Assembly (NCBI RefSeq): GCF_014202275.1
Contig: NZ_JACHGF010000015.1
Location: 1-64,000, forward strand
Length of the DNA: 64,000 nucleotides
Origin: Rhabdobacter roseus
GTDB taxonomy: Bacteria; Bacteroidota; Bacteroidia; Cytophagales; Spirosomataceae
Direction of reading: 5' to 3'
The notes under the pieces were generated by a model, which worked only from the letters and a program-made list of their open reading frames with translations, was not told the origin of the DNA and searched no databases. The number at the start of each line of letters is the position of its first letter. Position 1 is the first letter of the stretch. Positions 1-64,000 of the stretch are shown here, in pieces. Position numbers and translations under genes: made by a program.

Positions 1-82
1 TTACCAAGAAAGCACTGTGATAGTAGATTATTCAAAGAATATTAACTTGTACCAATTTGTAGAATCCGACTCCAAGAAATAG
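1..82 (+). CDS. C-terminal tail of an unidentified protein (partial)
   Basis: Reading from base 2, 26 codons are open up to a TAG at 80-82, ending ..FVESDSKK. The stretch is AT-rich and rich in Ile, Tyr, Asn and Lys, unlike the GC-rich genes around it, and does not resemble the leucine-rich repeat that begins at about base 91. It may be the end of a gene that starts outside the window, abutting the broken LRR gene. No function can be assigned from so short a piece, and it could be chance. Confidence 0.3.
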   Translation, partial: YQESTVIVDYSKNINLYQFVESDSKK

Positions 83-120
83 GGGGTTAGACCAACGGAG
101 CTCTGATCACGCTGAATGGT

Positions 121-1320
121 TTGTCAAGTTTGACATCCATTGGAGAATACCTATATCTTCGAGGCAATGGCTCCCTGACGAGTTTGACCGGGCTATCCAG
201 TCTGACCTCCCTGGGCGGATTTTTAACTATATCTAATAACGGTGTCCTTCCCAATCTGGATGGCTTATCGGGCTTGACTTCCATCCCAGAAGACCTGTTT
301 ATTCAAAACAATGCTTCCCTGACGAGTCTCAGTGGGCTGGCCAACCTGACCTCCCTGGGGAGAAATTTAACAATAGATGGTAATGGAGCCTTGACGAGCC
401 TAGCGGCGTTGTCGGGTTTGACGACCATCCCTGGCTATATGACCATTCAACTCAACGGTTCATTGGTTAGCTTGGCAGGTCTGAATAATTTGACTTCCCT
501 GGGACAAGCACTAACGATCTATAATAACTCAGCTTTGACCACGCTGGACGATTTGTCGGCCTTGACGTCCATCAGGACGCTTACAATTCAACAGAATGGT
601 TCTCTGACGAGCCTGGCCGGGCTGGATAACACCTCCATAGGCGGGAATTTATTTATTTACAACAACCCCCAGCTGAGTACCTGCGCCGTCCTGTCTATTT
701 GTACCTACCTCAACAGCCCATTGGGAGCGATCACGATTTCGGGTAATGCCACCGGCTGCGCCAGTCGGAGCGAAGTGGAGGCCGCCTGTAGCGTGCTGCC
801 CGTCTCGCTGGTGCACTTCACGGCCAGTGCCGAAGGTACCCTGGCCCAGCTCAGCTGGAGCACCGCCGAAGAAAGTAATAGCGATTACTTCCAGGTGGAG
901 CACAGCCGAGACGGCAAAAGCTGGCGGAGCCTGGGCCAGGTAAAGGCCCAGGGCGAAAGTACCTCTTTGCAACACTACGCCTTCACCGATACTGACCCGG
1001 CCCAGGGCGAGAACCTCTACCGCCTGCGGATCGTGGACGCCGACGGCAGCTACGCCTTCTCGCGCCTGCGGAGCCTAACGTTTGCGCGTAGCCAGGAGCT
1101 GGTGCTGTATCCCAACCCGGTGACGGAGCGCCTGCTGCTGGACGACTGGAGCCAGGTGCAGCGGGTGCGGCTGTACGGCCCTTCGGGGAAACTTATCCAG
1201 GAGCGTAGCCAGGGCTTGGCCTCGGGCCTGGACGTGAAGCCGCTACCGGCGGGCCTGTACCTGGTGGAGCTCACGCGCACTAACGGCAGCGTGTATACCT
1301 ACCGGATTGTGAAACAATAA
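121..1320 (+). CDS. Leucine-rich-repeat T9SS surface protein, 5'-truncated copy
   Basis: The frame is open from base 91, just after an in-frame TAG at 88-90. It begins inside an LRR unit (..NGALITLNGLSSLTSIG..) with no ATG, ribosome site or signal peptide; a TTG at 121 is the first formal start. About nine 23-24 residue repeats of the type L..L..LTSLGG.L.I.NNG are followed by a Cys-containing cap, a fibronectin-like linker (VSLVHFTA..) and a C-terminal T9SS sorting domain (LYPNPVTERLLL .. GLYLVELTR). The intact paralogue at 1581-3404 has the same order plus a signal peptide, so this copy has lost its N-terminus and is probably not exported unless it is a fusion. The last 540 bases are almost identical to the paralogue. 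A small peptide gene follows after 18 bases. Confidence 0.7.
   Translation: MSSLTSIGEYLYLRGNGSLTSLTGLSSLTSLGGFLTISNNGVLPNLDGLSGLTSIPEDLFIQNNASLTSLSGLANLTSLGRNLTIDGNGALTSLAALSGLTTIPGYMTIQLNGSLVSLAGLNNLTSLGQALTIYNNSALTTLDDLSALTSIRTLTIQQNGSLTSLAGLDNTSIGGNLFIYNNPQLSTCAVLSICTYLNSPLGAITISGNATGCASRSEVEAACSVLPVSLVHFTASAEGTLAQLSWSTAEESNSDYFQVEHSRDGKSWRSLGQVKAQGESTSLQHYAFTDTDPAQGENLYRLRIVDADGSYAFSRLRSLTFARSQELVLYPNPVTERLLLDDWSQVQRVRLYGPSGKLIQERSQGLASGLDVKPLPAGLYLVELTRTNGSVYTYRIVKQ
776..1320 (+). repeat. Near-identical tract shared with 2860-3404
   Basis: From about 776 to the stop codon the DNA matches 2860-3404 with only scattered substitutions, including at third codon positions, while the LRR repeats upstream differ much more. 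This indicates recent duplication or gene conversion of the linker plus T9SS sorting domain. Confidence 0.75.
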
Positions 1321-1338
1321 ACTCTTACTAACCTGATT

Positions 1339-1476
1339 ATGCAAACACCAAGTACCTCCCAAGTACCTGCGCGCAAGCGCTACCGTCGTCCCCAGTTGAA
1401 GAAGCAAGGTACCTTGGCGCGGCTGACGTTGAAGTCGGGCTCCCAGTCCGACGCTTTTTCGCCCTACTCCCAGTAA
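1339..1476 (+). CDS. Lasso-type RiPP leader-peptide protein, copy A (45 aa)
   Basis: ATG at 1339, TAA at 1474-1476. The peptide contains Y15-x-x-P18-x-L20-x-x-x-G24-x-x-x-x-x-T30, an exact match to the lasso-precursor leader rule YxxPxLxxxGxxxxxT bound by RRE proteins. After the Thr come LKSGSQSDAFSPYSQ, a 15-residue Ser-rich tail with one Asp. It lies 18 bases after the LRR-T9SS gene and before a strong hairpin, so it is the last gene of that transcript. A second copy sits in the same position after the paralogous LRR gene (3430-3582), which argues strongly that it is a real gene. No lasso cyclase, protease or RRE gene is visible in the window. That it is a RiPP precursor is inference from the motif; the product is unknown. 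Confidence 0.72.
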   Translation: MQTPSTSQVPARKRYRRPQLKKQGTLARLTLKSGSQSDAFSPYSQ

Positions 1477-1488
1477 ATAATCAGTCCC

Positions 1489-1528
1489 AAAAGTACCTAC
1501 TACCAGCCACTGGACAGTAGGTACTTTT
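1489..1528 (+). terminator. Hairpin terminator built from GTAC motifs
   Basis: Perfect 12-base arms AAAAGTACCTAC (1489-1500) and GTAGGTACTTTT (1517-1528) with a 16-base loop; the right arm ends in four T. It lies 12 bases after copy A and 52 bases before the next gene, so it would end the LRR/peptide transcript. Confidence 0.7.
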
Positions 1529-1580
1529 AGAATGTCCGTCCACGAATAAAATAACAACCATAACTCTGTTACAACGTAGT

Positions 1581-3404
1581 ATGAAAAAACAACTACTTCT
1601 ATTAGGCCTGTTGGTGTTGACGCTGACGGCGCGCGCGCAGTGCCCTCCGGGCGATGTAACGCTTGGCTCTCAGGCCCAGGTCAATGCTTTTGGCACCACG
1701 TATTCCACCTGCACCGCTATTTCGGGAAACCTTTATATCAGTGGCGGCGACATTGTCAATTTGAATGGCTTGTTGGGCTTGACGGCCATCTCGGGAAATC
1801 TTGATGTACAAGCCAGTGGCTCCTTGACGAGCTTGACTGGGCTAAACAACCTGGCCTCCCTGGGGGGGAATTTAACAATATTTAATAACGGAGCCCTTGC
1901 CACGCTGGATGCTTTATCGAGCTTAACGACCATCTCGGGAAATAGTAGTATTTCTTTTAATGCTTCCTTGCCTAGCCTGACTGGGCTGAACAACCTAACC
2001 TCCTTGGGCGGCGGTTTATTTATATCTACTAACGGTACCTTGGCCACGCTGGATGCCTTGTCGGGCTTGACGACCATTCCCGGAAATCTTGGTATTCAAA
2101 ACAATGGCTCGTTGCCTAGCCTCAGTGGGTTGAACAACCTGACCTCCCTGGGGGGCAATTTAAGTATAAGTAGTAACAGTACCTTGGCTACTCTGGGTGC
2201 TTTGTCGGGCTTGACGTCCATTCCCGGAAATCTTACTATTCAAAACAATGGCTCGTTGCCTAGCCTCAGTGGGTTGAACAACCTGACCTCCCTGGGTGGC
2301 AATTTAAGTATAATTAGTAACGGTATCTTGCCCAATTTGGATGCCTTGTCGGGCTTGACGTCCATTCCGGGAAATATTAGTATTCAAGTCAATGGCTCCT
2401 TGACGAGCCTGAGCGGGCTGCAGAACCTGACCTCCCTAGAAGGCGAAATATACTTAAACGGAAACGAAGCTCTGACGAGCTTAGAGGCGTTGTCGGGCTT
2501 GACGACCATGGGAGGTCTTGTTATTCAAGGCAGCGGCTCCTTGACGAGCCTGAACGGGCTGCAGAACCTGACCTCCCTGGGCACCCGTTTAGCTATATCT
2601 AATAACGGAGCCCTGACCAATCTGGATGCCTTGTCGGGCTTGACGTCTATTTCGGGAGGCCTTACTATTACGGGCAATGGTTCCTTGGTTAGCCTAAGTG
2701 GTCTGGACAACCTGACTACCCTGGCGGGAAATCTACTCATCTTTAGCAATTCTCAGCTGAGTACCTGCGCCATCCTGCCCATCTGCACCTACCTCAACAA
2801 CCCGCCGGGTTCGGTCACGATTGAGGGCAATGCCACCGGCTGCGCCAGCCAGAGCGAAGTGGAGGCTGCCTGCAGCGTGCTGCCCGTCTCGCTGGTGCAC
2901 TTCACGGCCACCGCCGAAGGTACCTTGGCCCAGCTCAGCTGGACGACCGCCGAAGAAAGTAACAGCGACTACTTCCAGGTGGAGCACAGCCGAGACGGCA
3001 AAAGCTGGCGGAGCCTGGGCCAGGTAAAGGCCCAGGGCGAAAGTACCTCTTTGCAACACTACGCCTTCACCGATGCCGACCCGGCCCAGGGCGAGAACCT
3101 CTACCGCCTGCGGATCGTGGACGTGGACGGCAGCTACGCCTTCTCGCGCCTGCGGAGCCTAACGTTTGCGCGTAGCCAGGAGCTGGTGCTGTATCCCAAC
3201 CCGGTGACGGAGCGCCTGCTGCTGGACGACTGGAGCCAGGTGCAGCGGGTGCGGCTGTACGGCCCTTCGGGCAAGCTCATCCAGGAGCGCAGCCAGGGCT
3301 TGGCCTCGGGCCTGGACGTGAAGCCGCTACCGGCGGGCCTGTACCTGGTGGAGCTCACGCGCACCAACGGCAGCGTGTACACCTACCGCATTGTGAAACA
3401 ATAA
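1581..3404 (+). CDS. Secreted leucine-rich-repeat protein with T9SS C-terminal domain
   Basis: 607 residues. A signal peptide (MKKQLLLLGLLVLTLTARA-Q) is followed by a short Cys-containing cap, about fifteen 23-24 residue repeats resembling receptor-L / bacterial LRR units (e.g. LSGLTSIPGNLTIQNNGSL), a second Cys cap near residues 395-430, a fibronectin-like linker and, at about 535-607, a type A T9SS sorting domain (LYPNPVTERLLL..YRIVKQ). It should cross the outer membrane by type IX secretion and be anchored or released. Such repeats usually serve in binding; no catalytic motif is seen. The start is fixed by the signal peptide, and the gene follows a terminator. Together with the peptide gene at 3430 it repeats the gene pair at 121-1476. 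Confidence 0.88.
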   Translation: MKKQLLLLGLLVLTLTARAQCPPGDVTLGSQAQVNAFGTTYSTCTAISGNLYISGGDIVNLNGLLGLTAISGNLDVQASGSLTSLTGLNNLASLGGNLTIFNNGALATLDALSSLTTISGNSSISFNASLPSLTGLNNLTSLGGGLFISTNGTLATLDALSGLTTIPGNLGIQNNGSLPSLSGLNNLTSLGGNLSISSNSTLATLGALSGLTSIPGNLTIQNNGSLPSLSGLNNLTSLGGNLSIISNGILPNLDALSGLTSIPGNISIQVNGSLTSLSGLQNLTSLEGEIYLNGNEALTSLEALSGLTTMGGLVIQGSGSLTSLNGLQNLTSLGTRLAISNNGALTNLDALSGLTSISGGLTITGNGSLVSLSGLDNLTTLAGNLLIFSNSQLSTCAILPICTYLNNPPGSVTIEGNATGCASQSEVEAACSVLPVSLVHFTATAEGTLAQLSWTTAEESNSDYFQVEHSRDGKSWRSLGQVKAQGESTSLQHYAFTDADPAQGENLYRLRIVDVDGSYAFSRLRSLTFARSQELVLYPNPVTERLLLDDWSQVQRVRLYGPSGKLIQERSQGLASGLDVKPLPAGLYLVELTRTNGSVYTYRIVKQ

Positions 3405-3429
3405 TTTCATCTTCATACATTCTACCACC

Positions 3430-3582
3430 ATGCAAGCACCAAGTACCCCCCAAGTACCCCCGCGTCAAGTACCCCCGCGCAAGCGCTACCGCCGTCCCCA
3501 GTTGAAGAAGCAAGGTACCTTGGCGCGGCTGACGCTGAAGTCGGGCTCGCAGTCGGACGCTTTTTCGCCCTACTCCCAGTAG
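3430..3582 (+). CDS. Lasso-type RiPP leader-peptide protein, copy B (50 aa)
   Basis: ATG at 3430, TAG at 3580-3582. From Lys-Arg-Tyr onward it is identical to copy A, including YxxPxLxxxGxxxxxT and the tail LKSGSQSDAFSPYSQ. It is five residues longer because a 15-base unit (CAAGTACCCCCGCG plus one base) is repeated near the N-terminus, giving VPPRQVPPRK. The C-terminal half differs from copy A at the DNA level only at scattered, mostly synonymous positions (e.g. TTG/CTG, TCC/TCG), so the amino-acid sequence has been conserved. It lies 25 bases after the intact LRR-T9SS gene and is followed by two hairpins. A RiPP-precursor role is inferred from the leader motif only. Confidence 0.72.
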   Translation: MQAPSTPQVPPRQVPPRKRYRRPQLKKQGTLARLTLKSGSQSDAFSPYSQ

Positions 3583-3644
3583 CGGATAGAAGGACCGATC
3601 CGGAGTAGTCAATAACCCCAAAGTAGTCTCTTTACTCCGGACAA

Positions 3645-3686
3645 GGGCAGTGCTTCAGGTACTTAACGAGCGAAGTACCTGTGCCC
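3645..3686 (+). terminator. Hairpin with GTAC stem after copy B
   Basis: CAGGTACTT (3656-3664) pairs perfectly with AAGTACCTG (3673-3681); an outer GGGCA/TGCCC pair (3645-3649 / 3682-3686) extends it across a bulge. There is no T-run, so it may be a processing or pausing hairpin rather than a full terminator. Confidence 0.45.
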
Positions 3687-3705
3687 TGCGGAAGCAACGG
3701 AACAC

Positions 3706-3742
3706 AAAAAAGCGGAGATGCTACCGGCACCTCCGCTTTTTT
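3706..3742. terminator. Bidirectional rho-independent terminator
   Basis: AAAAAAGCGGAG (3706-3717) and CTCCGCTTTTTT (3731-3742) form a 12-base stem with a 13-base loop. A-run on one side and T-run on the other let it serve both the plus-strand LRR/peptide unit and the convergent minus-strand susD gene, whose stop lies 20 bases away. Confidence 0.85.
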
Positions 3743-3761
3743 ATTTAGTGAAGCCAATCTG

Positions 3762-5735
3762 CTACCAGCCGGGGTTTTGCATGGTTTGTTTTTCCTCGTT
3801 GGTGAGGGGGCGTCCGCTTCGCTGAATGGCATCCAGGAACGTTTGCGGAATGGGCCGCAGGTGGTGCTTGTTGGGCAGGGGCTTGGCTTCGTTGTTGAAA
3901 GCCGTGGCACGAGGTACCAGCGTCCGGGTGCGGGCGAGGTCTTCCCAGCGCATGAGCTCGCCCATGAGCTCGCGGGAGCGCTCGTTCAGGATAAAATGTA
4001 CGAACTTGCTTTCGTTAGTGCTGGCACCTACTTTGTCGTAAAACTCGGTCGTGGCGTTGAAGATCTCGTTGATGCTGTTGAGGTGCAGCTGAGTGAGGCT
4101 ACTGGCCGTTGTTTCTTCGATGTTATTGGACTCATAGTAGGTGTTTCTATCAGAATAAGCCACAAACTGGGCCGTATTGGCCGCGGTGTTATTCTTGTAC
4201 GCCACGCCCCCATCCACGTAAAAGGAACGATCCTCACCAGCTTTGTAGGCCGCCCGATCCCGTACCTTGTTGATGTACTCCAGGGCTTTGTCATACTGCT
4301 GCAAGCGGCCGTAGGCCTCGGCGGCTATGAGGTAGGTTTCGGCCAGTCGAGCCAAAATACCATCTCTTTGTCCAAATTGGGATGCCACGGAAATCCGGCT
4401 GCCGTCCGCAAACTTGGAGAGAGCCACGTAGCGGCTGGCATCGTAGTTGCCGTGGTTGCTCAGCATGTTTTCGGCCTGTCCGCTAAAGTACCTCACAAAC
4501 ATGTGCGGGGCGCGCCGCAGAATGTTGGCCGCGGTGTAGCGGGTATCACCGGCGTTGTTAACGATGTAGCGGATGGATTCCTGACCGCCCGTAAATTTAG
4601 GTTTTCCTACCAAGTCGGGACTGGGTGCGTTCTCGGCGGTCCATAGGGGAGCAGAGGCGGGGCGGTTAGATAGATAGCTGGTTTTAAAGCTTTTCCAAAA
4701 ACGGCTATCGTTTACTCGATCGAAAACATCCAGCGCATAGTCGGTAGAGCGCAGCCGCTGAAACTCCCGTCCGCCCGGAATGTCCCGCTGCATGCCGGGT
4801 AGGTTTTGGTACACCGAAGGATAGTAGAGGTGAATCTGATTGCCATAGCGACCCTGGGTAGACACGTTGTTGGAGAATTGCGCCGACAGGATAATTTCGG
4901 GCAGCGTTTCGTTGGGGCCATCTACGGTGGTGTAATTCCATAAATCACTAAAATTGGCGGCCAGGGTATGGCGTCCGCCGTCGATCACCAGGTTGGCGTA
5001 CCGGATGGCACTTTCAAGGTCGGACTGTTTGGTGCTGCCGTTCCAGTCGCTGTAGAGCTCGCTGGCCCGGAACAGGTACACCTTGGCTAAAAAATGCGCC
5101 GCGGCCCATCGGGTAATCCGGCCCGTTTCGGCCGGAGCGGCGGGCAGCAGCTCATAGGCTTGCTCCAGATCCTTAATGATCTGATTGTAGACCTCCTGGG
5201 CGCTGTTTCGTTCAAACTCCAGCTCTACGGAGGTAGAAGGCTCCAGCTTGAGGGGTACCCCCCCGTACTGCCGCACCAGCTTGAAGTAATCAAAGCCGCG
5301 CATGAAGTACCCTTCGCCCAGACGGGTGTTGCGGTTGGGGCCGTCGCCGTAGTAAAGGGGGACATTCTTGATGACGATGTTGGCCGAGTTGATGTTGCCG
5401 TACATGTTGTTCCAGATCGTGGACACGTCGCCCGTCAGGGAGTTGAGGTTGGCGTCGTACGAATTCCACATTTGCATGGTCCGGTCTCCGCCCACGGTAA
5501 ATTCATCGACCCCGTAGTTGGTGGTGGTGTAGGCCCATTCGTAGTTAAAATGAAACTTAAGGCTCTGGTACATACCCGTCACCAGCCCGTCGAGGCCGTT
5601 GGGCGTTTCAAAATCCTGCGTACTGCGGGCCGTGATGAGATCTTCATTCAGGAAATCTTCACTACAAGCCATCGGAAGCGTTAGTAGCACCGACGCCAGG
5701 CCCAAGTGGGTTAAAATACGTTTTATATTTTTCAT
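3762..5735 (-). CDS. SusD/RagB-family nutrient-binding outer-membrane lipoprotein
   Basis: About 657 residues from ATG at 5735; an in-frame ATG 15 bases upstream is less likely because the signal peptide starts MKNIKRILTHLG. The lipobox LPMAC directs lipidation at Cys. The family pattern is clear: N-terminal helical TPR-like region (LDGLVTGMYQSLKF..YGNINSANIVIKN), FDYFKLVRQYGGVPL, and the C-terminal ERSRELMGELMRWEDLARTR. It is a little longer than many SusD proteins. It is the last gene of the ECF sigma - FecR - SusC - SusD operon and partners the SusC at 5775-9185 in substrate capture at the cell surface. No enzyme gene sits next to this pair, so the substrate is not predictable. Confidence 0.93.
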   Translation of the reverse strand: MKNIKRILTHLGLASVLLTLPMACSEDFLNEDLITARSTQDFETPNGLDGLVTGMYQSLKFHFNYEWAYTTTNYGVDEFTVGGDRTMQMWNSYDANLNSLTGDVSTIWNNMYGNINSANIVIKNVPLYYGDGPNRNTRLGEGYFMRGFDYFKLVRQYGGVPLKLEPSTSVELEFERNSAQEVYNQIIKDLEQAYELLPAAPAETGRITRWAAAHFLAKVYLFRASELYSDWNGSTKQSDLESAIRYANLVIDGGRHTLAANFSDLWNYTTVDGPNETLPEIILSAQFSNNVSTQGRYGNQIHLYYPSVYQNLPGMQRDIPGGREFQRLRSTDYALDVFDRVNDSRFWKSFKTSYLSNRPASAPLWTAENAPSPDLVGKPKFTGGQESIRYIVNNAGDTRYTAANILRRAPHMFVRYFSGQAENMLSNHGNYDASRYVALSKFADGSRISVASQFGQRDGILARLAETYLIAAEAYGRLQQYDKALEYINKVRDRAAYKAGEDRSFYVDGGVAYKNNTAANTAQFVAYSDRNTYYESNNIEETTASSLTQLHLNSINEIFNATTEFYDKVGASTNESKFVHFILNERSRELMGELMRWEDLARTRTLVPRATAFNNEAKPLPNKHHLRPIPQTFLDAIQRSGRPLTNEEKQTMQNPGW

Positions 5736-5774
5736 AAGTACGTGTCTCAATGAGTGATAAATAACAGCGCTGGG

Positions 5775-8700
5775 TTAGAATCCTACGTTTAGTCCAAATA
5801 CAACGCCCCGGTTGAACGTAGAACCGCCCAGGTCAGGGTCGATCCAGGATACGCCGGAGTAAAGCAAGCCGGGGTTGTGCATTTGCGCGTAGAGGCGGCA
5901 GTTGGCCATCCGGAGCTTGCTGGTGAGGGTACCCGGCAGGTTATAGCCCAGCGATATGTTTCTAACCTTGATGAAAGAGCCATCCTGGTAGTTCATCGAG
6001 CTCCGGAACGGATCACCGGCGGCACTGTTGTAGTTGGGCGAGGGGTAATCGTTGGTGGGATTATCCGGCGTCCAGTAGTCTACGACCCGCTGTGAAAAAC
6101 GGCCTTGCAGGGCCTCGGAGCCCGTCGCGATGGTGAAGCCAAAGCGCCCAAACATAAATACGGCCAGATCCCAGTTCTTGTAGGAAAAGGTATTGTTGAG
6201 GCCGAAGGTCCATTTCGGACTAGAATGGCCAATGATTTGGCGGTCGTTGTTGGCGTCGATTCTATAGTCGCCGTTCAGGTCAGCGATGCGGATGTCGCCC
6301 GGGCGGAAGGAATGCCCGTTGGCGTTGAACCGCTCGATCTCCGCCTGATCCTCGGCCGTATTTTGCCAAATACCCTCCTTGACGTAGTCGTAGTATACGG
6401 CCAGGCGCTGGCCGATAAACCAAAGGTTGGCCAAGTCGTCATTGGTACCATTGGCTAGCCTTTCGATCCGGTCTTTATTGGCTGAAAAGTTCAGCGTGGA
6501 GGACCATTCAAAATCCCGCGTGCGCAGGTTGACGGTATTCAGCGTCAGATCTACCCCTTTGTTGGAGGTGGCACCGATGTTATCCCAGGTGGATACATAC
6601 CCAACAATGGAAGGGATGCTTCTGCGCAGCAGCAGGTCGGTCGTACGGGAGCTGTAGAGGTCCAGGGTACCACTCAGCCTGCGGTTGAAGAGCTCAAAAT
6701 CCAGCCCCCAGTTCCACTGCGTGGTGTGCTCCCAGCCCAGGTTGAGGTTGGCCATGGCCACCGGGTTGGCCAGGGAAGCGTCCGAAGACACGTAGCCCGC
6801 TTCTACTTTGCTACCCCAGGTATAATATAGGGTTTCGATGGCTCCTTTGGTTTGGTAGGGCGAAATGGCGGCGTTGCCCGTGCTACCTACCCCCACCCGG
6901 GTTTTCAGTAAAGTAAGCCAGGTTACCGGCTTCAGGAAGTCTTCCTGGTCGATGTTCCAGGCGAAGGCTGCCGACGGAAATACATCCCATTTGTTGCCAT
7001 CGGCCAGCTGCGAGGCACCGTCCCAGCGGAGGGAGGCCGTCAGGAGGTACTTGTTGTTAAAGCCGTAGTTGACCCGGGCCATGTACGAAGCCAGCTGCGA
7101 CTCACTCAGGCCGGTACCGAAAGCATCGAGGCTGCTGACGGAGTTGAGCTGGTGCCAGCGTTGGCTGTTCCAGGGTAGGGCCGTGGCCATCATGGTGCTG
7201 GTTTCGGTGAGGTTAGAAGAAGCGCTCTGGAGCAGCGTGACCCCAAAATTATGTTTCTCCGCAATGGTACGGTCGTAGTAGAGCAGGTTATCCAGCGTCC
7301 AGGAAAAACGGGAGGTTTGGTTCAGCTGGGCGTAGTTGGTAGAGCCCGGCTCGCCCCCGCCCCGGTTCACGGAGTTCTGGTCCATCCAGCGGCCGTTGCG
7401 GAGGTGGTAGAAGTCAGGACCAAAATTGACGCGGTACTTCAGACCCTTCAGAATGTCGACTTCGGCAAAAAGTACCCCCAGCGTACGAAGTACCTTCCGC
7501 TCGTTGATGTTGTAGCGGTCTTCACCGATGGGATTCAGGATGTTGATGTCGCCGCCGGGCAGGTTGATGCGGTTACCGGCTGCGTCGAAAGGTACCGCGT
7601 AGGGCAACATCCCCTGCGCGGCAAAGTACAGGTTGCCGGGGCCGGTGGCGTTGCTGGTAGCGTAGCCGTAGTTCTGGACACTGTAGGTACCGTTGATACT
7701 CCCCCCAAACCTCAGCCACTTGACCGGGCTCAGCTCCACGCTAAACTTGGAATTGAAGCGCTCGAAGTCCTGTCCCAGCTGGGTACCATCCTGAAACAAG
7801 TACCCGATCGAGCCGTAGGCCTTCATTTTATCGGTGCCACCGCTCACGTTCACGGTGTGGTCCTGGGTTACCCCGGTTTTCAGGACCATCCCGGTCCAGT
7901 CGGTAGTGGGAACAAGGCTTCCGTCCCAGGTACCGTTTTGCCAGCCCTGGGCCACGTTGGCCCAGGCATTGGCATCGCCGCCAAAAATTCGTTGATCATC
8001 TTGTAGTGTGGGTACTGTCGGATAGCTGCCAGCGCGCCGGTAGGCATCCCGGCGAAATTCAATGTACTGTCCCGAATTCATCATTTGCGTTCGGTCTTGC
8101 ATGTTTTCAATGGTGGCGGTGCCGATGTAATTCAACGACAATTTGCCACTTTTGCCCTGCTTGGTCGTCACCAGCACCACGCCGTTGGCGCCCCTGGAAC
8201 CAAACACCGCCGTGGCGGAGGCGTCTTTCAGAATGTCGATCGATTCGATGTCGTTGGGGTTGATGGACTCGATTCCACCCGCCGCCAGCGGAATGCCGTC
8301 GACTACGTACAGGGGTGAGTTTCCGGCGCTCAACGAGCGGTTGCCGCGAATTCGGATGCTACCCATCTCGCCGGGCCTTTCGTTGGAGGTGATATCCACC
8401 CCGGCGGCCCGGCCCTGAATGGCCTGCAGTACGTTAGCCACCGGGCGTTTCCTGATTTCGTCAGCCCCAACACTCACCACCGAGCCGGTCAAGTCGCTCT
8501 TTTTTACCCGGTTGTATCCAATCACTACTACTTCTTCGAGGGATCGGCTGTCTACTGACAGCGTCAGGTCGAGCTCGGACTGGTTGCCTACCTCAACCTC
8601 CTGCGAGGCGTACCCGACAAACGAAAAAATCAACACCGTGGAGCCTTCGGGTACGTCAAGCGCGTACCGGCCGTCGGTATCCGTGGTGGTACCCCGGTTG

Positions 8701-9185
8701 GTACCTTTCACCACGATACTCACCCCCGGAAGCGGTTCTTTGTTCTCGTCCAGCACCCGACCGGCTACTTTCCGATCTACCGCTTCCGCTTCGGTTTCGG
8801 GCAGCGATAGGGTACCTGACCGGGCAGCTTCGGACTTCCTGAGTACAATTTGTTTATTCAGGATCACAAACGAAACCCCGGCCGGGTTCAGGATCCGGTT
8901 CAGGACTTCCTCCAGCCGCTCGTCGTTGGCGTACAGTACCACCGGTTGGCCTTTGGGTATGAGTTGGGAGTTATAGGTAATCTTCACTTTGGCCACTTTG
9001 CTGATGTGGTCCAGCGCACTACGCATTTCGGTATTCTCTTTCGGAATAAAAATGCGCTTGTTAAGCAATTCCTGGGCGGCACCGGCCCAGGAGACTCCTG
9101 AGAGCAGTAACGTCATGAAAATCTGTATGGTAGTAATTTTCATAATCCTTAGCCACAGATTAGCGTCATGTTGATTTTTTTGCAT
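5775..9185 (-). CDS. SusC/RagA-family TonB-linked outer-membrane transporter with STN domain
   Basis: About 1136 residues from ATG at 9185; the open frame extends upstream but the signal sequence ([23 protein letters not shown]) and the leader hairpins favour this start. Order: signal peptide, STN signalling domain (~30-110), carboxypeptidase-regulatory-like/CNA-B domain ([26 protein letters not shown]), plug with [20 protein letters not shown] and [30 protein letters not shown], then a 22-strand-type barrel to ..VVFGLNVGF. The STN domain fits regulation by the adjacent FecR and ECF sigma factor through cell-surface signalling. It pairs with the SusD downstream. Confidence 0.95.
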   Translation of the reverse strand: [1136 protein letters not shown]

Positions 9186-9232
9186 AGATTTAAACGTTTT
9201 TGTGATTAGAAAAGGCAAAAACAATTCCTCAC

Positions 9233-9312
9233 GCTCCCCGGCAAGGGAGCATCTTGGATACCGCAAGTTGGGGGGATTCAAAGCCGGTCATGGTGCAAAC
9301 ATGCCCGGCTTT
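9233..9312 (-). promoter_or_regulatory. Two-hairpin leader between fecR and susC (locus 1)
   Basis: On the minus strand, an A-run is followed by hairpin 1 (9312-9280: AAGCCGGGCATG / CATGACCGGCTT, one mismatch) and, after about 29 bases, hairpin 2 (9250-9233: GCTCCC-loop-GGGAGC). Then GTGAGG and a conserved stretch (TTTTGC..TAATCAC..AAAAACG..TAAA) lead to the ATG at 9185. The same order, spacing and text precede the second ECF-controlled susC (17105-17237), so this is a conserved structured leader. Read in the plus direction, hairpin 1 is followed by a T-run. Confidence 0.6.
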
Positions 9313-9382
9313 TTTAGCGTCCGTCAGGTGGGAGAAAATAGATCTGCGTGCATGGATTTTAGGAAAAAAGTAAGTGAAAAGG

Positions 9383-10477
9383 TTATTGGTTACAGCCTTT
9401 GGAAAGTACCTTGATGCGGCCTTCTTCTACTACAAAGCTGGTGCCGGGCCCTACGGCACTGCACACGATGCTCAGCTTTTCAAACAGGGGTTCATCGGTC
9501 AGGTTGGTGGTTAGCTCACAGCCGCTGAACAGCGACTCCTCCATGTCTATGTCTAAGCCGTAGGCTTTTCCGATTTGCCGAAACACCTCGGCCACGGGCG
9601 TATCCTCAAAAGCGTAGGCATAGTGGGTGGCCGGTACGTACTGGAGCATGTCCCGCTGATTGATTTCCCGGCGCTTGAAGTGTGCTTTTTCGCGGTTGAA
9701 GAACAGCTGCTCGTTGGATACCAGATGAATGGTAGTTTGGTTATCCGCGTTTCCAGGGGTGGCTTCATTCTTTTCCTTCGGTGCTGAAACGGCCACTTTG
9801 CCGGTTTTGACCACGACCGAGAAATCAGCATCGGTGGCGTAGGCCGTCACCGTAAAACTGGTACCGAGTACTTTCGTCACCATTTCGCCGGAGTACACCA
9901 GAAAAGGGCTGGCGGGGTCTTTCAAAACCTCAAAGAAAGCCTTTCCCGTCAGCTGGACTTCCCGGGTACCGGCCGGGCCGTAGTGGTAGCTTAGCTCGCT
10001 GTGGGGGTGCAGCAACACGGAGCTACCGTCCGGCAGCGCAACCGGCAGAATGGCGCTGGAGGTATTCTTTTGAAAAAAGGGAACGTTTTCGGCGGGTACA
10101 TTCTCCTGGGTCGCTACCTCCGTTTCCGGGCTTGGCGCCTGATAAAACACCAGCCAGCCCAGCAGGCCGGATACCAGCACCACCGCGGCGGCAGCCTGCC
10201 ACCAGAGGGGCCGCACGAACCTCCTTTTCACCTGGATCGCCCCCATCGTTTCCCGACGGATGGTGTCAAAGTACCCTTCCTCAAAGGGCTCCTCCGTAAG
10301 CTGGGTAGCTAACACAATATCCCGCGCCTTCATGGCCTCCCCGGCGTAATCGGGGTTCTGCAAAAGCCACTGGCTCCATGCCGAGTCCTGATTCCTGAAG
10401 CCCCCGTCCAGTACCCAGCGTCGGAAACTTTCGTCGGCCAGGTAATCCTGAACTTTGTAATCAAAATAAATTTTCAT
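9383..10477 (-). CDS. FecR-family anti-sigma factor
   Basis: 364 residues. N-terminal cytoplasmic part (DYKVQDYLADESFRRWVLDG) binds the sigma factor; one membrane segment near residues 90-110 (WWQAAAAVVLVSGLLGWLVFY); then the periplasmic FecR domain (LPDGSSVLLHPHSELSYHY..REVQLTGKAFFEV) and the C-terminal DUF4974 region (FEDTPVAEVFRQIGKAYGLDIDMEE). It transmits the state of the STN-containing SusC at 5775-9185 to the ECF sigma encoded just upstream (10561-11163). Confidence 0.93.
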   Translation of the reverse strand: MKIYFDYKVQDYLADESFRRWVLDGGFRNQDSAWSQWLLQNPDYAGEAMKARDIVLATQLTEEPFEEGYFDTIRRETMGAIQVKRRFVRPLWWQAAAAVVLVSGLLGWLVFYQAPSPETEVATQENVPAENVPFFQKNTSSAILPVALPDGSSVLLHPHSELSYHYGPAGTREVQLTGKAFFEVLKDPASPFLVYSGEMVTKVLGTSFTVTAYATDADFSVVVKTGKVAVSAPKEKNEATPGNADNQTTIHLVSNEQLFFNREKAHFKRREINQRDMLQYVPATHYAYAFEDTPVAEVFRQIGKAYGLDIDMEESLFSGCELTTNLTDEPLFEKLSIVCSAVGPGTSFVVEEGRIKVLSKGCNQ

Positions 10478-10560
10478 GGAAACGTTCTATTGCTTTTACA
10501 AGGAGTAGAAAGCTTCTCAAGAAATTATACTGGTTTGGTCTTACTTTTTTTTGAAAAAAT

Positions 10561-11163
10561 TCAAAAAAGAAAAAAATCGAGGCAAACGAGCAGCAGAGTA
10601 GTGAATTTGTTGGGGAAAGATTCGCGGAGCGAAGCCAGGGCTTCGTGGATCAGGTTGGTGGCGGTCTGGTACTTGATGCCCATGACGGTGGCAATTTCGT
10701 CATTGCTCATGTTTTCAAAAAACCGCAGGTAGATGGCTTCCTTCTGGCGCTTGGGGAGCTGGTTGATGTAGCCGTTGATCAGCCGAACCCGCGCCGCTTC
10801 CGTTTCATTTTCGATCAGCCGTTCTTCAATGGAAAATTCTGCCCGAAAAGGTAATTCCTCCTCGTTTTCTGACGATACGAAGAGCCGCTCGCGCTTGAGA
10901 GCCGTGATGAGCTTTCTGCGCAGGCAGGTAAATAGGTAGGGACGGATCTCGGTCACCTGCCGCAGATTGGCCCGGTACTGCCACAGCTGAATGTACACTT
11001 CCTGAATGCAATCCTGGATCAGCAGGTCGTCTTTGACCAGTTTCCGGCCGTAGAGTGCCAGCGGCTTCCCGAATAATCGGATAAGCTCTTCCAGCGCCTT
11101 TTCGTGGCCGTTGGTAAAATGCCTCCATAACTGCTCTTCCTCTGTCATTGTGTGCGAATTCAA
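10561..11163 (-). CDS. RNA polymerase ECF sigma-70 factor (Bacteroidota type)
   Basis: 200 residues with region 2 (HFTNGHEKALEELIRLFGKPL..IQDCIQEVYIQLWQYR) and region 4 (LPKRQKEAIYLRFFENMSNDEIATVMGIKYQTATNLIHEALASLR). It heads the fecR-susC-susD operon and would activate it when released by FecR. A second in-frame ATG five codons in is an alternative start. The hydrophobic tail (LLLVCLDFFLF) is common in this subfamily. Confidence 0.93.
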   Translation of the reverse strand: MNSHTMTEEEQLWRHFTNGHEKALEELIRLFGKPLALYGRKLVKDDLLIQDCIQEVYIQLWQYRANLRQVTEIRPYLFTCLRRKLITALKRERLFVSSENEEELPFRAEFSIEERLIENETEAARVRLINGYINQLPKRQKEAIYLRFFENMSNDEIATVMGIKYQTATNLIHEALASLRESFPNKFTTLLLVCLDFFLF

Positions 11164-11504
11164 AAATGGGCCAACTTAGTCATTCAATTTCTTAAAAACA
11201 AGTCAGCACCCACGGTGTGTCTTTAGCGTCGAAGCGGCTCCCATCGGGTCGTTTAGGAGCAAAATTCTGTTTTTTAAGTCATTACACTGGTTTATCAAAA
11301 GGAGCAAGGCCGTTCAATCTACCCTCGCCTTGGCCAACTACCCCGCGGCAATGCCTGTTTTTTGGCCTTGGTTCTACCGGAAATAACTACCGCCGCCCTT
11401 CCCTGGTTTTTGCGCGGAGAGGCCCGCTGATGGGTAAAAGAGGGTCTTTCCGTTCTTTACCAATACCACCCAATAAAAGATGCGTTTTGGTGAATTATCT
11501 TGAG

Positions 11505-11534
11505 TTGGGTTATGTTTTAAGTCTATTAACTTTG
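11505..11534 (+). promoter_or_regulatory. Bacteroidota promoter for the peroxiredoxin gene
   Basis: TTG at 11505-11507, a 19-base spacer, then TAACTTTG at 11527-11534, a perfect match to the -33/-7 pattern TTG-N19-TAnnTTTG, 38 bases before the ATG at 11572. The rest of 11164-11504 shows no convincing gene. Confidence 0.7.
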
Positions 11535-11571
11535 TAGAGTAATTTTTGTAGAACCTAAAACCAAACTAACT

Positions 11572-12207
11572 ATGTCACTTCGATTAGGAGACATTGCTCC
11601 GGATTTTGAGGCAAATACCACCCAGGGGCCCATTCAGTTTCACGAGTGGCTCGGCGACAGCTGGGGGCTACTTTTTTCGCACCCGGCCGATTTTACGCCC
11701 GTATGTACTACCGAGCTGGGCAAAACCGCCCTGCTGAAGGGTGAGTTCCAGAAGCGCAACGTGAAAGTACTGGCTGTGAGTGTCGACGACCTGGATTCGC
11801 ACCACCGTTGGATTCCCGATATCAACGAAGTGACGGGCTCGGACGTAGATTTTCCGATCATTGCCGACGAAGGCCGCAAAGTAGCCGAGCTCTACGACAT
11901 GATTCACCCCAACGCCAGCGAAAAAGCCACCGTACGCTCAGTGTTTGTGATTGGCCCCGATAAAAAAATCAAGCTCACGCTGACCTACCCCGCCTCCACG
12001 GGCCGGAACTTCAACGAGATCCTGCGGGTGATCGACTCGCTGCAACTCACCGCCAACCACTCCGTAGCTACCCCCGCCGACTGGCAGGATGGCGAGGACG
12101 TCATCGTGGTACCGGCCGTGAGCACCGAAGACGCCGAAAAGAAATTCCCCAAAGGCCTCAACATCGTGAAGCCGTACCTGCGCTACACGCCGCAGCCTAA
12201 CAAATAA
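11572..12207 (+). CDS. 1-Cys peroxiredoxin (Prx6 type)
   Basis: 211 residues. The peroxidatic cysteine is Cys45 in HPADFTPVCTTELG, the classic Prx6/AhpC-TSA signature; later motifs are VSVDDLDSHHRWIPDI and the Prx6-type C-terminal domain (DGEDVIVVPAVSTEDAEKKFPKG..KPYLRYTPQP). It reduces H2O2 and alkyl hydroperoxides in the cytoplasm. Single gene with its own promoter and terminator. Confidence 0.95.
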   Translation: MSLRLGDIAPDFEANTTQGPIQFHEWLGDSWGLLFSHPADFTPVCTTELGKTALLKGEFQKRNVKVLAVSVDDLDSHHRWIPDINEVTGSDVDFPIIADEGRKVAELYDMIHPNASEKATVRSVFVIGPDKKIKLTLTYPASTGRNFNEILRVIDSLQLTANHSVATPADWQDGEDVIVVPAVSTEDAEKKFPKGLNIVKPYLRYTPQPNK

Positions 12208-12210
12208 GCC

Positions 12211-12284
12211 AGGTACCTCGCGCCGTTTGGTTGAGAGGTACTTGCTGAAAAAGGGTAGTTCTATCGAAGAGCTACCCTTTTTTT
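12211..12284 (+). terminator. GTAC hairpin followed by rho-independent terminator
   Basis: First AGGTACCTC (12211-12219) pairs with GAGGTACTT (12235-12243). Then AAAAAGGGTAG (12248-12258) pairs with CTACCCTTTTT (12272-12282), followed by more T. The second is a textbook terminator for the peroxiredoxin gene. Confidence 0.8.
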
Positions 12285-12422
12285 GGGTAGCTACTACCTT
12301 CCTTCTCCTATACTTAAGGACTAGCCAAGAGGAGGAGGTCAAAAAAGTACCAACTACCTTACCCGAAACTAAATTGGCCCCAGGTACTTCCCGTAAAGGT
12401 ACCTTCGCTATTTTTGTGCGCT

Positions 12423-13226
12423 ATGGCGCGAAAAACAGCACGACCAATCAGTAAGAAGGAAGTACCCAAAAAGCCCCTGCCCCGCAAAGGCTGGGCGATC
12501 CTGGTGGCCGTAGTGGCTTTGATAGGAGCTGTGACCTGGTGGCTGGCCTACCGCAACGAAAACGACTGGACCTTCATCCGGCAGTTTGGGATCAAACTAC
12601 CCCTGCGCTACGCCGTACACGGCATCGATGTGTCGCACCACAACGCGCGCATCGACTGGGACAAGCTCAAGAAAACGCAATCGGAGGGCGTGAAGATCGA
12701 CTTTGTGTACATCAAAGCCACCGAAGGGGCCACCCACCTCGACCGCGAGTTTGCCCGCAACTGGCGCGAAGCCCGGCGCGTGGGCCTGAAGCGGGGCGCG
12801 TACCATTTTTACAATCCAAGGGTACTTTCGGGCCTGCAAGCCGAGCATTTCATCAAGCGCGTGCAGATGCAGCCCGGCGACCTGCCGCCCGTGCTCGACC
12901 TGGAAGTAGCCGCCGGGAAACCCGACGACATCATCATCCGGGGTGTCCGTAACTGGCTCACGCTCGTAGAGAACCACTACGGCGTCCGGCCGGTGATTTA
13001 CGTCAACGAGCATTATTACAAAAAGTACATTGCGGGCCATTTCGACGACTACCCGCTCTGGCTGGCGGGCTACTCGCGCCGCCACCTCGATGACCTCGCC
13101 GACAACGCCCTGGTCCTTTTCTGGCAGCACAGTGAAAAAGGCTGGGTGGACGGCATCCGGGGCTTTGTCGATTTCAACGTATTTTTACAAGAACCGGAAG
13201 CCTGGCGCGTGACGGGCAAACCATAG
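12423..13226 (+). CDS. GH25 lysozyme-family N-acetylmuramidase, membrane-anchored
   Basis: About 267 residues from ATG at 12423 (an upstream in-frame start at 12414 adds three residues). A basic N-terminus and one transmembrane segment (WAILVAVVALIGAVTWWLA) precede the GH25 barrel: GIDVSHHNARIDWDKL, FVYIKATEGATHLD, GAYHFYNP, LPPVLDLEV (acidic catalytic pair), PVIYVNEHYYKKY and a C-terminal ..FWQHSEKGWVDGIRGFVDFNVF. It would cleave muramic acid-glucosamine bonds in peptidoglycan from the periplasmic face. A TATTTTTG box lies at 12409-12416, very close to the start. Confidence 0.93.
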   Translation: MARKTARPISKKEVPKKPLPRKGWAILVAVVALIGAVTWWLAYRNENDWTFIRQFGIKLPLRYAVHGIDVSHHNARIDWDKLKKTQSEGVKIDFVYIKATEGATHLDREFARNWREARRVGLKRGAYHFYNPRVLSGLQAEHFIKRVQMQPGDLPPVLDLEVAAGKPDDIIIRGVRNWLTLVENHYGVRPVIYVNEHYYKKYIAGHFDDYPLWLAGYSRRHLDDLADNALVLFWQHSEKGWVDGIRGFVDFNVFLQEPEAWRVTGKP

Positions 13227-13238
13227 CAGGTACCTAGA

Positions 13239-13266
13239 AGGTACTTTGAACCCCCGTAAAGTACCT
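13239..13266 (+). terminator. GTAC hairpin after the lysozyme gene
   Basis: AGGTACTTT (13239-13247) and AAAGTACCT (13258-13266), perfect 9-base arms with a 10-base loop. No T-run follows; placement 12 bases after a stop codon suggests a 3'-end role. Confidence 0.45.
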
Positions 13267-13332
13267 GGTGCCCATCGACAAATTTGAAGCGTTTTTTTAC
13301 AGTCGGGCGAAAGGCCGTACTTTTGTGGTACT

Positions 13333-14109
13333 ATGGATCAGGACAGCAGCGCCTCGACGCGCCTCAATAAATTCATCAGCGAAACGGGCTTTTGCTCGCG
13401 CCGCGAAGCCGACAAGCTCATTGAGCAGGGCCGCGTGACGCTCAACGGCCGCCCCGCCGTGCTGGGCGACAAAGCCAGCCCGCTTGACGACGTGCGCGTA
13501 AACGGCAAGCCCCTCAAAGCCCGGCCCAGGGAATTTGTGTACCTGGCTTTTCACAAGCCCGTGGGCATTACCTGCACCACCGAGCGCCACGTCAAGGGCA
13601 ACATCATCGACTACATCAACCATCCGGACCGGATTTTCCCCATCGGTAGGCTCGACAAACCCTCCGAGGGGCTCATCTTCCTGACCAGCGACGGCGACAT
13701 CGTGAACAAGATCCTGCGGGCGGGTAACAACCACGAAAAGGAGTACGTCGTAACGGTAGACCGGCCCATCACGGCGGAGTTTGTGCGGAAAATGCAAGGC
13801 GGGGTACCCATCCTGGATACGATTACCCAAAAATGTTTCGTGCGGCAGGAAAGCCGGTACGTGTTTACGATCATCCTCACGCAGGGCCTCAACCGCCAGA
13901 TTCGCCGCATGTGCGAGTACCTGGGCTACACCGTCACCCGCCTGAAGCGCGTCCGGATCATGAACGTGACCCTGGACAAACTACCCCTGGGCCAATGGCG
14001 CAACCTCACCACCGCCGAAATGCGGGAGATCAACCAACTGGTGGCGCAGTCGACCAAGACCGAAGAAGGTTCCTACCTGTCCCGCGCGGGCGAGGACGAC
14101 CTGGAGTAG
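13333..14109 (+). CDS. rluF: 23S rRNA pseudouridine(2604) synthase RluF
   Basis: 258 residues. N-terminal S4 RNA-binding domain ([30 protein letters not shown]), then the RsuA/RluB/E/F catalytic domain with the active Asp in [19 protein letters not shown] and the RluF-type [15 protein letters not shown] and [27 protein letters not shown]. It isomerises uridine in 23S rRNA. A TACTTTTG box at 13318-13325 lies just upstream. Confidence 0.93.
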
Positions 14110-14110
14110 G

Positions 14111-14136
14111 GTAGGTACCTGGCCGGAGGTACCTAC
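14111..14136 (+). terminator. GTAC hairpin after rluF
   Basis: GTAGGTACCT (14111-14120) and AGGTACCTAC (14127-14136), perfect 10-base arms with loop GGCCGG, starting one base after the rluF stop codon. No T-run follows. Confidence 0.5.
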
Positions 14137-14174
14137 ATCGTTGATTTGATAAAGTGAATTTAGGTAGTTATCTT

Positions 14175-14190
14175 AGTGAAAAAGTTCACT
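14175..14190 (+). promoter_or_regulatory. Probable operator of the Xre-RES toxin-antitoxin operon
   Basis: Palindrome AGTGAA-AAAG-TTCACT just before the ATG at 14194, with another AGTGAA half-site at 14153-14158. Toxin-antitoxin operons are usually autoregulated by the Xre antitoxin; the site fits that role but this is inference. Confidence 0.45.
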
Positions 14191-14193
14191 ACT

Positions 14194-14595
14194 ATGAATC
14201 CGGCCTTAGCGTATCGCTCCTTTTCTGAGCAGGAAATCATTACCCATAGTCGACAAGGTATGCTGCGATCCGAAGTAGATCGGGTAGCCGGGCTCGTGGG
14301 AATTACCGACAAGGAAATGGCGGCTGCTCTGGGTATTTCGGCATCCTACCTACACCGTTTAAAGAACGAGCAGCGGCTTAGCCAGGATGCCTCCGAGCGT
14401 CTGCTCTTGCTGGAAAATTTGCTCCGGCACGCCCTGGATACTTTTGAAGGAAATGCGGAGGTCGTACGTGGCTGGCTGCGTACTTCACTGCGCGAATTAG
14501 AATACCAAACGCCCTTGCAAACGCTTGATACCGTGACTGGCTACACGCTGGTAGATCGGGTGTTGGGCCGTATCGACCACGGTATTTTCGGTTAA
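14194..14595 (+). CDS. Xre/MbcA/ParS-type antitoxin (DUF2384 toxin-binding domain)
   Basis: About 133 residues from ATG at 14194; a GTG at 14176 is possible but lies in the palindrome. An Xre-like helix-turn-helix (RVAGLVGITDKEMAAALGISASYLHRLKNEQRLSQDASERLLLLENLL) is followed by the DUF2384 C-terminal domain (FEGNAEVVRGWLRTSLRELEYQTPLQTLDTVTGYTLVDRVLGRIDHGIFG). It ends 6 bases before the RES toxin gene and should neutralise that toxin and repress the operon. Confidence 0.9.
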   Translation: MNPALAYRSFSEQEIITHSRQGMLRSEVDRVAGLVGITDKEMAAALGISASYLHRLKNEQRLSQDASERLLLLENLLRHALDTFEGNAEVVRGWLRTSLRELEYQTPLQTLDTVTGYTLVDRVLGRIDHGIFG

Positions 14596-14601
14596 AGCAG
14601 C

Positions 14602-15066
14602 ATGGCGATCGTGTACCGGGTAGTACGTCAAAAGTACGCCGACCGACCTCTGGATACCACAGGTACTAGACTGTACGGTGGACGCTGGAATCCGCCGGGC
14701 GTTGGAATCCTTTACACGGCAGAGCATCCGGCCCTGGCCTTGGTGGAGATTTTGGTCCATCTTCCACAGGTACCTTATACCAGCCTACCTCGGTATCAGC
14801 TTTTTAGTGTAGAAATACACGACGACAGCCTCAAGGTACTACCGGCAGACCAGCTACCTTCTTACTGGAACGACAACAGCTATGCACGCAGTCAGACGAT
14901 TCTTGCAGAGTGGCTACAACGGCCCGATGTGTTGGCCCTAGGGGTACCTTCCTCCGTAATGCCCGATGGCACCAACTACTTGCTTCATCCCGCGCATCCT
15001 GGGTACCTCTCTCTTCGGATCATCGACGAGAAACCACTGGTAATCGCCCCTCGTTTGTGGCCTTAG
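14602..15066 (+). CDS. RES-domain toxin (NAD+-degrading)
   Basis: 154 residues. The family residues are visible: Arg in YRVVRQKYADRP, GGRWNPPGVGILYTAEHPALALVEILVHL with the Glu, and Ser in LGVPSSVMPDGTNYLLHPAHP. Known RES toxins cleave or phosphorylyse NAD+, stopping growth until the antitoxin returns. Paired with the Xre antitoxin directly upstream. Confidence 0.92.
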   Translation: MAIVYRVVRQKYADRPLDTTGTRLYGGRWNPPGVGILYTAEHPALALVEILVHLPQVPYTSLPRYQLFSVEIHDDSLKVLPADQLPSYWNDNSYARSQTILAEWLQRPDVLALGVPSSVMPDGTNYLLHPAHPGYLSLRIIDEKPLVIAPRLWP

Positions 15067-15386
15067 CTTCTATTTTCAAGAAACAGCTACAATTCCTCTC
15101 CCTTTGGCAACTTCCTTAGTAAGTACCTCTTGTTTGTTTTTATTCTTCCTAAATCAAAAAGGATTCGATCCCTGAGGTACCCTTTCGCTTTCCCAAGTAC
15201 CTTTTTACGATGATCCTCTTAAAACTACCTCCAAAGGTACCTGGCGTAGCCTCAGGGCCGAAAAAACGCTATTTGAAAATTTTTTGAGAAAAAATAGGAT
15301 TAAAATTGATTAACTTTCTCATTAGTATATAAACGCCCCAACTGTCTGCGCGGGAGGTACCTTTCTCAATACGTAAGCCTGGTTCT
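15067..15386 (+). other. Gene-free spacer before the second ECF sigma gene
   Basis: 320 bases without a convincing gene. It contains several GTAC motifs and an AT-rich patch at about 15270-15335 that may hold the sigma-gene promoter (TTG at 15306, TATA at 15328), but the -7 match is poor. Confidence 0.4.
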
Positions 15387-15974
15387 GTGATCACGAAAAC
15401 ACAAAATAGCAGCCTTTGGAATGCCTTTCGCGGCGGCGATCGGGATTCGTTCCAGCGTATATACCAGCTCTACGTCAAAGAGTTGCTAAGCTATGGGCAC
15501 AAGATTACGAGCGACGTGCAGCTCATTGAAGACAGCATCCATGACCTGTTCATCGAGCTCTGGCAAAGCCGAACCAACCTCAGCGAAACCGACAGCATCA
15601 AGTTTTATTTATTTCGTTCATTGCGGAATAAAATCAGCCACCGTCACCGCCGTGACGTCCTTTACCGGGCCTCGGACGTAGCTCACTTCATCGAAAGCCT
15701 GGACGAGTTTTCGTTCGAAAAACAGCTCATCGAGCACGAAGGCCAGGAGCAGCTGCTCCGGCAACTCAAGAAAAGTTTTCAGCTCCTGAGCCCGCGCCAG
15801 CAGCAGGCCCTCGACCTGCGCTTTGCCCAGCATTTCAGCAACGAGGAAATCGCCCAGATCATGGGCATCAACTACCAGTCGGCCTGCAAGTTTATTTACT
15901 CTGGCCTGAAGGTACTTCGGGAGGCCGTGCGGATATTTTGCTGGGGACTTGCGTACTTAACCATCACGTGCTAA
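15387..15974 (+). CDS. RNA polymerase ECF sigma-70 factor (Bacteroidota type)
   Basis: 195 residues from a GTG start. Region 2 (AFRGGDRDSFQRIYQLYVKELLSYG..LIEDSIHDLFIELWQSR) and region 4 (LSPRQQQALDLRFAQHFSNEEIAQIMGINYQSACKFIYSGLKVLR) are clear. It heads an operon-like run fecR-susC-susD-glucarate genes and would be held by the FecR at 15980. Confidence 0.92.
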   Translation: MITKTQNSSLWNAFRGGDRDSFQRIYQLYVKELLSYGHKITSDVQLIEDSIHDLFIELWQSRTNLSETDSIKFYLFRSLRNKISHRHRRDVLYRASDVAHFIESLDEFSFEKQLIEHEGQEQLLRQLKKSFQLLSPRQQQALDLRFAQHFSNEEIAQIMGINYQSACKFIYSGLKVLREAVRIFCWGLAYLTITC

Positions 15975-15979
15975 GGGAT

Positions 15980-17050
15980 ATGCATTACTACCAATACAAT
16001 GCCGAAGACCTGGCCGCCGACGACTACTTCAAAGAGTGGGTGTGTGCACCTACGCCCGCCACGGAGCGGTTTTGGCAGGACTTCCTGACCGACTACCCCG
16101 AGCGCTACTACCAGGTAGAAGAGGCCCGGCGGCTGGTGGTAGGCCTGCAGGAAGTACCCCGCGTGGCGGTGTCGGACGAGCAGGTACATCAGCTCTGGGA
16201 GCGGATCGAGGGCTCGCTGGAGCGGGCGAAAGTACCCCGTTTGGGGCGGTGGCCGGGCCGGGCCTGGCTGGCCGCGGCGTCGCTCGTGCTGCTGCTGGGC
16301 CTGGGCTGGTGGTGGCAGGTACCTTCGGTCCCGCCGCTGGCCGCTGAAAGTACCCCCAGCTCCGCCGATTGGACCGAGGCGGTCAATAACGCGGGCCAAC
16401 CCCTGGAAGTACAGCTCACGGACGGCAGCCGGGTACTTTTGGAAAAGAACAGCCGCCTCAGGTACCCCCGCGCGTTTGCGGGTACTTGCCGCACGGTGTA
16501 CCTCACGGGCGAAGCGTTTTTTGACGTACAGAAAAATCCTCAGAAGCCTTTTTTGGTGTATGCCAACGGCCTCGTGACCAAGGTGCTGGGTACTTCCTTC
16601 CGGATTCAGGCCCGCAGCCAGGACCCCGACGTAACGGTGGTGGTGAAGTCGGGGCGGGTGTCGGTGTACGCCGATAAGCCCAGCCCCACCCAAGACCCCG
16701 AAGCCCACGGACTGGTACTTACGCCCAACCAAAAGGCCGTTTTTCAGCGGGAGCAGGCTACCATCAGTAAGTCGTTGGTCGAAAAGCCGTCGCTGCTAAT
16801 TCCCAGCCGTCCGCTACGCCTTTTTGTATTTGAAGACGCCACGGCGGCGCAGGTGTTTGAAGCCCTGGAAAAAGCCTACGGGATTCGGGTCGTGTTTGAC
16901 GAAGAAGTGATGAAAAACTGCCGCCTGACGCTCAACCTGTCTGACGAAGACCTGTATCAAAAACTGGAGGTAATTTGTAAGGTACTTGAGGCCAAGTACA
17001 AGCTCATCGACGGGCAGATCATCCTGTACAGCCACGGCTGCGATACGTAG
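15980..17050 (+). CDS. FecR-family anti-sigma factor
   Basis: About 356 residues from ATG at 15980, five bases after the sigma stop. A short cytoplasmic domain (MHYYQYNAEDLAADDYFKEWV), a membrane segment (AWLAAASLVLLLGLGWWWQV), the periplasmic FecR core (LTDGSRVLLEKNSRLRYP..RTVYLTGEAFFDVQKNPQKPFLVYANGLVTKVLGTSF) and the DUF4974 tail (FEDATAAQVFEALEKAYGIRVVFDEEVM). It links the STN-bearing SusC at 17237 to the sigma factor at 15387. Confidence 0.93.
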   Translation: MHYYQYNAEDLAADDYFKEWVCAPTPATERFWQDFLTDYPERYYQVEEARRLVVGLQEVPRVAVSDEQVHQLWERIEGSLERAKVPRLGRWPGRAWLAAASLVLLLGLGWWWQVPSVPPLAAESTPSSADWTEAVNNAGQPLEVQLTDGSRVLLEKNSRLRYPRAFAGTCRTVYLTGEAFFDVQKNPQKPFLVYANGLVTKVLGTSFRIQARSQDPDVTVVVKSGRVSVYADKPSPTQDPEAHGLVLTPNQKAVFQREQATISKSLVEKPSLLIPSRPLRLFVFEDATAAQVFEALEKAYGIRVVFDEEVMKNCRLTLNLSDEDLYQKLEVICKVLEAKYKLIDGQIILYSHGCDT

Positions 17051-17104
17051 AGAAAATCCTTTTTATCCACCGAATAAACTACCCCTGAGCGGAGGCGAAA
17101 AAAA

Positions 17105-17191
17105 GCATCAGCAGTGGTCGCAACACTACTGATGCCGGTTTTCCTCCGGTTTGCACCGCGTGAACGTGACCCGCTTGCTGGCAAGCGGGTC
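17105..17191 (+). promoter_or_regulatory. Two-hairpin leader between fecR and susC (locus 2)
   Basis: After an A-run, hairpin 1 is GCATCAG-c-AGTG / CACT-a-CTGATGC (17105-17135) and hairpin 2 is GACCCGCTTG-ctgg-CAAGCGGGTC (17168-17191, perfect 10-base arms). A GGAGG and the text TTTTGC..TAATCAC..AAAAACG..TAAA then lead to ATG 17237. Layout and downstream text match those before the first susC (9312-9185), although the stem sequences differ, as expected for conserved structure. Confidence 0.62.
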
Positions 17192-17236
17192 CGGAGGTTG
17201 CTTTTGCTTAATCACTCACAAAAACGCCTAAACCTA

Positions 17237-20200
17237 ATGAAAAAACCAGTACGTTTCAAATCATTGTGCTATCACCTAATGAGAATCTCACTGATTCAGT
17301 GCCTTTTAGGGGTGATTTTTACGGGGGTGTCGCTGGCGTCTGATGCCAACGCCCAGGAGCTGCTCAACCAGCGGGTTTCGTTGAAATTGGAGAACCAGGA
17401 AATCCGCAAGGTACTGGGGGCCATTGAGCGGCAAACCAACGTGAAATTTGCGTACCGGCCCAAGGTACTTCCTACCGACCAGCGCATTACGCTGGTAGCT
17501 GCCAACGAGTCGCTGGCTGAGGTACTTGAGAAGGTAACCAAGCCACTCCGGTTGCGCTACGAGGTAGTAGGCCAGCAGATAATCCTGAGTGCCGAGCCCA
17601 GTTCGGCGACCCCGGCAGCCCCGCAGACGGGGAGTATAACCCGGGAGGTACTGGTACCTACCGACCAAACCGTGTCGGGCCGCGTAACGGACGAAACGGG
17701 CGCGGGCCTGCCCGGTGTGAGTGTGATCCTGAAAGGTACCCAGCGCGGCACTGCTACCAATGCCGAAGGAACTTTCCAGCTTACAGTACCCGACGGCCGG
17801 GCCGTGCTGGTGTTCAGCTTTGTGGGCTACACGAGCCAGGAGGTAGCCGTAAACAACCGCAGTACCCTGACGATCTCGATGGTGCCCGAAAACAAGGCGC
17901 TGGAGGAAGTCGTGGTAACGGCCCTGGGCATCAAGAAAGAAGCCAAAAGCCTGGGCTACGCCACGGCCACGGTGGCTCCCGAGGAAATGACGGTCAACCG
18001 CACCGCCAACTTCATGAATGCGCTGCAAGGTAAAATGGCGGGCGTGAACATCACGTCGCTGGGGTCGGGTCCGGCGGGTACCAGCAAGATTCGGATCCGG
18101 GGGCAGTCGTCGTTTGGGGGTAATAATTCGCCGCTGATCGTGGTGAACGGGGTACCGATTGACAACACCAACTTCGGGGCCAAGGGCGACGTCTCCGAGC
18201 GCGGCAGCAACCGTACTTCCGACGGCGGCGACGGCCTCAGCAGCATCAATCCCGACAACATCGAGTCCATGACGGTACTCAAAGGCGCGGCGGCTTCGGC
18301 CCTGTACGGCTCGCGGGCCAAGGACGGCGTGATCATGATCACCACCAAAACGCGCGGCACGGGCACGGGCATTCAGATTGAGTACAACTCCAATTTTACC
18401 TCTGACACCCCCCTGGACTACACCGACTACCAGTACGAATACGGACAGGGCGAAAACGGCCAGCGGCCCACCACGCCCAACCCGACCTCCGGCCAGTGGA
18501 GTTTCGGGGAGAAATTTCAGCCCGGTATGACGCAGATTCTCTTCGACGGCGTAGAGGTACCTTACGTGCCCCAACGCAACCAAATAGGCCAGTACTACCA
18601 GCGGGGTCACACCTGGACCAACACCGTCACGCTGTCGTCGGGCGGGGAGTTTGGCGGATTCAACCTTTCGCTCTCCAACCTCGACAACCGCACCATTCTG
18701 CCCGGCTCGAGCTATAACCGCAAGACCGTGAACCTGGGCTTTACCCAAACCATGGCCAAGAAACTCACGGTGTCGGGAAACGTCAACTATTCCAATGAGT
18801 TTCGTAAAAATCCGCCCAACATCGCCGAGCAGGATTACAGCCCGGTGGTACTTTTCAGCATGGCCAACTCCATGCCGATGGATTTGCTGAAGCAATACGC
18901 CACTGACGCCAACGGCAACGAGTACGTGTGGTCGCGGTTTACGAATCGTACCAATCCCTACTTTGCCCTCACCCGCTTTGACAACATTGACACGGATCGC
19001 GTTTTTGGCAACCTCACCGCCCGCTACAACTTCACCGACTGGCTCTTTTTCCAGGGACGCATCGGGCAGGATTTTTACTACCGCGAGCAGGACTACAACC
19101 TGCCTACGGGGAGTCAGCGCCAGCCACCCGCGCCTCCCGGCTTTGTCAACGGCCAGTACGTACAGGATTCCCGCAGCTTCCGGGAGTTGAACACCGATTT
19201 CTTGCTGAACGCCAACCGTACTTTCGGAAATTTTGGAATGAACGTCAACGTGGGCGGGAACCAGATGTACCGGAAACTCAGCCGCCACAACGTTTTTGTC
19301 CAGGATTTCTTTACCCGAGGCCTGTACACCATTGGCAACAGCCGGCAGCGCGACCCCATCTACGAAATTACCGAGCGGCAGGTCAACTCCCTTTACGGCT
19401 CGGCGGAGGTGTCCTATAAAGAATTTTTGTTTCTGAGTGGTACCATTCGTAACGACTGGTTCTCAACGCTCTCGCCCGAAAACCGGAGTATCATGTACCC
19501 TTCCGTGACGGGTAGTTTCGTTTTTTCGCAGGCCTTTTCGGCTTCCCTGCCCAACTGGATCACCTTCGGGAAAATCCGGGCGGCCTACGCCGAGGTAGGT
19601 AGCGACACCGACGTATCACCCTACGCCAACAACCTGTTCTACGGCATCAACGCCCAGCAGTTCCCCAATCCCAGCGGGGCAGCGCAGCCCTTGGCCAGCA
19701 TCAGCGGCTCCTCCGTACCCAACCCCAACCTGCGCCCCATGCGGGTGTCGGAGAAGGAGGTAGGTCTGGAACTGAAGCTGTTCAACAACCGGCTGGGGCT
19801 GGACATGACCTACTACGACAAACTCTCTTCCGACCAGATCCTGCAAGCCCAAACCTCCGATGCGTCGGGGTACCTGAGCCAACTGATCAACGTGGGCAAG
19901 AGCCGCAATAAAGGGTTGGAAATGCTCCTGACGGTTTCGCCCGTGCGGGGGGATTTCAGCTGGGACGCCAGCTTCAACGCGGCCTACAACATCACCCGGG
20001 TACTTGACCTGGGCGACGACGTCAGCGACAACATGATCACCGTGGGCGTGGGTGATTTTACCGGCGAGCTCCGGCAGGTGGTGGACCAGCCCATGGGCCA
20101 GCTGTTTGGTTTTGGGTACCTGCGCGACGCCCAGGGGAGGCAGATTTTCGATGCGGGTAACGGACGGCCCTTGCGTACACCCACCCAGATCGCTTTTGGC

Positions 20201-20737
20201 AGCGCCATTCCGCTGTGGGTAGGAGGAATCACCAACGGCTTCAACTACAAAGGGTTGGCCATATCGTTCCTGATCGACTTCAAGCTGGGCCACAAGATGA
20301 TTTCGGGTACCAACCACAACGCCTGGCGGCACGGCCTGCACAAAGCGACCCTGGTGGGCCGGGAAGAAGGATTTGTGATAGGGAATGGCGTGAACCAAAA
20401 CGGCGAAGTAAACAGCACCAAGTCGGGCGTACAAGCCTACTACGAGACGGTACGTTCCCAGAACATCGCCGAGGAGTTTGTGTACAACGCCGGGCTGTGG
20501 CAACTACGCCAGGTGACGCTGGGTTATGACTTTACGCGCCATCTGTCCGGCGCAACGCGTTTTATCAAAGGCGTCCGGCTCAATGCGGTGGCTAATAATG
20601 TGTTCGTCCTGAAAAAATGGGTACCTAACATCCATCCCGATCAGTTCGGGTTTCCTTCGGACAACCTGATGGGGCTGGAGGCCACCGGGCTACCCGTGAC
20701 GCGCAGCGTGGGTTTCAATTTGAATGTTAAGTTTTAG
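17237..20737 (+). CDS. SusC/RagA-family TonB-linked outer-membrane transporter with STN domain
   Basis: About 1166 residues from ATG 17237; the frame is open further upstream but that part covers the leader hairpins. Signal sequence (HLMRISLIQCLLGVIFTGVSLASDANA), STN domain (QELLNQRVSLKLENQEIRKVLGAI..), CNA-B-like domain (VSGRVTDETGAGLPGVSVILKGTQRG), plug (IRIRGQSSFGGNNSPLIVVNGVPID..MTVLKGAAASALYGSRAKDGVIMITTK), then the barrel ending ..SVGFNLNVKF. The STN domain fits control by FecR/ECF sigma just upstream. Position before glucarate genes suggests transport of an aldarate- or uronate-containing substrate (inference). Confidence 0.95.
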   Translation: MKKPVRFKSLCYHLMRISLIQCLLGVIFTGVSLASDANAQELLNQRVSLKLENQEIRKVLGAIERQTNVKFAYRPKVLPTDQRITLVAANESLAEVLEKVTKPLRLRYEVVGQQIILSAEPSSATPAAPQTGSITREVLVPTDQTVSGRVTDETGAGLPGVSVILKGTQRGTATNAEGTFQLTVPDGRAVLVFSFVGYTSQEVAVNNRSTLTISMVPENKALEEVVVTALGIKKEAKSLGYATATVAPEEMTVNRTANFMNALQGKMAGVNITSLGSGPAGTSKIRIRGQSSFGGNNSPLIVVNGVPIDNTNFGAKGDVSERGSNRTSDGGDGLSSINPDNIESMTVLKGAAASALYGSRAKDGVIMITTKTRGTGTGIQIEYNSNFTSDTPLDYTDYQYEYGQGENGQRPTTPNPTSGQWSFGEKFQPGMTQILFDGVEVPYVPQRNQIGQYYQRGHTWTNTVTLSSGGEFGGFNLSLSNLDNRTILPGSSYNRKTVNLGFTQTMAKKLTVSGNVNYSNEFRKNPPNIAEQDYSPVVLFSMANSMPMDLLKQYATDANGNEYVWSRFTNRTNPYFALTRFDNIDTDRVFGNLTARYNFTDWLFFQGRIGQDFYYREQDYNLPTGSQRQPPAPPGFVNGQYVQDSRSFRELNTDFLLNANRTFGNFGMNVNVGGNQMYRKLSRHNVFVQDFFTRGLYTIGNSRQRDPIYEITERQVNSLYGSAEVSYKEFLFLSGTIRNDWFSTLSPENRSIMYPSVTGSFVFSQAFSASLPNWITFGKIRAAYAEVGSDTDVSPYANNLFYGINAQQFPNPSGAAQPLASISGSSVPNPNLRPMRVSEKEVGLELKLFNNRLGLDMTYYDKLSSDQILQAQTSDASGYLSQLINVGKSRNKGLEMLLTVSPVRGDFSWDASFNAAYNITRVLDLGDDVSDNMITVGVGDFTGELRQVVDQPMGQLFGFGYLRDAQGRQIFDAGNGRPLRTPTQIAFGSAIPLWVGGITNGFNYKGLAISFLIDFKLGHKMISGTNHNAWRHGLHKATLVGREEGFVIGNGVNQNGEVNSTKSGVQAYYETVRSQNIAEEFVYNAGLWQLRQVTLGYDFTRHLSGATRFIKGVRLNAVANNVFVLKKWVPNIHPDQFGFPSDNLMGLEATGLPVTRSVGFNLNVKF

Positions 20738-20755
20738 GCCATAAAATCCAAAACG

Positions 20756-22288
20756 ATGAAAACGTATACCAAAAAATATACCCTCGGCTGGGTAGTGGCC
20801 CTGATCCTGCTATCGGGCTGCGACCGTGGTTTCGACGAACTGAATATCAACCCGATCGCGCTGGTTACGGTCGAGCCTTCCTTTCAACTCAATACGGCCA
20901 TCGTGGCCAGCGCGCCAGTGTACGGCAACCTCAGCTACGAGACCACCATCGTGAAGCAAATGATCACGCCCTTCAGCGGGCAGGGGTCGGCGGCGAATTT
21001 CAACCAGGACAACCGGGGCGTGGCCGCGGGCAACTGGACCCGCTACTACCGAACCATCATCAAAGAGCTGACCGACGTGGTTTATCGGACCAAGGATGAC
21101 CCCACGCGCACCAATCTGTACCACATGACCCGGATCTGGAAAGCGTATTCGTTCATGATCCTGACCGATACCTACGGCGATGTACCTTACAACGAAGCCG
21201 GGAAAAGCTACCTCGAACGCATCGTGACGCCCGTCTACGACACGCAGGAGGCCATTTATAACGACATCCTCAACGAACTCGAAACGGCCACCGCCGCGCT
21301 GGATGCAAGCAAGACCATCGTGGCCAGCGATGTACTGTACGGAGGGGATATTGCCAAGTGGAAGCGCCTGGGGAACTCGCTCTTGCTGCGAGCCGCCATG
21401 CGTCTTTCCAAAGTAAACCCCACCAAGGCGGCCCAGACGGTGGCGAAGGCCGTAGCGGGGGGCTTGATGCAGTCCAACGACGACAACGCGATTATCCGGC
21501 ACACGGCCAGCTTCACCAACGACGTAGGCAGCCAGCTCAACGGAGGGCAGTCGGCTTTCTTTTACCTGGCCAAAGACTTTGTCGACTTTCTGAAAAGTAC
21601 CAGCGATCCCCGCCTGACGGCCATTGCAGTACGGTACGTGGGCGCTACCAGCGGAGCGCAGCAGGCCGAAGCCCGCGCCAACCGCACCGCCGACAGCCAG
21701 ATCGGCATGCCGCTGGGCTTTGACAATACTACGATTGGTTCGGCCGTGACGGCTTCCGGGCTGGCCAGTCTGTGGGACTACAGCCAGCTGGACCGCACCC
21801 GGATGGCGCACCCGCAGGCCCCGAGCTTCCTGGTGACCTACGCCCAAACCCAGCTTCTGCTGGCCGAGGCGGCCCATCGGGGCTGGACTACCGGCAACGC
21901 CGCCACGCTCTACGCCAACGGCATCCGCGCCCACATGCAGCAGTTTGTGCGCTACGGTACCAGCACGGCCATTGCCGAGAGCGCAATCACCAACTACCTC
22001 CAGGCCCACCCGCTGGAAGCAGGCAAGGAGCTGGAGCAAATCAACACCCAGTACTGGGTGGCGTCTTTCCTGATTGGCCCCGAAGCCTGGGCCAACTTCC
22101 GCCGCAGTGGGTACCCGGTACTTAGCCCCAACCCCTATCCGGGAAGTGATTTAAGGTCAGAGCCTTTCATTCGTCGTCTTACGTATACCGATGCCGAACT
22201 GAACGTCAATTCGGCCAATGTACAGAGCGCCATCAGCCGCCAGGGGCCCGACCTGCTGGATACGCGCGTGTGGTGGGATAAAAAATAA
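20756..22288 (+). CDS. SusD/RagB-family lipoprotein (SusD-like family 2)
   Basis: 510 residues with lipoprotein signal LILLSGC (Cys22) and the RagB/SusD-like-2 pattern FDELNINPIALVTVEPSFQLNTAIV, RIWKAYSFMILTDTYGDVPYNEA and IAKWKRLGNSLLLRAAMRLSKVNP. It starts 18 bases after the SusC at 17237 and partners it as surface binding protein. It ends 3 bases before the aldolase gene, so uptake and catabolism are probably co-transcribed. Confidence 0.92.
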   Translation: MKTYTKKYTLGWVVALILLSGCDRGFDELNINPIALVTVEPSFQLNTAIVASAPVYGNLSYETTIVKQMITPFSGQGSAANFNQDNRGVAAGNWTRYYRTIIKELTDVVYRTKDDPTRTNLYHMTRIWKAYSFMILTDTYGDVPYNEAGKSYLERIVTPVYDTQEAIYNDILNELETATAALDASKTIVASDVLYGGDIAKWKRLGNSLLLRAAMRLSKVNPTKAAQTVAKAVAGGLMQSNDDNAIIRHTASFTNDVGSQLNGGQSAFFYLAKDFVDFLKSTSDPRLTAIAVRYVGATSGAQQAEARANRTADSQIGMPLGFDNTTIGSAVTASGLASLWDYSQLDRTRMAHPQAPSFLVTYAQTQLLLAEAAHRGWTTGNAATLYANGIRAHMQQFVRYGTSTAIAESAITNYLQAHPLEAGKELEQINTQYWVASFLIGPEAWANFRRSGYPVLSPNPYPGSDLRSEPFIRRLTYTDAELNVNSANVQSAISRQGPDLLDTRVWWDKK

Positions 22289-22291
22289 AAC

Positions 22292-23077
22292 ATGAAAAAT
22301 CTGAAAAAACGGCTTAAAAACGGCGAAGCCGTCACCGGTTGCTGGTTGAATCTGGGTAGTTCGCTGACGGCCGAGATCGTGGGCCAAGCCGGATTCGACT
22401 GGGTACTTATTGACCTCGAGCACGGGGCCGGGTCCGAGAAAGACGTTTTAGCCCAGCTTCAGGCTTTGTCCAACAGCCCCACCGCCGCCATCGTACGGGT
22501 GGAAAGCGCCGACCGGCAGCGTATCCACCGCGTATTGGACATGGGCGCCGAGGGCGTGATGTGCCCCCGGATCTACAGCGCCGAAGAAGCCCGGGCCGTG
22601 GCTAGCAGCCTCAGGTACCCGCCCGAAGGTACCCGGGGGGTGGCCAAGATGGTGCGGGCCACGGATTTTGGAAAAAATTTTGACGCCTACTACCAGGAAG
22701 CCAAGGATAACATCCTGGGCGTCGTGCAGATCGAAACGGTGAAGGCACTGGATCAGCTGGACGAAATCGCGGCGCTCGACGGGGTCGATGTACTTTTCAT
22801 CGGCCCCGCCGATCTCACCATGGCGCTGGGGATTTTCGGGCAGCTGGACCACCCTCGCTTTGTGGAAGCCGTGAAAGCCACGGTGGCCGCGGCCGAAAAG
22901 GCCGGTAAAGCCACGGGGATTTTGCTGTTCAATACCGACGACTTCACAACTTACTACGACCTGGGTATTCGGATGATTGCCTGCGGGGCGGACGCCACCT
23001 TCGTGGCCGACGGGGCCCGGCGCGTAGCGGGTATTTTAAATCAATCCAAAGCCACCTTCAATCCAAAAGACGTATGA
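22292..23077 (+). CDS. HpcH/HpaI-family class II aldolase (probable 5-keto-4-deoxy-D-glucarate aldolase)
   Basis: 261 residues. Motifs of the HpcH/HpaI/GarL barrel: GCWLNLGSSLTAEIVGQAGFDWVLIDLEHG, MGAEGVMCPRIYSAEEARAVASSLRYPPEGTRG, metal Glu in VVQIETVKALDQ and FIGPADLTMALG. The neighbours GudD, GarR and GntP make cleavage of 5-keto-4-deoxyglucarate to pyruvate and tartronate semialdehyde the most likely reaction; 2-keto-3-deoxyrhamnonate aldolase is the main alternative. It overlaps the permease gene by 4 bases. Confidence 0.85.
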   Translation: MKNLKKRLKNGEAVTGCWLNLGSSLTAEIVGQAGFDWVLIDLEHGAGSEKDVLAQLQALSNSPTAAIVRVESADRQRIHRVLDMGAEGVMCPRIYSAEEARAVASSLRYPPEGTRGVAKMVRATDFGKNFDAYYQEAKDNILGVVQIETVKALDQLDEIAALDGVDVLFIGPADLTMALGIFGQLDHPRFVEAVKATVAAAEKAGKATGILLFNTDDFTTYYDLGIRMIACGADATFVADGARRVAGILNQSKATFNPKDV

Positions 23078-24534
23078 GTACACCCGCTTTCTGGGGCGAT
23101 CCCCTTTTGCTACTGGTTGTTGGGGTACTTATTGTGGTGGGTGGTATCATTGCGTTGCGGCTGAATCCATTCCTGGCCTTGCTGCTGGGGGCTTTCGTGG
23201 TAGCGGCCCTCACGCCCGCGGCGGCCATCGAGCAGTACGCGCTAGGCAAAGGAATGGCGCTGGATGCCGCCCGGCAAATGGCTACCCGCAGCATCGGCGA
23301 GCGCATTGCGCTGGAGTTTGGCAATACCTGCCGCCAGATCGGTATCCTCATCGCCATGGCTTCGATCATCGGTAAATGCATGCTCGAAAGCGGGGCCGCC
23401 GAGCGGATCGTGCGGTCCATGCTGCGGCTGACGGGCGAGTCCAAAGCGCCGCTGAGTTTTCTGGGAGGTAGTTTTTTTCTGGGCATTCCCGTGTTCTTTG
23501 ACACCGTTTTCTATCTCATGATTCCCCTGGCCAAGGCCATGGCGATGCGCATTGGCAAAAACTACCTGCTGCTGGTCCTGGCCGTTACGGCGGGCGCGGC
23601 CATGGCCAACTCCCTGGTACCTCCCACGCCGGGGCCGTTGTTTCTGGTCAGTGAAATGCACATCCCCATCGGTATGATGATGATCGGGGGCTTTCTGGTG
23701 GGGCTGGTGACCATTGCGGCGGGGTACCTGTTTGCGCTCTGGGCCAACCGCAAATGGCCCATTCCGCTGCGCGATTCGCTGGACGCTCCCCTACAAGACA
23801 TCGCGTCGCTCTCGACCCAGGGCGACGCCCACCTGCCGCCGCTGTGGTTTTCGCTGCTTCCCATTCTCATTCCGTTGGTGTTCATCAGCGCCCAGGCCAG
23901 CCTGGATTCGTTTACTACCGAAGCTACGGCAGGTACCTCGGCGTTGGTCCAGACCGTAACGGACGCTCTGCGGTTCTTGGGAGAAAAAAATACCGCGCTG
24001 GTGATGGGTGGTCTGGCGGCGCTGCTACTGCTGGTGGTGCAAAAGAAGGGCGACAAGGAACTGATGCGGGCCTCGGTGCAGGCGGCCCTGATGAGCGCCG
24101 GGGTCATTATCCTGATCACGGCCGCTGGCGGAGCCTTCGGCGGCATGCTCCAGCAAACCGGCATCAGCGCCCGGATCGGCGGCCTGACCAAAGACTACCA
24201 GATGGCGCTCATTCCGCTGGCCTTCTTCATTACGGCGGTAGTACGCACGACGCAAGGGTCGGCCACAGTAGCCATGATCACGGCCTCGGGTATTCTGGCC
24301 GGCATGGCCAACACCATGCAGCTGGAGTACCACCAGCTGTACCTGGGGCTGTCCATTGCCTGCGGTTCCAAGCTCATTCCCTGGATGAACGACAGCGGCT
24401 TCTGGATCGTGTGCAAGATGAGCAACCTGACCGAAAAGGAAGCGCTTAAAACTTTTTCGCCCATGCTTACCGTCATGGGATTCGTGGGCCTTTTCGTCAT
24501 CCTTATAGCGGCCAAGATTTGGCCACTCGTATAA
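23074..24534 (+). CDS. GntP-family sugar-acid permease
   Basis: 486 residues, about 12-14 hydrophobic segments, starting in an ATGA overlap with the aldolase gene. GntP features: LRLNPFLALLLGAFVVAALTP, GNTCRQIGILIAMASIIGKCMLESGAAERIV, FFLGIPVFFDTVFYLMIPLAKAM, SLVPPTPGPLFLV and RTTQGSATVAMITASG. The family imports gluconate and related sugar acids; in this operon glucarate or another aldonate/aldarate is likely. Confidence 0.92.
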   Translation: MSTPAFWGDPLLLLVVGVLIVVGGIIALRLNPFLALLLGAFVVAALTPAAAIEQYALGKGMALDAARQMATRSIGERIALEFGNTCRQIGILIAMASIIGKCMLESGAAERIVRSMLRLTGESKAPLSFLGGSFFLGIPVFFDTVFYLMIPLAKAMAMRIGKNYLLLVLAVTAGAAMANSLVPPTPGPLFLVSEMHIPIGMMMIGGFLVGLVTIAAGYLFALWANRKWPIPLRDSLDAPLQDIASLSTQGDAHLPPLWFSLLPILIPLVFISAQASLDSFTTEATAGTSALVQTVTDALRFLGEKNTALVMGGLAALLLLVVQKKGDKELMRASVQAALMSAGVIILITAAGGAFGGMLQQTGISARIGGLTKDYQMALIPLAFFITAVVRTTQGSATVAMITASGILAGMANTMQLEYHQLYLGLSIACGSKLIPWMNDSGFWIVCKMSNLTEKEALKTFSPMLTVMGFVGLFVILIAAKIWPLV

Positions 24535-24562
24535 AATACAAGTACCTATCAAACGATTTGTA

Positions 24563-25432
24563 ATGGAAAAAGTAGGATTTATTGGCTTAGGAATCATGGG
24601 CAAAGCGATGGCCCTTCATCTGCTAAAAGCGGGGTATTCGCTCTCGGTATTGGAAAAAAACAAAGCGGCCCAGGAGCTGGTCGAAGCGGGAGCGCAGGCT
24701 TTTGCTACCAATAAAGAGATCGCTGAGCAGAGCGACGTCCTGATCACGATGCTGCCGGACTCGCCCGAGGTAGAAGAGGTAGTGCTAGGGGAGGAGGGTG
24801 CCATGGCGGGCCTGCGGGCCGGATCGCTTTTCATCGACATGTCGACGGTAGCCCCGGCGACGGCCCGAAAGCTGGACGAGCTCCTGCGGGAAAAGGGCAT
24901 TGAGGCGCTGGACGCGCCGGTGTCGGGTGGCCAGGTAGGGGCCGAAGCGGCCACGCTGTCCATCATGGTGGGGGGAAGCGAGTCGGCGTTTGAGCGGGCG
25001 CGGCCGCTGTTGGAGGTCATGGGAAAAAACATCGTCCACATCGGTCCGGCGGGAGCCGGGCAAACCACCAAAGCCTGCAACCAGATGATCGTGGGCATGA
25101 CGATCCAGGCGGTGGCGGAGGCTTTTGCGCTGGCGCGGAAGTCGGGCGTGGACCTGGCCAAAATGCGGGAAGCGCTGCTGGGTGGTTTTGCCCAAAGCCG
25201 GATCCTGGACCTGCACGGCCAGCGCATCATCGACCAGAACTTTAAGCCGGGCTTCAAGGTGAAGCTTCACCGAAAGGATATGAACATTGCCTTACAAACG
25301 GGCCGGGAGCTGTCGGTACCGCTGTACGGATCGGCTCAGGTAGCGGCCCAGATGGACGCGCTCCTGGCGCAGGGCAAGGGCGAGCTGGACCACAGCGCGC
25401 TGGCCTTGCTGATGCAGCAATTGAGTAATTGA
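24563..25432 (+). CDS. garR: 2-hydroxy-3-oxopropionate (tartronate semialdehyde) reductase
   Basis: 289 residues of the beta-hydroxyacid dehydrogenase family. N-terminal NAD(P) fold GFIGLGIMGKAMALHLLKAG, substrate loop DAPVSGGQVGAEAATLSIMVGG, catalytic Lys in GAGQTTKACNQMIVG, and KDMNIALQTGRELSVPLYGSAQV. It would reduce the tartronate semialdehyde made by the aldolase at 22292 to D-glycerate. Other beta-hydroxyacid substrates cannot be excluded from sequence alone. Confidence 0.88.
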   Translation: MEKVGFIGLGIMGKAMALHLLKAGYSLSVLEKNKAAQELVEAGAQAFATNKEIAEQSDVLITMLPDSPEVEEVVLGEEGAMAGLRAGSLFIDMSTVAPATARKLDELLREKGIEALDAPVSGGQVGAEAATLSIMVGGSESAFERARPLLEVMGKNIVHIGPAGAGQTTKACNQMIVGMTIQAVAEAFALARKSGVDLAKMREALLGGFAQSRILDLHGQRIIDQNFKPGFKVKLHRKDMNIALQTGRELSVPLYGSAQVAAQMDALLAQGKGELDHSALALLMQQLSN

Positions 25433-25454
25433 TCACCTAAACCATTTTTCTACG

Positions 25455-26567
25455 ATGAAACGGGAAAAATTTATTAAAGTCATCGTGGCGGGCTCGGTAG
25501 GAGCCGCCGCTCTGGGGCCTACGTTTAGCCGGGCCGAACCCCAAGCCCCCCGCAAAGTACTGATGAAGGTGGGTTGCCAGTCGGGCGGTACTTCGGTCGA
25601 AAACTTGGAGTTCAAGGCCCGGCACGGCGTTTATAACCTGGACGGCGGCGCCCCCCGTATCATCCCCGGCAAGGGCTGGGACCTGGAAGATTCCCTGCGG
25701 AAGCGTGAAGCCTGCGAAAAGTACGGCATCAGCCTCGACGCCTACCACTGGCCGCTCACCTCGGCGGGGATCGACAAGGTGGAGTACCCCAACATTATGC
25801 TCGGCAAAAGTCCGGAGCGCGACCGCGAGATCGAAATCCTGCAACAGATGATTCAGGTGGCGGCCAAAACGGGCGTTCACCTGCTCAACTACAACACCAC
25901 CATCCTGCCGGTACTACGCACGGGCCGCACCATCGACCCTAAGCGCGGCAACGCGTCGTACAGTACCTGGAACTACGAGGAGGCCCTCAAACAAAACGCG
26001 CCCAAGACCGTGGCCGGAGACGTTTCCATCGAGCAGATGTTTGAGCGCATTACCTACCTGCTCGACCGGGTACTTCCCGTGGCCAAGGAGTATAAGGTGA
26101 AACTGGCCAACCACATCGCCGATCCACCGGCGCCGGTAGGGTACCGGGGCATTACCCGCTGGAACAGCCCCGATGTATTTGCGGGCATCAAGCGGTTTGC
26201 TCAGCTGTACGACAACGAGTACCACGGCTTTAATTTTTGCATTGGGTCCATTGCCGAAGGACTGAAAGATCCCAAGACAGAGATCTTCCCCATCATTAAG
26301 TGGGTAGGGGAGCGGAAGCAGATTTTTAACATTCACCTGCGCAACATCAAAGGCGGCTGGAACAACTTCCAGGAGGTCTACCCCGACAACGGCGACATGA
26401 ACTTCCTGCAGGTGATGCGGGCCCTGCGCGACGTGGGTTTTTCGGGCATGGTTATGCCCGACCACGTACCTACCCACGCCGATACCAGTAGTAGCGGGCA
26501 GGCTTTTTCTTTTAGCTACGGCTACATCAAAGGGCTCCTCCAGGCCGTATCCGACGAGGTAGCCTGA
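25455..26567 (+). CDS. Mannonate dehydratase (UxuA)-like protein with export signal
   Basis: 370 residues. The TIM-barrel follows UxuA: NYNTTILPVLRTGR, LANHIADPPAPVG (UxuA has HPDDPP), NFCIGSIAEG, FNIHLRNIKGGWNNFQEVYPDNGDMNFLQVMRALRDVGFSGMVMPDHVP. Unlike cytosolic UxuA it starts KREKFIKVIVAGSVGAAALGPTFSRA, a hydrophobic, Tat-like export signal, so it probably acts in the periplasm. Metal ligands are largely kept, but the DD of HPDDPP is changed to AD. It may dehydrate an aldonate or be a related isomerase; sitting between garR and gudD it belongs to sugar-acid catabolism. Confidence 0.75.
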   Translation: MKREKFIKVIVAGSVGAAALGPTFSRAEPQAPRKVLMKVGCQSGGTSVENLEFKARHGVYNLDGGAPRIIPGKGWDLEDSLRKREACEKYGISLDAYHWPLTSAGIDKVEYPNIMLGKSPERDREIEILQQMIQVAAKTGVHLLNYNTTILPVLRTGRTIDPKRGNASYSTWNYEEALKQNAPKTVAGDVSIEQMFERITYLLDRVLPVAKEYKVKLANHIADPPAPVGYRGITRWNSPDVFAGIKRFAQLYDNEYHGFNFCIGSIAEGLKDPKTEIFPIIKWVGERKQIFNIHLRNIKGGWNNFQEVYPDNGDMNFLQVMRALRDVGFSGMVMPDHVPTHADTSSSGQAFSFSYGYIKGLLQAVSDEVA

Positions 26568-26623
26568 TCAGTACCCCTTGGGGTGCTGTCCGAATTAGTT
26601 TCAATGCGAATTATTTTTCAGTT

Positions 26624-27946
26624 ATGAATCCGAAGATCAATGCCGGCTATCGGGCCGGACCCAAAATCCGGGACATTATCATTACGCCCATTGCTATTAT
26701 AGACCCGCCGCTGTTGAACGCGGCGGGTTTGCACGCGCCCTACGCCCTCCGTACCGTGCTGGAGGTCGTTACGGACGATAATATTTCGGGAATCAGTGAA
26801 ATTCCGGGCAATAGTGCCATTGATGCGGCCCTGGCCGCGGCCAGCCAGTTGATCATTGGCAAAGATCCCTTTCATCTCAACGAGATCCGGCAGGTACTTA
26901 CGGCCTATTTCGGGATCGAAACCGCCGCCCAGCGCGGCCATACGCCCTGGGACCAGCGGAAGCTCGTCCACGTGTTCAGTGCCATCGAGGTGGCGTGCCT
27001 GGATATTATTGGCAAAATGACGGGTCGTCCGGTGGTCGATTTCCTGGGCGGAAAAATGCGGGATCGGGTACCTTTTGCTGCCTATCTTTTCTACAAGTAC
27101 GAAGGCGCGGGCGGCCAACTAGGCTTTGGTACCGACTCCGCAGCGCAGGGCTGGGACGCCGCCCGGCAGGCGCAGGCCCTCACGCCCGACGAAATCGTGG
27201 CGCAGGCGCGGGCCATGTGCCAGGAGTTTGGTTTTCAGTCGATCAAGCTCAAAGGGGGCGTGTTAGAGCCCCAGGCCGAGGTAGATGCCATGTTTGCGCT
27301 GCGCGAAGCCTTTGGCCCGGAGGTACCTTTGCGCCTGGACCCTAATGCCGTCTGGCAGCTGGACACGGCCATCAAGTACGGCAAGCAGCTGGAGCCCATT
27401 CTGGAGTACCTGGAAGACCCCGTGCGCGGGCAGCACGACATGGCCGCCGCGCGCAAGGCGCTCAAAGTACCCCTGGCTACCAACATGTGTACGACCTGCT
27501 TCGAGGATATTCTGAGTAGTATTACGCTGGGTTCGGAGGATATTATCCTGAGCGACCACCACTTTTGGGGCGGATTGCGGGCGTCGATCACCCTGGCGGG
27601 TATCTGCGAAACCGCCGGGCGGCATTTGTCCATGCACTCCAACAGCCACCTGGGCATTTCGCTGGCCGCCATGGTCCACCTGGGCGCGGCCTTACCCTCG
27701 CTGCCCTACGCCCTGGACACGCACTACCCCTGGCAGTCTGACGAGGTAGTACAGGGCGGTCGGTTTGTGTTTGAAGAAGGAGCCGTGCGGGTACCTGAAG
27801 GTCCCGGACTAGGCGTGGAGCTGGACCGGGTGGCGCTGGCGCGGTTGCACCAAAACTACCTCCAGTGCGGCTTGACCTGCCGGGATGATTTGGTAGAAAT
27901 GCGGAAGAAGCAGCCCGACTGGGAGTTTCAGCTGGTACGCTGGTAG
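26624..27946 (+). CDS. gudD: Glucarate dehydratase (enolase superfamily)
   Basis: 440 residues, close to the usual GudD length. Enolase-superfamily motifs: GISEIPGNSAIDAALAAAS, VPFAAYLFYKYEG, catalytic Lys in KLKGGVLEP, metal-binding RLDPNAVW and ..ILEYLEDPV, and the catalytic His region SDHHFWGGLRASITLAG, MHSNSHLGISLAAMVHLGAA. It converts D-glucarate (and often L-idarate) to 5-keto-4-deoxyglucarate, the substrate of the aldolase at 22292. Last gene of the operon; a strong hairpin follows. Confidence 0.95.
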   Translation: MNPKINAGYRAGPKIRDIIITPIAIIDPPLLNAAGLHAPYALRTVLEVVTDDNISGISEIPGNSAIDAALAAASQLIIGKDPFHLNEIRQVLTAYFGIETAAQRGHTPWDQRKLVHVFSAIEVACLDIIGKMTGRPVVDFLGGKMRDRVPFAAYLFYKYEGAGGQLGFGTDSAAQGWDAARQAQALTPDEIVAQARAMCQEFGFQSIKLKGGVLEPQAEVDAMFALREAFGPEVPLRLDPNAVWQLDTAIKYGKQLEPILEYLEDPVRGQHDMAAARKALKVPLATNMCTTCFEDILSSITLGSEDIILSDHHFWGGLRASITLAGICETAGRHLSMHSNSHLGISLAAMVHLGAALPSLPYALDTHYPWQSDEVVQGGRFVFEEGAVRVPEGPGLGVELDRVALARLHQNYLQCGLTCRDDLVEMRKKQPDWEFQLVRW

Positions 27947-27960
27947 TTTTAAAAAGTACC

Positions 27961-28030
27961 CCTTAAGTACCCTTCGAGGTACCTTGGAGGGGTACCTGAA
28001 GCGTTTGGCAGAAAGTACCCTAAGTACCTT
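27961..28030. repeat. Dense cluster of GTAC-centred motifs
   Basis: Five copies of RRGTACYY-like motifs (AGTACC or GGTACC) in 70 bases of spacer. About one GTAC per 256 bases would be expected by chance. This is the densest example of a motif scattered through most of the window. Confidence 0.7.
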
Positions 28031-28043
28031 CTGTCAAACGCTT
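27999..28043. terminator. Long hairpin between gudD and the IclR gene
   Basis: AAGCGTTTGGCAGAAAGTAC (27999-28018) pairs with GTACCTTCTGTCAAACGCTT (28024-28043) with one mismatch and a bulge. The right part is the 3' end of the convergent IclR coding region. With T-rich flanks it can stop both transcripts. Confidence 0.65.
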
Positions 28044-28763
28044 GTTTATTTTGTCGGCGGCTTGCTTAAGGGCCTGCACCAGTTGTTTTTTCCTAGGGGC
28101 CGGGCAGCGGATCTCGGGCAGGAAAATACCCAGCGCCGCAATCACTTTTTCGTTTTTCCGGATCGGTACCGCAAAGCCCACGATGTGCTTCACGGAGTAG
28201 GTGATCACGAGCTCATCCTGCACAATTTTCTGGAGTTCCTTCTCCAGTCCTTCCGGGCTGGTGGCTTCCTTCCACACCTCGGGGGTAGGTAGGCCGTTGC
28301 TCATCAAAAAACTGTCCCTTTCTTTCTTGGAAAGATACGCCAGCAACAGGCGCCCCGTGGCGGTTTCGTACACGTTCCGTTCGGTGCGGCTGCGTACCTG
28401 CAGGTCCTGGTCGCTGTTGACCAAGTGCAAAATGTAGCGCTTCTGGTTGCGCAGGGTACCTAGCAGCGACGTTTCGTTGAGCAAGGTAGTCAAATCCTCC
28501 ATCACATCCTTGGCCGCCATGATCAGGTTTTGGTTGTACGAGAGGTTGTTGGTGAGGTTGAAAGCCATCGGCCCCAGGCGGTAGCCTTTTTTGCGGCCCA
28601 GATGCTCCACAAAATTCTTGCTCACCAGCGTTTTCAAGATGTTGGCGCAGGTAGCCTGATTCAGCTCCAGGCTCTCCGAAATTTCGGTCAGGGTAAAGGC
28701 TCTTTCCTGGTCCTGAGCCAAGTACTCCAGAATATCGATCGCCTTTATAATAACAAGTACCAT
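28020..28763 (-). CDS. IclR-family transcriptional regulator
   Basis: 247 residues. N-terminal winged helix (IKAIDILEYLAQDQERAFTLTEISESLELNQATCANILKTLVSKNFVEHLG-KKGYRLGP) and C-terminal effector domain (GTLRNQKRYILHLVNSDQDL..RNVYETATGRLLLAYLS..ITYSVKHIVGFAVPIRKNEKVIAALGIFLP). IclR proteins often sense sugar acids (KdgR type). Lying between the glucarate operon and kduD/pectin genes, it is the obvious candidate to sense 2-keto-3-deoxygluconate or a similar intermediate (inference). Confidence 0.93.
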   Translation of the reverse strand: MVLVIIKAIDILEYLAQDQERAFTLTEISESLELNQATCANILKTLVSKNFVEHLGRKKGYRLGPMAFNLTNNLSYNQNLIMAAKDVMEDLTTLLNETSLLGTLRNQKRYILHLVNSDQDLQVRSRTERNVYETATGRLLLAYLSKKERDSFLMSNGLPTPEVWKEATSPEGLEKELQKIVQDELVITYSVKHIVGFAVPIRKNEKVIAALGIFLPEIRCPAPRKKQLVQALKQAADKINKRLTEGT

Positions 28764-28916
28764 GCAGTAGGTGTCAGATCTTTAAAAAATGGCAGGATTT
28801 GTCTCTGCTGAATTGATTTTCTTAGCCCAAACTTTTTGCTTCCATTGCGTCCGGAACTACCCTTCAAATATACGCTTTTTACCATTCACTTCGAGAAATA
28901 CTCTCAGCATGTTAAA

Positions 28917-29687
28917 TTATCGACCCATCCAGCCGCCATCTACCGTGATAATGCTTCCGTGTACGTAGCTAGAGGCCTCCGACGCCAGAAAGACCGTGAT
29001 TCCTTTAAAATCCTCCGGGGTACCCCAGCGGTTAGCGGGTATGCGTGAGAGGATAGAGGTACTTCGCACGGGGTCGTTGCGCAGGGCCTCGGTGTTGTCG
29101 GTACTGATGTAGCCTGGCGCAATGGCGTTGACATTCACGCCCTGGCTGGCCCATTCGTTGGCCAGGGCTTTTACCAAACTACCTATGGCCCCCTTGCTGG
29201 CCGCGTAGCCCGGCACCGTGACTCCGCCCTGAAAAGTGAGTAATGAAGCCGTAAAGATGATTTTTCCGGCACCCCGGGCTACCATTTCCTTGCCGATTTC
29301 CCGGCTCAGCACAAACTGCGCGTTCAGGTTGGTTTCGATCACCGTGTCCCAATACTCATCGGGGTGCTCCTCGGCCGGTTTGCGCAGGATCGTCCCGGCG
29401 TTGTTCACCAGGATGTCGATGACGGGCTGGTCGCGCTTCACCTGCTCGATGAAGGCGTATAGCGAGCTCCGATTACTGAAGTCACACTGGTAGGCGCTGA
29501 AGGTACGTCCTAAGGCTTTGATCTCCCGGGCTACCTGGCTGTCTTCCAGCTCCAGCGAAGCCGAAACGCCCACAATGTCCGCGCCAGCCTCAGCCAGTGC
29601 CAGCGCCATCGCTTTGCCAATTCCCCGTTTGCAGCCGGTCACCAGGGCGGTTTTTCCGGTAAGATTAAATGCGTGTAAAATACTCAT
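28917..29687 (-). CDS. kduD: 2-dehydro-3-deoxy-D-gluconate 5-dehydrogenase
   Basis: 256 residues, short-chain dehydrogenase. NAD fold TGKTALVTGCKRGIGKAMALALAEAGADIVGV, NNAGTILRKPAEEHPDEYWDTVIETNLN, catalytic Ser in TASLLTFQGG and Tyr/Lys in PGYAASKGA, and KduD-type NVNAIAPGYISTDNTEALRNDPVRSTSILSRIPANRWGTPEDF. It acts after pectin lyases/GH105, reducing 5-keto uronate derivatives toward 2-keto-3-deoxygluconate. Divergent from the pectin susC, with matching promoters. Confidence 0.93.
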   Translation of the reverse strand: MSILHAFNLTGKTALVTGCKRGIGKAMALALAEAGADIVGVSASLELEDSQVAREIKALGRTFSAYQCDFSNRSSLYAFIEQVKRDQPVIDILVNNAGTILRKPAEEHPDEYWDTVIETNLNAQFVLSREIGKEMVARGAGKIIFTASLLTFQGGVTVPGYAASKGAIGSLVKALANEWASQGVNVNAIAPGYISTDNTEALRNDPVRSTSILSRIPANRWGTPEDFKGITVFLASEASSYVHGSIITVDGGWMGR

Positions 29688-29725
29688 AGTTTAGCAATGA
29701 TAAATTAGACTTAAATTAATACGAG

Positions 29726-29757
29726 CAATAGTAAAATAAAAAGCAATAATTTCCAAA
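29726..29757 (-). promoter_or_regulatory. kduD promoter
   Basis: On the minus strand TTTG (29757-29754), a 20-base spacer, and TACTATTG (29733-29726), 38 bases before the kduD ATG. The divergent susC promoter has the same spacing and nearly the same -7 box, which suggests co-regulation. Confidence 0.55.
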
Positions 29758-29895
29758 TTAGCCATCGAAAATAGAAAATAGTATTATTTGAAGATGAAGA
29801 TTCTTCAATAGCTACTTCCTAAAATATTTATTAGCAATAAAGTAATACTGTACAATAGACAATTATAATTTTTTATGAAAAATATTGTATAAAAA

Positions 29896-29927
29896 TTTGG
29901 TATCAAAGTGCTTATACTATATTATTG
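29896..29927 (+). promoter_or_regulatory. Promoter of the pectin susCD operon
   Basis: TTTG (29896-29899), a 20-base spacer and TATTATTG (29920-29927), 48 bases before ATG 29976, in a 290-base AT-rich spacer with several further ATTATTG/CAATAAT words that may be operators. Confidence 0.55.
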
Positions 29928-29975
29928 TAATGTGAAATTATAATTCAATAATAATAAATTTAACCCTTAATAAAC

Positions 29976-32900
29976 ATGAACTATACATTTATTAAGAAAG
30001 CCCGATTCGCGTGGTTTGCCGTGCTGCTGGGCGTCGGATGGCTAATGGGGGGTGAAGCTAGGGCGCAGCAGACCGTGACCGGCAAGGTGGTGGACGACAC
30101 CGGACAAGCGCTACCGGGAGTAAACGTAGTGGAGAAAGGTACTACCACGGGTACCACCACCAACGCCGAGGGTGATTTTACGATCCAAGTTGGTTCGGCC
30201 AACGCCGTACTGACGTTTTCCTTTGTAGGTTACACGCCCAAGGAAGAGCCGGTAGGCAATCGGCAGCGTATTGACATCACCCTGGCTCCGGACAATCGGC
30301 AGCTTTCCGAAGTGGTGGTGGTGGGTTACGGTACCCAGCAGAAGCGCGATGTGACGGGGGCGGTGGCTTCGGTCAGTTCCCGGGATATTGAGCGTATCCC
30401 TGTTTCGGGCCTGGATAGAGCCTTACAAGGCCAGGTACCTGGCTTACAGATTTCGTCTACTTCGGGTGCTCCCGGCGGAAACACGAACATCCTTATACGC
30501 GGGATCGGATCGGTGTCGGGAGGCGTTGAACCCCTGTTTATTGTGGATGGCTTTCCGATCAACAATTCGGGCGTAGGAAACCCGTTGAACACCATTAACC
30601 CGGGCGACATTGAATCCATCGAAGTACTTAAAGATGCTTCCGCCACGGCCATTTACGGATCGCGGGGCTCCAACGGAGTGATCATGATTACGACCAAGCG
30701 CGGAAAATCCGGGCAGTCAAGAATTACGCTGGACGCCTACGCGGGCATCCAGCAAGTTTCGAAGCGACTTGACCTCATGAATGCCCGGCAGTTTGCCGAG
30801 TATGTCATCGACGGCCGGAACAACGGATGGTTGGATAACGGTGGGCCAAACGCCAGCATCAATGACCCCAATAGTGTACGGGGGGCGTCGTTTCGAATTC
30901 CACCCGCCTGGCAGGATCTGGACAATCTGCCTCCTTACGACACCGACTGGCAAGATGTAATCTTTCGGACGGCCCCCATCCAAAACTACCAACTTACGGC
31001 TACGGGCGGGAATGAGAAACTACGCTACGCACTATCGGGGGGGTACTTCAACCAGCAGGGAATTCTTATTAGCTCGGGATTTGAACGGTACTCGGCCCGG
31101 CTCAACCTGGACGGGCAACTTACCAAGAAGCTCAAAGTAAGTATGAACCTGGCTCCGACCTACACGGCTACGGACAACGTACCTTCCAGCGGGCACTACG
31201 GCAATCCGGACATGAACATCATCAACGCTTCCTGGACCATGCCTCCCATGATCCCGTTGTACAACCCCGATGGCTCCTACGGAAATACGTTTGATTTGGG
31301 AGGGGATCACGTGACGGTTCAAAATCCCTTGAAAATTGCCAACGAAAGGCAGGATTTTGATTCCCAATTCCGAATGATCGGAAATGCCTTTGGCGAGTAC
31401 GAACTACTGACGGGGCTGAAATTAAAAGTGAGCGTCGGGGCAGATTTCAACTACTTTAAATCGAACATTTTCAACCCTTCAACCCTTTCAGCTACCTTGC
31501 CCACTGCGCCGGCTTTTGCCAGTGCGCGTATTACCGAGGATATTAATTGGCTGAATGAGAATACCCTAAGTTACCAAAAAACAATGGGTGACCATTTTCT
31601 GGATGCCGTGGCCGGTTTTACCGTGCAAAAATCATCTACCGTGGCTCATCAGACGAACGCCACCAACTTTCCGGATGACCTGGTAGAGAACATCAACGGT
31701 GGGCAGATCACGGGAGGTAGCTACGCGATCGGGGAGTGGAGCCTGTTGTCGTACCTGGCTCGGGTCAATTATTCTTTCAAAGACAAGTACCTCGTTACCG
31801 GTACCATTCGAACTGACGGCTCCTCGCGTTTTGGTTCGGCGAATCGCTGGGGTGTTTTTCCGTCGTTCTCGTTGGGTTGGCGCTTGTCAGAAGAGGATTT
31901 TGTCAAAAATCTGCGCCTGTTTGATGACTTAAAAATTCGGGCCAGCTACGGCTTGTCGGGCAACAATGCCATCGGCAACTACCGCTCGGTAGGCTTACTA
32001 TCTGCAACCAACTACGTACTGGGCAACCAGCAGGTACCTGGTCTCTCCCAAAGTACCTTTACCAACGACAACCTGGGCTGGGAAACCAGCAAACAGTACG
32101 ACATTGGTTTGGACTTTGCGCTCTTTAATAACCGCTTACAGTTCACCGGGGATTACTACAACCGTCGAAATACGGATATGCTCTTGAATGTTGCCATTCC
32201 GGCCGTCACTGGATATACGAGCGCCTGGGTAAACCTGGGGGAGCTGGAAAACAGAGGAGTGGAACTAGCCCTGACCGGGAATGTGATTGCTGCCCGGGAT
32301 TTTCGCTGGACGAGTAGCTTCAACATTACCTTCAATAAAAATAAAGTACTTAGCCTGGGTGAAAGCGATGAGATTTTTTCCAATGCTGGTGGTAGAGGTA
32401 ACGTAAGTATTTCGCGCGTAGGCCATCCCATTGGTAGTTTTTACGGCCACGTGTACGAAGGGATATTTATGAGCCAGGCGGAGATTGACGCCCACGCCAC
32501 TCAAAATGGCGCTAAGCTAGGGGATATTAAATACCGGGACGTCGATGGAAATGGGATTATCAATGACATAGACCGCGACTTAATTGGTAACCCCCAGCCT
32601 AAATTCTTTTACGGTTTTAACAATACATTTAGCTACAAGAATTGGTCGCTGGACGTACTTTTGAACGGTACTCAGGGTAACGACGTATTTTGGGCCGGGG
32701 CGGTGTTTGCGTATGGCTTCCATGGCGTGCAAAATAGCCTGGCAAGTATTCATGAGAACCGCTACCGTTCGCCGGAGCAACCAGGAAACGGCCAGATGCC
32801 CCGGGCCATCCGTGGTGGACTTAACAACAACCTGCGGTATAGTTCCTTCTTCAATTTCGACGGTTCGTTCTTAAGAGTACGGAACGTTACGCTCAACTAC

Positions 32901-33107
32901 ACCCTACCACAATCGGTGGCCGAAAAGCTAGGGCTAACCGCCGGGCGTATCTACGGAACGGGCAGTAACCTCTTCACTTTTACAAAGTACCCCGGCTACG
33001 ATCCCGAACTGAGTAATTCGGGCGATAATGTCCTGGGCGCCGGAGTCGACTACGCGGGCTATCCCGTGGCGCGTACCATCACTATAGGTGTAAGTCTTAC
33101 TTTCTGA
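29976..33107 (+). CDS. SusC/RagA-family TonB-linked outer-membrane transporter (pectin locus)
   Basis: 1043 residues, without STN domain, so not of the FecR-signalling type. Signal peptide to ..GGEARAQ, CNA-B-like domain (VTGKVVDDTGQALPGVNVVEKGTTTG), plug (ILIRGIGSVSGGVEPLFIVDGFPIN..IEVLKDASATAIYGSRGSNGVIMITTKRG) and barrel ending ..TITIGVSLTF. It pairs with the SusD at 33121 and opens a run of pectin-active enzymes, so import of galacturonate-containing oligomers is likely. Confidence 0.95.
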   Translation: MNYTFIKKARFAWFAVLLGVGWLMGGEARAQQTVTGKVVDDTGQALPGVNVVEKGTTTGTTTNAEGDFTIQVGSANAVLTFSFVGYTPKEEPVGNRQRIDITLAPDNRQLSEVVVVGYGTQQKRDVTGAVASVSSRDIERIPVSGLDRALQGQVPGLQISSTSGAPGGNTNILIRGIGSVSGGVEPLFIVDGFPINNSGVGNPLNTINPGDIESIEVLKDASATAIYGSRGSNGVIMITTKRGKSGQSRITLDAYAGIQQVSKRLDLMNARQFAEYVIDGRNNGWLDNGGPNASINDPNSVRGASFRIPPAWQDLDNLPPYDTDWQDVIFRTAPIQNYQLTATGGNEKLRYALSGGYFNQQGILISSGFERYSARLNLDGQLTKKLKVSMNLAPTYTATDNVPSSGHYGNPDMNIINASWTMPPMIPLYNPDGSYGNTFDLGGDHVTVQNPLKIANERQDFDSQFRMIGNAFGEYELLTGLKLKVSVGADFNYFKSNIFNPSTLSATLPTAPAFASARITEDINWLNENTLSYQKTMGDHFLDAVAGFTVQKSSTVAHQTNATNFPDDLVENINGGQITGGSYAIGEWSLLSYLARVNYSFKDKYLVTGTIRTDGSSRFGSANRWGVFPSFSLGWRLSEEDFVKNLRLFDDLKIRASYGLSGNNAIGNYRSVGLLSATNYVLGNQQVPGLSQSTFTNDNLGWETSKQYDIGLDFALFNNRLQFTGDYYNRRNTDMLLNVAIPAVTGYTSAWVNLGELENRGVELALTGNVIAARDFRWTSSFNITFNKNKVLSLGESDEIFSNAGGRGNVSISRVGHPIGSFYGHVYEGIFMSQAEIDAHATQNGAKLGDIKYRDVDGNGIINDIDRDLIGNPQPKFFYGFNNTFSYKNWSLDVLLNGTQGNDVFWAGAVFAYGFHGVQNSLASIHENRYRSPEQPGNGQMPRAIRGGLNNNLRYSSFFNFDGSFLRVRNVTLNYTLPQSVAEKLGLTAGRIYGTGSNLFTFTKYPGYDPELSNSGDNVLGAGVDYAGYPVARTITIGVSLTF

Positions 33108-33120
33108 AATTGCTACGATC

Positions 33121-34554
33121 ATGAAAATCAAAACCATATTTTGTACGATACTGAGTCTTTTTACGCTGAGCAGTTGTCAGGAAGATTTCCTGGGGCTGGC
33201 TCCCCAGACGGAGCGAAACACCCAGAATTTTTATAGAACGGCCGCTGACTTTAACAATGCCGTTGTAGGTAACTATGCCGCACTGAAGCTTTCGGGCGTG
33301 TACGGTTCAGGCTTAATTTGGGTTGGCGAAATTTCTACGGACAATACCATGTATGGCATCACGCGGCAGTCGGGCAATGTGGATAATTTCCAGTTTATCG
33401 ACCATACCTACACGACGCTCAATAGCATTATTTACGGGGTGTGGCGTGACCACTACATCGGCATTAGTCGCGCCAACGCCATTCTGACCCGCATCGAAAA
33501 TGCCGACATTCCGGCGGCCCAAAAGGCCCAATATACGGGCGAAGCCCAGTTTCTGAGGGCGCTGTTCTACTTTGATCTGGTTCGATTGTTCGGGGCGGTA
33601 CCCCTGGTGGTGCAGGAAATTACCAATCCTTACGGAGCCAGCAATCTTACCCGAACGCCCGTAGAGGAGGTGTACCAACTGATCCTTTCCGATCTTCAGG
33701 GAGCTGAACAAAACTTACCGGCACAGTACCCGGCCACCAACGTAGGCCGGGCTACGAGGGGAGCGGCCAAGGCTTTACTGGGGAAAGTATATTTAACCCG
33801 GAAAGAATGGACCAGTGCGGCCAATAAACTCAAAGAGGTGATTGACCTGAATCAATACCGACTCCTGCCAGAATATGCCAGTGCTTTTAGTTTTGCTAGT
33901 CCTACCAACGATGAAACCCTGTTTAATGTACAATACCGCTCCGGCAACACCGGGCAGGGAAGTAGTTTTTGGGCTAGCTTCACCCCCTGGAGCGTAGGAT
34001 CGCTCATTCTTGGACCCAACGGCGGAACGGGTGGCGGGCTGAACATGCCCACCCGTGATATGGTCAATGCCTACGAAACAGGGGATAAGCGCTTGGCTTT
34101 TTCCATTCAACAGTCGTACACCTCCGCTTCCGGGGCCATCGTACAGGAGCCCTTCGTAACCAAGTACAAGCAGATGGGGGCCCTGCCAAATGATTCAGAT
34201 GTAGACTTTCCGGTACTTCGCTATGCGGATGTACTCCTGATGTACGCCGAAGCACTTAACGAAATCAGCTTCAGTCCCGAGGCCGTCACCAGGCTGAACC
34301 AGGTCCGGGCTCGGGCAGGCTTAGAGCCAACCACCGCCAATAGCCAGGCCGCTTTTCGGTTAGCCATTGAACAGGAGCGGCGCGTAGAGCTGGCTTTTGA
34401 AAACCACCGCTGGTTTGATCTCATTCGGACGGACCGGTACTTACCCGTGATGCGCGCCAAAGGCTACAACGTGCAGGATCATCACGTACTGTACCTGATT
34501 CCGCAACTAGAAATTGACCTGAATGCGTCGCTTCAGCAAAACCCAGGCTACTGA
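33121..34554 (+). CDS. SusD/RagB-family outer-membrane lipoprotein (pectin locus)
   Basis: 477 residues; lipoprotein signal FTLSSC then QEDFLGLAPQTERNTQNFYRTAADFNNAVVGNYAALK. SusD motifs AQFLRALFYFDLVRLFGAVPLVVQEI, ADVLLMYAEALNE, and the C-terminal EQERRVELAFENHRWFDLIRT. It binds glycan at the surface for the SusC encoded 13 bases upstream. Confidence 0.95.
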   Translation: MKIKTIFCTILSLFTLSSCQEDFLGLAPQTERNTQNFYRTAADFNNAVVGNYAALKLSGVYGSGLIWVGEISTDNTMYGITRQSGNVDNFQFIDHTYTTLNSIIYGVWRDHYIGISRANAILTRIENADIPAAQKAQYTGEAQFLRALFYFDLVRLFGAVPLVVQEITNPYGASNLTRTPVEEVYQLILSDLQGAEQNLPAQYPATNVGRATRGAAKALLGKVYLTRKEWTSAANKLKEVIDLNQYRLLPEYASAFSFASPTNDETLFNVQYRSGNTGQGSSFWASFTPWSVGSLILGPNGGTGGGLNMPTRDMVNAYETGDKRLAFSIQQSYTSASGAIVQEPFVTKYKQMGALPNDSDVDFPVLRYADVLLMYAEALNEISFSPEAVTRLNQVRARAGLEPTTANSQAAFRLAIEQERRVELAFENHRWFDLIRTDRYLPVMRAKGYNVQDHHVLYLIPQLEIDLNASLQQNPGY

Positions 34555-34563
34555 TTTTATCCA

Positions 34564-36150
34564 ATGATTCCTGATGTCATGCCACTAAAAAATACAAGCC
34601 TCTTCTCTGCTTTGTTGCTGGTCTTTATGTTTACCAGCGCCTTTTACGGCCTGGCTTCACCGAAAAAACAGCTTTTTTCGGTGAAGGACTACGGGGCGAA
34701 GGGCGACGGCACCAGCCTGGACACGAAGGCCATTCAGGCCACCATCGATGCGGCGGCAGGGCAGGGAGGAGGTACGGTGGTTTTGCCACCGGGAAAGTAT
34801 TTATCCGGCACGATTATCCTCAAAGATCATATCCTGCTTCGCATTGAAGCAGGAGCGGTACTTTTAGGAAGTACCGATATGAAAGATTATCCGGAGAACA
34901 TCGTCATGATCGACATGGTGCCGGGTACCACGTTTTCCGCCCCACTGGTGTACGCGGAGCGCGCCCGCTACGTAGGAATTGAGGGAAAGGGAATGATCGA
35001 CGGGCAAGGTACCCGCTTGAACTTCCCACCCCTCCCGGCGGCAAACTACCGACCCGGCTTGATCCGCTTTAATTATTGCCAGTTTGTAACGATGGAGGAT
35101 ATTCATCTGACCCGCCCCGCCCGCTGGACGGTGCACCTGAGAGATTCCGAAGACATCACCATACGAAATATCTCCATTCAAAGCCGATCCAATCGTAATA
35201 ACGACGGTATTGATATTGACGGATGCCAACGAGTGAAAATTACGGGCTGCACCATAGACACCGAAGACGACGCCATTGTGCTGAAGTCCTACCGGGCCCA
35301 TACCGTCAGGGACATAGTCGTAGCCAATTGCATTTTGACCAGCTGGTGCTACGCCTTCAAAATAGGTACCGAAACGTTGGGTAACGTCGAGAATGTGAGC
35401 GTATCCAATTGTGTCATTTATGAGTCTCACGGCATTGCGCTTCAATCCATGGATGGGGCCCAGGTTCGGAATGTGACTATCTCCAATATCACCATGAACG
35501 ATTGCTTTGCGGTATTAGAACTAAGGCTGGGGGGGCGGATGCGGGTTTACGCCTCGGAGGAAAACGATGTATTGCCGACCGTTCCGGGGAAAATGGAAAA
35601 CATCATCATTACAAACATTCAGGCCGATAACGTAGCCCAGAGCTTCGACTACATTTGTGGTATTCCGGGCTATCCGGTAGAAAAAGTAGTGCTCGATAAC
35701 ATCCGCATCCGCTACAAAGGGGGTGGAAAAAAAGAGGATGCCTACGCAGCCATCGACGATAAAATTAAAGATTATCCCAAGTGGACGTTGTTCGGAACGC
35801 TGCCTTCCTATGGCTTTTTTATAAGGCACGCCCAGGATATTTCCATCAGCAACCTGCATCTGTCGGTACAGGAGCCCGACTACCGCCCGGCGCTTCACTG
35901 TGAAAAAGTAACCGGACTCTCCGTGGCCTCTTCGTCCTTCATGGGCCACCTGCAAGGCGCTCCCGTGATCCGCCTGATCAATACCCAAGAAGCAACGATT
36001 CGTCACAGCACGAGCTCCGGGCCGGTCGCAACCTTTATTGGGATTGAGGGAGCCGCCTCCGCCGATACCTATTTGGACAGCAACTACCCCGCCAAGGCCA
36101 AACAGTATTACCAAGTAGAAAAAGAGGTACTTCAACCTAAGGTTAGGTGA
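34564..36150 (+). CDS. GH28-family polygalacturonase-like glycoside hydrolase
   Basis: 528 residues; a second ATG at 34579 is an equally good start. Signal peptide, then right-handed beta-helix with the pectate-lyase-3-like start FSVKDYGAKGDGTSLDTKAIQATIDAA. GH28 residues: NNDGIDIDG (about 212-220) and TEDDAIVLKS (about 233-242). The GHG motif is absent; FKIGTETLGNVENV and ESHGI occupy that part of the helix. Probably periplasmic or surface exo-acting on galacturonan or rhamnogalacturonan fragments. Ten bases after susD. Confidence 0.88.
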   Translation: MIPDVMPLKNTSLFSALLLVFMFTSAFYGLASPKKQLFSVKDYGAKGDGTSLDTKAIQATIDAAAGQGGGTVVLPPGKYLSGTIILKDHILLRIEAGAVLLGSTDMKDYPENIVMIDMVPGTTFSAPLVYAERARYVGIEGKGMIDGQGTRLNFPPLPAANYRPGLIRFNYCQFVTMEDIHLTRPARWTVHLRDSEDITIRNISIQSRSNRNNDGIDIDGCQRVKITGCTIDTEDDAIVLKSYRAHTVRDIVVANCILTSWCYAFKIGTETLGNVENVSVSNCVIYESHGIALQSMDGAQVRNVTISNITMNDCFAVLELRLGGRMRVYASEENDVLPTVPGKMENIIITNIQADNVAQSFDYICGIPGYPVEKVVLDNIRIRYKGGGKKEDAYAAIDDKIKDYPKWTLFGTLPSYGFFIRHAQDISISNLHLSVQEPDYRPALHCEKVTGLSVASSSFMGHLQGAPVIRLINTQEATIRHSTSSGPVATFIGIEGAASADTYLDSNYPAKAKQYYQVEKEVLQPKVR

Positions 36151-36187
36151 CTCATTAGCTGACTTTAAAATATAATTTGCTTAGCGT

Positions 36188-36850
36188 ATGAAGCTTTTAC
36201 AACGGTCCGGCTTGCTGCTTTTACTACTGATTTCCCAGGCTACCTGGGCGCAGGTATCGGTGCGTTTGGCTGAGCCTTCTATTTCTAAGCCGGGTGCCAA
36301 AGGCAACGGAACGGTGAGCTTCAATACCTCTCAGATTCTCATGGATAATCATACCGTCAACCGGCAGTACTTGGCTCCAGAAGGCGGGTTAGAGGTAAAA
36401 AACGCCAATGCTACGGGTACCACCGGGCTGATTCAGGTATTTCCCTGGACCAGTACCGTTAGGCTTAAGGAGGCGGGGTTTCTGGTAGGCTTTGGCCAAA
36501 CGAATTACCGCTCAGGGCAGGATTTTCGACTCCTGCTGTATGAATTGCACGGCACCACTGACCTGAAAGTGGTCCGTACGGTGGCTTCCTTTCCTGTTAC
36601 TATTCCTCCGGAAGCGGTTCAAAAAGGAAAGTACCTTTCCTTTCTTTTTAAAGAATCTCTGCCTCTGGAAAAAGGAAAACAGTACGCCCTGCACCTTTAT
36701 CCAACGCAAGCGAAGGATCAAGCAATTATTTTTCAACTGGCAGAAACTGCCTACCTGGGATTCAGTAGCCTGGCCGTCAGTCAGCCCCTTACTTTGATTT
36801 CCAACGCAAACCGAAGGCCTGATCTAAACATCTTCTTGGTAGCCGAGTAA
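36188..36850 (+). CDS. Secreted protein of unknown function
   Basis: 220 residues with signal peptide MKLLQRSGLLLLLLISQATWAQ. The mature part is beta-rich (VRLAEPSISKPGAKGNGTVSFNTSQILMD..), with no catalytic motif or family I recognise; PWTSTVRLKEAGFLVGFGQ and KYLSFLFKESLPLEKGKQYALHLYP suggest a jelly-roll/carbohydrate-binding-like fold. It lies in the pectin operon between GH28 and GH105-like genes, so a glycan-binding or accessory role is plausible. Confidence 0.75.
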   Translation: MKLLQRSGLLLLLLISQATWAQVSVRLAEPSISKPGAKGNGTVSFNTSQILMDNHTVNRQYLAPEGGLEVKNANATGTTGLIQVFPWTSTVRLKEAGFLVGFGQTNYRSGQDFRLLLYELHGTTDLKVVRTVASFPVTIPPEAVQKGKYLSFLFKESLPLEKGKQYALHLYPTQAKDQAIIFQLAETAYLGFSSLAVSQPLTLISNANRRPDLNIFLVAE

Positions 36851-36904
36851 TCGTTGCTTCGCGCCCCGGTTCCATTTTTTTAAAACGCCCAACGCATCAG
36901 TAGA

Positions 36905-38428
36905 ATGCCCAACCGAAGACATTTTCTTTTTCAGATGGCTGGTAGCGGACTAACCCTCTCGCTACTTTCCTCCTGGCATTTTCCGGAAGGTGATCGTCCT
37001 ATTACCTCGCCCGACTACCTGCCTTTACGGATTTCCGGAGATACCCTACCCGTACCCACCGGCCGGCGGGTACCCTTTGGCTGGGGGTACTTTACGCTGC
37101 CGACGGGGGAGGAGGGCCTGGTACTTAAAGTGGGGAAGGAGGGCGCAACGGTCGCAGGTACCCCGCGCCTGCGGCTCATGGTAGCGCTCGATACCCGCGA
37201 CGAACGGGAGGTGGAAGTGACGCTGGCCACCTCGGGCAAGAAAATAGGGGTACTTTCTATTTGGTACGCCAGCGCTTTGCAAGTATTTGAATGTGCATTG
37301 AAGACAAGTTTGGCTGAGCTGCAAAAGCAAGGTGTACGCCTGCGCCTGGTGCAGGGGCAGGAGCCGATTTATTTCATCGAAAGTACCCCGCAAACGGGCT
37401 CGCACCTGTGGGTGGGGCAGGGTACGTTGGGAGCGTCGGTGAAGGGTTCGCCTTCGGAAGCCTTCCAAAGTACCTTTTGTTCGCTGCGCTCGCTGCATCC
37501 TTTTGGCTGGATGGGCGGCTGTACGCTGGACGGTTTGCTGGCGTTGAGCCGGTCGGGGCGTTTTCCGGCGGCTACGGCGGCGCTGGACGCGCAGCTGAAG
37601 CTTTTTGTACCCGATGGCGAAAATCTTATTTACGAAAACCCGAATACGCAGCCTTCCGACAACCAGTTCAATAACGTCGAAGCCGGACTGCCTTTTGTAG
37701 TCATTGCCGAAAAGTACCCCCAGCATCCGTCTATCCGGCTGTTTACGGATTTTTGTAAAAACCGAATCGAGAACGGAAAGGTCAAGGGCGAGTCGCTTAC
37801 CACCGAGGGATGCTATACGTTGGCCTATCCGCTGGCGGTGGTAGCCCGAGCCACGGGGCAGCCGACTTTGTATGAATACGCTTTGATTGAGCTGCAAGAG
37901 CGCATCAAGTACCTCACCGACGCCGAAGCCGTGTACCAGCGGGCGTCTAAAGACGGAAGTACCCGGGGTTTCCGAAACTGGGGAAGAGGCTACGTCTGGT
38001 TTTTGCTCGGGTTGGTCCGGACGGCCACGGTCATTCGGGAAGACAAGGCTTTTGCGCAGGATGCCCGCCTGAAAAAAATACAGGAAGCCTACGTCTACTA
38101 CGCGCAATTGGCGCTCCGGCACCAGCAGCCCGACCACAGCTGGCGAGGGTACCTCGACCGCCCCGAAACCCCGTACGACGCCTCCGCTACGGCGGGCCTG
38201 GGTGCGGCGCTGCTGTACGGAAAGCGCGCGGGCTGGCTGCCCGATTTCCCCGAAAAGCGCCTGACCGACATCCGTTCACGCCTGGAAAAAAGCCTCACGC
38301 CCGACGGCTTCCTGACGGGTAGTTGCCAGATCAACCGCGGGGGTGAAGCCCTGCAGCAGAGCCACTACCGGGTTATTTCTCAGTACGTGATGGGCCTCAT
38401 GGCGCATCTTTACACCGCTACCGCATGA
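36905..38428 (+). CDS. GH88/GH105-like unsaturated uronyl hydrolase
   Basis: 507 residues. Tat-type signal (NRRHFLFQMAGSGLTLSLLS), an N-terminal beta region of about 150 residues, then an (alpha/alpha)6-type domain: LPFVVIAEKYPQHPSIRLFTDF, RNWGRGYVWFLLGLV (GH105 proteins have WGRGNGW), HQQPDHSWRGYLDRPETPYDASATAGLGAALLYG and QQSHYRVISQYVMGLMAHLY. Such enzymes remove unsaturated uronic acid left by lyases. The extra N-terminal region is unusual, and exact family is uncertain. It overlaps the next GH28 gene by 4 bases. Confidence 0.72.
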   Translation: MPNRRHFLFQMAGSGLTLSLLSSWHFPEGDRPITSPDYLPLRISGDTLPVPTGRRVPFGWGYFTLPTGEEGLVLKVGKEGATVAGTPRLRLMVALDTRDEREVEVTLATSGKKIGVLSIWYASALQVFECALKTSLAELQKQGVRLRLVQGQEPIYFIESTPQTGSHLWVGQGTLGASVKGSPSEAFQSTFCSLRSLHPFGWMGGCTLDGLLALSRSGRFPAATAALDAQLKLFVPDGENLIYENPNTQPSDNQFNNVEAGLPFVVIAEKYPQHPSIRLFTDFCKNRIENGKVKGESLTTEGCYTLAYPLAVVARATGQPTLYEYALIELQERIKYLTDAEAVYQRASKDGSTRGFRNWGRGYVWFLLGLVRTATVIREDKAFAQDARLKKIQEAYVYYAQLALRHQQPDHSWRGYLDRPETPYDASATAGLGAALLYGKRAGWLPDFPEKRLTDIRSRLEKSLTPDGFLTGSCQINRGGEALQQSHYRVISQYVMGLMAHLYTATA

Positions 38429-39972
38429 AAAAGTACCTTTCTTACTTGCTTTGGTTTTGCTTCCTGTCCGGTATGGGCGGAGGGCTGTCGGCGCAGGTAC
38501 TTGACGTGCCCTTTGCTTTTCCGGTTTGGCAGGTACCTGCCTTTCCCGCCCGTACTTTCGACATTCGTGCCTACGGAGCCCAGCCAGAAGTACCTGCAAC
38601 CGAGGCCATCCGGCAGGCCATTGAGGCGTGTCACCGGGCGGGCGGCGGGAAGGTACTGGTGCCCAAAGGTACCTGGCTCACCGGGCCGGTCCACCTGAAA
38701 AGCCACGTGAACCTGCACCTGGAGCAAGGCGCGGAGCTGCGCTTCAGCCAACGCTTTGCCGACTACCTACCCGTGGTGCTGATCCAGCGCGGAGGGTACT
38801 TTTGCTACAACTATTCGCCGATGATCTATGCTAAAGATTGCGAGAACATCGCCGTTACGGGCGCAGGTACTTTGAATGGACAAGGACAGGCGTGGTGGCC
38901 CTGGAAAAAGCGGCAACCGGGTATGGAAGCGCTTTTCCGCATGGGCAAAAGCGGGGTACCCGTCGAGCAGCGCGTGTTTGGTACCGAGGCGGCGGGCGTT
39001 CGGCCTCCTTTTGTGCAGTTTTTGGAATGCAAAAATGTACTGCTGGAAGGCGTCACGCTGCTCGATGGCCCGTCCTGGAATGTGCATCCGGTTTTTTGTG
39101 AAAACCTGATTATTCGAAACATCAAAATCACGGCCCACGGCCCCAACAACGACGGCATCGACCCCGACGGCTGCAAAAATGTACTCATCGAAGATTGCCT
39201 TATCGACGTGGGAGACGACAACATTTGCCTCAAGTCGGGCCGCGACGAAGAAGCCTGGCGGCTGGGACGGCCCTGCGAAAACGTGGTGGTGCGGCGCTGC
39301 AGTACCCTGGCCGGGCACGGCGGCTTCGTGATCGGCAGCGAAATGTCGGCGGGCGTCCGAAATGTGCTGGTAGAAGACTGCCACTTCGCCGGTACCGACC
39401 GCGGACTGCGGTTCAAGTCGCGGGTAGGTAGGGGCGGCGTGGTGGAGAACGTCTGGGTGCGAAACATCAGCATGGACACCATCCAGCACGAGGCCGTGGT
39501 CTTCGATCTGCTCTACGACAGCGAGCCCATCGAGCGGTCCATTCAGTACAGCGAACAGGCGGCAGACCTGGCCCACGCGCCGGTTTTTCGGAACATTCAT
39601 ATCGAAAACATTCGGTGCCAAAGCGCCCAGACCGTCGTCAGCCTGCGGGGACTTCCGGGCGGCAGGAACCTTACCGATTTAACGTTTAAGTACCTTACGA
39701 TCAAGGCTGCGACAGGCGTTGTCGCTTCCCAGGCCAGCAAGATTTCCTTTGCGCAAAGTACCATCGAGCCACTGACGGGGCCGGTGTTTAGACTGCAAGA
39801 TTGCCAGGAGGTACAGTTTAAAGAAAAGGTATCAAAGCTCGAAAATTTCCTTAGTCTGGGAGGTACTTCTACGGGGGGTATTGTGGTGCAGCACCAGGGG
39901 CCGCGCCCCGCCGTGGTGCTGGATCAGGAGTTGGTCAAAAAGCAGGTAGTTACATTTATTTCTCTTGAATAA
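38425..39972 (+). CDS. GH28-family polygalacturonase
   Basis: 515 residues with signal peptide MKKYLSYLLWFCFLSGMGGGLSAQ. All four GH28 catalytic motifs are present: NNDGIDPDG, VGDDNICLKSG, GHGGFVIGSEMSAG and RGLRFKSRVGRGG. This makes it the most canonical of the four GH28 proteins here, probably an exo-polygalacturonase. ATGA overlap with the GH105-like gene indicates translational coupling. Confidence 0.94.
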   Translation: MKKYLSYLLWFCFLSGMGGGLSAQVLDVPFAFPVWQVPAFPARTFDIRAYGAQPEVPATEAIRQAIEACHRAGGGKVLVPKGTWLTGPVHLKSHVNLHLEQGAELRFSQRFADYLPVVLIQRGGYFCYNYSPMIYAKDCENIAVTGAGTLNGQGQAWWPWKKRQPGMEALFRMGKSGVPVEQRVFGTEAAGVRPPFVQFLECKNVLLEGVTLLDGPSWNVHPVFCENLIIRNIKITAHGPNNDGIDPDGCKNVLIEDCLIDVGDDNICLKSGRDEEAWRLGRPCENVVVRRCSTLAGHGGFVIGSEMSAGVRNVLVEDCHFAGTDRGLRFKSRVGRGGVVENVWVRNISMDTIQHEAVVFDLLYDSEPIERSIQYSEQAADLAHAPVFRNIHIENIRCQSAQTVVSLRGLPGGRNLTDLTFKYLTIKAATGVVASQASKISFAQSTIEPLTGPVFRLQDCQEVQFKEKVSKLENFLSLGGTSTGGIVVQHQGPRPAVVLDQELVKKQVVTFISLE

Positions 39973-39985
39973 AATACGGATTACG

Positions 39986-42124
39986 ATGCGTACGCTTTAC
40001 CTACTTATTGGTTTCCTAACTACCCTACAAGTACCTGTTTGGGCTCAATCGGCGGCAAAAAGTCCGTTCACGCTGGTGGGTACTGCCCAGCAGGCCGTGG
40101 TGGTACTTCCGGCCACCGAGCCCGCGTGCGTGCGCCTGGCGGTGCAGGGCCTGGTGAGCGACGTGGCCAAAATCACGGGCAAGACGCTACGCGTGGTGCC
40201 GGATGAGAAAAACCTGTCGGGCCAGCCGACGCTGACGGTAGGTACCTGGGGGCGGTCGGATGCGGTACTTCAAAAACACGGAAAAGAAACGGCCGCCCTG
40301 CGCGGCCAGTGGGAGGCCTACCAGGTACGTTCGTCGGATAAAAATCTACTGATCGCGGGCAGCGACGAGCGGGCCACGATGTTTGGGATTTATCATTTCC
40401 TGGAAAAGTACCTAGGCGTGGACCCGCTGTACTTTTGGTCGGACCGCGCGCCGGAACCACGCCAGATACTTCAGTGGGACGACGTCGCCATTTCCCAAAG
40501 TACCCCCAGCTTCCGGTACCGGGGTTGGTTCATCAACGACGAAGACTTGCTCACCGAATGGTACGAAAGCGGTGGCGTGCGCCGCCTCGACTACCCCTAC
40601 TACGGACAGGTGGTGAATCCGGCCATCATGAAGCAGGTGGTAGAAGCCCTGGTGCGGCTGCGCATGAACCTGATCATCCCGGCCAGCTTCATCGACATCC
40701 GTAATCCGGCGGAGGCCGCTCTGGTGCAGGAGGCTGCCCGGCGCGGGGTATTCCTGTCGATGCACCATGTGGAGCCCATGGGTGTGAGCGCCTTTACGTT
40801 TTTTAACTATTGGCAGGAAAAAACCGGTGAAAAGCCGCTCTTCTCCTTTTACAGCAGCCGCCAGAAGCTGGAGGAAGTATGGCGTGTCTACGCGCAGGAG
40901 TGGGCCAAGTACCCCAACGTGATTTGGCAGATTGGCCTGCGCGGCATTGCCGACCGCCCCATGTGGATGGCTGATCCGGGCATATCGCAGTCGGATGCCG
41001 ACCGGGGGAAGCTCATCTCGGAAGCCATGCGGGTACAGCGGGCCATGATCCAGGAAGTAGACCAGCGCCCCAACCCACCCATTACTACCACGCTTTGGGC
41101 CGAAGGCTCCACCCTCAACCAGGCGGGGTACCTAGACATACCTAAAAATGTCACCGTCGTTTTTTCAGACAATTCGCCCGGCTGGAAGTGGCAAAAGGAT
41201 TTCCACGAAACGCCCCGCCGTCCTGAGCACACCTACGGCGTGTACTACCACCACCAGCTGTGGGGCGCGGGGCCGCACCTGGCGCAGGGCATTCCGCCGC
41301 AGCATACCTACGCCGTTTTTCGCCAGGCGCACCAGAAGCAAAGTACCCACTACGCCATCCTGAACGTCTCCAACGTGCGGGAGTTTCAGCTGGGGCTGGC
41401 AGCTTCCGGGGAGATGCTCTATGACTTTGAAAAGTTTGAACCAGGTACCTTTACCCAAACCTGGATGCAGGAGCGCTACGGCTCACAGACGGCTGCTGCC
41501 CGGCAGGCCTACCAAACGTACTTTGCGGGCTTCGTGCTGCACGACCGCCAGCAGGTTCCCATGCTCCTCGACGGCCAGACGCGCAGCTTTGCCCTGGGTT
41601 TATTGAAGAAAATCGACCTCCAACTCACCGATCCCGTGAAGTACCAGGAAGCGGAAACCAAAGCCCGGCAAGCCACGACCGAAAGTACCTGGGGCCAAAC
41701 CTCCCTGGGCGACGCGCACCCCAAACCCGCTAATGACCAGGAGCTGCTCGAAAAGGTACTTCGCCAGCATCAGGGACACACGCAAGCCTTGCGGCAGGCC
41801 GAGGCGCTGCTGCCCAAGCTGGAGGCTAAGCAGCAGGCGTTTCTAAAAACCAATCTGATTTCGCAAATACAGATCATGCTCGGGCTGGAAGAATGGCTCG
41901 TGGCGATCCTGAGGGCCAAAAAGGGACTGGACGAAGGCCACAAAGCGCAAGCCCAAAAGTACCTCAAAGAAGCCACCGACGCCTTTACCCGGATGAAAAC
42001 CGGCCAGGCGCTCAACGTAACGGACGGGAAGTGGCAGCACTGGTACCGGGGTGAGAAAAAAATGAACCTGAAAAATGCCGAGCAACTCACCCAAAGTACC
42101 TACCAACTCATTAGTCAACAGTAA
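39986..42124 (+). CDS. GH115-like alpha-glucuronidase-family protein
   Basis: About 712 residues from ATG 39986 (a TTG at 39965 overlaps the previous gene). Signal peptide to ..VPVWAQ. The GH115 pattern is recognisable: LRGQWEAYQVRSSDKNLLIAGSDERATMFGIYHFLEKYLGVDPLYFWSDRAPEP, SFRYRGWFINDEDLLTEW, VVEALVRLRMNLIIPASF and LSMHHVEPMGVSAF. Shorter than typical GH115 enzymes, lacking part of the C-terminal domains. GH115 enzymes remove glucuronic acid side chains; in a pectin locus the substrate could be arabinogalactan-type or RG decorations (inference). Confidence 0.75.
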   Translation: MRTLYLLIGFLTTLQVPVWAQSAAKSPFTLVGTAQQAVVVLPATEPACVRLAVQGLVSDVAKITGKTLRVVPDEKNLSGQPTLTVGTWGRSDAVLQKHGKETAALRGQWEAYQVRSSDKNLLIAGSDERATMFGIYHFLEKYLGVDPLYFWSDRAPEPRQILQWDDVAISQSTPSFRYRGWFINDEDLLTEWYESGGVRRLDYPYYGQVVNPAIMKQVVEALVRLRMNLIIPASFIDIRNPAEAALVQEAARRGVFLSMHHVEPMGVSAFTFFNYWQEKTGEKPLFSFYSSRQKLEEVWRVYAQEWAKYPNVIWQIGLRGIADRPMWMADPGISQSDADRGKLISEAMRVQRAMIQEVDQRPNPPITTTLWAEGSTLNQAGYLDIPKNVTVVFSDNSPGWKWQKDFHETPRRPEHTYGVYYHHQLWGAGPHLAQGIPPQHTYAVFRQAHQKQSTHYAILNVSNVREFQLGLAASGEMLYDFEKFEPGTFTQTWMQERYGSQTAAARQAYQTYFAGFVLHDRQQVPMLLDGQTRSFALGLLKKIDLQLTDPVKYQEAETKARQATTESTWGQTSLGDAHPKPANDQELLEKVLRQHQGHTQALRQAEALLPKLEAKQQAFLKTNLISQIQIMLGLEEWLVAILRAKKGLDEGHKAQAQKYLKEATDAFTRMKTGQALNVTDGKWQHWYRGEKKMNLKNAEQLTQSTYQLISQQ

Positions 42125-42139
42125 CAAAATGTATCCTTA

Positions 42140-43606
42140 ATGAAGAAAAACATGCGTACAAAAATAGGATTGAAAAGTACCCTTTGGGGGATACTTGGTC
42201 TGGTGGGTACTTCCGCCTTGGCCCAACTACCCGCTGCGCCCGAAGGCCTCCGGGAACTGGGCTCCGTCAAGCCTCGTAGCACGAAAGAAATCAAAGCGTC
42301 GAGCTGGTCCATTGGCGGCGAAACCATGGACCGCGACTACACCGACTACCAGTCGTACAAACACTACCTGGAGCCGCTGGGTGCGAAGCGAATCCGGTTG
42401 CAGGGCGGCTGGGCCAAGTGTGAGAAGGTGAAAGCGGAGGGCCGCCCCGACCAGTACGACTTTGCCTGGCTAGACGCCGTGATTCCCGATGCCTACGCAC
42501 GGGGTGTAGCGCCCTGGGTGGAGCTTTCGTACGGTAATCCAATCTACGAAGGCGGCGGCGAGCCTAAGCTGGCGGGACGTATTCCCACCTCGCCCGAAGC
42601 CCTTACGGCCTGGGACAATTGGGTGCGCGCCATGGTGGAGCGTTACCAGGGTCAGGTGACCGAATGGGAAATCTGGAACGAGCCGGATCTTAATCCCAAG
42701 AATACGGGCCAGGAGTTTGCGGATTTTTACATCCGTACGGCCAAAATCATTCGCTCGGTGCAGCCCAAAGCGCGGTTGCTGGCCTTAGGAATAGCGGGTG
42801 TACCTCGTTTAGAATTCCTGGAGCCTTTCCTGGAGCGGCTCAAAGAACAAAATGCGCTGGATTTCATCGATGTCCTGACCTACCACGGCTACGCGCCCAA
42901 CCCGGATACGTCTTACCCCAAAATTGAGGAAATGCGCCAGTTTGTTTGGAAGTACAATCCCAAAGTTGAATTCATGCAGGGCGAGAACGGCGCTCCCTCC
43001 ACGCCCAGCGCGGTCACGATCGGGGCGCTGCGTCAATTCGACTGGTCGGAGCTGAGCCAGGCCAAGTGGGACCTGCGCCGGATGCTCGGCGACCACGGAC
43101 GTGGCATTGCTACGAACTTATTCACGATCAGTGATATTCACTACGCCGCCGGTGATCACATGGTGGGCGTCAATACCAAGGGAATCCTGAAAACCAACCC
43201 GGATAAAACCATCGAGCGGCCCAAATTGGCCTACAAAGCCGCGCAGCACGTATTCACGATCTTCGATGCTGACCTGGAAGCGCAGCTGGATCAGGTACCT
43301 ACCACCAACCAGGAGAAGCAGTCGGCCTTTGCCTACAAGCACAAGAAATCCGGACAGACGGCCGTCACGCTCTGGAACCACGAAGCGCGCCCCGCCGAAA
43401 CCTTCACGCCCCAACCTACCCAGGTGACGGTGCAGGGGTCGTTTAAAAAGCCCGTCTACGTGGATCTTATTTCGGGGAAAGTCTACGAAGTACCCAAAGC
43501 CAATTGGAAGAAATCCGGCAACAGCTACACCTTTACCAACATTCCCGTAGCCGACTACCCCGTGCTGCTGGCCGATGAGTCTTTGGTTTATCTTACTCAA
43601 AAATAA
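42140..43606 (+). CDS. Clan GH-A glycoside hydrolase (TIM barrel)
   Basis: 488 residues with signal peptide to ..ALAQ. Barrel motifs: AKRIRLQGGWAKCEK, WVELSYGNPIYEGGG, acid/base Glu in TEWEIWNEPDL, FIDVLTYHGYAPNP and nucleophile Glu in FMQGENGAPS, the layout of GH39/GH51/GH79-type enzymes. A beta-sandwich follows (TAVTLWNHEARPAETF..LISGKVYEVP..VADYPVLLADESLV). The exact family cannot be fixed by eye. It is a paralogue of 44791-46287, with an alpha-barrel gene between them. Confidence 0.75.
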   Translation: MKKNMRTKIGLKSTLWGILGLVGTSALAQLPAAPEGLRELGSVKPRSTKEIKASSWSIGGETMDRDYTDYQSYKHYLEPLGAKRIRLQGGWAKCEKVKAEGRPDQYDFAWLDAVIPDAYARGVAPWVELSYGNPIYEGGGEPKLAGRIPTSPEALTAWDNWVRAMVERYQGQVTEWEIWNEPDLNPKNTGQEFADFYIRTAKIIRSVQPKARLLALGIAGVPRLEFLEPFLERLKEQNALDFIDVLTYHGYAPNPDTSYPKIEEMRQFVWKYNPKVEFMQGENGAPSTPSAVTIGALRQFDWSELSQAKWDLRRMLGDHGRGIATNLFTISDIHYAAGDHMVGVNTKGILKTNPDKTIERPKLAYKAAQHVFTIFDADLEAQLDQVPTTNQEKQSAFAYKHKKSGQTAVTLWNHEARPAETFTPQPTQVTVQGSFKKPVYVDLISGKVYEVPKANWKKSGNSYTFTNIPVADYPVLLADESLVYLTQK

Positions 43607-43614
43607 ATTTTCGC

Positions 43615-44766
43615 ATGAACTACCTACCTACCCCCGGCTACCAACGTATCAAACAAACGTCCCTGAACTTTGTCAACGCCATGAAGATGGGCGATAAGCC
43701 GGGCATTTACCAAAAAGAAGCGGGTGAAGGAGAAAGCTTTTACGGCTCCTACCACGCGGCACACGTGCTGGATTTATTTGGCGAACTAAGTACCTACCCG
43801 CAAACCTACCGCGAGGAGTGGGCCGAGCAATTCCGGCAGCGCCAGACCGAGCAGGGGTACTTTTCCAAGCACGTCTCCGACCAGAAGCGCATCCGGACCA
43901 TCGAGGAGCTCGAGCCCGTCTGGCACTACACCCGCGGCAATATCTGGGCGCTGCGGGTACTGGGCTGTAAGCCGGAGCGCGAGCTGGCCTTTGTGGAGCC
44001 GCTGCTCGACGCCCGCAAATTGTACCAATGGGTGAAACACTACGACTGGAGCAATGCGTGGGCTGCCGGAAACCAGGTACTGGCGGCGGCGACGGTACTT
44101 TTTGCCCTGCGCGACTGGTACGGTGTCTCGGAGGTAGATAAGGTACTTGAGGAAGGCATGTACCCCGCGCTGGAAGAACTGATGGACGAAAAAACGGGCT
44201 TCTGGGGTACCCAGTACGGCGCCGATCTGCCCAATGGCCTCTTTGGTACCATCCACATTACGCCCATCTACTTTGCGCAGGGCTGGGAGCTGCGCGGTCT
44301 GGAGCGCAACGTGGACTCGACGCTGGCCTGCCAGCTACCCGACGGCTCCTTTTGGCCCGGCGGCTCCGACTGCCCCGACTTCGACGGTGCCTACATGATG
44401 GCCAACCTGGCCGCCCTGACCGACTACCGCCGCGACGACCTGGTGGCCGCCAGCCGCCGATACCTGGAGCACGCCCTGATGCACGAAGATCCCACCGGCA
44501 ATGGTTGGCTCCTCCACCGCCGCGACAGCGTACCCGCCGACTGGGTACCCCGTCCGCACTGGATCTGGCAGGAAGGTGCTACCACCGCCATTGCCGAGCT
44601 CCGCGACGAAGATCCCAACCGCACGCACATCATGCTGGGCTCGTGGTTTTACCCGCTCTCCATCGCCCTGATCAGCCATTTTCTGGGCGATACGGGCTAT
44701 GAAGGGCCGTATCATTTCAATTCCCACTCGTTGCACGTCTGTAACGTCTTCAACGAAGCCGTGTAA
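43615..44766 (+). CDS. Predicted cytosolic (alpha/alpha)-barrel protein of unknown function
   Basis: 383 residues without signal peptide. Repeated helical hairpins (SFYGSYHAAHVLDLFGEL, YDWSNAWAAGNQVLAAATVLFALRDWYG, GTIHITPIYFAQGWELRGLERNVDSTLACQLPDGSFWPGGSDCPDFDGAYMMANLAAL) suggest an alpha/alpha toroid like prenyltransferase/terpene-cyclase-type or GH88-like folds. Conserved-looking acidic and aromatic clusters (PDFDGAYMM, WIWQEGATTAI) could form an active site. It sits 8 bases after one GH-A gene and 24 before its paralogue, so it likely acts on the same sugar inside the cell. No function assigned. Confidence 0.8.
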   Translation: MNYLPTPGYQRIKQTSLNFVNAMKMGDKPGIYQKEAGEGESFYGSYHAAHVLDLFGELSTYPQTYREEWAEQFRQRQTEQGYFSKHVSDQKRIRTIEELEPVWHYTRGNIWALRVLGCKPERELAFVEPLLDARKLYQWVKHYDWSNAWAAGNQVLAAATVLFALRDWYGVSEVDKVLEEGMYPALEELMDEKTGFWGTQYGADLPNGLFGTIHITPIYFAQGWELRGLERNVDSTLACQLPDGSFWPGGSDCPDFDGAYMMANLAALTDYRRDDLVAASRRYLEHALMHEDPTGNGWLLHRRDSVPADWVPRPHWIWQEGATTAIAELRDEDPNRTHIMLGSWFYPLSIALISHFLGDTGYEGPYHFNSHSLHVCNVFNEAV

Positions 44767-44790
44767 GGTACCTGCGTTAATTTTTGGAAA

Positions 44791-46287
44791 ATGGAAAATC
44801 GAAGAACATTTCTCAAGGCCCTGACGGTACTTCCGCTGACGGCTTCGCTTCCCAAAGAACAGCTCCCGCGGGCTAACCCTGCCGGAGGTACTTCGCTGAA
44901 AGTCATTGGGCAGGTACGCTTGAAAAAGCCGACCGAAATCAAGCAATCGCCGTTCGGGATTGGCTGCGAAACGCTGGACCGTGCCCTCTGGGACCCCAAG
45001 GAAGTGTACCCCTGGATGGATAACCTGCCGGTGAAATGGGCCCGGCTGCAAACCGGCTGGACGCGCGTCGAAAGCCAGAAAGGTACCTACGACTGGCAGT
45101 GGCTGGACGAAAGCGTCGACGGGCTGATCGAGCGGGGTTTTCAGCCGTTTTTTAACGTGGGCTACGGCAACACCCACTACACCGAAGGCGACATGGGCTA
45201 CCACCCGCTGGTGAGCGAGGAGGCCATGCAGGCCTGGAAAAAATTTGTGGTAGCCCTGGCAACCCGCTACCGGGGCAAAATCAAGTACTTCGAAATCTGG
45301 AACGAACCCAACCTGGGAGGCTTCTGGAAACCGGGTAAAATCGACCCGAAGAAGTACGTGCAGCTGGTTCGCGAAACGGCCCCGCTCATCCGCCAGCATT
45401 GCCCGGACGCCGTGATCGTCGGTGGGGTAGTTTCGCGCCTGCCTTTCACGTTTATCAAAGCGCTTTTTGAGGAAGGCCTGGGTAAAGAAATTGACATTTT
45501 TTCCTTCCATCCCTACACCACCATCCCCGAAAGCTATACCGAGCGCATCGTGGCCCTGCGGCGACTGGTGCATCAGTACAACCCCGCGATCCAGATCTGG
45601 CAGGGGGAAAACGGCTTTGCTTCCGAGCCTAACTCTACCGGCTTTCCGGGCGAAGGCCCCTGGACCGAAAACATCCAGGCCAAGATCATGCTGCGTCGCC
45701 TGCTGATCGACTGCTCCCTGGATCTACCCATGACACTCTGGTTCCTGATCGTGGACCTGCACGACTACCCCAAAGGCTCCGGCAAGGTCAACTACAAGGG
45801 GATTCTACGCACCAAGCCCGAAATAGCGCCCAAGGTAGCTTTCAAGGCGTTGCAAAATCTGGGTAGCCTGGTGCACGGCGAGGTACGTACCACCAATACC
45901 CTGGTACATGCGTTGGAAGGTACCCAGCCGGTGGGTGAGGCACAGTATAACGAGTTGGGGAACGGACTCAAGCCAAGCCTGACCAATGTGCAAACGACCA
46001 CCCTCTCCACCGCCAGCGGCCCGGTACTGGCGTACTGGTCAACGGAAAAGGCTGCCGACGCGCCTCTGAACCGGCGGGTACATCTCTTCCTGTGGGACTG
46101 GGAGGGAAGCGGTTTTCGGGAGCCGGTGCTGGTTGATCCGCTGACGGGAAGCATCCTTGAACTGCCCGATCACGAGCGCTTCTACGACAACGACAAGTAC
46201 CGCATCAGCCAGGAGGCGCAGCTATTTCGGCAGGTACCCCTGCAAGATTATCCCTTGCTGATCATGGAGAAAAGCCAGGTACTTTGA
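44791..46287 (+). CDS. Clan GH-A glycoside hydrolase (TIM barrel), Tat-exported
   Basis: 498 residues. Signal NRRTFLKALTVLPLTASL fits the Tat consensus. The barrel shows GIGCETLDRALWDP, KWARLQTGWTRVES, KYFEIWNEPNLGGFW (acid/base Glu), DIFSFHPYTTIPE and IWQGENGFASEPNS (nucleophile Glu), followed by a beta-sandwich with VHLFLWDWEGSGFREPVLVDPLTGSILELPD. Related to 42140-43606 but clearly divergent. Likely a beta-glycosidase on a pectic side chain; substrate unknown. Confidence 0.78.
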   Translation: MENRRTFLKALTVLPLTASLPKEQLPRANPAGGTSLKVIGQVRLKKPTEIKQSPFGIGCETLDRALWDPKEVYPWMDNLPVKWARLQTGWTRVESQKGTYDWQWLDESVDGLIERGFQPFFNVGYGNTHYTEGDMGYHPLVSEEAMQAWKKFVVALATRYRGKIKYFEIWNEPNLGGFWKPGKIDPKKYVQLVRETAPLIRQHCPDAVIVGGVVSRLPFTFIKALFEEGLGKEIDIFSFHPYTTIPESYTERIVALRRLVHQYNPAIQIWQGENGFASEPNSTGFPGEGPWTENIQAKIMLRRLLIDCSLDLPMTLWFLIVDLHDYPKGSGKVNYKGILRTKPEIAPKVAFKALQNLGSLVHGEVRTTNTLVHALEGTQPVGEAQYNELGNGLKPSLTNVQTTTLSTASGPVLAYWSTEKAADAPLNRRVHLFLWDWEGSGFREPVLVDPLTGSILELPDHERFYDNDKYRISQEAQLFRQVPLQDYPLLIMEKSQVL

Positions 46288-46367
46288 GAGTAGGGGTACG
46301 TATGACCCCATTGAAAAAATGAATATTCCAACATCAGACGCCCTGAGCGCTGAATGAACTTGAAACG

Positions 46368-47984
46368 ATGAAAAATTGGATCAGCGTACTTATTGCCAGC
46401 CTATGCCTAACGGCAGGTATCTTGGCTCAGCCCGCCAGCGGCGTCTGGGATGTATTTGCCACGGGTGCCAAAGGCGACGGAAAAACGATGGACACCAAAG
46501 CCATCCAGTCAGCTGTTGACCAGTGCCATCAGGCGGGAGGCGGCAAGGTGTACCTGCACAACGGCACGTTTTTGTCGGGTACTATTTACCTGAAAAGCAA
46601 CGTGACGCTCTACGTAGAAGCGGGCGCTACGCTGCTGGGAAGCGGAAATGCCGACCACTACCCCAACACGGCCTCTACCTACCCCACCTACGACGGCGAC
46701 TATACCAGTAAAGCGCTTATCTACGCCGAGGATGCAAAGAACGTTACCATCGACGGCCGCGGTACTATTAACGGAAATGGGCAGGTCATTGACAACCGAA
46801 AGCTTACGGATGCGTATCAGTACCCTTCCTTCCAGTACCGGCCCCGGATCATTCATTTGAGAGGGTGCGAAAATGTTCATATCAAAAACATTACGCTCAC
46901 CAATTCGGCGTCCTGGGTACAAACCTACCAGCAATGCAAAAACATGGTGATCGACGGCATCACGGTGGACAGTCGGGAGAACAAGGACGTAGAGCAAACC
47001 AATCGAGAACATGCGGTAAAGCATCGCAATACGGATGGGCTGGATATTGTGGATTGTGAGCTGGTTCGGATTTCCAATTGCTACATCAACTCCGGCGACG
47101 ACGGTATTTGCCTCAAAAGTTTTTCACCCGATAAGGCTTGCCGGGATATTACCATTACCAACTGTGTGGTGAGCTCAGCGGCCAACGCTATAAAAATCGG
47201 AACCGAAACAGCCGGTCGTTTTGAGGACATCACCGTGCAGAATTGTGTGGTATACGATACCTGGGGAGAGGGGATTGCTATCATGACGGCCGATGGTGCC
47301 AGCATCCAGAGGGTACATATTTCCAACATCTCTTTGCGCAATATTAAGCGCCAGGCTATTTTCATCCGGTTGAGCCGGAGGAATAAAAAGTTTGGTACGC
47401 ATACCACCACCAATTCACCGGTTTTAAAAGACATCACCATTCAAAATATCAAGGGGTACCGGCTGTCGCCGTTGGGCTGCTCCATCACCAGCCTGGCGGA
47501 TTACCCCCTGGAAAACATCGTGTTGCGTAATCTGGATCTTGAGTTTGAAGGAGGCGTAACGGACCTGGACCCGAGCCAGGAAGTACCCGACAAACCCGAC
47601 GCCTATCCGGTAGGGGGGATGTTTGGAAAGTACCTGCCCGCCTACGGCTTTTTTGTTCGGCACGTCAAAAACCTCACGCTGGATCAGGTACAGCTGCGCT
47701 TTGTGAAGGACGACCACCGACCCGCCCTGGTGTGTGACGACGTGACCGAGCTGGAAATTAGCGGTTTCAAAGCACAAAGTGCCTCCGGTGGAACTTCACT
47801 AATCCGCTTGGCCGACTGCCATCAAACTACCATCTCCGGTGTCAGGCACGCGGGAATCCCATTTCTAGCGCTATCGGGGGCGCAGGCCGGAGAGGTACTA
47901 TTGCGCCATACCCGGCTCAATGAAACTGCCCAAAAGTACCTGCTGGAAAGTCCTGCGCACACAAAGCTGATCCTAGAGCAATAA
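46368..47984 (+). CDS. GH28-family glycoside hydrolase (divergent)
   Basis: 538 residues with signal peptide to ..GILAQ. Beta-helix beginning VWDVFATGAKGDGKTMDTKAIQSAVDQCHQAGGGKVYLHNGTFLSGTIYLKS. GH28 motifs NTDGLDIVDCE and SGDDGICLKSF carry the catalytic Asp residues, but the GHG His motif is replaced by NAIKIGTETAG. Tandem paralogue of 48001-49671; the first 170 bases of the mature region are almost identical. Confidence 0.88.
   Translation: MKNWISVLIASLCLTAGILAQPASGVWDVFATGAKGDGKTMDTKAIQSAVDQCHQAGGGKVYLHNGTFLSGTIYLKSNVTLYVEAGATLLGSGNADHYPNTASTYPTYDGDYTSKALIYAEDAKNVTIDGRGTINGNGQVIDNRKLTDAYQYPSFQYRPRIIHLRGCENVHIKNITLTNSASWVQTYQQCKNMVIDGITVDSRENKDVEQTNREHAVKHRNTDGLDIVDCELVRISNCYINSGDDGICLKSFSPDKACRDITITNCVVSSAANAIKIGTETAGRFEDITVQNCVVYDTWGEGIAIMTADGASIQRVHISNISLRNIKRQAIFIRLSRRNKKFGTHTTTNSPVLKDITIQNIKGYRLSPLGCSITSLADYPLENIVLRNLDLEFEGGVTDLDPSQEVPDKPDAYPVGGMFGKYLPAYGFFVRHVKNLTLDQVQLRFVKDDHRPALVCDDVTELEISGFKAQSASGGTSLIRLADCHQTTISGVRHAGIPFLALSGAQAGEVLLRHTRLNETAQKYLLESPAHTKLILEQ
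46480..46650 (+). repeat. Near-identical tract shared with 48113-48284
   Basis: The two tandem GH28 genes match almost base for base here, including third positions, while both flanks diverge. Looks like gene conversion or a young tandem duplication. Confidence 0.7.
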
Positions 47985-48000
47985 GTACCAACCGAAGCCA

Positions 48001-49671
48001 ATGACGATGTACAAGTACCTATTCCTTTTTTTTCTGATGTTGTCCGGAGTAGTCGCCAGGGCGCAACATACTACCGGCGTCTGGGACGTATACCAACTAG
48101 GCGCCAAGGGCGACGGAAAAACGATGGACACCCAAGCCATCCAGTCGGCTATAGACCAGTGCCACCAGGCCGGAGGCGGCAAGGTGTACCTGCACAACGG
48201 CACGTTTCTGTCGGGTACTATTTACCTGAAAAGCAACGTGACGCTCTACGTGGAGGCGGGCGCTACGCTGCTGGGAAGCGCCAACGTGGACGATTACCCG
48301 ATCATTCCCTCCAAGTACCCCTCGTATACCGGTGAGCTGGTTACCAACAAGATGCTGATCTACGCCGAAGACGCCCGCGCCATTTCCATCCAGGGCCGAG
48401 GTACCATCGACGGCCGGGGCGACGATTTCGACGGGCCCTACCTCTCGCCGTCGTTCAGCGGGCGGCCGCGGATTATTCATTTCCGAAACTGCGAAAACGT
48501 ACAGGTACGTGACGTGACGCTGTACAACTCGGGCTCGTGGGTACAGTCCTACCAATCCTGCAAAAACATGCTCATCGACGGGATTACGGTCGACAGTCGG
48601 GAAAACAAGGACATCGAAAAACCCCGTTACGCCACGGTTCGTGGCCGCAATACTGACGGCCTGGATCTGGTGGATTGCGAGCGCGTCCGGATCTCCAATT
48701 GCTTCATCAACAGCGGCGACGACGCCATTTGCCTCAAAAGTTTTTCGCCCGGGGAAGCCTGCCGGGACATTACCATTACCAATTGCATCGTGAGTTCCAA
48801 CGCGTCGGGCATCAAGATAGGTACCGAGACGAGCGGCGCTTTTGAGGATATTACCATTCAAAACTGCGTCGTGTACGACACCCGCGTGGATGCCATCAGC
48901 ATCATGACCGTGGATGGCGCGCGGGTGGAGCGCATCAACGTGTCGAATATTACGGTCCGGAATATCAAAGGGGCAGCTATTTTTATTCGGTTGGGCGCCC
49001 GCAACCGGCCCTACCGGAAAGACGCAAAAATCAATGCTCCGATCCTCCGAGATGTACGCGTGGACAACGTGCAAGGTACCCGGATCGGGGGCTTTGGCTG
49101 CTCCGTTACGGGCCTGCCGGGCATGAAGGTAGAAAACGTGGTACTTAGTCGGATCAATCTGGAATTTACCGGCGGAAACTTCCCACTTGATGTCGACAAA
49201 AGTACCGTAGCAAGTACCTCAGCACCGCTGACCCAGGCGGCTATTTTGCAAGAAATAAACCGCGAAGTACCCGAGAACGTCAAGGCCTACCCGCGCGGCG
49301 AAATGTTTGGTCGCTTGCCGGCCTACGGCTTCTACATCCGGCATGTCAAAAACATCACGTTAGATCAGGTACAGCTACGCTTTGCCCAAGACGATCACCG
49401 ACCGGCGCTAATCTGTGACGATGTCGAAGGTCTGGAGCTAAGTGGTCTCCAAGCGCAAGGTACCTCCGCCACGCCCGCCCTGCTGCGCCTCGTAAATGTG
49501 CAGAATGCGGTGATTTCCGGCAGCCGCCCGATCTTCGAAGTGCCTCTTTTCCTGTCGGTGCAGGGAAAGGAATCGAAGGGGATTGTTTTGCAGAATAATG
49601 TTTTGAAAAACGCGAAGCAAAAGGTTGTGGCTGAGAAAGGTGCTCAGAAATCGGTTGTGGTGGAGCTATAA
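48001..49671 (+). CDS. GH28-family glycoside hydrolase (divergent)
   Basis: 556 residues; ATG at 48001 or 48007. Signal peptide to ..VVARAQ. Motifs NTDGLDLVDCERV, SGDDAICLKSF and SGIKIGTETSG (no GHG). Extra loop with PLDVDKSTVASTSAPLTQAAIL relative to its neighbour. Sixteen bases after the previous GH28 gene; last of the plus-strand enzyme block before an AT-rich promoter region. Confidence 0.88.
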   Translation: MTMYKYLFLFFLMLSGVVARAQHTTGVWDVYQLGAKGDGKTMDTQAIQSAIDQCHQAGGGKVYLHNGTFLSGTIYLKSNVTLYVEAGATLLGSANVDDYPIIPSKYPSYTGELVTNKMLIYAEDARAISIQGRGTIDGRGDDFDGPYLSPSFSGRPRIIHFRNCENVQVRDVTLYNSGSWVQSYQSCKNMLIDGITVDSRENKDIEKPRYATVRGRNTDGLDLVDCERVRISNCFINSGDDAICLKSFSPGEACRDITITNCIVSSNASGIKIGTETSGAFEDITIQNCVVYDTRVDAISIMTVDGARVERINVSNITVRNIKGAAIFIRLGARNRPYRKDAKINAPILRDVRVDNVQGTRIGGFGCSVTGLPGMKVENVVLSRINLEFTGGNFPLDVDKSTVASTSAPLTQAAILQEINREVPENVKAYPRGEMFGRLPAYGFYIRHVKNITLDQVQLRFAQDDHRPALICDDVEGLELSGLQAQGTSATPALLRLVNVQNAVISGSRPIFEVPLFLSVQGKESKGIVLQNNVLKNAKQKVVAEKGAQKSVVVEL

Positions 49672-49726
49672 ATGACAAGACTACTCTGCGTCATTTAAAT
49701 ACCTCAAATAAAAATCAACGCAGGAG

Positions 49727-49757
49727 TTTTTCTTCCAACAGATATTTTATATTATTG
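49727..49757 (+). promoter_or_regulatory. Promoter-like element shared with susC of the pectin locus
   Basis: TATATTATTG followed by TGAAATTAT, as found upstream of ATG 29976. The -7 box TATTATTG is at 49750-49757 and a T-run at 49727-49730 occupies the -33 position. Shared text in two AT-rich spacers suggests a common promoter/operator starting a second transcript. Confidence 0.45.
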
Positions 49758-49802
49758 CATAATGAAATTATTATTTATCTATAATAAATTAAAATAAATA
49801 AG

Positions 49803-50534
49803 ATGCGTGGTAGTAACCGAAGGTACTTGTCGAGAGTGAAAGCCCATCTGGGGGTTGGATTGGTGCTAGCGATTGGGTTGGTGGCCTGGCAAAAACCCGT
49901 ACCGAGCTTATTTTTGATTGGCGACAGCATCTCCATCCAGTACGGGCCGTACCTGGAAAAGTACCTGGAAGGCATCGTGACCTTCAGCCGCAAACAGGAC
50001 GACGGCCAGGCCGAGAAAAACCTGGACGTACCCGTGGGGGCCAACGGCGGCGACTCGCGCATGGTACTTTCTTACCTACGCACCAAGCTCAAAGACCAGG
50101 CTTTCCGGCCCGACTACTTGCTGCTCAACTGCGGCCTGCACGACATCAAGCACAACCAGCCCGAAGGGACCATTCAGGTGAGTGAAAAGGAGTACCGCGA
50201 GAACCTCACGGCCATAGCACAGCTGCTGCGCCAGCGCAACATCGAGCTCATCTGGGTGCGAACTACCCCCGTGGTGGACACCATTCATAATCCGCGCTCG
50301 AAAGCCTTCAAACGCTACGACGCTGACTTGCAGAAGTACAACCAGATCGCCGACCAGGTCATGGCGGCCCAGCAGGTAGCGAGCATCGACCTCTACCAGT
50401 TCACCCAGCAGCTGGGTATCGAGCAGTTTACGGACCATGTGCACTACAAAGAGCCCGCGCGGGCTTTGCAGGCTGCTTACCTGGCGGGGTACTTGCAAGC
50501 TCATGTGCACAAAAAAAGAGTTGTTAGTAAGTAA
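49803..50534 (+). CDS. SGNH/GDSL-family esterase
   Basis: 243 residues. Hydrophobic N-terminus (HLGVGLVLAIGLVAW), block I Ser in FLIGDSISIQYGPYLEKYL, block II Gly in GANGGDSRMV, block III Asn in LLNCGLHDIKHN and block V Asp/His in FTDHVHYKEPA. Such enzymes in pectin loci remove acetyl groups. Probably membrane-anchored or periplasmic. Confidence 0.88.
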   Translation: MRGSNRRYLSRVKAHLGVGLVLAIGLVAWQKPVPSLFLIGDSISIQYGPYLEKYLEGIVTFSRKQDDGQAEKNLDVPVGANGGDSRMVLSYLRTKLKDQAFRPDYLLLNCGLHDIKHNQPEGTIQVSEKEYRENLTAIAQLLRQRNIELIWVRTTPVVDTIHNPRSKAFKRYDADLQKYNQIADQVMAAQQVASIDLYQFTQQLGIEQFTDHVHYKEPARALQAAYLAGYLQAHVHKKRVVSK

Positions 50535-50564
50535 TTGACTTTCAGGAGCTAAAAAAATAAATGT

Positions 50565-52295
50565 ATGACTTCGCTCGTAACGCTCGATTATGTGTCCATT
50601 GTGCTGTACCTGGTACTGATGGCGGGGATCGGCTTGTTTTTTAAATGGTACGTGAAGGATATTAACGCGTACACCAAAGGCTCCGGAGCCCTGCCGTGGG
50701 TGGCGGCGGGTATTAGCAATTTTATGGCACTGTTTAGTACCTTCATCTTTGTGGCTTACGCGGGTATTTCCTACGAATACGGCCTGGTATCGGTAACGGT
50801 CCTCACCAGCACCGTGCCGGCTTGTGTGATTGCGGCGGCGGTTTTTGCCAAGAAGTGGCGGCGGTCCAACGTCTCGACGCCCGTGGAGTACCTCGAAACG
50901 CGTTTCAATTCGTCCTTGCGCCAAACCGTCGGGTGGGTAGGTATCCTGATGCGTATTTTGGACAATACGGTACGGCTGTACGCGATCGGCATTTTCCTAA
51001 CGGCCGTTACGCCCCTATCGCTCCCGATGTCAATGATACTTTCCTCCATCATCGTGATTGCATTCACGCTCTACGGCGGCTTGTGGGCCGTGTCGATCAT
51101 GGGTACCGTGCAGTTCATCATTCTGCTTTTTACCTCCATCATCCTATTTTGGCTTTCCCTCGACCAGGTTGGCGGTTTTTCGGCTATTGCTGAGAAAATA
51201 CCCGACCACCTGCGCTGGTTCAACGGACCCAAGGGGCAGTTTTTCTGGCTGGGCGTATACTACCTGATGGTCATCATCAAGTACAACGAGAATTGGACTT
51301 TCATCCAGCGCTTCTACTCGGTGCGGGACGAAAAAGAAGCGCAAAAAGTAGGGTACCTCAGCGCCGCTCTGTTCCTGGTCACTCCCATTATTTTCCTGGT
51401 GCCCCCGATCGTCAGCCGGATTCTGATGCCCGAACTACCCGACAAAGAAATGGCGTACGTCGCCATCTCGAGCCTGCTGCTCCCGCCCGGACTCATGGGC
51501 GTGATGATCGCCTCCATGTTTGCGGCCACCATGTCGTCCCTCAACTCGGAATATAACGTCATCGCCAGCGTACTGTCAAAGGATGTCTACCAGCGGCTGA
51601 TCAACAAGAAAGCAACCGACAAGCAGTTATTTCTCGTCGCCAAAATCGCTTCCGTGCTGGTGGGTCTGTTGGTCATGCTGGGGGCCTTGTTTATTCAGGA
51701 CTTTGGCGGCGCTTTTGAAGCCAACAAGCTGTTTACGGGCATATTGGCCATCCCGATCGGGATTCCGCTGGTGCTGGGTATCGTGAACCGGAAAGCGACG
51801 CCGCGCGGAGCCATGCTTACAGTAGTAGTCGGTTCGATTACGGGCGTCGTACTCAATGCGTTACCCCAGTATTTTTCCTGGGAAATGGCCACGACCCTCG
51901 AAGTCATTGTTTGTCTGGTCATTTTCTACGCTTCGGGCTTGCAGCGGCCGGGCCATGCGGCCTACCTCGAACGGGTACGCGAATTTTTCAAAAAGCTGGA
52001 TACGCCCATCGTGGACAAACCCTCGGTAGACCGGAACTTCGAGAAAGCCTTGAAGTACCTCTATGCCATCTCACTTTTATTCTCTTCGGTACTATTCATC
52101 GGCATGGGCTTGCCCTACCGCAATCAGCTCAGTGGCGGCCTGTCCATTGCCTCGGGTATGGTTTGTTTATTTATCGGCCTGGTAGTTTGGTGGGCCATGA
52201 AGAACACCGTTATGCCTCCGCCGGACACTATGCTGCCCAAAGAAGGAGAATCGCGCCCCGTGAAGGTACCTGACGAGACAAATATTAAAATGTAA
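50565..52295 (+). CDS. Sodium:solute symporter family transporter
   Basis: 576 residues with about 14 hydrophobic segments. SSS features: LPWVAAGISNFMALFSTFIFVAYAGISYEYG, STPVEYLETRFN, RLYAIGIFLTAVTPL, FIQRFYSVRDEKEA and MIASMFAATMSSLNSEYNVIASVLSKDVYQR. It imports a sugar or sugar acid with Na+, most likely a product of the surrounding pectin enzymes. Confidence 0.93.
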   Translation: MTSLVTLDYVSIVLYLVLMAGIGLFFKWYVKDINAYTKGSGALPWVAAGISNFMALFSTFIFVAYAGISYEYGLVSVTVLTSTVPACVIAAAVFAKKWRRSNVSTPVEYLETRFNSSLRQTVGWVGILMRILDNTVRLYAIGIFLTAVTPLSLPMSMILSSIIVIAFTLYGGLWAVSIMGTVQFIILLFTSIILFWLSLDQVGGFSAIAEKIPDHLRWFNGPKGQFFWLGVYYLMVIIKYNENWTFIQRFYSVRDEKEAQKVGYLSAALFLVTPIIFLVPPIVSRILMPELPDKEMAYVAISSLLLPPGLMGVMIASMFAATMSSLNSEYNVIASVLSKDVYQRLINKKATDKQLFLVAKIASVLVGLLVMLGALFIQDFGGAFEANKLFTGILAIPIGIPLVLGIVNRKATPRGAMLTVVVGSITGVVLNALPQYFSWEMATTLEVIVCLVIFYASGLQRPGHAAYLERVREFFKKLDTPIVDKPSVDRNFEKALKYLYAISLLFSSVLFIGMGLPYRNQLSGGLSIASGMVCLFIGLVVWWAMKNTVMPPPDTMLPKEGESRPVKVPDETNIKM

Positions 52296-52303
52296 ATTCC
52301 AAC

Positions 52304-53005
52304 ATGAATAACCTCAACAACAAAACTGTATTCATCACCGGTGCCTCCAAAGGAATCGGAAAAGCGACGGCCCTGCAACTGCTCGAGCTAGGCGCCAAGG
52401 TGTTCGACTTTAGCCGTACCAACCAACTCGCCGAGGAAGTACCTCACGAAAACCTTCGCTCGTTTCGGGGCGACGTGAGCGTGGAGGCCGACGTAGCCGC
52501 GGGCTTTGCGGCCTGCGTGGAGGCCTTCGGAACGGTGGATGTACTGCTCAACAACGCCGGGCTGGGCTTCCTGACCACCGATCTTTCCGAAACGGATTTG
52601 GATACCTACGAGCAAATGGTGAACGTGAACATGCGCGGCGTGTTTCTGTGCAACCGCGAAGCGCTTAAGATCATGAAACCCAGGCAAGAGGGCCACATCG
52701 TGACGGTGATCTCGATGGGCGGGCAACGCACCAACGCCAACGCCCCCGTGTACTGCGCGTCCAAATTTGGCGCGCGCGGGCTCAGCAGCGGCCTGGCCGA
52801 CCAGGCCATCAAGCTGGGTATTAAGGTGACGGACGTAAACCCCGGCCCCACCGACAGCGACTACTGGGGCGACCGCCCCGTTCCCCGCCAAAAATTCCTG
52901 AAAGTAGACGATGTGGCGCGGGTCATTGTGTTTGTGCTCAACCAGCCCGCCGAGGTACTTATTCGGGAAATCAATTTTGACAACATGAAATTTTTAGCGG
53001 GCTAG
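52304..53005 (+). CDS. Short-chain dehydrogenase/reductase
   Basis: 233 residues. NAD(P) motif ITGASKGIGKATALQLLELGAKVFDFSR, NNAGLGFLTTDL, catalytic Ser in VISMGGQRTNANAPVYCASKFG with Tyr-x3-Lys. Substrate unknown; next to a symporter and RraA-like gene it probably oxidises or reduces a sugar acid. Confidence 0.88.
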   Translation: MNNLNNKTVFITGASKGIGKATALQLLELGAKVFDFSRTNQLAEEVPHENLRSFRGDVSVEADVAAGFAACVEAFGTVDVLLNNAGLGFLTTDLSETDLDTYEQMVNVNMRGVFLCNREALKIMKPRQEGHIVTVISMGGQRTNANAPVYCASKFGARGLSSGLADQAIKLGIKVTDVNPGPTDSDYWGDRPVPRQKFLKVDDVARVIVFVLNQPAEVLIREINFDNMKFLAG

Positions 53006-53046
53006 CCCCAGGCTACCAGGAGCCGCTGGATCAACCACGCAATACA

Positions 53047-53745
53047 ATGGGACTTATGAAAGCAAACGGAACAATAAAAGAACTATCCTTCCCGATTCCG
53101 ACTTCGGAAATGCGGGAAAGGTACCTGCGGCTCTACACCGGGGCGGTCAACGACGTACTTCGCTTCACGTACAACATGCACGCCACCAGCCTGCCGTCGG
53201 CCTTTGCGCCGCTGCGGGAAGAAATGAAGATGGCCGGACAGGCCTTCACCATCAAGGGTGCGCCCGACATCACCACCGACGGCGAAATGGAGCTTCGGGC
53301 TCAGATGCTCGAAGACCTCACCCACGACTCCGTGGTGGTGTGGGACTGCACCGGCGACACCGTGACCTCCCAGTGGGGCGAAGTAATGACTATGGCCGCC
53401 ATCCGGGCGGGCTGCCGCGGAGCTATCGTCAACGGCATTCGGGATACGCAGTCCATTCTGGAGCAGCGTTTTCCGGTATTTCATAAGTACAAATCCAACA
53501 CGGGTATGCTGGGCCGCTTTAAAATGTACTACTACCAAAAACCCATCCTGATGGGGGAGGTGATCGTCAACCCCGGCGACTGGATTTTTGGCGACATCGA
53601 CGGCGTCATTGCCATCCCGCGCGACATCGCCTACGAGGTACTTTTGGCGGCGGAGGCCATCCTGCACAAGGAATCGGGCATTAAGGACATGGTAGAAAGC
53701 GGCATGACGCCCACCGAAGTCGTTAAAAACGGGGGGTACTTTTGA
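53047..53745 (+). CDS. RraA-family protein (HMG/CHA aldolase-like)
   Basis: 232 residues; a second ATG at 53056. RraA fold signatures FTIKGAPDITTDGE, MTMAAIRAGCRGAIVNGIRDTQSIL (G-x3-N-G-x-R-D) and PGDWIFGDIDGVIAIPRDIAYEVL. The family includes RNase E inhibitors and pyruvate aldolases; in a catabolic cluster an aldolase or decarboxylase-type role on a sugar-acid intermediate is more likely. Confidence 0.85.
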   Translation: MGLMKANGTIKELSFPIPTSEMRERYLRLYTGAVNDVLRFTYNMHATSLPSAFAPLREEMKMAGQAFTIKGAPDITTDGEMELRAQMLEDLTHDSVVVWDCTGDTVTSQWGEVMTMAAIRAGCRGAIVNGIRDTQSILEQRFPVFHKYKSNTGMLGRFKMYYYQKPILMGEVIVNPGDWIFGDIDGVIAIPRDIAYEVLLAAEAILHKESGIKDMVESGMTPTEVVKNGGYF

Positions 53746-55883
53746 GCCATTTTTCCACCATACGATCCGAGAAAACGGCAGACGGGGTACCCCAAAGTAC
53801 CTCCCGGTACCTTTTCCTGACCGACGCCGAGCGGGAGCGGATTTTGGCAAAAATCCAAGTCCGTGATCCGCTGATAGGTACTTTCTTCGACGCCCTGCGG
53901 CAGCGGGTATACCGCCGCGTGCAGCGCAAGAGCCTGCACGAACTGGGCGACGCCACCGCCTGGTACTACCCGGCGGCCGAGTACCTTTCTGACGCCGCCA
54001 TGTTGTACGCACTCCAACCGGAGCCGGTGCTGGGTACCTGGCTGCGCTCCGTCACGCTGGACGTAGCCCGCAGCGCCACCTACGACTGGGTAGGCCCGGC
54101 TTTTCGGAGCCACGCCGAGCCCTATACCGGCCACCTCGAAACCGCCCACCTGTGCTGGGCCATGGCGGCGGTGCTGGATCTGGCTCCGGAGGTTTTTCCA
54201 AAAGAAGAATTAACGGAAGTAAAAACCGCGCTCCGCGAAAAGGGCCTGGTACTTTGCCAGCGCTGGCTCGAAAAAAATACCCACCTGGCCAACTGGCGCG
54301 GCATCATGACCTCCGGTCTGCTGGTCGCGGCGGCGGCCCTGGGCGACGAAGTACTTCTGGACAAGTACCTGCCCGAGTGGCAGCGCTGCACCCAGGCTTT
54401 CCAGCCCGACGGCTCCTACGGCGAGTCGCTGCAGTACGGAAACTACCTGGCCTTTGCGCTCATGCTGGCCTACGAGGCGCTGGCGCGCAAGTACCCCCAG
54501 CGCGCCCGCCAACTGGATGTAAGTACCTACGCGAAAGGCCTCGATTGGATCGCCAGCAGCCTGTTTTACGCCAAGCCGATGGCGAGCTGGGGCGACGAGC
54601 CGCGCGCCCGCGCCGCCAACTTCAACGACAGCGCCGCGCTGTTCCGCTCCTCGGGCGATCTGCTGCTGCACGTAGCGACGCGGCAGCAAGGTACTTCGCA
54701 GGCGGGCCTGGCGCGCGGGTTGTTCCAAACCTACTACGAACCCGTACCTTACCAGGGCCCGCACGACCTGGCTACGTTTGGCATGGTGAACGACTGGGGC
54801 TTCCTGACGCTCCCGTTGCTCACCCACGAGGTACCTGGGCTAAGCCCCGCCGAAGTACCCCTGCCGCTGGTCAATACCTTCAGCAACGGCCACGCTTTCG
54901 TGCGCGACGCCTGGGACGGCCAAACCATCCTGGCCATCAACGGCGGTGGCGATGACCTCTGCGGTCCGGGTCATTTGCACGGCGATTTGAATAGTTTTAT
55001 TCTGGTGCATAAAAAAGAGCGCTTGCTGGTCGATCCGGGCCATAGTTGCTACCGCAACCTTATTCACGGCCTGGAAAGCGCCTCACAAACGCACAATACC
55101 TGTACTTTTTTAGTCGATAAAGACGAGCTGGGTTTGCAGGAAGACCTGGCCAAAATGGCCTTGCTGGAACAAAAAAGCGTACTGGCCCGCCGCCAAATCA
55201 CGCCCGACGGCCTCAGCGCGCCGATCCGCCGGGGCAATCGTCGCCTCATTGCCGAGCGCGACGACTGTGTCTCCGTCGTGGGAGCGGAGGCCGGAAGTAC
55301 CTACGGAACGCCCATCCGGGAGTTTACGCGCCTGTGGCTATTGGCCGGGAGCCATATACTGTTTGTGGTGGATACCATCGTGGCCGAGCGGCCCGTTACC
55401 ACTATTTGGAACTGGCTCGTCAACAACCGCGACGGCAAGGCGGAGGTACTTTCAAACGATAATGCATTAGAAGTGAGAAGAAACCGTGCGGGCATGAAGC
55501 TCTTTCACGCGGGCGAAAGTACCCTGAGCCATCCCGTCTACGGCTACGTACACGATGCCTACCACGTCGAGCCCAACCAGCGCGGCGAGGGCCAGCCCGG
55601 CAGCGGCTTGCTCTACCGATTTACCGAAAAACAAAGTACCCTGAGCCGCACGGTGGTACACGCCATTGCGCTGGATGAGGCTGCGTACCTGGGTACCTGG
55701 GCGCTGCACTCGGACGAAAATAGCCACACGCTCACCAACGGCCAACGCACCTGGACGCTGACGCTGCACGACGGCCAGGCGGAACATTTGTCGCTGGTGT
55801 CGGGGCACAGGCGGCGTTGGGACGTCATCAAAGGAAACGATACGTACACGCTCCAACGCATTGCTCCCCATGACCCCTCGTAA
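53742..55883 (+). CDS. Heparinase II/III-like polysaccharide lyase
   Basis: 713 residues if the TTG at 53742, which overlaps the RraA stop, is used; no ATG occurs until about residue 87, so translational coupling is likely. N-terminal (alpha/alpha) toroid (WRGIMTSGLLVAAAALGDEVLL, FQPDGSYGESLQYGNYLAFALMLAYEAL) and C-terminal beta-sandwich (HLHGDLNSFILVHKKERLLVDPGHSCYRN..SQTHNTCTFLVD) as in PL12/15/17/21-type lyases, with His/Tyr residues in HLHGDLNSF. No signal peptide is visible, so action in the cytoplasm is suggested. Confidence 0.85.
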   Translation: MSHFSTIRSEKTADGVPQSTSRYLFLTDAERERILAKIQVRDPLIGTFFDALRQRVYRRVQRKSLHELGDATAWYYPAAEYLSDAAMLYALQPEPVLGTWLRSVTLDVARSATYDWVGPAFRSHAEPYTGHLETAHLCWAMAAVLDLAPEVFPKEELTEVKTALREKGLVLCQRWLEKNTHLANWRGIMTSGLLVAAAALGDEVLLDKYLPEWQRCTQAFQPDGSYGESLQYGNYLAFALMLAYEALARKYPQRARQLDVSTYAKGLDWIASSLFYAKPMASWGDEPRARAANFNDSAALFRSSGDLLLHVATRQQGTSQAGLARGLFQTYYEPVPYQGPHDLATFGMVNDWGFLTLPLLTHEVPGLSPAEVPLPLVNTFSNGHAFVRDAWDGQTILAINGGGDDLCGPGHLHGDLNSFILVHKKERLLVDPGHSCYRNLIHGLESASQTHNTCTFLVDKDELGLQEDLAKMALLEQKSVLARRQITPDGLSAPIRRGNRRLIAERDDCVSVVGAEAGSTYGTPIREFTRLWLLAGSHILFVVDTIVAERPVTTIWNWLVNNRDGKAEVLSNDNALEVRRNRAGMKLFHAGESTLSHPVYGYVHDAYHVEPNQRGEGQPGSGLLYRFTEKQSTLSRTVVHAIALDEAAYLGTWALHSDENSHTLTNGQRTWTLTLHDGQAEHLSLVSGHRRRWDVIKGNDTYTLQRIAPHDPS

Positions 55884-56664
55884 GGTAGTTTCCCGGCTTA
55901 GGTACTTTGTTCTGATCCTCACGGCGGTCCTTGGCCTTTCTGCTTCCAAGCCACCCAAGCGGCTGGATTTGTACCTACTCATCGGGCAGTCCAACATGGC
56001 CGGTAGGGGTGAGGTGGAGAAAGGTACTCAGGCCACGAATCCCAAAATCTGGGTCATCAACGCCCAGAACCAGTGGGTAGAAGCCGCCGACCCGCTGCAT
56101 TACGACAAGCCGTCGGTGGTAGGCGTGGGACCAGGGCTGGCCTTTGCCCAGGAGATGCAGCGTCAAAAATCTAAACGACCGATTGGTTTAATTCCCTGTG
56201 CGGTAGGAGGGAGCGGGATCGACGACTGGCAACCCGGCCAAAAGCACGAGCAAACGGGTATCTTCGCCTACGACGCCATGCTGAGCCGGGTCAAAGAAGC
56301 CCAGAAACGGGGACGGATCAAGGCCATTTTGTGGCACCAGGGCGAGAACGACAGTAACCCCGAGAAAGCGCAGGTGTACGAGCAAAAGCTGGAGGCCTTT
56401 ATCCAGCGCCTACGGAAAGATATAAATGCTCCCAAGGTACCCTTTATTATGGGTACTTTGGGCGATTTTTATACCCAAAAAAATCCCAACGCTTTATTGA
56501 TCAATAAAATACTCACCGAATTTCCCGAGAAAAATCCCAACGTGTACGTGGTATCAGCCGCCGGCCTGACCGACAAGGGCGATACCACGCACTTCGATGC
56601 CGCTTCGGCGCGTGAGCTCGGGAAACGGTACGCCGAAAAACTATGGAGCATTCTGAAAAAATGA
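55870..56664 (+). CDS. SASA-domain carbohydrate acetylesterase
   Basis: About 264 residues from ATG 55870, which overlaps the lyase gene by 14 bases; a TTG at 55861 is possible. Signal peptide YFVLILTAVLGLSAS. Ser in LYLLIGQSNMAGRGE, GGSGIDDWQPG, LWHQGENDS and TTHFDAASARELG are the SASA (PF03629, CE6-like) pattern. It likely removes acetyl groups from pectic sugars in the periplasm. Confidence 0.9.
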   Translation: MTPRKVVSRLRYFVLILTAVLGLSASKPPKRLDLYLLIGQSNMAGRGEVEKGTQATNPKIWVINAQNQWVEAADPLHYDKPSVVGVGPGLAFAQEMQRQKSKRPIGLIPCAVGGSGIDDWQPGQKHEQTGIFAYDAMLSRVKEAQKRGRIKAILWHQGENDSNPEKAQVYEQKLEAFIQRLRKDINAPKVPFIMGTLGDFYTQKNPNALLINKILTEFPEKNPNVYVVSAAGLTDKGDTTHFDAASARELGKRYAEKLWSILKK

Positions 56665-57062
56665 GATTCTTAGGCGTAGATCATCCCGCCCTGGCGGCCA
56701 ACGACGTAGAGCAGCTCGCCACCTGGTACTGTGAGGTACTTGGCTACGAAAAATGGTTTCACCACCCCACGGGCAGTCCCCAGGGCAAGCCCGTCTGGAT
56801 GCTCAAAGCGCCCGATGGTACTTTGCTGGAAATCATGCCCAAAGACGCCACGCCGCGCCCCGAGCGCACCACCTGGACGCCGGGTTGGTCGCACGTGGCT
56901 TTTCGGGTGGCTGATATGGACGCCGCCATCAGGTACCTCGACACCCACGGTATCAACTGGACCAGCGAAATCATCAACGCCATCGGTGGCGGCAAGGTAC
57001 GCAACGCCCTCGACCCGGACGGCAACATGATCCAGATCCTGGAACGAGCGGGCCTGAACTAG
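56661..57062 (+). CDS. VOC-family (glyoxalase/bleomycin-resistance fold) protein
   Basis: About 133 residues from ATG 56661, which forms an ATGA overlap with the previous stop; an ATG at 56643 overlaps further and is less likely. Two beta-alpha-beta-beta-beta modules: VDHPALAANDVEQLATWYCEVLGYEKW and SHVAFRVADMDAAIRYLDTHGI, ending DPDGNMIQILE. Metal-type His/Glu residues (H in VDHP, E in LLEIMP, H in SHVAF, E in QILE) are kept. Function in this locus unknown; isomerase, lyase or dioxygenase-like roles exist in the family. Confidence 0.88.
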   Translation: MRFLGVDHPALAANDVEQLATWYCEVLGYEKWFHHPTGSPQGKPVWMLKAPDGTLLEIMPKDATPRPERTTWTPGWSHVAFRVADMDAAIRYLDTHGINWTSEIINAIGGGKVRNALDPDGNMIQILERAGLN

Positions 57063-57178
57063 GTACTTTGTCATCCCGAGGCAACGATAGATCCGAAGGC
57101 CGTGCCAGAGGTACTTTGCGTAAAGGTACCTGAGTGCCTCCCAATCAATGAGTCAAGTAACCCTTAATTAGGTCAAGA

Positions 57179-58192
57179 ATGAAAGCGCTGTTTTATACCG
57201 GCAATAAAACGTTTGAAATCCAGGAAAGTACCCCTGCGCCCCTACAACCGGGCGAAGTACGGCTGAAGGTAGCCTACTGTGGTGTGTGTGGTACCGACGT
57301 CCACATTTACCACGGCAACATGGACAAGCGCGTGCAGATTCCGCAGGTGATCGGCCACGAGGTATCGGCCGAAATTGCCGAACTCGGCGAGGGCGTGACG
57401 GGCTGGCAGGTTGGTGACCGCGTGGCCGTGCGTCCCCTCCAGCCCGGTGCCGAGCACCCTTCGGATTTTGGACAAAACCACATTGGCAAAAACCTGAAGT
57501 TCATTGGTATCGATACCTCCGGTGGCATGCAGCAGTTCTGGAACGTACCCGCCTATACGCTCCACCGCTTACCCGAAAATTTATCCCTGAAGCTGGGCGC
57601 GTTGATCGAGCCGTTGGCCGTGGCCTGTCATGATATACGCCTGGCCGAGTTGCGGAAGGACGAGCAGGTGGTGGTCATTGGCGGCGGGCCCATCGGGATG
57701 CTCATTGCGCTGGTGGCCCAACATAAAGGAGCGAAGGTACTTCTCTCGGAAATCAACGGCGCGCGCCTGGAGCTGGCGGCCTCGTTGGGCCTGGCGACGG
57801 TCAATCCGCGGGAGGAAGACCTGGTGACGAGGGTCGAGGATTTTACCCAGGGCGCGATGGCCGACGTCGTCTTCGAAGTATCGGGCGTGCAGGCCGGCGT
57901 AGACGCCATGACCCAAGTACCCCGCGCCCGCGGCCGCATCGTGATGGTGGCCATTCACGCCCAGCCCAAGCCGGTGGATCTGTTCCGGTTTTTCTGGCGC
58001 GAGCTCAAGCTCATCGGCGCGCGCGTCTACGAGCCCGAGGATTTCGACGAAGCCATTGCCTTGGCCGCCAGCGGCCAACTACCCCTCGAAGCCATCATTA
58101 CGCAGGTAGCCCCGCTCGCCGCCGCGCAGGAAGTGTTTGAGACTATCGATGGCAATCCGGCCGGGCTTAAGTACCTGCTGGCTTGCCAGTGA
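57179..58192 (+). CDS. Zinc-binding medium-chain alcohol/polyol dehydrogenase
   Basis: 337 residues. Catalytic zinc site CGVCGTDVHIYHG and GHEVSAEI, Rossmann motif VVIGGGPIGMLIALVAQHKGAKVLLSEI, EPLAVACHDIRLAEL. The four-Cys structural zinc loop is missing; RPLQPGAEHPSDFGQNHIGKN stands in its place. Probably oxidises a sugar alcohol or aldonate such as a galactonate/idonate type substrate. Its last part is repeated in decayed form at 63341-63424. Confidence 0.9.
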   Translation: MKALFYTGNKTFEIQESTPAPLQPGEVRLKVAYCGVCGTDVHIYHGNMDKRVQIPQVIGHEVSAEIAELGEGVTGWQVGDRVAVRPLQPGAEHPSDFGQNHIGKNLKFIGIDTSGGMQQFWNVPAYTLHRLPENLSLKLGALIEPLAVACHDIRLAELRKDEQVVVIGGGPIGMLIALVAQHKGAKVLLSEINGARLELAASLGLATVNPREEDLVTRVEDFTQGAMADVVFEVSGVQAGVDAMTQVPRARGRIVMVAIHAQPKPVDLFRFFWRELKLIGARVYEPEDFDEAIALAASGQLPLEAIITQVAPLAAAQEVFETIDGNPAGLKYLLACQ

Positions 58193-58403
58193 GGGGGTGC
58201 TTTAGTTCAAACATTGGGGTATACGGTAAGTTATTTTCTATGTGTTGATATGGCGTGGCCTAGCGAGAAGTGTCGATTTTTTTTAGGAGGTAATTATAGG
58301 GAAGTGGACACTATTTTACAAAAATGAGGTCTGCTTTGTAAAGTAAGTTTACTGGGATATATTATAGCTGAGTTTTACAGAAGGCAACTAAATGCCTTGC
58401 TTT

Positions 58404-59510
58404 TCATTGAGAAGCAACACTTTTTGAATCTTTAAAGAAGTCAGAAAGCTTTGTAAAGCTAAAGCCTAAAAAAAAGTAATATGGATTTTGGTCTCTTGGT
58501 CTTAGTAAATGCAGATTGGCACCATAACCAAAATATATTTTATTTCTAAAAAGCCCTGCTTGAATTCCAGTCCCAATCTCTACATCCTTTCCAGTACTAA
58601 AATCGAGGTAAGAAATATTAATTCCAATTGAAGGTTCTACAAAATTGATAAATCTATTTTTTCTTATAATTTTTTCAGTTCCATTCCTATCGACCAACTT
58701 TATACCTCGATCAAGAGAGTTAAAAGTCCACATTAATACAGCACCGCCAGTTCCTTTGAAATTACTTGGTGAAAGCAAGGTGTCCTCTGTAGAAGTTGGC
58801 TCATTTATCCTTTTAACTAAAGAAAACATATCAGCTATTTCGAGTTTCCATCCAGTGTCTTTTAGATAGTATTTGCCTAAGGATAGCCTGGGAGGATTTT
58901 GGTTTACATTGATTTTTGAGTCTATTTTCCACGTAACATACAAATTGAGTACCTCGCCATTCTTTGCTCCACTTTTTCCAAGATCTATATTTGCATGTAC
59001 TAATTTTTTGTAAATTTCACGTCCTGCTAGCTTAGATAGTTCTTCTGATATTTCTGGAAAATAATTTATAATTAAATTATAATATTTTTCTCTAATTTCT
59101 ACATCATACTCATTTCTAATTGAATCAATTTTTTCTAAAGTAATATTCTTTTTCAAAGCTATTAGTTGTGAATCCTTTCTATCCAAAATAAACTCTAGTT
59201 CAGATCCTTTAAATCTTGATACTAAATCTAAATTCAACATAGTTTCATTTATTAAATCTATGTTTTCTGAAAATTTAGTGGCTAATGTATCTTGATTCTG
59301 TATATTTAAATTAATAGTGCTTAACAAAGTATTTGAGATTTCTAAGGATTTCTTGATGGTCTCATAATTTATCAAGTCTTTATTCATTAATGAAAGTAGA
59401 GCTTTTTTTGCATCGATACCACTTTCTTCAAATGAGTTAAGGTAGTTAAGAGTTATGCCTAGCTTTGCTTTGCAGTATTTTAGTGATTTTGAATACTGTT
59501 CTATAAACAA
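58404..59510 (-). CDS. C-terminal part of a split secreted protein (unknown function)
   Basis: 368 residues from a TTG at 59510, but the same frame is open and protein-like back to about 59710 (..EYYQNIDKFIKEAVSLYELL..), where an A8 run joins it to the frame of 59591-60403. N-terminal two thirds are helical (coiled-coil-like, rich in Leu, Ile, Glu, Lys); the last third (GIQAGLFRNKIYFGYGANLHLLRPRDQNPYYFFLGFSF) looks like beta-hairpins of an outer-membrane barrel. No family recognised. Best read as part of one roughly 665-residue protein. A weak hairpin (58382-58399) follows the stop. Confidence 0.7.
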   Translation of the reverse strand: MFIEQYSKSLKYCKAKLGITLNYLNSFEESGIDAKKALLSLMNKDLINYETIKKSLEISNTLLSTINLNIQNQDTLATKFSENIDLINETMLNLDLVSRFKGSELEFILDRKDSQLIALKKNITLEKIDSIRNEYDVEIREKYYNLIINYFPEISEELSKLAGREIYKKLVHANIDLGKSGAKNGEVLNLYVTWKIDSKINVNQNPPRLSLGKYYLKDTGWKLEIADMFSLVKRINEPTSTEDTLLSPSNFKGTGGAVLMWTFNSLDRGIKLVDRNGTEKIIRKNRFINFVEPSIGINISYLDFSTGKDVEIGTGIQAGLFRNKIYFGYGANLHLLRPRDQNPYYFFLGFSFTKLSDFFKDSKSVASQ

Positions 59511-59590
59511 ATCTCTTTGTGCTTTATATAAATAAGAATTTTTTAATTCGGATAATATAGGATTTATTTCGTTAATATTTTCTATTTTGA

Positions 59591-60403
59591 TTATTCTTCT
59601 ATAAGTTTCAAAATTAGATATGTAATGCTTGGATGTGCTAAGTAATTCATATAAGCTAACAGCTTCTTTGATAAATTTATCAATATTTTGATAGTATTCA
59701 CCTGATTTTTTTTAATTTTTTGATTAATAGTTGTGCTTTTAGATTTATTTTTTTGGATAAATTCGTTTTGTTCTTCGTCTAATGATTCAATATCAGTTTG
59801 TATTAAAGTATTTTCTTTAATTGTTTTTTCTGCCAAAAGTGTTAATTCATTAAATTTTTCTTCAATATTTTTGTTTTTAGTTAAATCCATAAGTGTAAAA
59901 TTATTATAATACAATGTATTAAGTTGGTAATTGTCATTAGCTTCTCTTAAATCTAAAATCATGTTTAGTATTTTTTTTGATAGTTGTAAAGGTGGGTCGG
60001 ACTCTACACCAATTCTTTCTCTTTCAACACCTACTTCAGAATATGGGCTAACTTCAATCTTTCTGCTACCATCAGGGCCTGTAATGTCAGCTTCTAAAGA
60101 AATTTTGCCTTCAAAATCGGTGTTTTTAATTAACCCATTAATGTCAAATCGAATTTCTATTTCACCATCTTTATCAAGAAAATGATATTTTTGGTTAGGG
60201 AGCCTAGAATTATCCTCCCATTGCCAAATATTGTCAAACCTTTCCTGCCTTTCACTTTTTCTATATATTATATTAATATACTGTCTAGGGTCAATTTTTT
60301 TTATATGATTATCTGGCGGAAAAACAGATGTTTGACCTGACTGGGATCTTACGTTTGAAAAGAAACATAAGAATATAAGTGAAGAAAGAAGAAGTGTTTT
60401 CAT
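59591..60403 (-). CDS. N-terminal part of a split secreted protein (unknown function)
   Basis: 270 residues with signal peptide MKTLLLSSLIFLCFFSNVRSQ. The mature part has a Pro/Asp-rich segment (FPPDNHIKKIDPRQYINIIYRKS..), beta-rich middle (GEIEIRFDINGLIKNTDFEGKISLEADITGPDGSRKIEVSP) and a Lys/Asn/Ile coiled-coil-like end. After the A8 run at residue ~230 the remaining 40 residues look random, whereas the -1 frame continues sensibly into 58404-59510. Unknown family; AT-rich and probably horizontally acquired. Confidence 0.72.
   Translation of the reverse strand: MKTLLLSSLIFLCFFSNVRSQSGQTSVFPPDNHIKKIDPRQYINIIYRKSERQERFDNIWQWEDNSRLPNQKYHFLDKDGEIEIRFDINGLIKNTDFEGKISLEADITGPDGSRKIEVSPYSEVGVERERIGVESDPPLQLSKKILNMILDLREANDNYQLNTLYYNNFTLMDLTKNKNIEEKFNELTLLAEKTIKENTLIQTDIESLDEEQNEFIQKNKSKSTTINQKIKKNQVNTIKILINLSKKLLAYMNYLAHPSITYLILKLIEE
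59706..59713 (-). other. A8 run where the reading frame shifts by -1
   Basis: Coding-strand AAAAAAAA. Before it, the 59591-60403 frame reads ..TTINQKIKK; after it, the -1 frame reads KSGEYYQNIDKFIKEAVSLYELL.. into the 58404 gene without a stop. Either a lost A, a base-calling error, or programmed -1 slippage. Confidence 0.6.
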
Positions 60404-60788
60404 TTTTTATCGGTTCCTTTTTGAGTGCTATAAATAATTTATTACAACAGTTTTATATACAGAATCGGATTTAGCTGCTAATTTAGCCTTCATGATAAAA
60501 AATTAGTGCTAATAGATTTTAAACAGTTTAGAAAATTTGAATGCTTATGAAGCTACTTTAGGAAAGCTACAAGATAAATTTGCTATTTACTATACATAAG
60601 CTCAAAAAACTTATCCAACGGTATGCCTTTTTTGTTTGTGGTTAGATACAATTAACTGATTTATAAATCAGTTCTTAATTCTTTTATGGAGGTTGGCATA
60701 CTAAAAGGAATACAGTTAGGCTAAGAAACGCTATTTTAAATAAAAACTTCAGTAGCTAAGTTGTTATTCTGATCAGTTCCATAAAAAC
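60404..60788. other. AT-rich gene-free spacer
   Basis: About 385 bases. It should contain the promoter of the minus-strand split gene, but no clear TTG-N19-TAnnTTTG match was found. A short plus-strand run of sense codons (60535-60598) is interrupted by a stop and resembles no known protein. Confidence 0.4.
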
Positions 60789-60824
60789 ACAAAGCGCAAC
60801 CTCCTCTCGAAGACTGCGCTTTGT
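60789..60824 (-). terminator. Hairpin terminator of the DUF1080 remnant
   Basis: ACAAAGCGCA (60789-60798) and TGCGCTTTGT (60815-60824), perfect 10-base arms, followed on the minus strand by a T-rich TTTTTAT. It lies just after the stop of the truncated DUF1080 reading frame. Confidence 0.65.
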
Positions 60825-60840
60825 ATTATTTCTAAGTACC

Positions 60841-61000
60841 TTACTTCGCGGGTGTAATGACAATATTCCGGTACTCTACCGGGCCGTGGTCGCCCTGGAT
60901 GTAGAGCGGGCCGGGTTCGCCTTCGTTACTGTCGAGGTCCCGGCCGGTGACGCCCGGAATTTCCTGGTTTGTTTTGCGGGTAAAAATACGATATGGTTCA
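60841..61000 (-). pseudogene. Truncated C-terminus of a DUF1080 (3-keto-disaccharide hydrolase-like) gene
   Basis: Read on the minus strand, the frame ending in TAA at 60841-60843 gives ..TNQEIPGVTGRDLD.. and ..PLYIQGDHGPVEYRNI..ITPAK, the typical end of DUF1080 laminin-G-like proteins. The homologous part stops at about 61000, where it runs into the end of the propeller gene (stop at 61008), so about 80% of the gene is missing. Confidence 0.75.
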
Positions 61001-61007
61001 GGACCAA

Positions 61008-63128
61008 CTACCGATCCAGCAACTTATGGTACAACGCCATATAATAGGGCAGCAGAAAAAACGTTCCCTCGTGTTCGGAGTAGCCGTCGCCTTCCGAGGC
61101 GTTGAGGGCAAAACCATCCCGATCCTGCCGAACGTGGGCGCGTTCATCCACCGGCAGGGCCAGGCCGTCGGTACGCCAGCCCATGTCCTCGCTTTGGCCG
61201 GGGGTACCGTCCAGTACTACATCCAGCCGGTGGGTATTGTGCATGGTGTACCCAATCAGGTCCAGGGGTATTTTTTGCAGGTTTTCCAAAATATACGCTG
61301 GGTGGTTGGCGGCCCGGTAATGGGTTTTGACCACGGAGGGCGCGTACAGGTGATTTTCGGGAAACAGGTCGGTGCGGGCAAATGCCTTCTGGTCCACCAG
61401 CCGGGTGAATTCATCGGCCAGGGATTCGTAGATCGTATCCCAGAAAGCATTTTTCTGTTTGCTGATGTGTAACCAGGCATTTTCCAGCGATTGCCGGTAC
61501 ATGAGCAAGAGCGCGGGATCGGTTTCGTATTTCAGAAGTCCGTACAGGCTCATCAGGCACAGGTTGTTGTCCCAGGGCACCACATTCTCAGCCGGGAAGT
61601 ACTCCTTGGGATGAAGCGCGAAAATATGGTACTGGTAGGTATCACGCAGTTTTTTGGCTTCCGCATCATACTTTACGTCGCCCGTAACATGCCGGGCAAC
61701 GTTCAAAAACGAAAGCATCATCATGGAATTCAGGCCGCGTTGGTCGTAGCCGTACACCGAGCTGAAGTACTCCGGCGAAAAATCTCCCCAGCGGGTTACC
61801 TTCCCATCGTGGTCAGTTAGTTTATAGCCGTGTCGTATAAGGTGATCAGTGATGTCGCCCACCACCTGTCTGACCTCCTGCTTCTCCTGCTCGGTTTTGG
61901 CGACCAGGTCATAGTAGATGCCGTAAAAGAAGTAATGACCGGCCAGTTCGTCCGAGCTGGTGTCGATCTTGTAGAGGTACTTGCCATCCTTACTTTTGGG
62001 GAAACGGGGATAAATGTCTTTCCACTGGGGGTCGGTTGCCTGGCGTTTTTTGTTGTACTCCCGTCCGTACTGCTCGTTGACCGGCTCGTGCCAGTCGGCG
62101 GGGATAATGACCCGGGCCGGAAAGCCGGGCTCGTGGGTGATGTCCACCAGCCATTTACAGGCCCGGAAACTACGAATGGCCAGTTCTCTGGCTTTGGCGC
62201 TGCCCGTGGCGGCGTAGCGGAAGGCTTGCGCGGCCCCGTACATGGCGGTGTACATGCCGTCATTGTCAGAGATGGCCACTTGCGAACTTTCGATCTGGAA
62301 CTGCTTTGTTAATTCGTTCTGGGCGATAAAGCCCATGCGGTTGTGGCGGGTTTCTACTTGGTTGGTAAAGTAGTCGGCTTTGGCTTCCAGCGTCATTTCC
62401 CGGGGTTCAATCCGGCTGATGCCCCCGCGGGTAGCGATCCAGGCCGTTCCGTTGGGTTGAACGGCGATGTCCAGCACATGGTCGTTGGGTAGCCACCGCC
62501 GACTGGCCCGGTACCTGAAAAAGTCGTTTTGTGCTACGATAGCCCCCCGCTCCGTCCCGAACCAAACCGTCCCATTCGGCCCGGCGGCGGCGCAGGTAAA
62601 CTTCGTGTAGGGTAGGCCTTCCTTGCCCGTAAACAACCTCCACTGCTTGCCATCCAGGTACCCCACGCCCTCATCGGCCCCAAACCATAGCCGCCCTTGT
62701 GAATCAACGGTTAGCGCCGCTACATTCCGCAGCGACCAGCTGTACCGGCTATCGGCGGGGTATAGCTTTACCGGCTTTTTCCCCTCATACAGGTACAGTC
62801 CCTGATCCGTACCTACCGCCCAGCTGTTTTTGTAGCGAGCCTGGGCGAGTACCCTGGTTCCTTTCGGGACGGGTGCCTTTTCGATATTCCTGACGGGAGA
62901 TTTACCCGTCGCAGGAACCCAGGATTCGTCCTGAAAGGTATACGAGGTACCCTTGGCCTGCGCGGTGAGAGTATTGTCCTTCCAGTAGATCTTATCAACC
63001 GGACCGGCGGGCAGCCCCTGTTCTATGGAGTAGACAGTAGCCACCTCCTGGACAAATTTTCGATCACCTATATTTTGGGCCAATAACGTGGATGAAAAAA
63101 AGAGGCAAACCGGGAGGAGGTACTTCAT
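61008..63128 (-). CDS. Secreted two-component-regulator-propeller protein with C-terminal (alpha/alpha) domain
   Basis: 706 residues, signal peptide MKYLLPVCLFFSSTLLAQ. Residues ~20-260 are beta-propeller repeats of the regulator-propeller type (GRLWFGADEGVGYLDGKQWRLFTGKEGLP; GTVWFGTERGAIVAQ; GTAWIATRGGISRI). From ~270 on is an alpha-helical toroid-like domain (NDGMYTAMYGAAQAFRYAATGSAKARELAIRSFRACKWLVDITHEPGFPARVIIP..YGYDQRGLNSMMMLSFLNVARHVTGD..WRTDGLALPVDERAHVRQDRDGFALNASEGDGYSEHEGTFFLLPYYMALY). No kinase or DNA-binding part. Probably a glycan-binding or glycosidase-like exported protein. Confidence 0.88.
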   Translation of the reverse strand: MKYLLPVCLFFSSTLLAQNIGDRKFVQEVATVYSIEQGLPAGPVDKIYWKDNTLTAQAKGTSYTFQDESWVPATGKSPVRNIEKAPVPKGTRVLAQARYKNSWAVGTDQGLYLYEGKKPVKLYPADSRYSWSLRNVAALTVDSQGRLWFGADEGVGYLDGKQWRLFTGKEGLPYTKFTCAAAGPNGTVWFGTERGAIVAQNDFFRYRASRRWLPNDHVLDIAVQPNGTAWIATRGGISRIEPREMTLEAKADYFTNQVETRHNRMGFIAQNELTKQFQIESSQVAISDNDGMYTAMYGAAQAFRYAATGSAKARELAIRSFRACKWLVDITHEPGFPARVIIPADWHEPVNEQYGREYNKKRQATDPQWKDIYPRFPKSKDGKYLYKIDTSSDELAGHYFFYGIYYDLVAKTEQEKQEVRQVVGDITDHLIRHGYKLTDHDGKVTRWGDFSPEYFSSVYGYDQRGLNSMMMLSFLNVARHVTGDVKYDAEAKKLRDTYQYHIFALHPKEYFPAENVVPWDNNLCLMSLYGLLKYETDPALLLMYRQSLENAWLHISKQKNAFWDTIYESLADEFTRLVDQKAFARTDLFPENHLYAPSVVKTHYRAANHPAYILENLQKIPLDLIGYTMHNTHRLDVVLDGTPGQSEDMGWRTDGLALPVDERAHVRQDRDGFALNASEGDGYSEHEGTFFLLPYYMALYHKLLDR

Positions 63129-63205
63129 GACAAGAAAGGGGATAAGAAAGTGCTAAAAAGGTATATAGGCAATACTACCCTTTTAGAGAAAGAAAGGACT
63201 ACTGA

Positions 63206-63268
63206 GCCGTGGTCACCTTCGTTACTGTCGAGCACTTATCCGGAGATGCCCGGAAATTCCGGGTTGGA
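63206..63268 (-). pseudogene. Decayed second piece of the DUF1080 C-terminus
   Basis: Matches 60883-60968 with a 27-base internal gap and an in-frame stop: minus-strand translation ..PGISG-stop-VLDSNEGDHGSV. It lies 80 bases upstream of the propeller gene start, so the propeller gene is bracketed by DUF1080 remnants. Confidence 0.65.
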
Positions 63269-63340
63269 AATGACGCGTTACTGGAAAGAATGGGGCTGGT
63301 CCCCAAACTATTTCCGGACGAGGTACTTCGCTCAGAAATC

Positions 63341-63424
63341 ATCGGCGCGCGCGTCTACGAGCCGGAGGATTTCGACGAAACCATCGCCCTGGCCGGGCTC
63401 AAGTACCTGCTGGCGTGCCAGTGA
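63341..63424 (+). pseudogene. Decayed 3' end of the alcohol dehydrogenase gene
   Basis: IIGARVYEPEDFDE-IAL-(gap)-AGLKYLLACQ plus stop, about 90% identical in DNA to 58013-58192 but with an internal deletion of about 80 bases near a repeated GCCG. Even the bases after the stop (AGGGGTGtTT) match those after 58192. No promoter or start belongs to it. Confidence 0.8.
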
Positions 63425-63457
63425 AGGGGTGTTTATTGGATTTGCTCTGGTAGGTAC

Positions 63458-63670
63458 CTACCTCTTGGTCAGCTCTGACTCCGATTTAAGTACCTCGTCT
63501 CCGTCTTCTTGTTCAATGAGGTAGGCTGGTTCGTCGTCGGTGGCATTGCGGGTTATTTCGCTGCCTTTGATGGTGCGCGTCACCTTCTTTGTGAATTTCT
63601 CTTGCACTATACCCGTAGCGGTACCTTTTCCCCAGTGCCATTCCACTTTGTCGCCTTGCTGGTAGCTCAT
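63458..63670 (-). CDS. DUF2945 (hypervirulence-associated TUDOR-domain) protein
   Basis: 70 residues from ATG 63670 (the frame is open further upstream). MSYQQGDKVEWHWGKGTATGIVQEKFTKKVTRTIKGSEITRNATDDEPAYLIEQEDGDEVLKS.SEL matches DUF2945 over its whole length. Small cytosolic SH3/Tudor-like protein of unknown role, often near stress genes. Confidence 0.92.
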   Translation of the reverse strand: MSYQQGDKVEWHWGKGTATGIVQEKFTKKVTRTIKGSEITRNATDDEPAYLIEQEDGDEVLKSESELTKR

Positions 63671-63703
63671 CGTCGTGTTTTTTGTAAGAACCTGGCTGCC
63701 CAA

Positions 63704-63741
63704 AAAAAGTTTGACCGACCCTCTAGACGGAGGATCGGTCA
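63704..63741 (-). terminator. Terminator of the right-edge gene
   Basis: TGACCGACCCTC / GAGGATCGGTCA (63712-63723 / 63730-63741, one mismatch), followed on the minus strand by AACTTTTTTTG. It separates the right-edge gene from the DUF2945 gene. Confidence 0.75.
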
Positions 63742-63772
63742 GGGATGAAATGGTACAAAAGGTACTTAACCT

Positions 63773-64000
63773 TTAGCTGGCTAAAAAATTAATCGCCTGT
63801 TTTAGGGTACGTTCATTATGCGTGACGGGATCGGTGTAGGTACGCTCTCCCACTTCGATCGTCACTTCTTTTCCCACCAGTTGCTTCGTGTCTAATTCTC
63901 TCCCCGCTTTTACCTCGATACCGGCTTCCTCAAACAGACTAATAATGGCGGGCATACCCGCCTCTGATTGGTAAAAACGGTGGGTAACGTAGCCTTCGTC
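63773..64000 (-). CDS. C-terminal part of an unidentified protein (runs off the window)
   Basis: 75 codons open to the window end, stop TTA/TAA at 63773-63775. An internal ATG at 63955 exists but the frame continues upstream (..EGYVTHRFYQSEAGMPAII..). Tail reads GKEVTIEVGERTYTDPVTHNERTLKQAINFLAS. Small domain with beta strands; no family recognised with confidence. Confidence 0.65.
   Translation of the reverse strand, partial: DEGYVTHRFYQSEAGMPAIISLFEEAGIEVKAGRELDTKQLVGKEVTIEVGERTYTDPVTHNERTLKQAINFLAS

Follow-up and report, generated by a model that had tools for sequence, protein, structure and literature searches.

The start of contig NZ_JACHGF010000015.1 (C15) of Rhabdobacter roseus raises the question of what two small, near-identical genes encode, and why each of them lies directly behind a gene for a leucine-rich-repeat (LRR) surface protein with a type IX secretion system (T9SS) sorting tail. 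The window, that is, the whole stretch of DNA analysed, comprises 64,000 nucleotides (positions 1 to 64,000 of the contig), and the features that bear on the question are the following:

1-94, no strand assigned: end of a repeated, mobile-element-like sequence, which recurs with 100% identity at 10 contig ends of this genome
121-1320, + strand: 3′ part of an LRR (Recep_L) gene with a T9SS type A sorting tail; the start codon of the open reading frame (ORF) is not the real one
1339-1476, + strand: predicted lasso-type precursor peptide 1, 45 aa, predicted core KSGSQSDAFSPYSQ, assigned from motif and homologues
1485-1532, no strand assigned: terminator-like hairpin after peptide 1, with a 20-pair stem
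1581-3404, + strand: intact LRR (Recep_L) surface protein gene, 607 aa, with a signal peptide and a T9SS type A sorting tail (TIGR04183 42.5 bits, PF01030 82 bits)
3430-3582, + strand: predicted lasso-type precursor peptide 2, 50 aa, same predicted core KSGSQSDAFSPYSQ, assigned from motif and homologues
3599-3641, no strand assigned: short hairpin after peptide 2, with a 9-bp stem and no T-run, read by eye

An earlier note on this DNA had placed small ORFs with the motif Y-x2-P-x-L-x3-G-x5-T at 1339-1476 and 3430-3582, sharing an identical tail and starting 18-25 bases after the gene upstream, and all of this was borne out: the tail is LKSGSQSDAFSPYSQ, the peptides are near-identical overall, and the ORFs start 18 and 25 bases past the upstream stop codons. 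The hairpin proposed after each peptide is clear behind peptide 1 (20 pairs), whereas behind peptide 2 there is a 9-bp stem, found by eye, that lacks a T-run. The type A tails of the two upstream LRR proteins score 42.5 and 43.7 bits with TIGR04183 (cut-off 23). Because positions 1-94 are the end of a repeated element, the first LRR ORF is a 5′-truncated fragment, which lacks a signal peptide, and the second LRR gene alone is whole. The same 94-bp end, which truncates the first LRR gene here, caps ten contig ends (on C2, C6, C7, C9, C12, C14, C15 and C19). We considered whether C15 and C18 might flank a single insertion and abandoned this, since the element end caps 10 contig ends and the flanks do not look like a simple target duplication. 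Between the two peptide genes, 4 synonymous and no nonsynonymous differences were counted over the final 30 codons; together with a pN well below pS relative to other copies, this pattern suggests that the pair is under purifying selection.

To define the class of the peptides, their leader and core were compared with those of lasso precursors. The NCBI lasso-leader family NF033521 (lasso_leader_L3), against which the earlier note had proposed a search, aligned its motif with the window peptides over 19 of 20 positions, and its scores of 14.3 and 14.4 bits (E ~0.03) fell under the curated cut-off of 19. Taken alone the leader motif is weak, this score being a lead and not an assignment, and the case is carried by homologues and genome context; Pfam gave no domain in the peptides. 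With the threonine taken as position -2, the leader reads Y(-17)xxP(-14)xL(-12)...T(-2) and the core starts at Lys with an Asp at position 7, a register that supports the 7-residue ring suggested earlier as possible. Gly or another small residue is usual, not strict, at position 1 of lasso cores, and the absence of Gly1 had rightly been called unusual: Lys1 is found in the window and in most relatives, Gly1 or Ala1 in others. The positions Y(-17), P(-14) and L(-12) are the published contacts of the RRE on lasso leaders (PMC10368454).

An Asp or Glu acceptor at core positions 7-9 was present in 58 of 58 distinct cores of a first set, against 15.4 +/- 3.2 in shuffled cores, and in 99 of the 100 distinct cores of a larger set, the lone exception being probably a false match. 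These 100 cores fall mainly into the spacing classes K1/D7 (75 cores), K2/D8 (12, nearly all with Gly1) and K3/D9 (3), and a Lys lies six residues ahead of the acceptor in 90 of them, though the spacing from leader to Lys varies. As lasso chemistry at the alpha-amine uses an acceptor D/E at 7-9 (PMC9266682), the core rule fits such chemistry plus a separate role for the Lys.

The window itself (C15:1-64000) contains no RRE, transglutaminase-like or Asn-synthase match, which agrees with the earlier statement that it encodes no RRE, cyclase or leader peptidase. The word orphan, then applied to the peptides, is true of the window only. Genes for an RRE, a B2 leader peptidase and two lasso-cyclase-like proteins lie on contig C1 of this genome, along with those for related precursors; the maturation genes whose absence from the genome was to count against a lasso assignment are thus in fact there. 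Within about 7 kb on either side of the C1 precursor, the cluster comprises genes for the RRE, B2, an AsnB-like protein, a lipoprotein-like protein and PorU2. The RRE/PqqD protein matches PF05402 with 80 bits, above the Pfam cut-off, and the NCBI PqqD model below its curated cut-off; its closest solved relatives, TbiB1 and TfuB1 among them, are B1 proteins of lasso systems. B2 matches NF033537 with 63.7 bits (cut-off 33). The two AsnB-like proteins reach 231 and 386 bits with NF033535 (cut-off 525), the one in the precursor cluster scoring 231, and both are above the Pfam cut-off. Thus the RRE, B2 and cyclase of the lasso class are all available on C1, outside the window. The cluster further encodes a 228-aa lipoprotein-like protein, in which no Pfam domain was found, and a PorU2 that scores 927 bits with NF052324 (cut-off 450) and keeps the Cys/His dyad; phmmer gave no solved relative for PorU2 and none that was convincing for the lipoprotein. 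PADLOC gave no match for the six proteins tried, and no exporter gene was identified in the lasso clusters. Directly after the RRE and B2 genes lies a gene for a 354-aa protein (L024 2284-3348) that matched neither Pfam nor NCBIfam and has no relative among the other loci.

Related precursors adjoin both cyclase-like genes of C1. The second of these genes (L025 5688-7859), with a distant precursor of its own 30 bases downstream (core NISTGSAAE..., acceptor Glu9), is located far from the single RRE/B2 pair. The 6.9-Mb genome contains further copies of the window peptide, on C18 after another LRR-T9SS gene and on C1 after a gene for a 342-aa T9SS protein; across the five intact close copies T-L-K-x-G-S-x-S-D-x-F-S-P-Y is invariant. 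C18 also carries a relic with two stop codons (L023 3039-3155, - strand), and the copy on C19 (L026 8037-8159) stands behind what reads by eye like a decayed T9SS 3′ end; both look like gene pairs in decay.

The occurrence of the peptide in other genomes was examined with a profile built from the five own-genome peptides. At E<=0.1 it matched 107 of 222 genomes of the same family, so that relatives, the lack of which had been named as a ground for refutation, exist in about half of them; an order-wide sample of 390 genomes gave no matches outside the family, and a genome-contig collection searched with the peptide alignment and with the cyclase gave no relatives. B2 is present in 114 of the 222 genomes, and its distribution follows that of the peptide: 99 of the 101 genomes with a peptide at E<=0.01 have B2, against 15 of the 121 without, in statistics that ignore relatedness, and the two exceptions are ~80% complete genomes. 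Within one genus (genomes G181-G216, taken as that genus) the figures are 26 of 27 peptide genomes against 1 of 9 others. In most genomes there is a single B2 for up to nine peptides, and several genera have a free-standing RRE-B2-kinase-NTP_transf_5 set with the peptides elsewhere (L206-L208); maturation in trans therefore seems common in the family.

The link to T9SS proteins recurs in these relatives. T9SS tails were recognised in our scripts by a crude pattern, profile-checked on about a dozen proteins, and genes were called as simple ORFs. A T9SS-tailed gene is the direct same-strand upstream neighbour of 45 of 70 peptides, compared with 55 of 439 (12.5%) control neighbours in the same loci (Fisher p ~2e-19, a value that ignores relatedness and the choice of loci by similarity to the window peptides). 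The neighbours in relatives thus bear out the suggestion of a RiPP-plus-surface-protein module, which is repeated across a family of genomes. The proposed coupling to LRR proteins stands for the window, where an LRR-T9SS gene precedes both peptides, and is not the general rule: LRR is one of many cargo types, and the shared feature is the sorting tail. The cargo bodies are unrelated, including LRR (window), ice-binding (L079, Runella), SdrD-like (L109) and EPTP-like (L096) proteins. For 36 of 42 coupled sorting tails the nearest tail in another genome is also coupled, as against 5 of 32 uncoupled ones. In Runella rosea (Spirosomataceae), for instance, a plasmid-borne peptide gene follows that of a T9SS-tailed ice-binding protein, with genes for cyclase, lipoprotein and PorU2 adjacent; current annotation misses such genes, which appear in this organism as hypothetical, asparagine synthase-related and C25 peptidase.

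Coupling depends on the core type, being found for 66 of 94 Lys1 peptides and 1 of 20 Gly1 peptides, several of which follow a lipoprotein gene instead. In one genus (g8; L111-L113, L115, L127, L128, L196, L197) the peptide, often of the Gly1 type, adjoins a gene for a ~240-aa lipoprotein, not a T9SS gene, and these loci often have two neighbouring PorU2-like genes. Peptide genes were also seen after an alpha-amylase with CBM26 (L078) and an endonuclease-like protein (L116), both of which end in the 3-coathanger domain (GCX_COOH, NF045639); since this cargo precedes a peptide gene too, the peptide may also be partner to another kind of sorting end.

PorU2 is tied to the lasso clusters in a similar way. 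In loci fetched for the peptide only, a PorU2 gene or fragment lies within ~8 kb in 24 of 60, nearly always with a lipoprotein gene, while fewer than one of 60 would be expected by chance (about three PorU-type matches per genome). Phylogenetic analysis of 53 PorU2 proteins placed the 35 lasso-linked and the 18 unlinked sequences on opposite sides of one branch (SH-aLRT 99), where shuffled labels need ~15 changes; the unlinked proteins were fetched as such, which makes the label clean and the sample non-random. The Cys/His pair is kept in 49 of 49 PorU2s of >=1000 aa. One B2 gene lies directly before a gene for a 1655-aa PorU2 of the otherwise unlinked clade (L187, G123:C63, 5636-11120). PorU itself, a sortase with a Cys/His pair, transfers cargo onto an amine of A-LPS, and it can also use other amines, amino acids or short peptides as acceptors (PMC10202324).

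Together, these results make it likely that the two peptides of the window are precursors of lasso type that mature in trans, their product probably acting together with the paired cargo at the surface. We do not place this statement higher as a whole because, although a lasso-type precursor matured in trans is very likely, joint action with the cargo is less so, being probable. As we picture it, the RRE (B1) would bind the leader at Y(-17)/P(-14)/L(-12), B2 would cut after T(-2)-L(-1), and the AsnB-like cyclase would link the Lys1 alpha-amine with Asp7, closing a 7-residue ring that leaves a 7-residue tail; all three proteins would be supplied in trans from C1. The predicted product, KSGSQSDAFSPYSQ less one water, would have a calculated monoisotopic mass of about 1469.64. 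The peptide and the T9SS cargo of the gene just ahead of it would be expressed together, and the mature product would act with that cargo at the cell surface by a putative route through the lasso-cluster-specific PorU2 and the small lipoprotein. Against this reading stand the miss with NF033521, the cyclase and PqqD scores below curated cut-offs, the unusual Lys1, and the Gly1-type relatives, which mostly follow a lipoprotein gene. A non-RiPP use of the leader fold, which the earlier note had kept as an option, is disfavoured because close relatives of the peptide sit in clusters with RRE, B2 and cyclase.

In a rival reading the Lys side chain, in place of the alpha-amine, might be joined to the Asp six residues on, so that an AsnB-like enzyme would form a non-lasso macrocycle; the constant spacing from Lys to acceptor with a variable leader spacing would be accounted for, yet all acceptors fall within 7-9 of the predicted first residue, cores of the family with Gly1 or Ala1 and no ring Lys exist, and the enzymes are of lasso types, so that we regard such a ring as improbable. 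It is just as hard to believe that the window copies are decaying leftovers without function: the truncated LRR copy 1, the stop codons of the C18 sister and the C19 copy behind its apparently decayed T9SS end speak for decay, but the absence of nonsynonymous changes beside four synonymous ones in the window, and the low pN relative to pS against other copies, speak for constraint.

As to why the peptide genes follow cargo genes, the peptide could be an ordinary secreted lasso peptide, a signal or an antimicrobial, whose gene came to trail T9SS genes as a hitch-hiker, by local duplication and shared transcription, with PorU2 processing only the T9SS proteins of the cluster. Pairing would then imply no joint function, as the duplication of gene pairs as units (window, C18) and the Gly1-type relatives without a direct T9SS neighbour would allow; the recurrence of the peptide behind many unrelated cargo types across genera and the single clade of linked PorU2s weigh against it and leave it rather unlikely. 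Conversely, joint action may take a stronger form in which PorU2 joins the mature lasso peptide to its paired T9SS cargo. The sorting tail would be cut and an amine of the peptide, e.g. the conserved Lys side chain, would serve as nucleophile, each peptide gene supplying its cargo with a tag or anchor. This would explain together the sorting tail shared by unrelated cargo bodies, the one peptide gene per cargo and the distinct sortase clade, and it agrees with the intact dyad of PorU2 (49/49), its own clade in lasso clusters, the Lys six before the acceptor in 90/100 cores and the acceptance by PorU of amines, amino acids or short peptides (PMC10202324). Some PorU2-bearing clusters, however, have cores without the ring Lys (L189, L201, L202), and in clusters of the Gly1 type PorU2 occurs without a T9SS gene directly coupled to the peptide. 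We hold conjugation to be unlikely. Were it true, it would amount to a RiPP-dependent protein-sorting system with a PorU2 dedicated to lasso clusters.

The preferred reading, lasso-type precursors matured in trans, has parallels among known systems. Split-B lasso systems, such as those of paeninodin (PadeB1/B2), TbiB1 and Bsf, comprise a precursor, an RRE (B1), a peptidase (B2), an AsnB-like cyclase and sometimes an HprK-type kinase. The present system resembles them in leader motif and register, in its separate RRE and B2 genes, in its AsnB-like cyclase, and in the HprK-related kinase and NTP_transf_5 of many relatives' clusters; it differs in having precursors, mostly Lys1, scattered genome-wide behind T9SS cargo genes, and a cluster with PorU2 and a lipoprotein and no identified exporter gene. 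Huascopeptin is described, in a title cited in PMC13352647, as a lasso peptide with a Gly1-Asp7 macrocycle. As far as that title goes, its 7-residue ring is closed on Asp7, as predicted here, with Gly1 in the place of the Lys1 of the window peptides. To our knowledge, huascopeptin has no T9SS link. In T9SS attachment by PorU of the PorQUZ complex (PMC10202324), the parallel lies in PorU2, a PorU-related C25 protein with conserved Cys/His, and in cargo with type A tails; the lasso-linked PorU2s differ from that PorU in forming a separate clade within RiPP clusters. Among the papers searched, none joins "lasso peptide" with "type IX secretion", and none mentions "PorU2".

The usual view of lasso peptides is of free small molecules made from compact clusters. 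In the bacterial family described here, their precursors lie dispersed behind genes for unrelated surface proteins, are tied to a distinct sortase clade and appear to share one set of maturation enzymes; the gene arrangement across the family suggests that peptide and surface protein work together. Should the two come together at the cell surface, protein sorting or surface decoration would become a function of RiPPs, and it would be possible to test directly which acceptor a PorU-type sortase uses.

A minor observation concerns short repeated words. AAGTACC, GGTACTT and GGTACC are strongly over-represented throughout the window, with 85, 70 and 118 copies against 3.2, 3.5 and 16.9 expected under a first-order model, a highly iterated motif reminiscent of HIP1.
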